Below the pieces are notes generated by a model. That model worked only from the letters and a program-made list of their open reading frames with translations. It ran no database searches and was not told the DNA's origin. 36,245 nt of DNA from Hyphomicrobiales bacterium (GTDB lineage Bacteria > Pseudomonadota > Alphaproteobacteria > Rhizobiales > Aestuariivirgaceae). The stretch lies in contig JALXCV010000143.1 of assembly GCA_026990765.1 (NCBI GenBank), positions 1-36,245 on the forward strand, read 5' to 3'. Below, piece after piece: positions 1-36,245 of this stretch; positions within the stretch are counted from its first letter, which is position 1, and each line of letters opens with the position of its first letter. The position numbers and the translations under genes were made by a program.

Positions 1-2
1 GC

Positions 3-356
3 AAGGTGTATTATGATCTGTATGATGAGCGTGAAAAGCGCGGGATTGATGATATTTACCTGATGCGGATCGAGCAGTTATATCCGTTCCCGCATCGCGC
101 TTTGATCAATGATCTGGCCCGATTCAAGCAGGCGGAATTTGTCTGGTGTCAGGAAGAACATTACAATATGGGGGCATGGAGTTTCGTGCAGCCCAATATT
201 GAATGGGTGCTGAATTATATAAATGTTGAAGTGCCGCGCCTGAGATATGCAGGTCGTCCAGCTGCGGCGGCAACAGCAACCGGTTTGATGAAAAAACATC
301 TGAAACAACTTGAGAAATTCCTGGAAGAGGCACTTGGCGACAAGACGCCGAAATAG
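3..356 (+). CDS. sucA: 2-oxoglutarate dehydrogenase E1 component, C-terminal fragment
   Basis: This is the last 117 codons of a gene that begins before the window, so the left boundary is the first in-frame codon and not a start. The residues match the C-terminal region of the thiamin-diphosphate E1 subunit of the 2-oxoglutarate dehydrogenase complex: a KVYYDLYDER stretch near the edge, the segment YLMRIEQLYPFP, then WCQEEHYNMGAW and a final RPAAAATATG block before a lysine-rich end. E1 decarboxylates 2-oxoglutarate and reductively succinylates the lipoyl group of E2 in the TCA cycle. It ends 38 bases before sucB in the same direction, the normal sucAB(lpdA) operon order of alphaproteobacteria. 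The identification is firm because of both sequence and context. Confidence 0.96.
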   Translation, partial: KVYYDLYDEREKRGIDDIYLMRIEQLYPFPHRALINDLARFKQAEFVWCQEEHYNMGAWSFVQPNIEWVLNYINVEVPRLRYAGRPAAAATATGLMKKHLKQLEKFLEEALGDKTPK

Positions 357-394
357 TATCTCATCCAATCAAGCCAGCCAGAAAGAGGTAGAAA

Positions 395-1594
395 ATGGCA
401 ACTGAAATTCGTGTCCCGTCTTTGGGAGAATCTGTAACCGAGGCAACTGTAGCCACATGGTTCAAGGCCAAAGGTGAAGCGGTAAAAGCTGATGAACCGC
501 TGGTGGAGCTGGAAACTGACAAGGTAACGCTGGAAGTGCCAGCGCCTGCCTCAGGTGTTCTGGCAGATGTAATTATTGCCGAGGGTGAAACGGTTGAGGT
601 TGGAACGGTGCTTGGCTCTGTTGCCGAGGGCGAGGCGGTGAGTGCCAGGGCTGCAGAAAAACCTGTTGCAGCTGCTCCTGTTGCCGAAAAAGCCGAGGAG
701 GAAGCCAAACCTTTATCACCGGCAGTTCGCAAGCTGGTTGCTGAAAATGACATTTCAGCCGATGATGTCAAAGGCACCGGCAAGGATGGCCGGATAACCA
801 AGGGTGATGTGCTGGCTCATATGGAAGCTCCAGTTCCTGCCCCGGTTCCGGCAGCTCCGGTAACACCAAGGGCACCGGTCAGTATTGATGATGAGGCGCG
901 TGAAGAACGGGTTCGGATGACACGTTTGCGCAAGACTATCGCAAAACGTTTGAAAGATGCCCAGAATACGGCTGCCATGCTGACCACCTTTAATGAGGTG
1001 GATATGAGCAACATCATGGCTATCCGGGCTGAATACAAGGAACTGTTTGCCAAAAAGCACGGGGTCAAGCTTGGCTTTATGAGCTTCTTTACCAAGGCGG
1101 TTGTGCAGGCTTTGCATGATGTGCCTTCAGTCAATGCCGAGATTGATGGGGATTATCTGGTTTACAAGAATTATTATCACATCGGGGTTGCTGTTGGTAC
1201 TGACAAGGGGCTGGTGGTGCCAGTGCTGCGTGATGCTGACAAGCTGTCGCTGGCCGGAATTGAAAAAGGCATTAATGAGCTTGGCAAAAAGGCGCGCGAT
1301 GGTTCACTGTCAATTGGCGATATGCAGGGTGGAACCTTTACCATTTCCAATGGCGGCATTTATGGCTCCTTGATGTCAACACCGATCCTTAATGCACCGC
1401 AATCGGGAATTTTGGGAATGCACAATATCGTGCAGCGCCCGGTAGTGGTAAACGGAGAGATTGTGGCGCGGCCAATGATGTATCTGGCGGTTTCCTATGA
1501 TCACCGTATTGTTGATGGCAAGGAGGCTGTGACCTTCCTTGTCAGGATCAAGGAAAGCCTTGAAGATCCCAAACGCATGATACTGGATTTGTAA
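395..1594 (+). CDS. sucB: Dihydrolipoyllysine-residue succinyltransferase (E2 of 2-oxoglutarate dehydrogenase)
   Basis: The 399-residue protein has the standard E2 layout. A lipoyl domain covers about residues 1-77, with Lys43 in the ETDKVTLEV motif as lipoylation site. An Ala/Pro/Glu-rich linker follows, then a peripheral subunit-binding domain at about 107-144 (SPAVRKL...[13 protein letters not shown]), a second linker, and the catalytic domain from about 170 to the end with the DHRIVDG motif (His370, Asp374). It transfers the succinyl group to CoA and forms the core of the complex. There is one lipoyl domain, as usual for OGDH E2. An AGAGGT-type ribosome binding site lies just before the ATG. 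The stop codon is one base from the lpdA start, so the two are almost certainly translated from one message. Confidence 0.97.
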
Positions 1595-1595
1595 A

Positions 1596-3002
1596 ATGAG
1601 CGAACAATTTGATCTGACCGTAATCGGCACTGGTCCTGGCGGTTATGTGTGTGCCATTCGTGCTGCGCAACTTGGAATGAAGGTGGCAGTGGTTGAAAAA
1701 CGCAAGACCCATGGTGGCACCTGCCTTAATGTTGGCTGTATCCCGTCAAAGGCGCTGCTGCATGCTTCTGAAATGTTTGCCGAGGCCGGACATGGTTTTG
1801 AGAAAATGGGGATTGGTGGCTGCAAACTGAAAATTGATGTCAAACAACTGCAAGGCTTCAAACAGCAGGCAATTGACGGCAATACCAAGGGTATCGAGTT
1901 TCTGTTCAAGAAGAACAAGGTTGCTGCCTTTAACGGCACAGGCCGGATAGCCGCGGCTGGCAAGGTGGAAGTAACCGGAGAGGATGGCAAGGTTCAAAAT
2001 ATTGCCACAAGGAATATCGTGATTGCCACCGGCTCGGATGTAGCACGACTGCCGGGTATCGAGATTGATGAAAAACAGGTTGTTTCATCAACCGGAGCGC
2101 TTGAATTTGCCAAGGTTCCCAAACATCTGATCGTTGTCGGGGCCGGGGTTATCGGGCTGGAGCTTGGCTCGGTCTGGGCGCGGCTCGGGGCGAAGGTCAC
2201 TGTGGTTGAATTTCTGGACCGGATCTTGCCGGGTATGGATAATGATATTGCCAAGCTGTTCCAACGGATGCTGAAACGGCAGGGTTTTGATTTCCGGCTG
2301 GGACACAAGGTAACCGGAGTGAAGAAAACCAAAACCACGGTTACCGCGGTTATTGAACCGGCAAAGGGTGGTGAGGTTGAAGAAATCAAAGCTGATGCGG
2401 TGCTGGTTGCCATTGGCCGTATACCGTTTACCCAAGGGCTGGGGCTGGAAGAGCTGGGCATAAAAATGTCTGAGCGCGGTCAGGTGGAGATTGATCAGCA
2501 TTACCAGACCAGTATTGAAGGCATTTATGCGATTGGTGATTGTGTGCGCGGTGCGATGCTGGCGCACAAGGCCGAAGAAGAAGGCGTTGCAGTGGCTGAA
2601 ATTCTGGCCGGGCAGGCAGGTCATGTCAATTATGACATTATCCCCGCTGTAGTCTATACAACCCCGGAAATAGCCTGTGTCGGTAAAACCGAGGATGATT
2701 TGAAAGCTGCCGGAATTGATTATACAATCGGCAAATTTCCTTTCATGGCCAATGGACGGGCCAAGGCCAACCAGACGACTGACGGGTTTGTCAAAGTGCT
2801 GGCTGATGCCAAAACTGACCGGGTGCTGGGTGTGCATATTTTTGGGGCACAGGCCGGTGAGCTTATCCATGAAGCAGCAGTGCTGATGGAATTTGCCGGG
2901 TCAGCTGAAGATCTGGCCAGAACCTGCCATGCGCATCCCACGCTGGCAGAAGCGGTAAAGGAAGCAGCTTTGGCCGTTGCTGGGCGAGCTATTCACGCTT
3001 GA
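1596..3002 (+). CDS. lpdA: Dihydrolipoyl dehydrogenase (E3)
   Basis: The 468-residue flavoprotein disulfide reductase reoxidises dihydrolipoamide on E2, using FAD and NAD+. Visible hallmarks are the FAD-binding GTGPGG at residues 11-16, the redox-active disulfide Cys43/Cys48 in [13 protein letters not shown], the NAD-binding [12 protein letters not shown] motif near residue 180, the second FAD motif IYAIGD, and the C-terminal HAHPTLAE with His447 and Glu452 forming the active-site base pair at the dimer interface. Length and motifs are complete. It starts one base after the sucB stop, so it is the third gene of the OGDH operon and probably the E3 dedicated to this complex. It converges with pyk across a 17-base gap that holds no convincing intrinsic terminator. 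Confidence 0.97.
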
Positions 3003-3019
3003 GTGCCTGCAACATATGA

Positions 3020-4447
3020 TCAGTTGCAAAAATCCTTGATGGTTGCAATTTGCAGCATGTTGGTTGTGCCGGGAGTGCCGAAAGGAACCCCGGCAGTAAT
3101 CACTACGCGTTCGCCATGATTGGCAAAGCCTTCTTTGGCACATACCTGACAGGCGCGATTTACCATGTCATCCTGGTCCTGAACATCTTCACCCAGAACA
3201 CAATGCAGCCCCCAGCCAATAGCCAGTTTGCGGGCGGTCTTGATTGACGGGGTAAGGGCCAGAATTGGAAATTCAGGTCGCTCGCGCGATACTCGCAAGC
3301 CGGTTGAGCCTGAACCGGTGTAACAGATGATGGCAGCAACCTGCAAAGTTTCGGCAACGGACTTGGCAGCGTTGGAAATGGCATCGGCGCTGGTTGCTTC
3401 AGGATCGTTGCGCTGGGCGTTGATAATCGAGCGATAAAGCGGGTCGTGCTCAACTGATCTGGCGATTGAGTCCATGGTTTCAACGGCTTTTTCAGGCCAT
3501 TTGCCCATGGCTGATTCAGCTGAAAGCATCACTGCATCAGCACCTTCAAAAATGGCGGTTGCCACGTCAGATACTTCGGCTCTGGTTGGGACCGGCTCAT
3601 CGATCATGGATTCGAGCATCTGGGTTGCCACCACAACCGGCTTGCCGGCCTTGCGGGCAGAACGGGTGATGCGTTTTTGCCAGCCGGGAACGGCTTCCAC
3701 CGGTAATTCCACTCCCAGATCACCGCGAGCGATCATTACAGCATCTGACAGGTCCAGTATTTCAGACAGGGACTGCAAGGCGGATGGCTTTTCGATTTTT
3801 GAAAGCACACCGGCGCGACCACGCACCAGCTTGCGGGTTTCGGCCACATCATCCGGGCGCTGCACGAAAGAAAGCGCAATCCAGTCAACCCCATCCTGTG
3901 CTGCAGCTTCAAGGTCAGCCCGGTCTTTATCGGTCAGTGCTGCCAGTGGTACCATGGTGTCAGGCAGGTTTACTCCCTTGCGCGCTGATAAAACGCCGCC
4001 ATAGACAACTTTGGTGACGATCCTGTTTTCGGTAACTTCAACAGCTCTTATTCTGACACGACCATCATTGATAAGCAGATCATCACCGGGCTTTATTGCG
4101 GAGAATATTTCCGGGTGCGGCAGATATACACGTTTCTTGTTGCCGGGGGTTTTGTCACTGTCAAGGGTGAATTCATCGCCGGTCATGATCTCGACTTCTT
4201 CAGCGGCAAATCTGCCAATGCGAAGTTTTGGTCCCTGCAAATCTGCCAGAACACCGATTGGCCGGTTGTGTTTTTGTTCAACTTTTCTGATCAGGGAATG
4301 AATATGCCGCATTTCTTCATGTGAAGAGTGGCTCATATTTATCCGGAATACGTCGACTCCGGTCAAAAACAGTTTCTCGATCATTTCCTCTGTGTTGGAT
4401 GCAGGTCCCACAGTTGCAATGATCTTTGCATTTCTCTTACGCCTCAC
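3020..4447 (-). CDS. pyk: Pyruvate kinase
   Basis: The 475-residue protein is a full-length bacterial pyruvate kinase, converting phosphoenolpyruvate and ADP to pyruvate and ATP. Seen in the sequence are the N-terminal KIIATVGPAS, the RINMSHS segment (Arg35, Asn37) that binds phosphate and K+, the LADLQGPKLRIG motif, the catalytic-lysine region VLSKIEKP (Lys217 with metal ligand Glu219), the RGDLGVELP loop with Asp243, and ATQMLESM. The B domain lies at about 72-165 and the C-terminal allosteric domain from about 350. It follows the DUF1036 gene by 6 bases on the same strand, which suggests a shared transcript. This neighbourhood is common in rhizobia (established knowledge, from memory). Confidence 0.97.
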   Translation of the reverse strand: MRRKRNAKIIATVGPASNTEEMIEKLFLTGVDVFRINMSHSSHEEMRHIHSLIRKVEQKHNRPIGVLADLQGPKLRIGRFAAEEVEIMTGDEFTLDSDKTPGNKKRVYLPHPEIFSAIKPGDDLLINDGRVRIRAVEVTENRIVTKVVYGGVLSARKGVNLPDTMVPLAALTDKDRADLEAAAQDGVDWIALSFVQRPDDVAETRKLVRGRAGVLSKIEKPSALQSLSEILDLSDAVMIARGDLGVELPVEAVPGWQKRITRSARKAGKPVVVATQMLESMIDEPVPTRAEVSDVATAIFEGADAVMLSAESAMGKWPEKAVETMDSIARSVEHDPLYRSIINAQRNDPEATSADAISNAAKSVAETLQVAAIICYTGSGSTGLRVSRERPEFPILALTPSIKTARKLAIGWGLHCVLGEDVQDQDDMVNRACQVCAKEGFANHGERVVITAGVPFGTPGTTNMLQIATIKDFCN

Positions 4448-4453
4448 TTGGGG

Positions 4454-4888
4454 CTATCTCTCCGATGTTTTGCTGCCGGAAAGAGAAATTGACCAGTCGG
4501 TTTCCTCTCCGGTATCGACTTCAAAAAAGCCGGTTTTCTGATATCCGCGCTGCTTGCAGTTCTTGATATCCCTGATGGTGAACAATTTGTCACGTGTACA
4601 CATCATGGCCTTGCCACCCCATGATCCGCCCTTGTCGTAATCGACAGCGAATATGTAGTAATAGCGAGCGATGAGCGGGCCTTTGAGCAGGGTTTCACAA
4701 GAGTTCGGGGAAACATTCCACCAGCCTTCACTGGCCCATCCCTGCTGGTCCTTGTAGCCAAGGGCAACACCGACTGTGCTGACGGTATTATTGCAAAGCT
4801 TGAGATCTGCCAAAGCCGGTCCGGTCATTATAGCAAGGCTGAAAAAGCCCAGTGCCGCTGACAGCGATGCAAATCTGACAAAGCTCAT
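4454..4888 (-). CDS. Secreted DUF1036-family protein
   Basis: I place the start at the internal ATG (MSFVRF...), giving 144 residues. A GGGTAT-type ribosome binding site lies about 9 bases upstream, and a classic signal peptide follows (hydrophobic core, cleavage after ALA near residue 26). An upstream in-frame start would add 13 residues that spoil the signal sequence. The mature protein has the DUF1036 features: four or more conserved cysteines, a GYKDQQGWASEGWW block, CETLLKGPLIARYYY, AVDYDKGGSWGGKAMMCT, and TGFFEVDTGEETDW. The family is probably periplasmic and disulfide-bonded; its function is not known to me. It sits directly upstream of pyk and may share its promoter. Confidence 0.88.
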   Translation of the reverse strand: MSFVRFASLSAALGFFSLAIMTGPALADLKLCNNTVSTVGVALGYKDQQGWASEGWWNVSPNSCETLLKGPLIARYYYIFAVDYDKGGSWGGKAMMCTRDKLFTIRDIKNCKQRGYQKTGFFEVDTGEETDWSISLSGSKTSER

Positions 4889-5012
4889 ATTTAGAATACC
4901 CTTTTTAAATAAACCCGTCTGGTCCAATACGAATCATTTTTATACTATACAAGCCCCCAAACCTGATGGAACTGGAATAGCGCGAAACAAGGTTGCTTGT
5001 AAACTGCTTCAA

Positions 5013-5041
5013 TTGTGCAAATAGGTTTCAATTACTTAATC
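5013..5041 (+). promoter_or_regulatory. Possible sigma-70-type promoter for the N-formylglutamate amidohydrolase gene
   Basis: TTGTGC is followed after 17 bases by TTAATC, about 35 bases before the ATG at 5077. The hexamers match consensus only partly, so this is a suggestion. The divergent DUF1036 gene must have its own promoter in the same 188-base gap. Confidence 0.25.
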
Positions 5042-5076
5042 TTTGCGATATTAGATAGGCAAATCGAGAGTTTATC

Positions 5077-5874
5077 ATGTTAAATCCCAATATGCACAGG
5101 CCTGACGCGGTTGATATTCAGTCACAAAATGACTTTAAGCCCTTTGAAGTTGTTGAGGGCGATCTGGCCCGTGGGCTGGTCTTGCTGTGTGATCATGCCT
5201 CAAATGCAATTCCGCAATGCTATAATAATCTGGGGATCAATCACAGCGACCTTGAACGCCATATTGCCTATGATATAGGCGCCAGAGAACTGACCATTAA
5301 ACTGGCCAGGCGTTTGAATGTTCCCGCGGTTCTGTCATGTTATTCAAGATTGCTCATTGATCCTAATCGCGGTGATGATGATCCAACCTTGATCATGAAG
5401 ATTTCTGACGGGGCGATCATTGCCGGAAATGTTGATGTGGATGATGAGGAACGCAGCTTGCGGATAGCCAGATATTACCAGCCATATCATGATGAGATTT
5501 CAAGGGTACTGCATGCAGCGGCTGATCAGGGTATAAGGCCTGATATTCTATCAGTGCACAGTTTCACCCCTACCTGGAAAGGCGTACCAAGACCGTGGCA
5601 TGCCGGGGTATTATGGGAAGAAAATGATGAGTTTGCCCGCCCGGTAATTGACGGGTTGAAGCAGGATCGTGAATTGTGCGTTGGTGAGAATGAGCCATAT
5701 TCAGGCGGAATGCCCGGCGAGACTGTGGAAAAACATGGCCGCATTCACAATATTGCCACAGCCCTGATCGAGATTCGCCAGGATCTGATTGCAGATATGA
5801 GCGGTATTGATGAATGGGCCGACAGGCTGGGTGATATTCTGGAAGATATCACCGGGCCGAGATTGAAAGATTAA
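5077..5874 (+). CDS. N-formylglutamate amidohydrolase family protein
   Basis: The 265-residue protein belongs to the N-formylglutamate amidohydrolase (FGase, HutG-type) family. Motifs seen are [13 protein letters not shown] near residue 35, [30 protein letters not shown], and a C-terminal region with [18 protein letters not shown] and IEIRQDLI; the His, Asp and Glu residues are the likely metal ligands. In histidine degradation this enzyme hydrolyses N-formylglutamate to glutamate and formate. No hut genes are nearby, so the true substrate here is open. The gene is divergent from the DUF1036/pyk pair and lies directly upstream of gapR, an arrangement I recall from rhizobia, which argues for a housekeeping role. 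The ribosome binding site (GAGAG) is weak. Confidence 0.9.
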
Positions 5875-5906
5875 AGTTGGATAATACAGGAAAGAGACAG
5901 AAAAAC

Positions 5907-6167
5907 ATGGATTCAAATACAAGTTTTGCACAAGGCCAGTTGCGGGCAATTGTTGAGCGTATCGAGCGGCTGGAAGAAGAAAAAAAGGCACTGGCAGATG
6001 ATATCAAGGAAGTCTATGGCGAGGCCAAGGCCAATGGTTTTGATACCAAGACCCTGCGCAAAGTGGTGATGCTGCGCAAGAAAGATCGATCTGAACGTGA
6101 GGAAGAAGAAGCAATGCTTGATCTTTACATGAATGCACTGGGGATGATTTCTTCACACGCAGAGTAA
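5907..6167 (+). CDS. gapR: GapR-family nucleoid-associated protein (DUF2312/UPF0335)
   Basis: I start at the ATG at 5907, preceded by AGGAAAGAGAC, giving 86 residues; an upstream TTG start is less likely. The protein is small and coiled-coil rich: [18 protein letters not shown], then [15 protein letters not shown] and [13 protein letters not shown], then an acidic stretch. These are the conserved blocks of the alphaproteobacterial GapR family. Caulobacter GapR binds AT-rich, overtwisted DNA ahead of replication and transcription machinery (established knowledge). Basic residues in the second half fit DNA binding. The gene follows the amidohydrolase by 32 bases and is closed by the hairpin terminator that starts about 40 bases downstream. 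Confidence 0.92.
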
Positions 6168-6205
6168 TTTCAAAGACAAGCTGTTTTCAGCTTCAGCATG
6201 TAAAA

Positions 6206-6240
6206 AGCCAGGAACAGAATTAACTGTTCCTGGCTTTTTT
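6206..6240. terminator. Bidirectional intrinsic terminator between gapR and the dihydropyrimidinase operon
   Basis: A perfect 12-bp stem (6206-6217 with 6224-6235) has a 6-base loop. The T run at 6235-6240 serves the plus strand, and the A run at 6202-6206 gives a T run on the minus strand. It lies between the convergent 3' ends of gapR (6167) and the hydantoinase gene (6258) and should stop both transcripts. Confidence 0.9.
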
Positions 6241-6257
6241 GACTTCAACGCCGGGTA

Positions 6258-7712
6258 TTATATGCCGGTTGCAGGAATGCGGGCGCGTTCCACTCGCTGG
6301 GGAGCGTTGGTTTCTTTCCAGGTGGTCAAAGCCGAATTTACTGCCTGGAAGGGTTTGCGCGGGATGAATTCACCATTGCCTTCGCGGGTCTTGATGGTGC
6401 TTTCTTCAATAGCGACCATGCCGCGGCTTATGGTGAAGCGAGGCAGGCCGATTACATGCTTGCCTTCAAATATGTTGTAGTCAATGGATGATTGCTGTTT
6501 TTCTGCAGTGATGGTTTTTTCCAGTTTTGGATCCCAAACCACAATATCAGCATCTGCGCCTTCAACTATTGCACCTTTTTGCGGGTACATATTGAGGATT
6601 TTGGCTATATTGGTGGAGGTAACAGCAACAAATTCATTCATGGTCAAACGACCGGTCCTGACGCCTGTGGTCCACAGCATCGGCATGCGGTCTTCAAGTC
6701 CGCCTGTGCCATTTGGAACCTTGGTGAAGTCACCAATGCCGACGCGTTTCTGTTCTGTGGTGAAGGTGCAATGATCGGTTGCGACAACCTGCAGGGAACC
6801 TGCCTGCAATCCGGCCCATAATGAATCCTGATGTTTCTTGTCGCGGAATGGTGGTGACATTATCCGGCGGGCTGAATGATCCCAGTCCTCGCTTAGATAT
6901 TCGCTGTCATCAAGGGTCAGGAACTGGATAAGAGGTTCGCCATAAACCCTCATGCCATTCTGGCGGGCGCGGCGGATGGCTTCGTGTGACTGTTCGCATG
7001 ATGTGTGCACCACATAAAGCGGAACACCTGCCATATCAGCAATCATGATGGCGCGATTGGTGGCTTCGCCTTCAACTTCGGGCGGGCGCGACCATGAATG
7101 GCCTTCTGGTCCGGTTATACCCTGTGCCAGCAATTTGGCCTGCATCATGGCAACCACATCACCATTTTCGGCATGAACCATTGGCAGTGCACCAAGTGCT
7201 GCACAACGGGTGAAAGAAGTGAACAGTTCAGTGTCGTCAACCATCAAGGCATCCTTGTAGGCAAGGAAATGCTTGAAACTGTTGATGCCTCTTTCATTGA
7301 CCACGGCTTCCATTTCATCAAAAATCTGTTCGCCCCACCAGGTTATGGCGAGATGGAAGGAAAAGTCGCAATTGGCGCGTGATGTCTTGTTGTCCCAGCG
7401 GTCAATGGCCTCAAGCATTCCCTGGCCGGGGCTGGGTATGGCAAAGTCAATCAGCATGGTAGTGCCGCCTGACAGGGCAGCGCGGGTGCCGGATTCAAAG
7501 TCATCATGGGAGTACGTGCCCATGAACGGCATTTCGAGGTGAGTATGAGGGTCAATGCCGCCGGGCATTACATAACAGCCGGTTGCATCAAGAGATTCAT
7601 CGCCGGAAAGATTTTCACCAATTTTGGTGATCTTGCCCTTTTCAATCAGCACATCGGCTTTCCATGTCCGGTCCGCTGTAACGATGGTCCCGTTCTTTAT
7701 GACTTTGCTCAT
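6258..7712 (-). CDS. hydA: Dihydropyrimidinase (D-hydantoinase)
   Basis: The 484-residue cyclic amidohydrolase opens the ring of 5,6-dihydrouracil and related hydantoins to N-carbamoyl amino acids. The binuclear zinc site is visible: GGIDPHTHLE (His56, His58), the carboxylated-lysine segment INSFKHFLAYKD (Lys153), VHAENGD (His180), VVHTSC, and ATDHCTF. Length is typical of the family. It is the last gene of a three-gene operon (mmsA, M20 amidohydrolase, hydA) ending at the terminator at 6206-6240. A strong GGAGGT ribosome binding site lies 5 bases before the ATG. The M20 hydrolase upstream would take its product, and the RutR-type regulator supports pyrimidine breakdown rather than a general amidase role. 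Confidence 0.95.
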   Translation of the reverse strand: MSKVIKNGTIVTADRTWKADVLIEKGKITKIGENLSGDESLDATGCYVMPGGIDPHTHLEMPFMGTYSHDDFESGTRAALSGGTTMLIDFAIPSPGQGMLEAIDRWDNKTSRANCDFSFHLAITWWGEQIFDEMEAVVNERGINSFKHFLAYKDALMVDDTELFTSFTRCAALGALPMVHAENGDVVAMMQAKLLAQGITGPEGHSWSRPPEVEGEATNRAIMIADMAGVPLYVVHTSCEQSHEAIRRARQNGMRVYGEPLIQFLTLDDSEYLSEDWDHSARRIMSPPFRDKKHQDSLWAGLQAGSLQVVATDHCTFTTEQKRVGIGDFTKVPNGTGGLEDRMPMLWTTGVRTGRLTMNEFVAVTSTNIAKILNMYPQKGAIVEGADADIVVWDPKLEKTITAEKQQSSIDYNIFEGKHVIGLPRFTISRGMVAIEESTIKTREGNGEFIPRKPFQAVNSALTTWKETNAPQRVERARIPATGI

Positions 7713-7752
7713 TTTTACCTCCAGTTTTCTATTGTCCTTGTAGTTTGAATTT

Positions 7753-7787
7753 TTCCTGTTGAGTCATGTTTGTAAACTCAACAGGAA
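7753..7787. repeat. 12-bp perfect inverted repeat between the M20 hydrolase and hydA genes
   Basis: Arms 7753-7764 and 7776-7787 pair perfectly around an 11-base loop. In the operon direction (minus) the stem is followed by an A-rich tract rather than T, so it does not look like an intrinsic terminator for this operon. It lies 41 bases upstream of the hydA ATG. A transcript-stabilising or processing hairpin is the simplest inference. Confidence 0.75.
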
Positions 7788-7819
7788 GTTCTTGCAGTAT
7801 TTTTTACAGCCTGACAGCT

Positions 7820-9067
7820 CTATTCAACCAGCTCTGCTGTTTCAACAACAGCATTAAGCAGAACGTCTGCACCAGCTTTTGCCCATTCCTTGGTGATCTT
7901 TTCAGCCTCATTGTGAGACAGACCGTCAACGCACGGGCACATGATCATGGCAGTTGGAGCCACCTTGTTGGTCCAGCAGGCGTCATGACCGGCACCGGAG
8001 ATGATGTTGCGATGCGAATAGCCAAGAGTTTCAGCAGCATTGCGGATTCTGTTGACGATGGTTTCGTCAAAGGTAACAGGATCAAACCCGCCGACTTTTT
8101 TGAAACTGACTTCAAGTCCCATATCATCGCAAATCTTTTGGGCACCATCACGCAGGCGTTGTTCCATATCTTCAATAACAGCCAGGTCAGGCGAGCGAAG
8201 ATCAACGACGAATACCACCTTGCCGGGGATAACATTATTTGAGTTTGGATAGACATCAATATGTCCGGCAGCCCCAACAGCATCGGGTTTGTGTGACCAG
8301 GCAATTTCGTCAACCATTTCCAGAATGCGCGCCATGGCCAGTCCGGCATTTTTGCGCATTGGCATTGGAGTAGAGCCGGTATGGGCTGCTTTGCCGATAA
8401 TGGTGATTTCTGTCCAGGACAGGCCCTGCCCATGGGTTACAACGCCGATTTCCTTGTTTTCAGCTTCAAGGATTGGTCCCTGTTCGATATGATATTCGAA
8501 CATTGCGTGCATTTTACGGGAGCCGACTTCTTCATCACCAAGCCAGCCAATGCGTTTGAGTTCATCGCCAAATTTCTTGCCATCAGCATCTTCGCGGTCA
8601 TAAGCCCATTCAAGAGTGTGGATACCAGCATATACCCCTGATGCCAGCATGGCTGGAGCAAAGCGGGTGCCTTCCTCATTGGTCCAGTTGGTGGCAACGA
8701 TCGGGTGTTTGGTCTTGATGTTCATGTCATTGAGGGAGCGAACAACTTCCAGTCCTGCCAGAACCCCAAGTACGCCATCATATTTGCCGCCAGTTGGCTG
8801 GGTGTCCAGATGCGATCCGATATAGACCGGAAGTGCGTCAGGATCAGTGCCGGGACGGGTCATGAACATGGTGCCCATTTTATCGACACCCATGGTGCAG
8901 CCAGCTTCTTCGCACCATTTCTGGAACAGTTTGCGGGCCTCGCCATCGGCATCGGTTAAGGTCTGGCGGTTATTGCCACCGGCAACGCCGGGTCCGATTT
9001 TGGCCATTTCATTCAAAGTGTCCCAAAGCCGGTCTGCGTTAATTCGCAGATTTCCTTCTAGAGCCAT
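7820..9067 (-). CDS. M20-family Zn-dependent N-carbamoyl amino acid hydrolase (beta-ureidopropionase-like)
   Basis: I use the ATG at 9067, which has GGAGAT at a good distance; an in-frame start 30 bases upstream is less convincing. The 415-residue protein shows the M20/ArgE-like metal site of the HyuC/AmaB/allantoate amidohydrolase group: GSHLDTQPTGGKYDG (His86, Asp98), NWTNEEGTRFAP (Glu131/Glu132), a dimerisation domain with GKAAHTGSTPM, and a late GAGHDA motif. Such enzymes hydrolyse N-carbamoyl-beta-alanine or N-carbamoyl-L-amino acids to the amino acid, CO2 and ammonia. Between mmsA (42 bases upstream) and dihydropyrimidinase, beta-ureidopropionase is the most likely activity. Exact substrate cannot be read from sequence. 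Confidence 0.9.
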   Translation of the reverse strand: MALEGNLRINADRLWDTLNEMAKIGPGVAGGNNRQTLTDADGEARKLFQKWCEEAGCTMGVDKMGTMFMTRPGTDPDALPVYIGSHLDTQPTGGKYDGVLGVLAGLEVVRSLNDMNIKTKHPIVATNWTNEEGTRFAPAMLASGVYAGIHTLEWAYDREDADGKKFGDELKRIGWLGDEEVGSRKMHAMFEYHIEQGPILEAENKEIGVVTHGQGLSWTEITIIGKAAHTGSTPMPMRKNAGLAMARILEMVDEIAWSHKPDAVGAAGHIDVYPNSNNVIPGKVVFVVDLRSPDLAVIEDMEQRLRDGAQKICDDMGLEVSFKKVGGFDPVTFDETIVNRIRNAAETLGYSHRNIISGAGHDACWTNKVAPTAMIMCPCVDGLSHNEAEKITKEWAKAGADVLLNAVVETAELVE

Positions 9068-9109
9068 TTTTGTATCTCCATTATTAGAGTTATCCATCCA
9101 ATCTTTCGA

Positions 9110-10600
9110 TCAGGTGGGGAAAGTGAATACTGCACCTGACTTGATGCCCTTGGGCCAGCGCGTAGTAACAGTTTTCAGACGGGTGTAAAAATGGACACCT
9201 TCTGGTCCATAGATCGAGTGATCGCCAAACAGCGAACGTTTCCAGCCGCCAAAGGAGTGATAGGCAACCGGTACCGGGATTGGCACGTTAATACCAACCA
9301 TGCCGACTTCGATCTGGTCGGCGAATGAGCGTGCGGCATCGCCATCACGGGTGAAGATAGCTGTGCCATTGCCATATTCATGCTTGTTGATCATATCAAC
9401 GGCTTCATCATAGTCCTTGGCTCGAACTACTGACAAAACGGGGCCGAAAATCTCCTGTTTGTAGATGTCCATGTCGGTAGTTACATGGTCAAACAGGGTG
9501 CCGCCGGTAAAGAAGCCGTTTTCATAGCCCTGAAGCTTGAAATTGCGGCCGTCAACTACAAGTTCAGCGCCCTGTTCGACACCTGAAGTGATCAGGTTTT
9601 CAATTTTTTCCTTGGCCTGACTGGTTATGACCGGTCCCATTTCTGATTCACTGTCGGTACTTGGGCCGACTTTCAGGGTCTGCACTCTGGGTGCCAGGGT
9701 TTCAATGAGCTTGTCGGCGGTTTTTTCGCCAATCGGTACAGCTACTGAAATTGCCATGCAGCGTTCACCGGCTGATCCATAACCTGAACCCATAAGAGCG
9801 TCGGCCACCTGATCCATATCAGCATCGGGCATGACGATCATATGGTTCTTGGCACCGCCAAGTGCCTGTACACGTTTGCCGGCAGCAGTGCCGCGAGTGT
9901 AAACATATTCGGCAATCGGGGTGGAACCAACAAAGCTGACAGCCTTGATGTCAGGGTGATCAAGAATTGCATCAACCGCAGGTTTGCCGCCATTGACGAT
10001 GTTCAGGACGCCTTCAGGAAATCCTGCTTCGGTAAACAGATCCCATACCATCATCGGAGCGGAAGGGTCGCGTTCAGATGGTTTGAGAACAAATGTATTG
10101 CCACAGGCAATGGCCAGCGGATACATCCACATCGGCACCATTGCCGGGAAGTTAAAGGGAGTAATGCCGGCCACAACGCCCAGGGGCTGACGGTCAGAAT
10201 GAGTATCAATACCGGGGCCGGCATTACGGGAGAATTCGCCTTTCAACAATGTTGGGATGCCACAGGCAAAATCGACAACCTCAATGCCTCGGGTTACTTC
10301 ACCCAGGGCATCATCATGGGTTTTGCCATGTTCACGGCTGATTTCACGGGCAATGTCTTCAGCATGGGCATCGAGCAATTGCTTGAATTTGAACATGAAC
10401 TGGGCGCGTTTAAGCGGTGGAAGGTTTGCCCAGTGAGGCAAGGCCTTTTTTGCGGCAGCTACTGCAAGATCAATCTCGTTGGCGCCCGACAATTCCACAT
10501 TGGCAATATGCTCCCCGGTGGCCGGGTTGTAAACTGACTGGATTTGTCCGGTGTTGGATGACTGCTTTTGTCCTGCTATTGCATTTGATATGGTTTGCAT
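9110..10600 (-). CDS. mmsA: CoA-acylating (methyl)malonate-semialdehyde dehydrogenase
   Basis: The 496-residue aldehyde dehydrogenase has the MmsA/IolA signature. There is an N-terminal YNPATGE, the [16 protein letters not shown] block, [25 protein letters not shown], and the catalytic cysteine in [12 protein letters not shown] (Cys281). The C-terminal [10 protein letters not shown] is typical. These enzymes convert malonate or methylmalonate semialdehyde to acetyl-CoA or propionyl-CoA with NAD+ and CoA. In this operon the logical substrate is malonate semialdehyde, made by transamination of beta-alanine from uracil degradation; methylmalonate semialdehyde from thymine or valine is equally possible. 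It is the promoter-proximal gene, divergent from the RutR-type regulator. Confidence 0.94.
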
Positions 10601-10699
10601 GCATTACCCTATTGTAAAGTATAAGTTAATATCGCTGTACAAATCGGCTATCTCTACTAAATTGAGGTTCACCGGTTAGCAGAATAACAATATTCATTT

Positions 10700-10715
10700 T
10701 TGACCGTTTGGTCCA
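10700..10715. promoter_or_regulatory. RutR-like operator between mmsA and the rutR-type gene
   Basis: The sequence TTGACCGTTTGGTCCA agrees with the known E. coli RutR consensus TTGACCANNTGGTCAA at 12 of 14 fixed positions. It is 24 bases upstream of the regulator ATG and about 100 bases upstream of mmsA. A site here could serve autoregulation and repression of the catabolic operon. A second short inverted repeat, GAATA-ACAA-TATTC (10682-10695), lies right beside it. Confidence 0.75.
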
Positions 10716-10739
10716 GTTTTTAATGAAAAAAAGCGAAAA

Positions 10740-11360
10740 ATGGCAGAAAAAAAGACAACCCGCATTCAGCGGCAGAATAAACACCGGATTATGCAAGCAG
10801 CTCTGGAGGTGTTTTCAACAAGTGGTTATCGTGGTGCCACCATTGACCAGATTGCCAAAACAGCAAAAATATCCAAATCAAGCATTTTCTATTATTTCCC
10901 GTCCAAGACCGAGATTTACATATCTTTGCTGACCGAAACACTTGAGGAATGGCTGGAGCCTTTGCGGGTGCTTGATCATGATGGTGATCCGGCTGACGAG
11001 ATAATGAAATATGTTGATCGCAAGCTGCAAATGTCGCGGGACAATCCCAAGGCATCAAGGCTGTTTGCCAATGAGATCATGCATGGAGCGCCCAATATTT
11101 CTGATATTCTGCATGGATCGCTGAAGCAGCTGGTGGATGAAAAATGTGTAATTATCCAGCAATGGATTGATGAGGGCAAACTGGTATCAGTGTCGCCCTA
11201 TCACCTCATCTTCATGATATGGGCAGCCACCCAGCATTATGCAGACTTTGAAGTGCAGGTTGATGCGATAGTTGATGAATGTATGGGGCGTGACCAGTGT
11301 TTTGATGAAGCACGTGAAACCTTGCGAACCGTGTTTTTAAACGGCCTTTTGCCCCGGTAA
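10740..11360 (+). CDS. rutR: RutR-type TetR-family transcriptional regulator
   Basis: The 206-residue protein has an N-terminal TetR helix-turn-helix at about residues 14-60 (ALEVFSTSGYRGATIDQIA, then SKSSIFYYFPSK) and a ligand domain resembling the YcdC/RutR C-terminal family. Telltale blocks are SRDNPKASRLFANEI, LVDEKCVIIQQWIDEGKL and HLIFMIWAATQHYADF, the last close to E. coli RutR as I remember it. RutR senses uracil and controls pyrimidine use (established knowledge). The divergent pyrimidine-type operon and the matching palindrome at 10700-10715 support the same role here. The ribosome binding site is poor. The symbol is by homology; binding of uracil is inferred. Confidence 0.85.
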   Translation: MAEKKTTRIQRQNKHRIMQAALEVFSTSGYRGATIDQIAKTAKISKSSIFYYFPSKTEIYISLLTETLEEWLEPLRVLDHDGDPADEIMKYVDRKLQMSRDNPKASRLFANEIMHGAPNISDILHGSLKQLVDEKCVIIQQWIDEGKLVSVSPYHLIFMIWAATQHYADFEVQVDAIVDECMGRDQCFDEARETLRTVFLNGLLPR

Positions 11361-11504
11361 TGCTTGACATTCGGGTTGATTGCAGGCTGGATGTAGTTGA
11401 AATTAACCAAAAAAATGTATGTGGCAATCTTGTGGCATCATTCAGGTGTCGACTATGCTATAAGATGGCAACTGAATTTAGTTGAGTATATGGGAGGTAT
11501 TGTC

Positions 11505-12386
11505 ATGAGCAAGGATGCAAAGCCTAAAAAGGCCGCCAGTAAGAAGGCAACTGGTAAAAAGGTGGCTGCAAAAAAGAAACCGGCCAAACGCAATCCGCGC
11601 AAAAAGATTTCCAACAAGCGTTATGAAGCTGAACTGGCGCGGTTGCAGGTTGAGCTGGTAAAGTTGCAGGAATGGATAAAGAAGGAAGGTTTGAAGGTTG
11701 TTGTAATCTTTGAGGGCCGTGATGCGGCCGGCAAGGGCGGCACTATCAAGCGGATAACCGAGCCGCTCAATCCGCGTATCTGTACTGTGGTTGCCCTGCC
11801 AGCTCCTACTGAACGCGAACAGGGACAATGGTATTTCCAGCGTTATGTGCCACATCTGCCAACCAAGGGTGAAATGGTGATTTTTGACCGTTCCTGGTAT
11901 AATCGGGCAGGGGTTGAAAAGGTCATGGGATTCTGCACCGAGGATGAATATCGTGAATTCTTGCGCTCATGCCCGGAATTTGAACGGATGCTGGTGCGTT
12001 CAGGTATCAAGCTTATCAAATACTGGTTTTCGGTCAGTGATGAAGAGCAGGAACGCCGGTTCCAGCGGCGCCTGCTGACCCCGACCAAGCGCTGGAAACT
12101 GTCGCCGATGGATCTGGAATCGCGCAAGAAATGGGCGGATTATTCACGTGCCAAAGATACCATGTTTGCCCATACTGATATCAAGCAGGCACCATGGTAT
12201 GTGGTTGAATCCGATATTAAAAAACATGCCCGTCTCAACTGCATTTCACATTTGCTGAGCCTGATCCCTTATGAAGATCTGACACCGGAAGAAATTGTTC
12301 TGGAAGAACGCCCGCCTCAGGCAGCCTATGTCAGACCGCCAATGGAAGACCAGACCTTTGTCCCGGAAATCCACGACAAGGTGTAG
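11505..12386 (+). CDS. ppk2: Polyphosphate kinase 2
   Basis: The start is the ATG at 11505, 7 bases after GGGAGG. Upstream in-frame starts would add 36 residues without family similarity. The 293-residue protein opens with a lysine/alanine-rich tail (about 1-38), then the PPK2 kinase core. Walker A is GRDAAGKGG (residues 71-79), and Walker B with lid is FDRSWYNRAGVEKVMGF from residue 127, as in class I PPK2. A conserved ERRFQRRLLTPTKRWKLSPMD block follows. PPK2 enzymes phosphorylate nucleotides (GDP or ADP) from polyphosphate. The lysine-rich N-terminus may bind polyphosphate or nucleic acid (inference). It follows the regulator in the same direction by 144 bases, where a weak TTGTGG/TATGCT pair (11430-11459) could be a separate promoter. 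Confidence 0.94.
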   Translation: MSKDAKPKKAASKKATGKKVAAKKKPAKRNPRKKISNKRYEAELARLQVELVKLQEWIKKEGLKVVVIFEGRDAAGKGGTIKRITEPLNPRICTVVALPAPTEREQGQWYFQRYVPHLPTKGEMVIFDRSWYNRAGVEKVMGFCTEDEYREFLRSCPEFERMLVRSGIKLIKYWFSVSDEEQERRFQRRLLTPTKRWKLSPMDLESRKKWADYSRAKDTMFAHTDIKQAPWYVVESDIKKHARLNCISHLLSLIPYEDLTPEEIVLEERPPQAAYVRPPMEDQTFVPEIHDKV

Positions 12387-12755
12387 GGTTTAACATTATT
12401 GTATCTGATGGCCTTGTTGGCGTTTCCAGAGTGTTACATGCTTTGTTTGAATTACAAACACAGCATGTAACTCCTTTATAATCAGTACCTTAAGTTTATG
12501 TTTTCGCTTCTATAAGAAGCATAAACATCTTAGATTAATCTGACTTTTCTATCGCTTTCCACCAATAAAAAGCAGGACTGATACGGATGGCACAAATTTG
12601 GTCAACCGAGCAACCTAGCCAAAGCCATTTTTGGTTCGGCGTACTTGCACTGTAGTCAGAAGCGGTTGAAAAAAATAAATGTTTTCGCAAGAAACGGGTT
12701 GATTAGGAGTGGTGAAATGTATTGAAAATAGCATCAAACCATCAAAGGACGGTAC
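12387..12755. other. 369-base gene-free stretch with two hairpins
   Basis: No credible reading frame is visible on either strand. The stretch is AT-rich and holds the long imperfect hairpin at 12433-12471 and a second one with GTTTAT (12494-12499) plus GCTTCT (12506-12511) pairing to AGAAGC (12515-12520) plus ATAAAC (12521-12526). It separates ppk2 from the LysE-type gene and may be the edge of an acquired segment. Confidence 0.5.
12433..12471. terminator. Long hairpin downstream of ppk2, possible terminator
   Basis: A 10-bp arm (12433-12442 with 12462-12471) is extended by a further 6 bp (12444-12449 with 12455-12460) across one mismatch, with loop AATTA. It is about 46 bases after the ppk2 stop. 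The following tract (TCCTTTATAATC) is only weakly T-rich, so it may end transcription poorly or act as a 3' stabiliser. Confidence 0.5.
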
Positions 12756-13352
12756 ATGCTTCAATCCACCATTACCCTGATCGTATTCTTGTTTCCGCTC
12801 GCTTATAGTCCCGGCCCAGGCAACATGTTCTTTGCAGCCAATGGCGCGCGTTTTGGATTTCGTTCGACCATACCAGCGACCATAGGGTATCACATAGCTA
12901 CATGGATTTTGACGGCAGCAATAGGGTTCGGTTTTATCGCTGCGCTAGATAAATTTCCAAATGTTTTTTTTGTGCTGAAAATTGCGGGCTCACTATATGT
13001 GCTCTGGATTTCATGGAAGTTGTTCAGATCAGGTATCTTGGAAGGTGATAATGCCGCAAAGCCGGCAACTTTTGTCGATGGTATTGTTCTTCTGATCCTG
13101 AATCCCAAAGCCTATGTTATCATTGCTCTGATGTTTACTCAGTTTCTAAACCAGTCAGAGTTTGGGACTCATCTTGCTGTTGTGCTGATCACGACAATCT
13201 TTACGTTCAATAATTTCATTGCGTTTTCTGTCTGGACGCTGATCGGAAACAAAATTGCTGGATACTTCAGAACACCCGAAAGTGCACAGAAGTTGAATAT
13301 GTTGTTTGGTGGAATATTAGCGGCAGTTGGAGTTTGGATGCTGGTTTTCTAG
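12756..13352 (+). CDS. LysE/RhtB-family amino acid exporter
   Basis: The 198-residue inner-membrane protein has about six hydrophobic segments and the LysE-family signature near the N-terminus: SPGPGNMFFAANGARFGFRSTIPATIGYH, corresponding to the usual PGPxxxxxxxxxxxxG...G pattern. A middle motif ILNPKAYVIIALMFTQF matches the family NPK motif after the third helix. Members export lysine, homoserine, threonine and related compounds; the substrate here is unknown. The start has a good AAGGA site 7 bases upstream. Codon choice looks somewhat different from the flanking genes by eye, and a 369-base AT-rich gap precedes it, so horizontal acquisition is possible. It converges with the rhodanese gene over 34 bases. 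Confidence 0.88.
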   Translation: MLQSTITLIVFLFPLAYSPGPGNMFFAANGARFGFRSTIPATIGYHIATWILTAAIGFGFIAALDKFPNVFFVLKIAGSLYVLWISWKLFRSGILEGDNAAKPATFVDGIVLLILNPKAYVIIALMFTQFLNQSEFGTHLAVVLITTIFTFNNFIAFSVWTLIGNKIAGYFRTPESAQKLNMLFGGILAAVGVWMLVF

Positions 13353-13386
13353 GGTTTTTAATCTGGAAACGCAACGGGCGGTGCAA

Positions 13387-13764
13387 TTACAGTTTGGGTT
13401 TGACTGTCGGGAAATTCAATTTTTGCCAGGCGGTCATTCCACCTTCAAGGTGGCATATATCCTTATATCCAGCCTGACGCAGAATGCGAACTCCACCCAA
13501 AGAGCGGTTGGCATTCTGGCAAATAACGACAACTGGTCTGGACTTGTCAAAGCCCAGATTTTCGGTTTGGCCCTTGAGTTCATATACCGAGACAACAGTA
13601 CTGCTGCGAATGGCACCGGTTTTCCATTCAGCTATGGTTCTGACATCCAGCAATTGCGGTTTGTTGCGGGTCTTGGCAAGTTTCTGCATCAGTTCCTTTG
13701 GGGTGATTTCAGCTTCCTTGCCGAAAGGCAGCCACCACAGATATTTATCAACAATAGCGCTCAT
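13387..13764 (-). CDS. Single-domain rhodanese-like sulfurtransferase
   Basis: The 125-residue protein is one rhodanese domain. It has the LLDVRTIAEWKTGAI block (CH2A-like motif), the active-site loop CQNANRS starting at Cys82 with the C-X4-R spacing of catalytic sulfurtransferases, and the C-terminal LEGGMTAW motif. The likely reaction is persulfide transfer from the active-site cysteine; physiological donor and acceptor are unknown. The first 15 residues include a WW pair, but I see no signal peptide, so it is probably cytoplasmic. An AGGA ribosome binding site precedes the ATG. It lies downstream of the TetR gene on the same strand (85-base gap) and could be read from that transcript. Confidence 0.92.
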   Translation of the reverse strand: MSAIVDKYLWWLPFGKEAEITPKELMQKLAKTRNKPQLLDVRTIAEWKTGAIRSSTVVSVYELKGQTENLGFDKSRPVVVICQNANRSLGGVRILRQAGYKDICHLEGGMTAWQKLNFPTVKPKL

Positions 13765-13849
13765 GGGTTTTTCCTGATTAATCCGGTTTGCCGGTTTTAA
13801 GACAGGGTAAATTTACAATCAAGATGTTTATGAGGCCGTGACATTATGA

Positions 13850-14398
13850 TTATGCACGACCGGTAATGCTGAGAAAATGCCGGTACAGCTCAACTGTCTG
13901 GGCCGGGGTGGCATCTGGTTGCAGAAATTGCAGGCCGATCCAGGCGGCATAATCGATTTTTGCCAGAGCAGCAGCGCTTTTTTTGTCATAAAGTGGTGAA
14001 GCAGAATAAAGGCTGGTGAGATATTCAAGGCGTTGCAAGTCGGCCTGATGGCAAATTCTTGCTGCTGTGGAGTTGCTGGCGCTTAAATGGCGGATGCCGG
14101 TTTCAATTGCCGGGTCAAGCCGGGCAGCCAGATTGTTCAGATTGTCAAATTTTTCACTGTTGGTTGCTGTTCGACTTTTTTCGATTTTGGCAATGATCAT
14201 ATCAACATGCAGCAGTTTCCAGCGGTCGAGCATGGCCTGAATGAAACTGTCGACAGAACTGAAGTGATGATAAAAAGATCCGCGGGTCTTGCCGGAACGG
14301 GTGCACAGGGCATCAATGGTCAGGGCATCAGGGCCGTCTTCAGCCAAAGCTTTCAGGCCAAGATCAAGCCAGCCGTTTTTTGTCAGTCTGTCAGCCAT
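13850..14398 (-). CDS. TetR-family transcriptional regulator
   Basis: The 182-residue protein starts at the ATG at 14398, which shares one base with the stop of the upstream membrane-protein gene (TAATG), implying translational coupling. The TetR helix-turn-helix lies at about residues 5-50: LDLGLKALAEDGPDALTIDALC, then SGKTRGSFYHHFSS. The effector domain from about 60 on is not a type I can assign. No strong ribosome binding site is seen, consistent with coupling. Because it is co-transcribed with the membrane protein behind a palindromic site (14775-14807), autoregulation is the obvious inference. An in-frame start further upstream would lie inside the other gene and lacks family similarity. 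Confidence 0.87.
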   Translation of the reverse strand: MADRLTKNGWLDLGLKALAEDGPDALTIDALCTRSGKTRGSFYHHFSSVDSFIQAMLDRWKLLHVDMIIAKIEKSRTATNSEKFDNLNNLAARLDPAIETGIRHLSASNSTAARICHQADLQRLEYLTSLYSASPLYDKKSAAALAKIDYAAWIGLQFLQPDATPAQTVELYRHFLSITGRA

Positions 14399-14766
14399 TA
14401 TATCAGTGCAATAAATCCCAAAATTGTTGGTGGTATGAATAACGCCCATTGCGGGAAGTGCCATAATTTCAGTTTGTGAATGTAAATCATGGCAAGGCTC
14501 CACAAGCAGAACAGGCCGGAAAGGCCAGTGGCCATGATTGCCAGTGCCGACTGTGATGTGTCAAGCCCTGCCCAGGTGAAGGCAATGGCAAGACTTGCAA
14601 GGGTGATGGATACCAGATGCCAGCAATAGTAATTGGTGAATTTGGAGATTCTGCCAATATCTTTTGCTGCAAGCAGAGATGGGACAATTTCACGACCACC
14701 TGCGAAATAATGTACAAGAAAAATCAAGGTTGAAAAACCTGCTGCTGACAATAACCAGTTATCCAT
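14398..14766 (-). CDS. Small integral membrane protein of unknown function, coupled to a TetR gene
   Basis: The 122-residue protein is almost entirely hydrophobic, with four likely membrane helices at about residues 3-22, 45-66, 73-95 and 102-120. A polar loop after helix 1 carries GGREIVPSLLA and a NYYCWH stretch at the start of helix 2. I do not recognise a named family. The ATG follows an AGGA ribosome binding site that overlaps the right arm of the operator palindrome. The gene's stop codon overlaps the TetR start, so the pair forms a minimal operon. A role in envelope stress or transport sensed by the TetR protein is conceivable, but nothing in the sequence shows it. Confidence 0.75.
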   Translation of the reverse strand: MDNWLLSAAGFSTLIFLVHYFAGGREIVPSLLAAKDIGRISKFTNYYCWHLVSITLASLAIAFTWAGLDTSQSALAIMATGLSGLFCLWSLAMIYIHKLKLWHFPQWALFIPPTILGFIALI

Positions 14767-14774
14767 ACTTAATT

Positions 14775-14807
14775 CCTAAACATACCATAACATATGTTAT
14801 GTTTAGG
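14775..14807. promoter_or_regulatory. Palindromic operator upstream of the membrane-protein/TetR operon
   Basis: Two overlapping palindromes are present. The outer has 9-bp arms CCTAAACAT (14775-14783) and ATGTTTAGG (14799-14807). The inner is the perfect 14-bp ATAACATATGTTAT (14787-14800). Their centres differ by about 2.5 bases. The site starts 8 bases upstream of the ATG at 14766 (minus strand) and covers its ribosome binding site. This position fits binding of the TetR protein encoded in the same operon. Confidence 0.75.
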
Positions 14808-14861
14808 AGTGAAATGCAATTATGTCAAGAATATATGTTGAGTGATGATTTGTGATCAGCT

Positions 14862-15059
14862 TTATTCTGGCCTGCCAAACTCACCCTTGACAAAGCAGGC
14901 CATCCAGTTGCTGCAGGCAGAAAGGGAAATGGCATTTTGTTTTGACCACAGATGGTAACCCTCTTTGCCTTCAATCCCTAAGGCAGCATGCAGGGACCAG
15001 TCTGGACCATCAAGTATCTGGTGGTCATGGTTAGCATCCTGGAAATCAAGATGCGGTCT
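14862..15059 (-). pseudogene. Orphan coding-like frame directly after, and in phase with, the DUF523 gene
   Basis: Straight after the DUF523 stop (TAA at 15060-15062) the same frame stays open for 65 codons and ends at TAA 14862-14864. The predicted residues look protein-like (DGPDWSLHAALG, then GYHLWSKQN, then LSACSNWMACF), rich in Trp, Cys and His. There is no ATG, GTG or TTG start in the first 50 codons. Either it is the remnant of a gene that lost its 5' end, or DUF523 carried an extension cut off by a nonsense change, or it is chance. I do not recognise the family. No other feature was found in the 293 bases between 14767 and 15059 apart from the operator. Confidence 0.35.
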
Positions 15060-15605
15060 TTATGTGGCGGTTTGTGTTTTCAATCGATTGATCTTGCTGT
15101 CTGATATGGCTTTAACAAGCTTTTCTATTCCGGTTTCGGAAAATATTTCGATGCCATTTTGTTGCAGCAAGGCTGCGGTAATGCCTTTGCCGATTTTGGT
15201 TTGGCCGTCAAATTTCCCGGAATGAATATAATTGCAGCCACAAGAGGGGCTGGCTTCCTTCATCAGACCATAGCGGCAATTATTGGCTATTGCCAGATCA
15301 AGGGTAATTTTGGCACCTATAACAAACTGGTCGGTGACATCAGTTCCTGTATTGTCAAGGATGCGGCCTTTACCGGATAATATATCACTGGCAGTTTTGC
15401 CGGGCTGCAATTCTGCCGGATTGCGCGGAGTTGGCAGACCGCCGGTAACTTCCGGGCAAATGGGCACCAGCAGGCCGCTTTGTTGCCATTTGGCAATAAT
15501 ATCACGGCGAATGCGATTACACCTGCCATCATAGCGGACCTTTTGTCCGATAAGGCAGGCGCTGATCAGGATTTTACCGGTTTTCATGGCTTGAAGCTTA
15601 TTCAT
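15060..15605 (-). CDS. DUF523 family protein (YbbK-like)
   Basis: The protein matches DUF523: ILISACLIGQKVRYDGRCNR at the start, a VPICPEVTGGLPTPRNPAEL block, GTDVTDQF, GLMKEASPSCGCNYIHSGKFDG, and GKGITAALLQQNGIEIFSE. The conserved cysteines suggest metal binding or redox chemistry; the biochemical function is not known to me. I use the ATG at 15605 (181 residues). The ATG at 15587 (175 residues) and an upstream TTG (194 residues) are alternatives, none with a clear ribosome binding site. The family core ends around the ISDSK stretch, so the protein seems complete even though the frame resumes after its stop. It is separated from the DMT transporter by 175 bases, in which I see nothing definite. 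Confidence 0.88.
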   Translation of the reverse strand: MNKLQAMKTGKILISACLIGQKVRYDGRCNRIRRDIIAKWQQSGLLVPICPEVTGGLPTPRNPAELQPGKTASDILSGKGRILDNTGTDVTDQFVIGAKITLDLAIANNCRYGLMKEASPSCGCNYIHSGKFDGQTKIGKGITAALLQQNGIEIFSETGIEKLVKAISDSKINRLKTQTAT

Positions 15606-15780
15606 TGTGATTGTGGTTGCAAGTTTTAATGTGAGTTTTGTCAAGAGATTGCATGAACAGGAAAGAAAGGTGAACGAAACGTGTCCGAATCGGTTCTGAT
15701 TGGTGAATCATGGTTTGTTCTTTCGAATATATTGTGGATGCAGACAGATCAGCTGGAATATATTGAATCTGATAATTTTA

Positions 15781-16668
15781 CTATGATTTATGGGTGACGA
15801 TGAAAACGCCTATGGCGCAGACTGCCATGCCAGACAGTTGTATGGCATTCAGGGTTTCGCCAAATAAAGGCCAGGCAATCAGTGCGGTTATTGATGGCAC
15901 CAGAAAGAACAGACCGGTTATTTTTGAAACCTTGCCATGGCGCAGCATGATATAGAGCAGGGAAATGGCACCCAGAGACAACACTATAACCAGCCAGCCA
16001 AGGGCAAATATTACATCTCCATTCCAGGTTATCTGAAAGTGTTCGCTCAGCATGGCGCCAATGCCAACCACTATGGTGCCACCAATGAACTGCACTACCG
16101 GACCGGTGCGCAGATCCACATTGCCGACATGGATTTTTTGCAGAATTGAGCCAAGGGAAATGGCAAAGGTTCCGGCAAATACCGCAAAGATGGTTGCCAT
16201 ATTTATCCCGTTATCGCCAAGGCCAAGCTTTGGCCAAACAACCAGACATACACCAGACAGGCCCAATGCCAGACCGGTCCAGTGTCTGATGCCGGTTTTT
16301 TCACCAAGTAATGGTGCGGCCAGCAAAGTTGAGATGAGTGGCTGCAACGCGGTTATCAGGGCGGTTACGCCAGCAGGCATGCCATAATAGATTGCCCAGA
16401 AAACCCCGCCAAGATAAACTCCATGCGTCAAGGCACCAATGATCAGGCTCCAGACAGCATCGCTGCCACGTGGCCAGTGCGCCCCGCTGATCAATGCGGC
16501 AATCGTAAGAATAATGCCTACAATCAAGAACCGGACAGCCAGAAAGCTTAAAGGCTCAGCAAAAGGAGCGCTTAATCTGGAGCCGATAAAGCCGGTTGAC
16601 CACATGCCTACGAACAAGATCGGGGCAAAAGGCAGCCAGACCGGGTTGGCGGTCCTTTGCCTGTTCAT
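15781..16668 (-). CDS. EamA/DMT-family transporter
   Basis: The protein (295 residues from the ATG at 16668; a TTG five codons upstream is possible) has ten hydrophobic helices and the duplicated EamA fold. The first repeat runs to about residue 135, with the conserved GVYLGGVFWAIYYGMPAGVTALITALQPLISTLLAAPLLGEK region; the second ends in LFFLVPSITALIAWPLFGETL. It is an inner-membrane drug/metabolite transporter, usually an exporter of amino acids or small metabolites; the substrate cannot be told. It begins 24 bases after the stop of the DUF1674 gene on the same strand, so the two probably share the promoter at 16902-16930. Confidence 0.9.
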   Translation of the reverse strand: MNRQRTANPVWLPFAPILFVGMWSTGFIGSRLSAPFAEPLSFLAVRFLIVGIILTIAALISGAHWPRGSDAVWSLIIGALTHGVYLGGVFWAIYYGMPAGVTALITALQPLISTLLAAPLLGEKTGIRHWTGLALGLSGVCLVVWPKLGLGDNGINMATIFAVFAGTFAISLGSILQKIHVGNVDLRTGPVVQFIGGTIVVGIGAMLSEHFQITWNGDVIFALGWLVIVLSLGAISLLYIMLRHGKVSKITGLFFLVPSITALIAWPLFGETLNAIQLSGMAVCAIGVFIVTHKS

Positions 16669-16692
16669 TTTGTGCAAGTCCAATGCTGGAAG

Positions 16693-16872
16693 TTAAAAGT
16701 CAGAGATTATACCCTTTTTTTCCCAGTCGCCATATCTGGTGGCTTCAGGGCCTTTGCGGCCATAATATTCCTTGGCCAGTTTTTTCTGCTTGAGTCTCTT
16801 GCGGCGTTGTTCTGCTTCCTGCAAGGCTCTTTGTGCTGGTGTGCTCAAGGGTTTTTGTTCATCCATTTTCAT
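16693..16872 (-). CDS. DUF1674 protein, succinate dehydrogenase assembly factor 4-like
   Basis: A 59-residue gene is readable from the ATG at 16870-16872 to TAA at 16693-16695. The N-terminal half is polar and lysine/arginine-rich (LQEAEQRRKRLKQKKL). The C-terminus carries the family hallmark GRKGPEATRYGDWEKKGIISDF split across its conserved parts: GPE.TRYGDWE and the terminal SDF. DUF1674 is the bacterial relative of mitochondrial SDHAF4, which binds flavinylated SdhA and helps assemble succinate dehydrogenase (established for the eukaryotic protein). A second ATG two codons downstream is an alternative start. It is divergent from htpX and probably co-transcribed with the DMT transporter. 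The sdh genes are not in this window. Confidence 0.88.
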   Translation of the reverse strand: MKMDEQKPLSTPAQRALQEAEQRRKRLKQKKLAKEYYGRKGPEATRYGDWEKKGIISDF

Positions 16873-16888
16873 AAAGCCATTTGAAGTT

Positions 16889-16917
16889 TTGACATATTGC
16901 TATCATATATCTTTACA
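16889..16917 (+). promoter_or_regulatory. Possible promoter for htpX
   Basis: A perfect TTGACA (16889-16894) is followed after 17 bases by TTTACA (16912-16917), 32 bases before the htpX ATG. The -10 match is only fair. It interleaves with the divergent promoter for DUF1674. Confidence 0.4.
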
Positions 16918-16930
16918 GGGCAATTAACAA
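16902..16930 (-). promoter_or_regulatory. Probable sigma-70-type promoter for the DUF1674-DMT transporter operon
   Basis: On the minus strand TTGTTA (16925-16930) is followed after exactly 17 bases by TATGAT (16902-16907), 30 bases before the DUF1674 ATG. The two hexamers are good matches to consensus. Confidence 0.5.
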
Positions 16931-16949
16931 ATATGAGAAGCAGGTAAAA

Positions 16950-17864
16950 ATGAATATTGTGCGTACCGGATTGTTGCTGGCGGCCATGACCGGATTATTT
17001 CTGGTGATTGGTTTTTTGCTGGGTGGTGAATCAGGCATGCTTATTGCGCTCGTAGTGGCAATAGGCATGAATTTCTTCAGTTACTGGAATTCGGACAAAA
17101 TGGTGTTGCGGATGAATAATGCGCTAGAGGTTGATGCGCAAACGGCACCGGAATATTATAATATTGTGGCTGATCTGGCGCACAAGGCGCAATTGCCAAT
17201 GCCCAAAGTCTATATAATCGAAGAAGACCAGCCCAATGCATTTGCCACCGGACGCAATCCTGAAAATGCAGCAGTTGCTGCCACCACTGGTATTATCAGA
17301 ACCTTGAGCAGTGAAGAACTGGCAGGGGTGATGGCGCATGAGCTGTCGCATATAAAAAATCGCGATACATTGATAATGACGATAACTGCCACTTTTGCCG
17401 GGGCGATTTCAATGCTTGCCAATTTTGCCATGTTTTTTGGTGGGCGCTCGCGTGATAACCCGCTGGGGTTTATCGGTACAATTGCCATGATGTTTCTGGC
17501 ACCAATGGCGGCAATGCTGGTGCAGATGGCTATTTCGCGCACCCGTGAATATTCCGCTGACAGGGGCGGTGCGGAAATATGCGGTAATCCCTTGTGGCTG
17601 GCATCGGGACTGGCCAAAATTGCCGGCGGGGCGCAATCATATGAAAACGAAGCGGCAGAAGCCAATCCGGCAATGGCGCCGTTATTTATCATTAATCCAT
17701 TGTCCGGGGCCAGAATGGACGGGCTGTTCACAACTCATCCGGCAACTGCCAACCGGATTGCCGAGCTTGAAAAACTGGCCAAAGAATGGGGTATCACCTC
17801 GGCTGGTCGCCAGACAAGAAGCTCAATACCGAAAATCCGCCGATCTTCCGGCCCCTGGGGATAA
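16950..17864 (+). CDS. htpX: Zinc metalloprotease HtpX
   Basis: The 304-residue M48B protease is anchored in the inner membrane and degrades damaged membrane proteins. Two N-terminal helices (about 5-24 and 30-46) precede the protease domain. The zinc site is HELSH at residues 130-134 with third ligand Glu200 in REYSAD. Two further hydrophobic segments (about 141-163 and 173-194) lie between these motifs, as in the family. The [18 protein letters not shown] block is also characteristic. A CAGGT ribosome binding site precedes the ATG. The rsmB start follows the stop by 12 bases, and htpX next to rsmB and DUF1674 is a gene order I recall from rhizobia. Length is a little above E. coli HtpX. Confidence 0.96.
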
Positions 17865-17876
17865 GGGAAAAATTTA

Positions 17877-19190
17877 ATGGCAAAACCACGCCAGGGCCTG
17901 AAAGCCCGTCAGGCTGCAAGCCAGATTGTGTATCTGGTCATGCATGATCAGCTTTTGCTGGATGAGGCTTTCAACCAGGTAACAGGTGATGGCAAGGATG
18001 ATGCGCGTGACCGGGCGCTGATCCGGGCTATCAGTGCTACAGCCTTGCGTCGCAATGGCCAGATAAAGGATGTGCTTGCAAGGTTCATGAACAAGCCGCT
18101 GGCGCGCAAATTTGCCCTGGCGACTGCGATAATCGAGACGGCTGCGGCACAGATATTGTTTATGAATGTTCCAGATCATGCAGCCATTGATCTGGCTGTT
18201 GCGCAGTTGCGGGGCGAGCGCAAGCTGCATAATCTGTCAGGACTTGCCAATGCGGTTTTGCGCAAGCTGACGGCCAGGGGCAGGGGGATTGTTAAAAAGC
18301 AGAATGCCGGGATTTTGAATGTTCCCCAATGGATGCGCACATATTGGAACAGGGATTTCGGCAAGGATGTTTCGCGCCAGATCGGATCGGCGGTGATGAA
18401 TGAAGCAGGGCTTGATATTACTGCAAAAAGTGATGCCGGGCACTGGGCTGAACAGCTTGCCGGTCAATTGCTGCCAGGTGGAACAATCAGGCTTGATGAT
18501 AATACCGGTTCAATAGAAATGCTGCCCGGATTTGATGCAGGTGAATGGTGGGTGCAGGATTTTGCAGCCAGCCTGCCGGTTAAAATACTGGGTGATGTAA
18601 ATGGTTTGCAGGTGCTGGATTTATGTGCTGCACCAGGCGGCAAGAGCGCACAACTGGCAGCTGCCGGAGCTACAGTTACCTGTCTTGATGTATCCAGCAA
18701 GCGGTTGAAACGGTTGCGGGATAATCTTGCGCGGTTGAAACTTGAAGCAGAGATTATCACCGGCGATGTGCTGTCATATGAGCCAGATGAGCTGTTTGAT
18801 GTGGTGTTGCTGGATGCGCCATGTTCGGCAACCGGCACCTTGCGCCGTCATCCCGATGCCTTGCATCTCAAACAGCCAGATGATCTTGATATGCTGGTGC
18901 AGCTGCAGGCAGAAATGCTGGAAAAGGCTGCCGGGTTTGTCAGGCCGGGCGGCAGGCTGGTTTTTGCCACATGCTCGCTGTTTGCCTGTGAAGGTGAAGA
19001 ACAGGTTGCACGCTTTGTTAATGGCAATGACAATTTCAGGCGGGCAAGGGCTGAACTTGCCGGGCTTGATCACCTGTTTAACAATGAGGGTGATTTGCGC
19101 GCCCTGCCGCATTGCCCGGTTGGTGACAGTCATGGCATGGACGGGTTTTTTGCTTCAGTAATGGTAAAGCATCCGGGTGGGTCATTTTAA
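17877..19190 (+). CDS. rsmB: 16S rRNA (cytosine-967-C5) methyltransferase-like RsmB/NOP protein
   Basis: The 437-residue protein has an N-terminal NusB-like RNA-binding domain (about 8-135) and a Rossmann methyltransferase domain from about 225. SAM motif I is LDLCAAPGGKSAQL (about 247-260). The two catalytic cysteines of RNA m5C enzymes are Cys316 in LLDAPCSATGTLRRHPD (motif IV) and Cys366 in FATCSLFACEGEE (motif VI, the nucleophile). The likely substrate is 16S rRNA cytosine 967. It follows htpX by 12 bases. Its last 9 bases overlap the 3' end of the convergent cytochrome gene. Assignment to RsmB rather than another NOP2/Sun member rests on the NusB domain. Confidence 0.93.
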   Translation: MAKPRQGLKARQAASQIVYLVMHDQLLLDEAFNQVTGDGKDDARDRALIRAISATALRRNGQIKDVLARFMNKPLARKFALATAIIETAAAQILFMNVPDHAAIDLAVAQLRGERKLHNLSGLANAVLRKLTARGRGIVKKQNAGILNVPQWMRTYWNRDFGKDVSRQIGSAVMNEAGLDITAKSDAGHWAEQLAGQLLPGGTIRLDDNTGSIEMLPGFDAGEWWVQDFAASLPVKILGDVNGLQVLDLCAAPGGKSAQLAAAGATVTCLDVSSKRLKRLRDNLARLKLEAEIITGDVLSYEPDELFDVVLLDAPCSATGTLRRHPDALHLKQPDDLDMLVQLQAEMLEKAAGFVRPGGRLVFATCSLFACEGEEQVARFVNGNDNFRRARAELAGLDHLFNNEGDLRALPHCPVGDSHGMDGFFASVMVKHPGGSF

Positions 19191-20042
19191 TGACATAAGA
19201 TATTCAGCTATTGCCATTGTGTCTTTATTTGGCAGTCTGGACATATTGGTCTGCACATCGCCCATGCCACCACTGGAGAAATTGTCATAACCCAGAATTT
19301 CGCCAAAGCGCAGGGCATTATTGAGGTCTTTGGCATCGCTGAACCGCTTGCGGGCCTTAAGATTGCGCAATGAGGGAACCTTGCCCTTGCCGTCAATATG
19401 CGGTGCACCGGCAAGTGGTTTGCCGGTGTCGGTTATCATGAAAATATTGCGTCTGGTGTGGCATTCATTGCAGTGACCGGGGCCATTTACCAGATAGGCA
19501 CCACGGTTTTGTTGTTTGCTCGATCTGCTGGAGTTGTCTGCAAGGGCCAGTTGTTTCCACAATCCAAGGGCCGGGCGCAGGTAATTCTTGTCAAATTGTC
19601 TTGAACTGGCAACAACCGGTTTCAGTGTCATCAGATAGGCTTTCAGATCAAGCAGGTCAGTGATCTTCATGCGCGAATAGGATGTGTAGGGAAATGCCGG
19701 GAAATAATGTCTGCCAGCAGGCGAGATGCCGCGCTGCATGGCATTTATGAAATCAAGATCGCTCCATGAACCGATACCGGTTGATTTGTCAGGGGTGATG
19801 TTGGGTGGATAAAATGTGCCGATCGGGGTTTTCAGCGGACTGCCGCCTGATGGCAGATTGCCTTTTTCAGGCTTGTGGCATGATATGCAGCCGCCGGCAT
19901 TGTACATTACCTGACCATTTTTGACATCTGTCTGGTGAGGGGGGATTACGGTTTGCGGCAAGGGGTCAGGCTTTGCCAGATATATAAGGGCGGCAATAGT
20001 TATAATAACAGTGCCGCCCAGAAATTTCAGGGCCTGCTTCAT
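19182..20042 (-). CDS. Membrane-anchored dihaem cytochrome c
   Basis: The 286-residue protein has an uncleaved-looking N-terminal hydrophobic helix (about 6-24) and two haem c sites: CISCH (Cys52, Cys55, His56) and CNECH (Cys191, Cys194, His195). Each sits in a class I cytochrome c domain; met/proline-rich stretches such as GTFYPPNITPDKSTGIG resemble the dihaem subunits of alcohol or aldehyde dehydrogenases and related oxidoreductases. It should face the periplasm and pass electrons to a terminal oxidase. No dehydrogenase catalytic subunit is next to it. It lies 43 bases downstream of the cytochrome c-prime gene and probably shares its transcript. Its end overlaps rsmB by 9 bases. Confidence 0.9.
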   Translation of the reverse strand: MKQALKFLGGTVIITIAALIYLAKPDPLPQTVIPPHQTDVKNGQVMYNAGGCISCHKPEKGNLPSGGSPLKTPIGTFYPPNITPDKSTGIGSWSDLDFINAMQRGISPAGRHYFPAFPYTSYSRMKITDLLDLKAYLMTLKPVVASSRQFDKNYLRPALGLWKQLALADNSSRSSKQQNRGAYLVNGPGHCNECHTRRNIFMITDTGKPLAGAPHIDGKGKVPSLRNLKARKRFSDAKDLNNALRFGEILGYDNFSSGGMGDVQTNMSRLPNKDTMAIAEYLMSLK

Positions 20043-20085
20043 TAAAAGAAAAACCTGTTTTTGTCGGCAGGATGATTAATGGCGA

Positions 20086-20532
20086 TTATTTCTCGGGTGC
20101 CCGGAAAGTCTTGTGGCAATTCTTGCAGGCGCCACCCAACTGGCCAAGAGCTGGCATGAAGTCTTCACCTTTGGTTACACTTGCCATATTTTCAGCTGCT
20201 GCAATAGCTTTTTTCATGGCCTTGGCAAAGCCTTCCTCATCCAGCCATATTTCCGGGTTGGCCCGGGTCTTGATGCCGGATTCTTCACCGCTGCCTTCAG
20301 GAAAGCGGCTGGAAGCGGTTTCCAGGCTGGATTTGATGGTCATGGCTGATGATTTCACTATATTGGCGTCAAACTGCATCTGGCCCTTGGCTATGGCGGC
20401 AAGTTTCTTGATGGCTCCACCAACAGCTTTCATGGCTTCCTGTCGTTCATCGATCACACCGGCACTGGCTGGCAGTGCCAGCATGGCTGAAAGTGTTGCG
20501 GCCATGATTAGTGACTTTGCTGAAAATTGCAT
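20086..20532 (-). CDS. Class II cytochrome c (cytochrome c-prime/c-556 family)
   Basis: The 148-residue precursor has a signal peptide ending near residue 24 (LPASA). The mature protein is a helical bundle with a single haem site close to the C-terminus, CKNCH (Cys136, Cys139, His140), the hallmark of class II cytochromes. Such proteins are periplasmic; cytochrome c-prime binds NO or acts in electron transfer, and c-556 types are low-spin. The sequence does not show which applies. A very good AGGAGGAAC ribosome binding site precedes the ATG. It sits between the acyl-CoA synthetase gene (48 bases upstream) and the dihaem cytochrome gene, all on the minus strand. Confidence 0.93.
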   Translation of the reverse strand: MQFSAKSLIMAATLSAMLALPASAGVIDERQEAMKAVGGAIKKLAAIAKGQMQFDANIVKSSAMTIKSSLETASSRFPEGSGEESGIKTRANPEIWLDEEGFAKAMKKAIAAAENMASVTKGEDFMPALGQLGGACKNCHKTFRAPEK

Positions 20533-20580
20533 ATGTTCCTCCTGTTTGTCTGTCAGGCAAACTATGCAGATGTGGTCTGA

Positions 20581-22164
20581 TCAGCGCAAGTGTCGCCGGA
20601 TGATTTTCCCGGTGGTGGTAAGTGGCATATCGTCGAGAAAGCGGATTTTTCGCGGATATTCATGCGCTGCCAGCCTTGTCTTCACGAAGTTTTGAATGTC
20701 TTGGGCAAGCTGGTCTGATGGATCAAAGCCATCATGCAGCACCAGATGGGCCACAACTATCTGGGTTCTTACCGGATCATCACGACCAGTAACGGCAGCC
20801 AGCTTGATTGCCGGGTGGCCCAAAAGGCAGTCCTCGATTTCACCAGGTCCAATGCGATAGCCAGATGAGGTTATCATGTCATCATCACGGCCAGTGAAAT
20901 GATAATAACCATCATCATCGCGGTAACCCTGATCACCGGTCAGCAGCCAGTCGCCGCAAAATTTGTCTGTTGTTGCCTGTTCATTATCCCAATATCGCAG
21001 GAACATCACCGGGTCAGGGCGTTTGATGGCAATAGTGCCGATTGCATTATTGGCAAGTTCATTGCCCTGATTGTCGATGATGGCAAGCTTGTGACCGGGA
21101 ACCGGTTTGCCGATGGCGCCGGGTTTGAGAACATCAAGACTGGCGCAGGATTCAAGCACCAGATTGCATTCGGTCTGGCCATAGACCTCATTGATATGCA
21201 GCCCCAGTTCATCCATGGCCCAACCTTGCAACTGGCGACCAACTGCTTCACCACCTGAAAACAGGGTTCGCAATTGCAAATTGGCTTTCTGTTCGGGATC
21301 GGGCGGTGAGGCACGCATGATTTTAAGAGCGGTGGGGGGAATGAAAATATTGCGGATTGGCAGGCTGGACAGCAGGTCCCATGCCTGTTCGGCATCAAAT
21401 TTGTCAAATTTGCAGGCAACAACCGGCACGCCCAGATAAAGCGCCGGCAGCATGACATTTAGCAGCCCGCCAGCCCAAGCCCAGTCTGCCGGTGTCCATA
21501 ACATATCATCAGGCTGGGGCAGGAAATCATGGGCGAACTGGACACCTGGAATATGGCCGAGCAATATCTGATGGGAATGCAGGGCACCTTTGGGCGGGCC
21601 GGTAGTGCCGGATGTGTAAATCATAAGAGCGGGATCATCATGGCGGGTCTTGATGGAGGCAAACTCATCGCTTTGCCGGTTCAACTGTTCGGTAAAATCC
21701 TTGCTGTCAATGAATATACACTGGTCACGATCAATAATATTTGCGGTTTTATCCGCTGAAGCGCTGGTCAGGAACAATATTGATGCACCGCTATTGTCCA
21801 GCCGGTAGGCCAGTCCGTCAGAGCCAAACAGCATGGCAAGTGGCAGGGCAATGGCGCCGAGCTTGTAGATGGCCATATGGATGGCGCAAGTTTCCGGCAT
21901 TTGCGGCAACAGGATGGCCACCCGGTCACCGCGGGCAATGCCCTTTTGGGTTAACAGATTGCAAATCCTGTTGGAAAGTGCTTCCAGTTGGCCATAGGTG
22001 GTTATATTTGTGGTTTTGTCAGGGGTGCGGGTGATGATTGCCGGACGTTCCGGTGCCTTTCGTGCCCAATGAGTACAGGCAGAATAACCGATATTGAAAA
22101 ATTCGGGAATATCCCACTCAAACCTGTCATAAAGACTTTCATATGAACCGGTATTTTCCAGCAT
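20581..22164 (-). CDS. AMP-forming acyl-CoA synthetase
   Basis: The 527-residue protein is a full ANL-superfamily adenylating enzyme, activating a carboxylic acid to its acyl-CoA through an acyl-AMP. The P-loop is YTSGTTGPPKG (about 183-193), the A5 motif is NEVYGQTECN, the ATP-binding WLLTGDQGYRDDDGYYHFTGRDDD block is at about 405-428, the hinge is GYRIGPGEIED, and the adenylation lysine is Lys520 in TGKIIRR. The overall look is of the acetyl/medium-chain branch (ADWAWAGGLLNVMLPALYLG). The precise acid is not predictable. Upstream of the two cytochrome genes on the same strand, it might be co-transcribed with them, an unusual pairing. Confidence 0.9.
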   Translation of the reverse strand: MLENTGSYESLYDRFEWDIPEFFNIGYSACTHWARKAPERPAIITRTPDKTTNITTYGQLEALSNRICNLLTQKGIARGDRVAILLPQMPETCAIHMAIYKLGAIALPLAMLFGSDGLAYRLDNSGASILFLTSASADKTANIIDRDQCIFIDSKDFTEQLNRQSDEFASIKTRHDDPALMIYTSGTTGPPKGALHSHQILLGHIPGVQFAHDFLPQPDDMLWTPADWAWAGGLLNVMLPALYLGVPVVACKFDKFDAEQAWDLLSSLPIRNIFIPPTALKIMRASPPDPEQKANLQLRTLFSGGEAVGRQLQGWAMDELGLHINEVYGQTECNLVLESCASLDVLKPGAIGKPVPGHKLAIIDNQGNELANNAIGTIAIKRPDPVMFLRYWDNEQATTDKFCGDWLLTGDQGYRDDDGYYHFTGRDDDMITSSGYRIGPGEIEDCLLGHPAIKLAAVTGRDDPVRTQIVVAHLVLHDGFDPSDQLAQDIQNFVKTRLAAHEYPRKIRFLDDMPLTTTGKIIRRHLR

Positions 22165-22289
22165 TTTGATCTCCGTGTGCCGGTGAAGGGTTAATGAAAG
22201 GTTGTTTTCAATTTTATATACCCGGCATGGTTTATCTGTTTATTAGCTTATTTGTTTTATACAGGAAAAACCAGCTGAGGAGATTTATT

Positions 22290-22478
22290 ATGTACAGCGT
22301 ACCACAGCAGCAGCGAGATGATCGTCGTCCGCAATATGATATTCCGGCCACAAGGCCGCCAAAACAGCTTTCACCTGAGATCAATGAAGTTTTGCATATG
22401 CTTGCCGCATATGAAAGATCAGATGAGAATGAGGATCAAGAAGCAGCGCGCGACAGCCAGCCGTCACGTTTGCGATAG
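22290..22478 (+). CDS. Small conserved-looking protein of unknown function (62 residues)
   Basis: An ATG at 22290 is preceded by GAGGAG at an ideal distance, which decides the start; the frame stays open further upstream, but without a plausible initiation site. The protein is hydrophilic: a Gln/Arg/Pro-rich first half (QQQRDDRRPQYDIP, then TRPPKQ), a short amphipathic helix (LSPEINEVLHMLAAYER), then an acidic stretch and a basic end. It is probably cytoplasmic and partly disordered. I do not recognise it. It is divergent from the acyl-CoA synthetase gene, and its last 43 bases overlap the 3' end of the convergent sigma-54 activator gene. The strong translation signal is the main reason to believe it. 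Confidence 0.65.
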   Translation: MYSVPQQQRDDRRPQYDIPATRPPKQLSPEINEVLHMLAAYERSDENEDQEAARDSQPSRLR

Positions 22479-23407
22479 ATAGTGGAAGCACTGACGCCCA
22501 AGGCCTTTGCCGCTTTGGGTACTGAACCATCAGCAGCAATAATTGCAGCCTCGATAGCATCACGTTCAATCTGCCATAATTGTCTTGTCGGCATATTACC
22601 GGCGCGGCGCAGACAGGTTACATCAAGATCAGGCACAGATTGCGGCTCAATAGCCAGCATGTCAGCCTCTACAAGTTCACCATCATTAAATACCACAGCC
22701 TGGCGGATTATATTCTGCAACTGGCGGATATTGCCCGGCCATGAATAATTATTGATTGCCATCAACGCATCAGGAGTGAAATCGATAAATCCTTTTGCTT
22801 CCTGTGTGGCATATTTGGCCAGATAATGCCGGGCAATCAGTTCAATATCACCATGGCGGGCGCTGAGCGGTGGCATGTGTATTGGCAGCACATACAGTCG
22901 ATAATACAGGTCTTCGCGAAAGCGACCCTGTTCTACTTCGTTCAAAGGGGTCTTGTTGGTGGCACAGATAATCCGTACATCCAGCTTTTCAGGCGCAGGC
23001 GCACCGATTTTCTGCACATAGCCGGTTTGCAGAAAGCGCAGCAATTTGGTCTGCAGATTATAATCCAGCTCGCAAATCTCATCCAGAAACAGGGTGCCGC
23101 CATCAGCCAGACTTGCCGCGCCATCACGATTGGCAATGGCGCCGGTGAATGAACCCTTGAGGTGGCCAAACAGTTCAGATTCCAGCAGGTCTTTGGGAAT
23201 GGCGCCGCAATTTATGGCAATGAACGGACCTTTGGCACGATTCCCCTGAGCATGAATGGTCTCGGCGCATATTTCCTTGCCGGTGCCTGTCTGGCCGGTA
23301 ATAAATACCGGGGCGGGTGAATTTGCCACCTGAACAATCTTGGAAAACAGGGCCAGCATGGGCTGTGAGGCCCCGATAAATCCATTGCTGAAAACACTAT
23401 TTGTCAA
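22436..23407 (-). CDS. Sigma-54-dependent activator without a receiver domain (AAA+ and Fis-type HTH)
   Basis: I start at TTG 23405-23407, one base past the stop of the receiver-HPt gene (TGA-A-TTG). In-frame ATGs upstream lie inside that gene and encode a non-homologous shadow. The 323-residue protein begins almost at the AAA+ domain: Walker A GQTGTGKE (residues 38-45), the sigma-54 contact loop as GSFTGA (85-90, a known variant of GAFTGA), Walker B GGTLFLDEI, the arginine-finger region FREDLYYRLYVLPIHMPPL, and sensor II NYSWPGNIRQLQN. The last 40 residues form a Fis-type helix-turn-helix (ADGSVPKAAKALGVSASTIYRK). It should activate sigma-54 promoters by ATP hydrolysis. Control probably comes from the coupled upstream protein, since it has no sensory domain of its own. 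Confidence 0.85.
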   Translation of the reverse strand: MTNSVFSNGFIGASQPMLALFSKIVQVANSPAPVFITGQTGTGKEICAETIHAQGNRAKGPFIAINCGAIPKDLLESELFGHLKGSFTGAIANRDGAASLADGGTLFLDEICELDYNLQTKLLRFLQTGYVQKIGAPAPEKLDVRIICATNKTPLNEVEQGRFREDLYYRLYVLPIHMPPLSARHGDIELIARHYLAKYATQEAKGFIDFTPDALMAINNYSWPGNIRQLQNIIRQAVVFNDGELVEADMLAIEPQSVPDLDVTCLRRAGNMPTRQLWQIERDAIEAAIIAADGSVPKAAKALGVSASTIYRKRDGWLSRAAS

Positions 23408-23408
23408 T

Positions 23409-24251
23409 TCAGCCTGCCTTGTACTGGTTGTTCGCGGATAAAACGGCGATGGTTTCACTGGTGCATTCCAGCACGGTTTCGACCAGAGCTGATTCAACCG
23501 GCTCATCAGCGCATAATTTGGCCAGTCTTTCCAGTGATCTGGCCAATCCTGCAAGTTTCGGGGCGGCAAAAGACAGGGCTATGCCTTTCAGCTTGTGGGC
23601 ATAGATTGCGGTTTCGCCATTATCCTTTTTGGCAGCAGATATGCGCAAGAGATCAGCACTTTGCCGCAATTCGGCAATGGCGGTGTCTGTCAAAGAGCAC
23701 CAGACGGTTTCATTTATCTGCTGTCTGACAGATAATAATCCGTCCTTGCTGATCAGTTCATCGCTGCTGGTTTCTTCGACATAATTATCGTTGATCGGCT
23801 CACTGGTGCGATCTATCTGCATGCGCAGAACCTTGTCTATGGTTTTGTGCAATGCCTGTTTGCTGGCGGGTTTTGGCAGGGCGATGTCAAAATTTTCCTG
23901 CCAGAAATCCTTGTGGTTCTTGTCAGCCAGAAATGCCGACAGGGCAATGATCGGGGTATCAGATGAACCACCGGCCAGATTGCGTATCTCGCGGGCGGCA
24001 ACCACACCATCCATGACCGGCATTTCAATATCGAGAATTACGATGTCGTAATTTTTCCCATTGGCAAAATGACTGACGGCTTCTTCACCATGTTCTGCGG
24101 TGTCAACATCGCAGCCAATATGGCGCAACAGGGCAGCGGTCAGGATGCGGGCAGCATCTGAATCCTCTGCCAGCAGGACCGATGGTCTGGAGCCATCGGA
24201 ACATGTGAGTTTCTTGAATTGAAGCTTTGGTTTCTTTGGCTCAACCGGCAT
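23409..24251 (-). CDS. Response-regulator receiver domain fused to an HPt domain
   Basis: The protein (280 residues from the ATG at 24251; a TTG two codons upstream is possible) has a receiver domain at about 23-145. Counting from the TTG, the acidic pair is Glu31-Asp32, the phospho-acceptor Asp76 (VILDIEMPVMDG), Ser107 and Lys129 (LPKP). A linker follows, then a C-terminal histidine phosphotransfer domain at about 180-275 with the phospho-histidine His221 in AHKLKGIALSF. This is the tail of a hybrid kinase without the kinase. It could act as a phosphorelay intermediate. Its stop is one base from the start of the sigma-54 activator, so the two form one coupled unit. No histidine kinase is in the window. 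Confidence 0.88.
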   Translation of the reverse strand: MPVEPKKPKLQFKKLTCSDGSRPSVLLAEDSDAARILTAALLRHIGCDVDTAEHGEEAVSHFANGKNYDIVILDIEMPVMDGVVAAREIRNLAGGSSDTPIIALSAFLADKNHKDFWQENFDIALPKPASKQALHKTIDKVLRMQIDRTSEPINDNYVEETSSDELISKDGLLSVRQQINETVWCSLTDTAIAELRQSADLLRISAAKKDNGETAIYAHKLKGIALSFAAPKLAGLARSLERLAKLCADEPVESALVETVLECTSETIAVLSANNQYKAG

Positions 24252-24266
24252 ACGCAAAACAAACTT

Positions 24267-24299
24267 TTACTGTGAAAGATACTAACTGCTTCACAGTAA
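24267..24299. promoter_or_regulatory. 10-bp inverted repeat upstream of the receiver-HPt gene
   Basis: TTACTGTGAA (24267-24276) and TTCACAGTAA (24290-24299) are perfect inverted arms with a 13-base spacer, so the half-sites are 23 bases apart centre to centre, about two helical turns. It lies 16-48 bases upstream of the ATG at 24251 and 36 bases beyond the upp stop. No T run follows on either strand, so an operator is more likely than a terminator. Confidence 0.6.
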
Positions 24300-24334
24300 C
24301 TCAAATCAATGAATAGTTCGTTTACCCGGTATCG

Positions 24335-24967
24335 TTACTTGGTGCCGTACATTCTGTCACCGGCATCGCCAAGACCGGGGATGATATAACCATTATCATT
24401 GAGGTGGCTGTCGATTGCAGCGGTCACAATTTCCACGTCACTATGGGCATTGCCAAGGGCTTTGATACCTTCAGGAGCTGCCAGCAGGCAGACAAATTTG
24501 ATGTTTTTGGCACCGGCCTTTTTAAGCTGGTCGATAGCTGCAATAACCGAATTGCCGGTTGCCAGCATCGGGTCGACCACAATAATCGGCCTTTGACCCA
24601 TATTGTCGGGCATTTTGAAATAATACTCAACCGGTTTGAGGGTCTCATGATCGCGATAAAGCCCGATATGTCCAACCCTTGCGGACGGCACCAGATCAAG
24701 CATACCATCCAGCAGACCGTTACCGGCTCGCAGGATTGAAACAAAAACCAGTTTCTTGCCGGACAGTTTTGGAGCCTGCATCTCTTTCAGCGGGGTTTCG
24801 ATGGTGACATTTTCAACCGGCAGTTCGCGCAGGACTTCATAGGCCAGAAGATGGGATATTTCACGCAGCAACTGTCTGAACACAGCCGATGATGTGTTCT
24901 TGTCACGCATCAGGGTGAGCTTGTGTTTCAAAAGTGGGTGGTCAACGTGAATCAGATTATCGCTCAT
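24335..24967 (-). CDS. upp: Uracil phosphoribosyltransferase
   Basis: The 210-residue enzyme salvages uracil, forming UMP from uracil and PRPP. Family features are complete: [19 protein letters not shown] near the start, the [14 protein letters not shown] block, the PRPP-binding [15 protein letters not shown], a [12 protein letters not shown] block, and the uracil-binding C-terminus [18 protein letters not shown]. Length is typical. It is followed on the same strand by the receiver-HPt gene after an 83-base gap holding an inverted repeat, and preceded by purH with a 98-base gap, so it may be its own transcription unit. Salvage of uracil here and degradation of pyrimidines at 6-11 kb are complementary, but nothing shows shared regulation; no RutR-like box was seen next to upp. 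Confidence 0.97.
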
Positions 24968-25065
24968 TTTTATCCCCTATTAAAGAAAATCATCGCCGAT
25001 AGTCTTAAGAGCCTTGCCAGATTTTCACAAGCTGATTGACAAGCAAATCTGATTCAATCCACTGT

Positions 25066-26649
25066 TTAATGTCTGAAATGCCGCATTCCGGTAAATACCA
25101 TGGCAAGTCCGGCCTCATCGGCGGCCTTGATTACCTCATCATCGCGCATTGAACCGCCTGGCTGAATTACTGCCGTGGCGCCGGCTTCTGCTGCCTGCAA
25201 CAATCCGTCCGCAAACGGGAAGAAGGCATCAGAAGCTACAACCGAGCCTTTGGCAAGGGCTACATCAAGGCCTTCATTTTTGGCAGCATCCATTGATTTG
25301 GAAGCAGCAATGCGGGCTGAGTCAACTCGTGACATCTGACCGGCACCGACACCGACCGTGGCTCCGTCCTTTACATACAAGATGGTATTGGACTTGACAT
25401 GTTTGGCAATCTTGAAAGCAAATTTGAGATCGGCCAGTTCGCGTTCGCTCGGGGCCTTTTTGGTTACCACTTTCAGTTCAACATCATCAACATTGCCATT
25501 GTCGCGTGACTGGACCAGCATGCCGCCAGAAACGGTTTTCATGTTAATGCCGGGAGCGCGCGGGTCTGGAAGATCGCCGGTAAGCAGCAGTCGCAGGTTT
25601 TTCTTGGAAGCAATGATTTCAAGGGCTGCATCATCAGCATCAGGAGCAATAATGACTTCGGTAAAGACTTTTACGATTTCGCTGGCAATATCTGCATCCA
25701 GCGTGCGGTTAACTGCAATGATACCACCAAAGGCACTTACCGGGTCACAGCGCAAAGCCAGTTTGTAGGCTTCAACCAGACTGTCGCCAATGGCCGCACC
25801 ACATGGATTGGCGTGTTTGACGATCACGCAGGCAGCAGTTAATGCCGGGTCAAATTCAGCCACACATTCAAAGGCGGCATCAGTGTCATTGATATTGTTG
25901 TATGACAGTTCCTTGCCCTGTATCTGGCGGGCACTGGCAACGCCGGGGCGGGATTTGCCGGATCTGTAGAAGGCTGCCCATTGATGCGGGTTTTCGCCAT
26001 AGCGCAGTTTTTGCAGCAAGGTGCCGCCTGTGGCGCGATAATCTGCGGCCTTGATATCTGCCTCGTTCAGCATCCAGTTGGAAACAGCCGCATCATAGGC
26101 GGCGGTGCGGGCATAGGCCTTGGCGGCAAGGGCGCGGCGCAGTTCAAAACTGGTTTCGCCATTATTTGCAGACATTTCTTCTGCTACACGGTCATAATCA
26201 GCGGCATCGACGATAACAGTTACATCACCATGGTTCTTGGCGGCAGCGCGAACCATTGCCGGGCCGCCAATGTCGATATTTTCAATGCACTGATCATAAT
26301 CACCGCCTGCTTCCAGCGTGGCTTCAAACGGGTAGAGATTGACCACCAGCAAATCAATGCCAGTGATATTGTGCTGCTGCATGGCAGCTACATGGTCTTT
26401 ATTGGAGCGTATTGCCAGCAGACCGCCATGCACCATCGGGTGCAGGGTTTTTACCCTTCCATCCATAATTTCAGGAAAACCGGTTATCTCAGAAACATCT
26501 GTCACTTTCAGTCCGGCATCGCGCAGGGCTTTGGCGGTGCCGCCCGTGGACAGCAATTCCACTCCGGCATCTGCCAGTTTTTGGCCAAATTCCACAAGGC
26601 CGGTTTTATCAGAAACAGAAATTAATGCACGCCGGATAGGGTTGGACAT
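25066..26649 (-). CDS. purH: Bifunctional AICAR formyltransferase/IMP cyclohydrolase
   Basis: The start is the ATG at 26649 ([17 protein letters not shown]), with GGAG ten bases upstream; the longer frame adds 27 residues that are not part of the family. The 527-residue protein has the MGS-like IMP cyclohydrolase domain at about 1-190 ([39 protein letters not shown]) and the AICAR transformylase domain after it ([47 protein letters not shown], and [10 protein letters not shown]). It catalyses the last two steps of IMP synthesis. It lies downstream of the RodZ-like gene on the minus strand, with a 131-base gap whose only visible structure is a short 8-bp inverted repeat (26771-26790) without a T run. 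Confidence 0.97.
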
Positions 26650-26780
26650 CTTGAAATGACTCCGTTCAGTCTTGATTTGATGAATGAAGTCATGCGCATA
26701 ACACGGACGCGCCCGGTTTGAAACAGACAAGATGTCTTATCTGTTGATATATCCGCCGTTTCTTGTTGTTGAAAGGCTGG

Positions 26781-27824
26781 CTAGCCTTTCAGGCCAAGCA
26801 GTTTTTCATAGTCAAGTGAACGACCCACGAGAATTTCTCCGCTCTTGCCAAGGCTGCCCTTATTGGCACCGTCAACAGCATATTCTATCAGGCCGCCATC
26901 GCGGGAGATGACAACCAGACCTTTTCTGTCAGGTACACGGTAAGAATCACCCTTCATCAAGGTTCGGGTCATGACCACATTGCCCTTAGCGTCTTCAATT
27001 CTGATCCAGACATTGGATTTTGCAGTCAGTACCAGATGGGTGTTCTTGTTCTCAGAACCATAAATGCGGCCGCCTGTAGCGGCAATTTTGGTCTTGTCCA
27101 CCTGTGGAACCTCTCCAGCTGGTTTTGCCGGAATGGAGGCAGTGTTGATATTTGCATCCTTGGTGTTTTCAGCAATCAGCTTGTCGAGACCGCTTAAAGA
27201 GTTTGCCGCTGCATCAGCTTCATTGGTGACTTCTGTATTGGCAGGCATCATGTCATCATTTAATGGCTGCTCCTTGACAGAAGCAATACTGACGCCGGTA
27301 TTTTGGCCATTTCCGGTTGTGGATGGCATGAAATACCAGCCCATGGCACCAAACAGCATAACTGCGCCAAGGCAGGAGGCAACGATACCGCCAGCACCGG
27401 AGGTTACGGATTTCATCTTGTCCATGAACGGGAACATCAGGATTTTGGCACTGGATAATGGGGCGGGCCGTTTGGGGTCTGCAGCAGGTTTTGACTGACC
27501 AAGTTTTGCCGGTCTTGGCAGAAATCTGGCAAAATGCATAACCAGTGGTTCGGCTTCAAAGTCAAGGAAACTGGCATAAGAGGCAATCATTGCCAGAGCA
27601 TCAGCTCTTTGGGGAAGTCCGGCAAGGTCGCCATTTTCAATTGCAGCCAGATGTGCAGGGTGAATATTGATTACAGCACCTGCATCTTCAAGGCTTATGC
27701 GGCGCTTTTCGCGTTCGCGCTGCAGGAACCAGCCAGCCTCGCCAACCGGATCAACCGCTCCGTCCGGGCGTTTTCTGAAAAAGCTGAATTCACCATTTTC
27801 TGCAATTGTTGACTGTGCTGTCAT
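26781..27824 (-). CDS. RodZ-like protein (HTH, single membrane span, DUF4115)
   Basis: The 347-residue protein has an N-terminal Xre-type helix-turn-helix (HTH_25) at about 28-95 (AGWFLQREREKRRISLEDAGAVINIHPAHLAAIENGD), a basic linker, a single membrane segment at about 142-165 (GAGGIVASCLGAVMLFGAMGWYF), a long low-complexity periplasmic linker, and a C-terminal beta domain at about 250-335 resembling DUF4115 (LTAKSNVWIRIEDAKGNVVMTRTLMKGDSYRVP). RodZ anchors MreB and supports rod-shaped wall growth (established knowledge). The layout is RodZ-like, but sequence alone does not prove the MreB role. It lies between purH and the divergent polysaccharide deacetylase gene, both on the same strand. 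Confidence 0.85.
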   Translation of the reverse strand: MTAQSTIAENGEFSFFRKRPDGAVDPVGEAGWFLQREREKRRISLEDAGAVINIHPAHLAAIENGDLAGLPQRADALAMIASYASFLDFEAEPLVMHFARFLPRPAKLGQSKPAADPKRPAPLSSAKILMFPFMDKMKSVTSGAGGIVASCLGAVMLFGAMGWYFMPSTTGNGQNTGVSIASVKEQPLNDDMMPANTEVTNEADAAANSLSGLDKLIAENTKDANINTASIPAKPAGEVPQVDKTKIAATGGRIYGSENKNTHLVLTAKSNVWIRIEDAKGNVVMTRTLMKGDSYRVPDRKGLVVISRDGGLIEYAVDGANKGSLGKSGEILVGRSLDYEKLLGLKG

Positions 27825-27977
27825 AATACCAAACTCTTAAAACTATACGGACCATTATCTTTAAGCTGGCGGATTGGGAGACAAATCCGGCAGCGTTGGA
27901 TTGTTGTGACACAAGCATGAAGAAAAATGGTAAGCAGAGTATGAACAACAGACAATTTTATTAAAATTGTTGGTAAA

Positions 27978-29150
27978 TTATCCGCGCCGGGTTTTATATG
28001 CAGCACTGACGGGAACTAGATCAAAGCCTTTGCTTTTCAGGTCCTTTATCCAGTCATTTATGGTTTCTATGGTAGTTTCAAGTCCGGTTGCCGAGCCGAT
28101 GGCCAGCCCGTTTTGCCGGGCCAGACTTTCAAGTGCCGATAATTGGCGCTGAATGGATATTGGTTCTGAATTGCTGTCGAGCACCATATTTGCCCGCCTT
28201 ATAGGCAATGAAACAGCTTCAGCAATATTACGGGTAAGATTGGCCCCATTGGAAGCATCATCAAGATAGACCAGTCCGCGAGCTTTCAGGCGTGAAAAAA
28301 CCGGCATCAATGCGCCCCCGTCAGAGGTGAATTTGGCGCCCATATAGTTTGTTACCCCGGCATAACCGGAAAACCGGCTGAGGAACCATTGCAGATTATC
28401 GAGGTTTTTCTCCGGTGCTGCAGTTGCCAGCAAGGTTCTGGGTCCAGGGTTAATTCCGGGATAGCCATAAGGCTCCATTGGCAGATGCAGATATATTTCA
28501 TGGCCCTTGCTGCGGGCCTTGTTTATTGATCGCTGTATGGATTTTCCATAAGGGGCAAAGGCAAAGCTGACCGGGCCGGGAAGTGAGGAGATTGCCAGAT
28601 CTGTAAGTCGCCGGTTAATGCCCATGCCACCAATTATCAAGGCGATTTTCGGTCTTGATGATTGCAGCACCGAGTTTTTGGTTCTGGCGGCATAGACAGT
28701 GAACGGGCGCTTGCCATTGCGGGCAATTTTGGGAATCGTACCATAGCGGCCACGTTCTGATACTGAGCGCACCGGGGCTTTTACCAATGGTGGCGAGTTA
28801 TAGCGTCTTGTGGGTTGCCTGATGATTGTCACCTGGCCGGAGGAAGCCAGTTCGCGGTCTGCTGCCAGATCTTGCGGGTCTGGTTCAACATCTTGCGGGT
28901 CACTGTTTTCAACCGGTTCTTGCGGTTGTTGTTTGGGAGTGGAGGCAGTGACCAGCTTTTCCAGCTTGTGGATTTTGATATTGAGGCTGACCCCGGATTC
29001 TATGGCAGGTCCGCTCATGGTCCAGGCAAACCCGCCGGCAAACAGCAATATGACCAGTCCGGTTGCTGCCTGCAAGGTAGATGGTTGCAGCTTTTTCAGC
29101 CGGTCAGAAATGGTTTGTTTTTTCAAAGGCTGGCGCAGATCGTCAGACAT
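27978..29150 (-). CDS. Divergent polysaccharide deacetylase family protein (YibQ/DUF610-like)
   Basis: I start at the ATG at 29150 (MSDDLRQPLKK), giving 390 residues; the frame is open further upstream, but the extra residues are not needed. A cytoplasmic N-terminus is followed by one membrane span at about 28-48 (ATGLVILLFAGGFAWTM) and a proline/glutamine/aspartate-rich linker. The periplasmic NodB-like domain starts near residue 165 (KIALIIGGMGINRRLTDLAISSLPG). It contains GHEIYLHLPMEPYGYPGINPGPRTLL, GYAGVTNYMGAKFTSDGGALMPVF and LVYLDDASN, the divergent deacetylase signature. The substrate is unknown; in rhizobia these genes are often close to cell-envelope genes. It is divergent from the SUV3-like helicase. 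Confidence 0.87.
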   Translation of the reverse strand: MSDDLRQPLKKQTISDRLKKLQPSTLQAATGLVILLFAGGFAWTMSGPAIESGVSLNIKIHKLEKLVTASTPKQQPQEPVENSDPQDVEPDPQDLAADRELASSGQVTIIRQPTRRYNSPPLVKAPVRSVSERGRYGTIPKIARNGKRPFTVYAARTKNSVLQSSRPKIALIIGGMGINRRLTDLAISSLPGPVSFAFAPYGKSIQRSINKARSKGHEIYLHLPMEPYGYPGINPGPRTLLATAAPEKNLDNLQWFLSRFSGYAGVTNYMGAKFTSDGGALMPVFSRLKARGLVYLDDASNGANLTRNIAEAVSLPIRRANMVLDSNSEPISIQRQLSALESLARQNGLAIGSATGLETTIETINDWIKDLKSKGFDLVPVSAAYKTRRG

Positions 29151-29273
29151 TGGGGGTTCCCGGTACAACTGAAATTTACTGATTCGTTTGAAAATACATA
29201 GTGACATAAAATTCGGTGATAGTACAAAAACCTTTTTTCAGATAAACAGGGTGGATAAAAACTCAGGGCACAC

Positions 29274-32069
29274 ATGTTGAATTCACCTAAATTGAAAGCG
29301 GTACTGGGGCCAACCAATACCGGCAAAACCCATCTGGCTATTGAGCGCATGGTTGCATATTCAACCGGCATGATCGGCCTGCCATTGCGGTTGCTGGCGC
29401 GAGAGGTTTATGACCGGGTGGTGGAAAGGGTTGGTGATCAGGCCGTGGCGCTGATCACCGGGGAAGAAAAGATCATACCATTATCACCGCGTTACTGGAT
29501 ATGCACGACCGAAGCCATGCCGCTTGATATCAGGGTGGAGTTTCTGGCGGTTGATGAAATACAGCTTTGTGCAGATTTTGATCGCGGCCATGTGTTCACC
29601 AACCGGTTGCTGCATGCAAGGGGCTTGCAGGAAACCATGGTCATGGGGGCTGCAACGGTCAAGGGCGTGATCAAAACCCTTTTGCCGCAAACCCGGTTCG
29701 AAGCTCGCGAGAGATTGTCAAAGCTGACATATGGTGGCCGCAAAAAGCTGACGCGAATTCCCAGACGTTCTGCCATTGTGGCTTTTTCGGCGGAAAAAGT
29801 ATATGCGATTGCCGAACTCATAAGGCGCCAGCGCGGCGGGGCGGCTGTGGTCATGGGGTCCTTGTCGCCGCGTACCCGCAATGCCCAGGTTGAGCTTTAC
29901 CAGTCTGGTGAAGTTGATCATCTGGTGGCAACAGATGCCATCGGCATGGGGCTGAATATGGATGTCGATCATGTTTTCTTTGCCGCAACCAAAAAATTTG
30001 ACGGGTTTTCATATCGTCATCTGTCGATAGCTGAAATGGGCCAGATTGCCGGGCGGGCCGGGCGGTTCATGAATGATGGAACATTCGGTGTTACAGCTGA
30101 TGCGCGCGGCTTTGATGCTGAAACCATAGAGCGGATGGAAGAGCATCATTATGATGTGGTCAAGGTCATGCAATGGCGCAATCATAATCTCAATTTTGCC
30201 AGTGTTGAGCGGTTGCTGGCCTCATTATACGCATTGCCCAATCGTGAAGGTTTGACCCGGGCCAGAACAGCGGCAGATATTTCAGCGCTGGAGATTTTGA
30301 AAAATCAGGCTGACACCATGGAGCTGGTGCGTTCGCGCGATGATGTTGCCCGGTTGTGGCAGACCTGCCAGATACCTGATTATCGCAATATTTCGCCTCA
30401 GGACCATGCCGGGATGATTGCAAAAATCTTTGAATATGTGTCGGCGGGAAAAAGAAAAATCGATCCTGACTGGTTCAACAGGCAATTATCCTTTTGCGCT
30501 AACACTGAAGGGGATATTGACACACTGTCGATGCGTATTGCACATATTCGCACATGGACTTTTGTGGCAAACCGTTCAGACTGGACAGATGACCCGGTTC
30601 TCTGGCAAAACCGTACCAGGCAAATAGAAGATTCACTGTCAGATGCCTTGCATGAAAAACTGACGCAAAGATTTGTAGACCGGCGCACCTCGGTATTGAT
30701 GAAGCGGTTGCGCCAAAGGGAAAAATTGATGACGAGTGTTGAAGACGACGGAAGTGTAATGGTTGAGGGAGAAAAGGCTGGAACCATAAAAGGCTTCAGG
30801 TTTGTCTCTGAACTGGCTTCAGACAAGAACTCCAAAACCATTCTGGCCGCGGCCCAGCCAACTATTGCCAGTGAAATTGCCGGGCGGGCACAATCACTTA
30901 CCGCTGCTCCTGATACTGACTTAAGTCTGAGCCCCAATGGTTATATTATCTGGAACAAGGCCAATGTGGCCCGGCTTGAAGCTGGCGACCAGTTGTTAAA
31001 GCCAAAGGTGATGCTTATGGCTGATGAGCAGCTGGGAGATGCTGACCGGGCGGCGATCCAGTTCCGTCTGGACCGGTTTGTCGGGCGGCATATCGGTTCA
31101 GTTCTGGAGCCTTTGCAGAACCTTTATGATGATGATGAAATGGATGGGCTGGTCAAGGGCGTGGCCTTTCAGATTATTGAAAATCTTGGGGTGATTGAGC
31201 GTACAAGGATCAATGATGATATCAAGTCGATGAATCAGGAGATGCGCGGCAAGCTGAGAAAGCACGGGGTACGCTTTGGGGCATTTCATATTTTCATACC
31301 TACATTGCTTAAACCGGCGCCGACACAATTGCGGCTGTTATTATGGGCATTGCAGAAAGAAAAAGCTGGCAAGTTTGACCGTTCGGACCTGCCGGAAGTG
31401 CCGGGTCAGGGGCTTACCTCGGCTGAACTGGACAATTCAGCCCCTGAAAATTTCTTCACTATTGCCGGGTTCGGGCCATGTGGTAACCGGGTGGTGCGCA
31501 TTGACATGCTGGAACGGCTGGCTGACATGATCCGCCAGCGTGTATTCTGGCGTCCGGCAAAAGAAGGTGATGAACGCCCGGAAGGCTCGGTTGAGGGTGG
31601 CGGCTTTACGGCTATTCCTGACATGATGTCACTGGTTGGCTGTTCGGGGGATGAATTTGGCGAGATTCTGAAATCACTTGGTTTCATGGCGGAAAAACGT
31701 CCCTTACCGGTGCCGGTGAAAGAAGAAAGCGGAAGTGAAAAACCAGATGCTGCCAAAGCTGATGCGGAAGAGGGTGAGGCAAGTGAAGCTGAAACTGCAA
31801 AGGCTGAGGTAGAGGACCAAAAGCTGGTTGCTGATGAGGTTGCAGATGAACCGCAATTCATGGAAGTGTGGTGGCCAAAGGATACCGGACCGTTCAGAGC
31901 GCAAAAAAAGACGAGCCGGCGCCGTGAGCAACCGGCAAGGCACAAGCAGGGTAAAAAGCCACAGCAGAAACCCAATCAGAGGCACAGGAAAAAACCGCAA
32001 AAGATTGATCCTGATTCACCATTTGCGGTTCTTGGTGCGCTCAAAGGCAGTCTTGAAAAGCGCAAATGA
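29274..32069 (+). CDS. SUV3-like DEAD/DExH-type RNA helicase
   Basis: The 931-residue protein resembles mitochondrial SUV3 and its alphaproteobacterial relatives. Walker A is GPTNTGKT (residues 12-19), motif II is DEIQ (93-96), the Ia region is PLRLLAREVY, motif III region MGAATVK, and motif VI is QIAGRAGR. The RecA-like core ends near 330; a long helical region with a DUF-like C-terminal domain follows to about 830. Then come an acidic Ala/Glu stretch and a very basic tail (about 885-931, rich in Lys, Arg and Gln). It is probably an RNA helicase acting with ribonucleases in RNA turnover (inference from SUV3). In related genomes a small S4-domain RNA-binding gene often follows; here fdxA comes next after 110 bases. 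Confidence 0.9.
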   Translation: MLNSPKLKAVLGPTNTGKTHLAIERMVAYSTGMIGLPLRLLAREVYDRVVERVGDQAVALITGEEKIIPLSPRYWICTTEAMPLDIRVEFLAVDEIQLCADFDRGHVFTNRLLHARGLQETMVMGAATVKGVIKTLLPQTRFEARERLSKLTYGGRKKLTRIPRRSAIVAFSAEKVYAIAELIRRQRGGAAVVMGSLSPRTRNAQVELYQSGEVDHLVATDAIGMGLNMDVDHVFFAATKKFDGFSYRHLSIAEMGQIAGRAGRFMNDGTFGVTADARGFDAETIERMEEHHYDVVKVMQWRNHNLNFASVERLLASLYALPNREGLTRARTAADISALEILKNQADTMELVRSRDDVARLWQTCQIPDYRNISPQDHAGMIAKIFEYVSAGKRKIDPDWFNRQLSFCANTEGDIDTLSMRIAHIRTWTFVANRSDWTDDPVLWQNRTRQIEDSLSDALHEKLTQRFVDRRTSVLMKRLRQREKLMTSVEDDGSVMVEGEKAGTIKGFRFVSELASDKNSKTILAAAQPTIASEIAGRAQSLTAAPDTDLSLSPNGYIIWNKANVARLEAGDQLLKPKVMLMADEQLGDADRAAIQFRLDRFVGRHIGSVLEPLQNLYDDDEMDGLVKGVAFQIIENLGVIERTRINDDIKSMNQEMRGKLRKHGVRFGAFHIFIPTLLKPAPTQLRLLLWALQKEKAGKFDRSDLPEVPGQGLTSAELDNSAPENFFTIAGFGPCGNRVVRIDMLERLADMIRQRVFWRPAKEGDERPEGSVEGGGFTAIPDMMSLVGCSGDEFGEILKSLGFMAEKRPLPVPVKEESGSEKPDAAKADAEEGEASEAETAKAEVEDQKLVADEVADEPQFMEVWWPKDTGPFRAQKKTSRRREQPARHKQGKKPQQKPNQRHRKKPQKIDPDSPFAVLGALKGSLEKRK

Positions 32070-32179
32070 CAATTTTGCATAAACAGTGACAATTTAATGC
32101 GTGCACAATCAAAAATGTACTGCTATAGGCATTGGTATATAACAAGCGTCTAATACTGCTTTGGAGATAATTACTAGCT

Positions 32180-32518
32180 ATGACCTACATCGTTGATGAC
32201 AATTGCATTATGTGCAAATACACAGATTGTGTTGAAGTTTGTCCGGTTGACTGTTTTTACGAAGGTGAAAACTTTCTGGTTATTCATCCTGAAGAATGCA
32301 TAGATTGTGGTGTATGCGAGCCGGAATGTCCGGCAGAGGCTATCAAGCCTGATACCGAGCCGGGTCTGGAAAAATGGCTTGAGATTAATACCAAATATTC
32401 TGAAATCTGGCCTAATATCACCATGCAGAAAGATCCCATGCCGGATGCTGCCAAATATGATGGTGAAGAAGGCAAGCTGGAAAAGTACTTTTCCGAAAAG
32501 CCGGGTGAAGGCGATTAA
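32180..32518 (+). CDS. fdxA: Seven-iron ferredoxin (3Fe-4S/4Fe-4S)
   Basis: The 112-residue protein matches the Azotobacter FdI/FdxA type. Nine cysteines are at residues 9, 12, 17, 21, 25, 40, 43, 46 and 50, one step offset from FdI. By that analogy Cys9, Cys17 and Cys50 bind the 3Fe-4S cluster and Cys21, Cys40, Cys43 and Cys46 the 4Fe-4S cluster, leaving Cys12 and Cys25 free. The C-terminal half ([21 protein letters not shown]) is the usual FdxA extension. It is a soluble electron carrier whose partner is not evident; it is conserved next to carD and the SUV3-like helicase in alphaproteobacteria. A GGAG ribosome binding site lies 12 bases upstream. Two direct copies of TGACAATTT (32067 and 32087) precede it. 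Confidence 0.95.
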
Positions 32519-32596
32519 CCATAGATCATGTTGACGGGCTGCTGGCACGTTACCATTTGTTAATGCTCTTTAATTTAGTGCTTTTTTGTGCTATAC

Positions 32597-32611
32597 ACAT
32601 CACTGTGATGT
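32597..32611. promoter_or_regulatory. 15-bp palindrome in the carD leader region
   Basis: ACATCACTGTGATGT is a perfect palindrome around a central T. It starts at the last base of a TATACA hexamer (32592-32597) that could be a -10 element, 80 bases after the fdxA stop. A stem with a one-base loop cannot form in RNA, so a protein-binding site on DNA is the likely reading. No match to a specific regulator was recognised. Confidence 0.55.
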
Positions 32612-32630
32612 AGGACAAACGATATCATTT

Positions 32631-32665
32631 TGCCTGGGCTTCGATTTCGAGCCCGGCATTTTTTT
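32631..32665 (+). terminator. Intrinsic terminator between fdxA and carD
   Basis: TGCC and GGGCT (32631-32640, with one bulged T) pair with AGCCC and GGCA (32650-32658), with an inner CGA/TCG extension, followed by a seven-base T run (32659-32665). It ends fdxA transcription. If carD is transcribed from the TATACA region upstream, the same hairpin would sit in its leader as an attenuator. Confidence 0.75.
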
Positions 32666-32767
32666 CGGCAGATTCTGCCAGAAGATGGGGCGGGAATTAC
32701 TCGCAATCTGGAGAATTTGCATACATCACTAAAGACAAAAACAACGCATTTGCGAGGTGTTAAGCGT

Positions 32768-33337
32768 ATGACCGCTCAGAAAAAAACAAAAAAGAATAAA
32801 TTCAAGGCAGGGGAATTTGTTATTTATCCATCCCACGGGGTTGGCAAGGTTGTTGATATTGAAGTTGAAGAGATCGCAGGGATTCATCTGGAATTGTATG
32901 TGATTGATTTTGACAAGGAAAAAATGCGTTTGCGGGTTCCTCTGGCCAAGGCTGACAGTGTCGGTATGCGCAAATTATGTGACAAACTGGATATCGCCAA
33001 GCATCTGACGATACTTGAAGGTCGCCCGCGCATCAAGCGCACCATGTGGTCGCGCCGGGCGCAGGAATATGAAGCCAAGATCAATTCGGGCGAGTTGAAA
33101 CTGGTTGCTGAGGTCGTGCGTGACCTGTTCCGCTCTGAAACCCAGCCTGAACAGTCATATTCAGAACGCCAGCTTTATGAAGCAGCACTTGACCGGATGG
33201 CCCGTGAAGTTGCTGTTGTTAAAAAATATGATGACAAGCAGGCAATTGAAGAAATGGAAAGCATCATGCGTGCTTCCAAATACCGTGCTCCAAAACCAGC
33301 AGAAGAAGAAAGCGACGGCGAAGAAAAAGCCGCGTAA
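32768..33337 (+). CDS. carD: CarD/CdnL-family RNA polymerase-binding regulator
   Basis: I take the ATG at 32768 (MTAQKKTKKNKFKAG), giving 189 residues. The longer frame from 32630 would translate through the terminator hairpin, so it is rejected. A lysine-rich N-terminus is followed by the Tudor-like RNA-polymerase interaction domain at about 15-75 (FVIYPSHGVGKVVDIEVEEIAG, then YVIDFDKEKMRLRVPLAKADSVGMR). A helical DNA-interacting C-terminal domain follows (RRAQEYEAKINSGELKLVAEVVRDLFR). CarD/CdnL proteins stabilise open promoter complexes, for example at rRNA promoters (established knowledge). It has its own terminator at 33363-33399 and is probably a single transcription unit downstream of fdxA. 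Confidence 0.94.
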   Translation: MTAQKKTKKNKFKAGEFVIYPSHGVGKVVDIEVEEIAGIHLELYVIDFDKEKMRLRVPLAKADSVGMRKLCDKLDIAKHLTILEGRPRIKRTMWSRRAQEYEAKINSGELKLVAEVVRDLFRSETQPEQSYSERQLYEAALDRMAREVAVVKKYDDKQAIEEMESIMRASKYRAPKPAEEESDGEEKAA

Positions 33338-33362
33338 AAATTTTTATTTGACGACACCATCA

Positions 33363-33399
33363 AACCCGTTGTCTGTTTGTTGCAGACAGCGGGTTTTTT
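33363..33399 (+). terminator. Intrinsic terminator of carD
   Basis: Arms AACCCG (33363-33368) and TGTCTG (33370-33375) pair with CAGACA (33383-33388) and CGGGTT (33390-33395) with one T/G mismatch between them and a 7-base loop, followed by a T run to 33399. It starts 25 bases after the carD stop. Confidence 0.9.
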
Positions 33400-33486
33400 G
33401 TCGGGCTGTAGCAAACTGTATGCAGGCCAGAATTATCTGCTTTATTTAATTGGCTATTTACATGGTGGTACAAGTAAAGTAAGGCT

Positions 33487-33507
33487 AGTTGCGAATGACA
33501 CGCAACT
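33487..33507. promoter_or_regulatory. Inverted repeat upstream of the cupredoxin-FTR1 operon
   Basis: AGTTGCG (33487-33493) and CGCAACT (33501-33507) are perfect 7-bp arms around 7 bases. The position, 28 bases before the ATG at 33536, is suitable for an operator. It is loosely like alphaproteobacterial Fur/Mur-type TGC...GCA boxes, but the spacing does not fit well, so the regulator is undetermined. Confidence 0.45.
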
Positions 33508-33535
33508 GCAATAAGAAATGAATATAGGCAAGATA

Positions 33536-33886
33536 ATGAAACCATCCACCATAATCACAATGAGTGCCACTTTGGGTTTTTTCGTGATTTTTTCTCTTCC
33601 GGTTCAGGCCCAAACTATACCGACATTTAAAATATCGATGAATAACGGAGTTGTTACACCAGCAAGGCTGGAAGTGCCCAAAGATGTCAATGTCAAGCTT
33701 GTAGTGACCAATAAAGGTTCAGCGACAGCAGAATTTGAAAGCAAGATGCTGCATATCGAAAAAATAGTGGCTGCAGGTGCAACAGTCACATTGACCTTGC
33801 GCGGGCTAAAAGCTGGTTCATATGAGTTTGTTGATGAATTTACGGAAGATAAAAAAACCGCACATGGTTTTATCATCGCCAAATAA
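33536..33886 (+). CDS. Periplasmic cupredoxin-domain protein of an iron uptake pair (FtrB-like)
   Basis: I choose the ATG at 33536 (AGG nine bases upstream), giving 116 residues that open with a standard signal peptide (KPSTIITMSATLGFFVIFSLPVQA, cut near residue 25, shown split by its hydrophobic core). The ATG at 33518 is an alternative. The mature part is a single beta-sandwich of the cupredoxin_1 type (ITPTFKIS-like start, PARLEVPKDVNVKLVVTNKG, LRGLKAGSYEFVDEF). The usual copper ligands of blue copper proteins are not obvious; there is no cysteine and few histidines. Followed after 49 bases by an FTR1 permease, it most resembles FtrB of Brucella-type ferrous iron uptake systems, where the cupredoxin supports iron oxidation or delivery. 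Confidence 0.8.
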   Translation: MKPSTIITMSATLGFFVIFSLPVQAQTIPTFKISMNNGVVTPARLEVPKDVNVKLVVTNKGSATAEFESKMLHIEKIVAAGATVTLTLRGLKAGSYEFVDEFTEDKKTAHGFIIAK

Positions 33887-33935
33887 TTCTTGCACATTTA
33901 TCCGGTAATTCATCTACCCAAGAGGAAAGTGGACC

Positions 33936-34760
33936 ATGTCTGGCCAAATAATTTTCATTGTCTGGCGTGAAAGCGTCGAAGCGCTTTTAGTGGTTGGAAT
34001 TTTGAATGCCTGGTTGCAGCATAACGCATCTGACAGCGGAGCCAGGCGCTATTTGTGGGGGGGCGTTGCTGCCGGGATTGCGGTAGCATTTGTGATTGCC
34101 TATGTGATTTTCAATCTGGCTGCGTCTTTGCCACCAGATGCGCTGGATTACTTCATGGTGGCGATGATGTTGATTGCAACCATTTTGATAATGCAAATGG
34201 TCTTCTGGATGCGCACCCATGGGTGTCAGCTAAAGCAGCATCTGGAACAGGGTCTGGGTGCAGCTGTGGCCCATAAACGCTGGTGGGGAATATTCATGCT
34301 GGCAATGATTGCCGTGGCTCGCGAAGGTAGCGAAACGGTTGTCTTTGTCTATGGGCTGTTATCATCGGCAAGAAATGATGGCATGTTGCAGATAACAGCT
34401 GCAATTGCGCTGGGTTTTGCAATTGCTGTTGCAACCTATGGATTATTGCAGCTTGGCGGGCGTTACCTGTCATGGCGACTGTTTTTCAAATTCACCGAAA
34501 TCATGTTGCTTTTATTAGGCTGCGCGCTTGCAGTAAGCGCCGCCGGCAAACTGATTTTACTTGGAATCCTGCCATTTACCTCAGTCATATGGAATACCGG
34601 CTGGCTACTGGATGACGGCTCGCGATTGGGCGGAGTAATCAGCGCCCTGACCGGCTACAGATCAGCACCTGATCTGGTTGTTCTGGCTGTATGGGTAATT
34701 TATTGGGGGGCGATCCTTTTTGTTACCAGACTGCAACAAATGCGAATAAGGCTCAACTGA
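33936..34760 (+). CDS. FTR1-family iron permease (FtrC-like)
   Basis: The 274-residue protein has seven or so membrane helices and the two iron-translocating REXXE motifs of the FTR1/EfeU family: RESVE (residues 11-15) in helix 1 and REGSE (129-133) in helix 4. It takes up iron across the inner membrane, usually as Fe3+ made by oxidation of Fe2+ at the outer face. An AGGAAAG ribosome binding site precedes the ATG. It follows the cupredoxin gene and forms a two-gene unit with it. Full Ftr systems also have a P19-like periplasmic protein (FtrA) and an iron-sulfur membrane protein (FtrD); neither is here. Its last 8 bases overlap the convergent dusA gene. Confidence 0.92.
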   Translation: MSGQIIFIVWRESVEALLVVGILNAWLQHNASDSGARRYLWGGVAAGIAVAFVIAYVIFNLAASLPPDALDYFMVAMMLIATILIMQMVFWMRTHGCQLKQHLEQGLGAAVAHKRWWGIFMLAMIAVAREGSETVVFVYGLLSSARNDGMLQITAAIALGFAIAVATYGLLQLGGRYLSWRLFFKFTEIMLLLLGCALAVSAAGKLILLGILPFTSVIWNTGWLLDDGSRLGGVISALTGYRSAPDLVVLAVWVIYWGAILFVTRLQQMRIRLN

Positions 34761-35721
34761 CCAATTCCAGTGCTTTTGCAACAATATCAGAACCGGCATT
34801 GTCCAGATGGGCGTGGTCTGACAGGTAGCGTCGCCATTTGCGTGCGCCCGGTCTTGCGTGAAACAGGCCGAGCATATGCCGGGTTATCTGGGACAGTCTG
34901 GCACCGGCAGCTAGCTGTTGATCAATCCATGGCAACATGGCTTCAACTATTGCCTTGCGATTATCAAAGCGGTCGGGTTTTCCATATATCTGACTGTCAA
35001 CAGAGGCCAGAATGAACGGGTTGTGATAGGCGGCTCGACCAAGCATAACCCCGTCAACATGCTGCAAATGCTGCTTTGCTGCTTCAAGATCGGCAATGGC
35101 GCCATTTATGTGGATTTCAAGTTCCGGGTGGCTTTGTTTCAGGCGGTAGACGCGCTGGTAATTGAGCGGAGGTATTTCGCGGTTTTCCTTGGGTGACAGG
35201 CCCTGAAGCCAGGCCTTGCGGGCATGGATGATGAAGGTTTCACACCCTGCAGAGCTTACAATATCAACAAACCGCTCAAGATCTTCATCCTCATCATGAT
35301 CGTCAATTCCGATGCGGCACTTGACGCTAACCGGTATTTTAACAGTTGAGCGCATGGCAGATACACATTCGCCCACAAGTTCCGGTTCAGCCATCAAGGC
35401 AGCGCCAAACCGGCCTGACTGCACCCTGTCAGACGGGCAGCCAACATTCAGATTGATTTCATCATAGCCAAATTGTTCACAAATTGCCGAGGCCTGTGCC
35501 AGTTCATCCGGTTTTGACCCGCCAAGCTGGACGGCAATGCGATGTTCAAATTCATCAAACCCGACAAGGTGCCGGCGATCCCCAAACACTACCGCGCCTG
35601 ATGTAACCATCTCGGTATAAAGCAGCGCATGTCTGGTTATAAACCGATGAAACCCGCGACAATACCGATCAGTCCAGTCCATCATCGGGGCTACGGAGAA
35701 TGTTTTTTGGTGAGGTTTCAA
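34753..35721 (-). CDS. dusA: tRNA-dihydrouridine synthase A
   Basis: The 322-residue FMN enzyme reduces uridines in the tRNA D-loop (U20/U20a in E. coli). Family features are the N-terminal FSVAPMMDWTDRYCR, MVTSGAVVFGDRR, the NLNVGCPSDRVQSGRFGAALM block with catalytic Cys95, KCRIGIDDHDEDEDL, FIIHARKAWLQGLSPKENR, NGAI and VMLGRAAYHNPF. Homology reaches to within a few residues of the start, but the only available start codon is TTG at 35719-35721, with a TAG stop 15 bases upstream in frame and no recognisable ribosome binding site. This suggests the original 5' flank was replaced, perhaps by the IS-like sequence immediately upstream. The 3' end overlaps the iron permease by 8 bases. Confidence 0.94.
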   Translation of the reverse strand: MKPHQKTFSVAPMMDWTDRYCRGFHRFITRHALLYTEMVTSGAVVFGDRRHLVGFDEFEHRIAVQLGGSKPDELAQASAICEQFGYDEINLNVGCPSDRVQSGRFGAALMAEPELVGECVSAMRSTVKIPVSVKCRIGIDDHDEDEDLERFVDIVSSAGCETFIIHARKAWLQGLSPKENREIPPLNYQRVYRLKQSHPELEIHINGAIADLEAAKQHLQHVDGVMLGRAAYHNPFILASVDSQIYGKPDRFDNRKAIVEAMLPWIDQQLAAGARLSQITRHMLGLFHARPGARKWRRYLSDHAHLDNAGSDIVAKALELVS

Positions 35722-35729
35722 TTGTTTAT

Positions 35730-35907
35730 ACTATTGTTGGAAGGGTTGTACAGGGAAAATAGTGTGCGGAAAAGGGCACTGTTGTACGGATTTGGATGTC
35801 TTTTGATCCCTTAGAGTACGAAATTTGTACGGCTTTAGCAAATTGTACGAAAGTGGGCATGGTCACTATTGTAAAGACATAAGAAGGAAGATGGCGTACA
35901 ATAGTCC
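35730..35907. repeat. Cluster of seven TTGTAC-type repeats upstream of dusA
   Basis: Copies of a motif close to CTATTGTACGG occur at 35730-35740 (ACTATTGTTGG), 35746-35751 (TTGTAC), 35777-35789 (CACTGTTGTACGG), 35825-35832 (TTGTACGG), 35843-35849 (TTGTACG), 35864-35874 (CACTATTGTAA) and, inverted, 35893-35907 (GGACTATTGTACGCC on the minus strand). Spacing is irregular. IS21-family elements are known to carry several short repeats at their ends as transposase binding sites, and an IS21 transposase fragment follows, so this may be an element end. Iteron-like regulatory use is the alternative. Confidence 0.6.
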
Positions 35908-36013
35908 ACCGTAGGCGGTAAATATGCGTCCCGTACCTTCCGTGTCAAATTTTAAGCCGAAATTGTTCACCCCCAAGCTGTGCTTTGATGATCTGGTAAG
36001 CCTGAATGCCTAG

Positions 36014-36245
36014 TTGTTCATGAACTGTAATGCGTTAGGCTCGCGCTCTCACCCTGAGCAGAAAAATAATATAGTTGTTGCGGTTTTTGCACTGGAACGC
36101 ACCGAACTGCGATCATTGCGTCTGGGTTTTGACGGTTATGTGGAAAAAGCGGTTCGGGTGCGTTCCACCCGTCAGGTTAAATATGACCGCAACTGTTACA
36201 GCGTTCCATCCAGGTATGCAGATTGTCTTATCTGTCTGCGCGCCT
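36014..36245 (+). pseudogene. istA: IS21-family transposase (IstA) C-terminal fragment, running off the window
   Basis: After a TAG at 36011-36013 one frame stays open to the end of the window. From an ATG at 36020 it reads as the C-terminal region of an IS21-type IstA transposase: HPEQKNNIVVAVFALERTELRSL, then GFDGYVEKAVRVRSTRQVKY and DRNCYSVPSRYADC, the latter resembling the family's RNRYSVP segment. The N-terminal helix-turn-helix and DDE catalytic domains, about 1 kb, are missing upstream; stops occur in the same frame at 35912-35914 and 36011-36013. This is therefore a truncated and probably inactive copy, unless the rest lies elsewhere. The stretch 35908-36010 shows nothing else. Several unusual cysteines hint at decay. 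Confidence 0.65.

Follow-up and report, generated by a model that had tools for sequence, protein, structure and literature searches.

A repeat cluster at the start of dusA as the probable island-side remnant of a decayed DAI island

The main text of PMC4482086 describes dusA-associated integrase (DAI) islands as replacing the 5' end of dusA, and the text of PMC8409611 reports one dusA island that supplies a promoter and an N-terminus. DAIs are placed next to Rci in the main text of PMC4482086; since Rci itself is without an arm-binding domain according to the text of PMC8138268, this domain was examined here on DAI relatives only. In the texts of PMC8138268 and PMC2951348, integrases of this kind act on core sites through their catalytic part and on arm sites through their N-terminal domain, and autorepression is possible where the att region and the integrase promoter overlap.

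We compared with these systems the region upstream of dusA in a contig from a Hyphomicrobiales bacterium. The window, by which we mean the whole stretch of DNA that was analyzed, comprises 36,245 nucleotides and is the entire contig (G000:C143:1-36245). We consider it highly probable (approximately 0.86) that a repeat cluster in this window is the island-side half of an attachment junction from a decayed DAI island and that its repeats are integrase arm-type sites. The locus is a decayed member of this known island type, which corrects a misleading reading of it as IS21 ends beside a damaged dusA.

The dusA start and the att segment

The dusA gene is intact, encodes 322 aa (Pfam Dus, E = 6.4e-87), and occupies 34753-35721 on the minus strand, with a TTG start at 35719-35721. 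Ahead of it in window coordinates, at 32770-33337 and 33518-34760, are genes that we take to be CarD-like, small cupredoxin-like, and iron-permease-like. The 5' end of dusA contains an att core region at 35673-35734 (limits approximate, no strand assigned) that matches at 79% a second copy in the same-genus genome G002 (C117:17289-17350 versus 13358-13487), located 3.9 kb from the dusA of that genome. The TTG of dusA falls inside this att segment.

An in-frame TAG (35731-35733, minus strand) stands four codons ahead of the TTG, and between this TAG and the conserved SVAPMMDW the TTG is the sole start codon. No Shine-Dalgarno-like run was identified upstream of the TTG on inspection, and the description of dusA in the initial annotation, as a gene with no ribosome binding site and only a TTG start after an in-frame TAG, holds on inspection of the sequence. 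The arrangement in the window, TAG-TAT-AAA-CAA-TTG, has near twins with the same layout in the related loci L031 (TAG-CAT-AAA-CAA-TTG) and L042 (TAG-GAT-AAA-CGA-TTG). Only one promoter-like match was identified on the minus strand (35948-35921), at a distance of 200 bases from the TTG, and the total of two matches on both strands, compared to 0.6 expected, is near chance.

A TTG eight codons before SVAPMMDW was identified in 14/30 DAI loci compared to 4/14 loci scored as being without DAI, although the latter class is not clean in that it wrongly includes L012 (integrase match) and probably includes scars (e.g., L009 and L011). The stretch from the final in-frame stop to SVAP contained no ATG in 7/30 and 4/14 loci of these classes, respectively, and starts were limited to TTG/CTG in 5/30 and 3/14, and thus were not commoner in DAI loci, in a tally that left out genes without the searched AP-motif. 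The similarity of these rates suggests that they do not separate DAI loci, whereas segment identity does. We read the predicted TTG start as island-supplied sequence rather than as IS damage.

The repeat cluster and the integrase remnant

TTGTAC occurs four times in the forward orientation (35746, 35782, 35825, and 35843) and once inverted as GTACAA (35896) in the span 35731-35907. Five TTGTAC/GTACAA were reached in 0 of 2000 dinucleotide shuffles, and elsewhere in the window TTGTAC attains a maximum of two per 177-base stretch (3553 overlapping stretches), with the test motif having been picked post hoc, after the data were seen. In a motif-free test based on the commonest 6-mer on both strands, 10 of 2000 shuffles equalled the observed count of 5, as did at least 10 of 3555 other window stretches. 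Judged by this second test, the cluster is unusual, although it has equals elsewhere in the window. The cluster is real, and its meaning derives from comparison with relatives.

The initial annotation had counted seven near-copies of one motif. The cluster itself stands, but alignment with relatives reassigns two of the copies (CACTATTGTA at 35864 and the inverted copy at 35895-35905) to codons of a broken integrase gene and one (ACTATTGTTGG at 35730) to the att core. The copies left as repeats, all on the plus strand, are proposed arm-type repeats: TTGTACAG at 35746-35753, based on motif count; TTGTACGG at 35782-35789, where the nearest relatives have TTGCACGG, and again at 35825-35832; and TTGTACGA at 35843-35850, which like both TTGTACGG copies was identified by alignment and motif count. 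Two weaker copies comprise AGTACGAA at 35815-35822, also a proposed arm-type repeat based on alignment, with the next GTACG 11 bp on, and GTGTGCGG at 35762-35769, which aligns near the first repeat of relatives.

Further copies of the array were not found in the same genome, where five other matches span only 14-19 bases with E values above 1. A search of public genomes and viral contigs with one exact 16-base pattern found no sister element with a TGTAC array; the pattern occurred in 91 + 27 stretches, with 0 matching dusA or the G002 integrase N-terminus. Dense TTGTAC/GTACGG clusters were observed in three viral contigs (L167, L169, and L172), with no dusA or DAI-integrase match in the fetched locus.

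The DAI-type tyrosine integrase gene beside dusA is present solely as a broken N-terminal remnant. This pseudogene, a remnant of the arm-binding domain, lies at 35859-35949 on the plus strand, divergent from dusA, and was identified by tblastn with the N-terminus of the integrase of a related locus, L034 (MATIVRTKEGRWRAQVRRKGKYASQTFRIK), which it matches at 63% over 19 and 82% over 11 residues (E = 2.4e-5). It reads MVTIVKT*EGRWRTIVHRR (35859-35915) and, in another frame, GKYASRTFRVK (35917-35949). A TAA at codon 8 and this frameshift interrupt the gene, and similarity stops at 35949, where the remnant ends; a complete integrase with catalytic residues is absent here. No other DAI integrase was detected in the genome at E <= 1e-5, a cut-off that also missed the remnant. 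The lack of a complete integrase suggests a decayed relic rather than a working DAI member. A pattern for a second att copy, with <=2 mismatches allowed, matched only dusA in the genome, which is in 169 contigs, and a second copy may therefore be lost, diverged, or in a gap. Because the contig ends in an IS21 fragment, the island body is unseen and one junction is visible.

Homologous loci and integrase-linked repeats

A DNA search of 60 related genomes revealed that similarity to the window dusA reaches approximately 35730 in the same-genus genomes G003 and G002. In G002, TGCACGCT repeats come after dusA and precede the start of a tyrosine integrase gene, with the second copy of the dusA 5' end 3.9 kb off. 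The G002 contig (C117) has the appearance of tandem dusA islands, with dusA and an integrase fragment followed at that distance by the second dusA 5' end and a decayed integrase start (L030/L031). When the G002 integrase N-terminus was used as a query, matches were identified in 31 of 298 related genomes, and dusA was also present in 20 of 30 fetched loci (L033-L062). Twenty dusA-integrase loci and the second G002 copy (L031) align with the window over a span that starts in dusA, crosses the array, and extends into the integrase start, with L030, L033, and L051 left out before alignment as duplicates and L052 and L053 left out due to a poor integrase anchor. The window and L046 have TTTGATCCCTNNNNGYACGAAATTTGYACGG in common.

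A nucleotide profile aligned without the window found its best place at 35775-35911 (E = 2.3e-9; next, 1.6). An earlier profile, from an alignment made with the window present, yielded E = 1.5e-8 (next, 2), and the array part alone, from an alignment made with the window and with the window row then removed, yielded E = 2.4e-4 (next, 1.3). The array and the integrase start in the window are homologous to those of DAI loci. A class-wide profile search of 385 genomes returned no matches at E <= 1e-60, a cut-off that was too strict. In a further genome (G010, C22), a dusA 5'-end match (29 bases, E = 0.003) lies approximately 76 kb from dusA (25178 versus 101046) and may mark the distal att of a large island.

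A repeat-count test applied across the family was weak (p <= 0.05 in 16/63 loci compared to 4/63 controls, a modest difference), and a spacing test, devised after the arrays were seen, was therefore made. Near-identical upstream regions were removed from each set (83 to 63, 159 to 103, and 211 to 138 loci). Among 63 deduplicated integrases, 7-mers alike in at least six positions recurred at a spacing of 10 in 38 and at a spacing of 11 in 46, compared to 3/63 and 5/63, respectively, in control segments. The window's own 11-bp pair is alike in only 5/7 positions, under this cut-off. Repeat pairs spaced 10-11 bp were identified ahead of the integrase in 113 of 138 related loci, where spacings of 14-15 had counts of 13 and 12. 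These 10-11 bp pairs were present in 46 of the 50 loci with dusA and in 67 of the 88 loci without it, some of which end just short of dusA. When the 138 loci were sorted by upstream signature, pairs accompanied dusA in 63/69, a tRNA-like signature in 19/27, and neither in 31/42 (ARAGORN identified a tRNA gene in one of the eight tRNA-like loci tried, L207). The presence of pairs under all three signatures suggests that the arrays belong with the integrase, not with dusA.

Repeats vary between elements and agree within one array. Across 122 scorable loci, the identity of one repeat base follows integrase residue 15 (C with Q, and T/A with I/L/M/F/V), with the 16 loci that have D, E, K, R, T, or none at this position excluded. 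Residue 15 is Q in 77/138 loci (66 with C-type repeats, 2 with T/A-type, 8 with none, and 1 tie) and I/L/M/F/V in 45/138 (38 with T/A-type, 5 with C-type, and 2 ties). Discordant loci are L183 and L281 (Q with T/A) and L222, L268, L273, L389, and L393 (hydrophobic with C). Thirty-five loci gathered after the repeat classes were fixed yielded 12:0 and 2:14 (p = 6e-6, ignoring shared descent), with a residue pattern that was widened after those loci were seen since the narrow pattern failed on many; the narrow pattern yielded 3:0 and 0:3 among the new loci (p = 0.1, ignoring shared descent). In a tree of 95 loci with long integrases, in which the window and L016 are not included, approximately 5.1 of 6 independent pairs on supported branches agree, 0 oppose, and 0.9 are without difference, and the median p of 0.06 over the tree pairs is not significant. 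The covariation is a lead rather than a result, and shared descent may explain it.

Codon 15 of the window remnant is ATA (I) and its repeats have TGTAC, compared to Q with TGCAC in the nearest relatives, L034 and L050; L016 fits too (I, TGTACGC). We tentatively suggest, at slightly less than an even chance, a code by which the repeat base of DAI-like integrases is set by residue 15, which is the Q of WRAQVRRKG and lies in the second N-domain strand. In such a code, Q may pair with TGCAC or TGCTAC, and I/L/M/F/V may pair with TGTAC or TGATAC. The array and integrase may switch together, and the fossil in the window may keep one such co-switch, I15 with TGTAC. If true, this rule would make the arm sites of many integrases predictable from sequence and the evolution of their specificity testable.

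Proposed origin, alternatives, and described systems

We propose that a mobile island inserted at the start of dusA, with the N-terminal domain of its integrase binding the repeats as arm-type sites and the catalytic domain acting on the core in dusA. The direct repeats sit between the att core and int, as expected of candidate arm-type sites, and we infer that the integrase bound them as such. Since the integrase ATG follows 8 bases after the end of the last repeat, occupancy of the repeats probably also repressed the integrase gene, as suggested by this position and by analogy to KplE1 IntS (text of PMC2951348). The island would have given dusA a new 5' end with a TTG start, after which the integrase gene would have decayed and an IS21 IstA fragment would have joined on. 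In a predicted model of a related viral-contig integrase (L186; mean pLDDT 83.5, pTM 0.56), the N-terminus comprises three strands and a helix, and the alignment of the model with full-length lambda Int begins at residue 1 (Z = 17.6, rmsd 9.4, 309 residues); its fold matches are carried mainly by model residues 54-337, such that the N-domain was barely tested. The integrase N-domain has a weak link to AP2 in Pfam (E = 0.12), which carries no weight here.

The initial annotation had instead taken the repeats to be transposase-binding terminal repeats left by an IS21-family insertion at dusA, and an IstA fragment does adjoin the array at 35963-36245 (plus strand), running with one TAG to the contig end. 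This fragment is internal, however, rather than an IS end: it matches at 55% residues 259-359 of the 514 of IstA (E = 6.5e-28; tblastn alignment from 35942) and PF22483 at 27 bits (cut-off, 27), and the IS21 left end is absent from approximately 35963 to the contig end. A second IstA copy was not detected in the genome at E <= 0.001 with a same-genus IstA as the query. The left side of a same-genus IS21 copy (L029 1881-2130; right end beyond the contig) has no TTGTAC or GTACAA, contrary to the expectation that the repeats would recur at IS21 ends, and together with the internal nature of the fragment this argues strongly against the repeats as IS21 ends. The array is homologous to integrase-associated arrays, and the alignment of dusA upstream regions places comparable repeat clusters and the TTG of relatives beside an integrase rather than an IS. 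An IS21 origin is thus extremely improbable. What survives of the earlier proposal is its outline, in which the native start of dusA would have been replaced when a mobile element entered the 5' end of the gene with its recombinase-binding repeats; the element was misidentified and is a tyrosine-integrase island.

Repeats directly upstream of a gene whose promoter must be in or near them would be consistent with a regulatory array through which a host regulator controls dusA, but comparable pairs precede integrases with a tRNA-like upstream signature (19/27) and different integrases come with different repeat sequences, making this reading very unlikely. Directionality factors bind near att sites. 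A dusA island requires RdfN for its excision according to the text of PMC8409611, and the repeats might accordingly bind an RdfN-like factor of the island rather than the integrase. We consider this unlikely, if less so than a host regulator, given that the repeats adjoin int and that the repeat base tracks a residue of the integrase N-domain. A search for PF11112 found no match in this genome or in any control genome and was uninformative. Integrase arm-type sites are the reading that we prefer.

The DAI islands of Farrugia et al. (2015; main text of PMC4482086) resemble this locus in the site at the dusA 5' end, the adjoining integrase gene, and the island-supplied 5' end of dusA, whereas this locus retains a short integrase pseudogene and shows a single junction. 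Repeats described in that main text are att direct repeats rather than an arm array. The dusA of IMEVchUSA3 and related Vibrio islands starts with ATG (Fig. 6 legend, PMC8409611), and the term 'arm-type' is absent from the text of that paper. In the text of PMC4482086 and PMC8409611, we found no arm array described for DAI islands. With the array, a fossil island at dusA becomes recognizable from three elements, the others being the att segment and the integrase scrap. KplE1 differs in being a tRNA-associated (argW) prophage, yet the attL of its IntS is alike in placement: in the text of PMC2951348, arm-type sites lie between the att core and the integrase ATG and overlap the integrase promoter.
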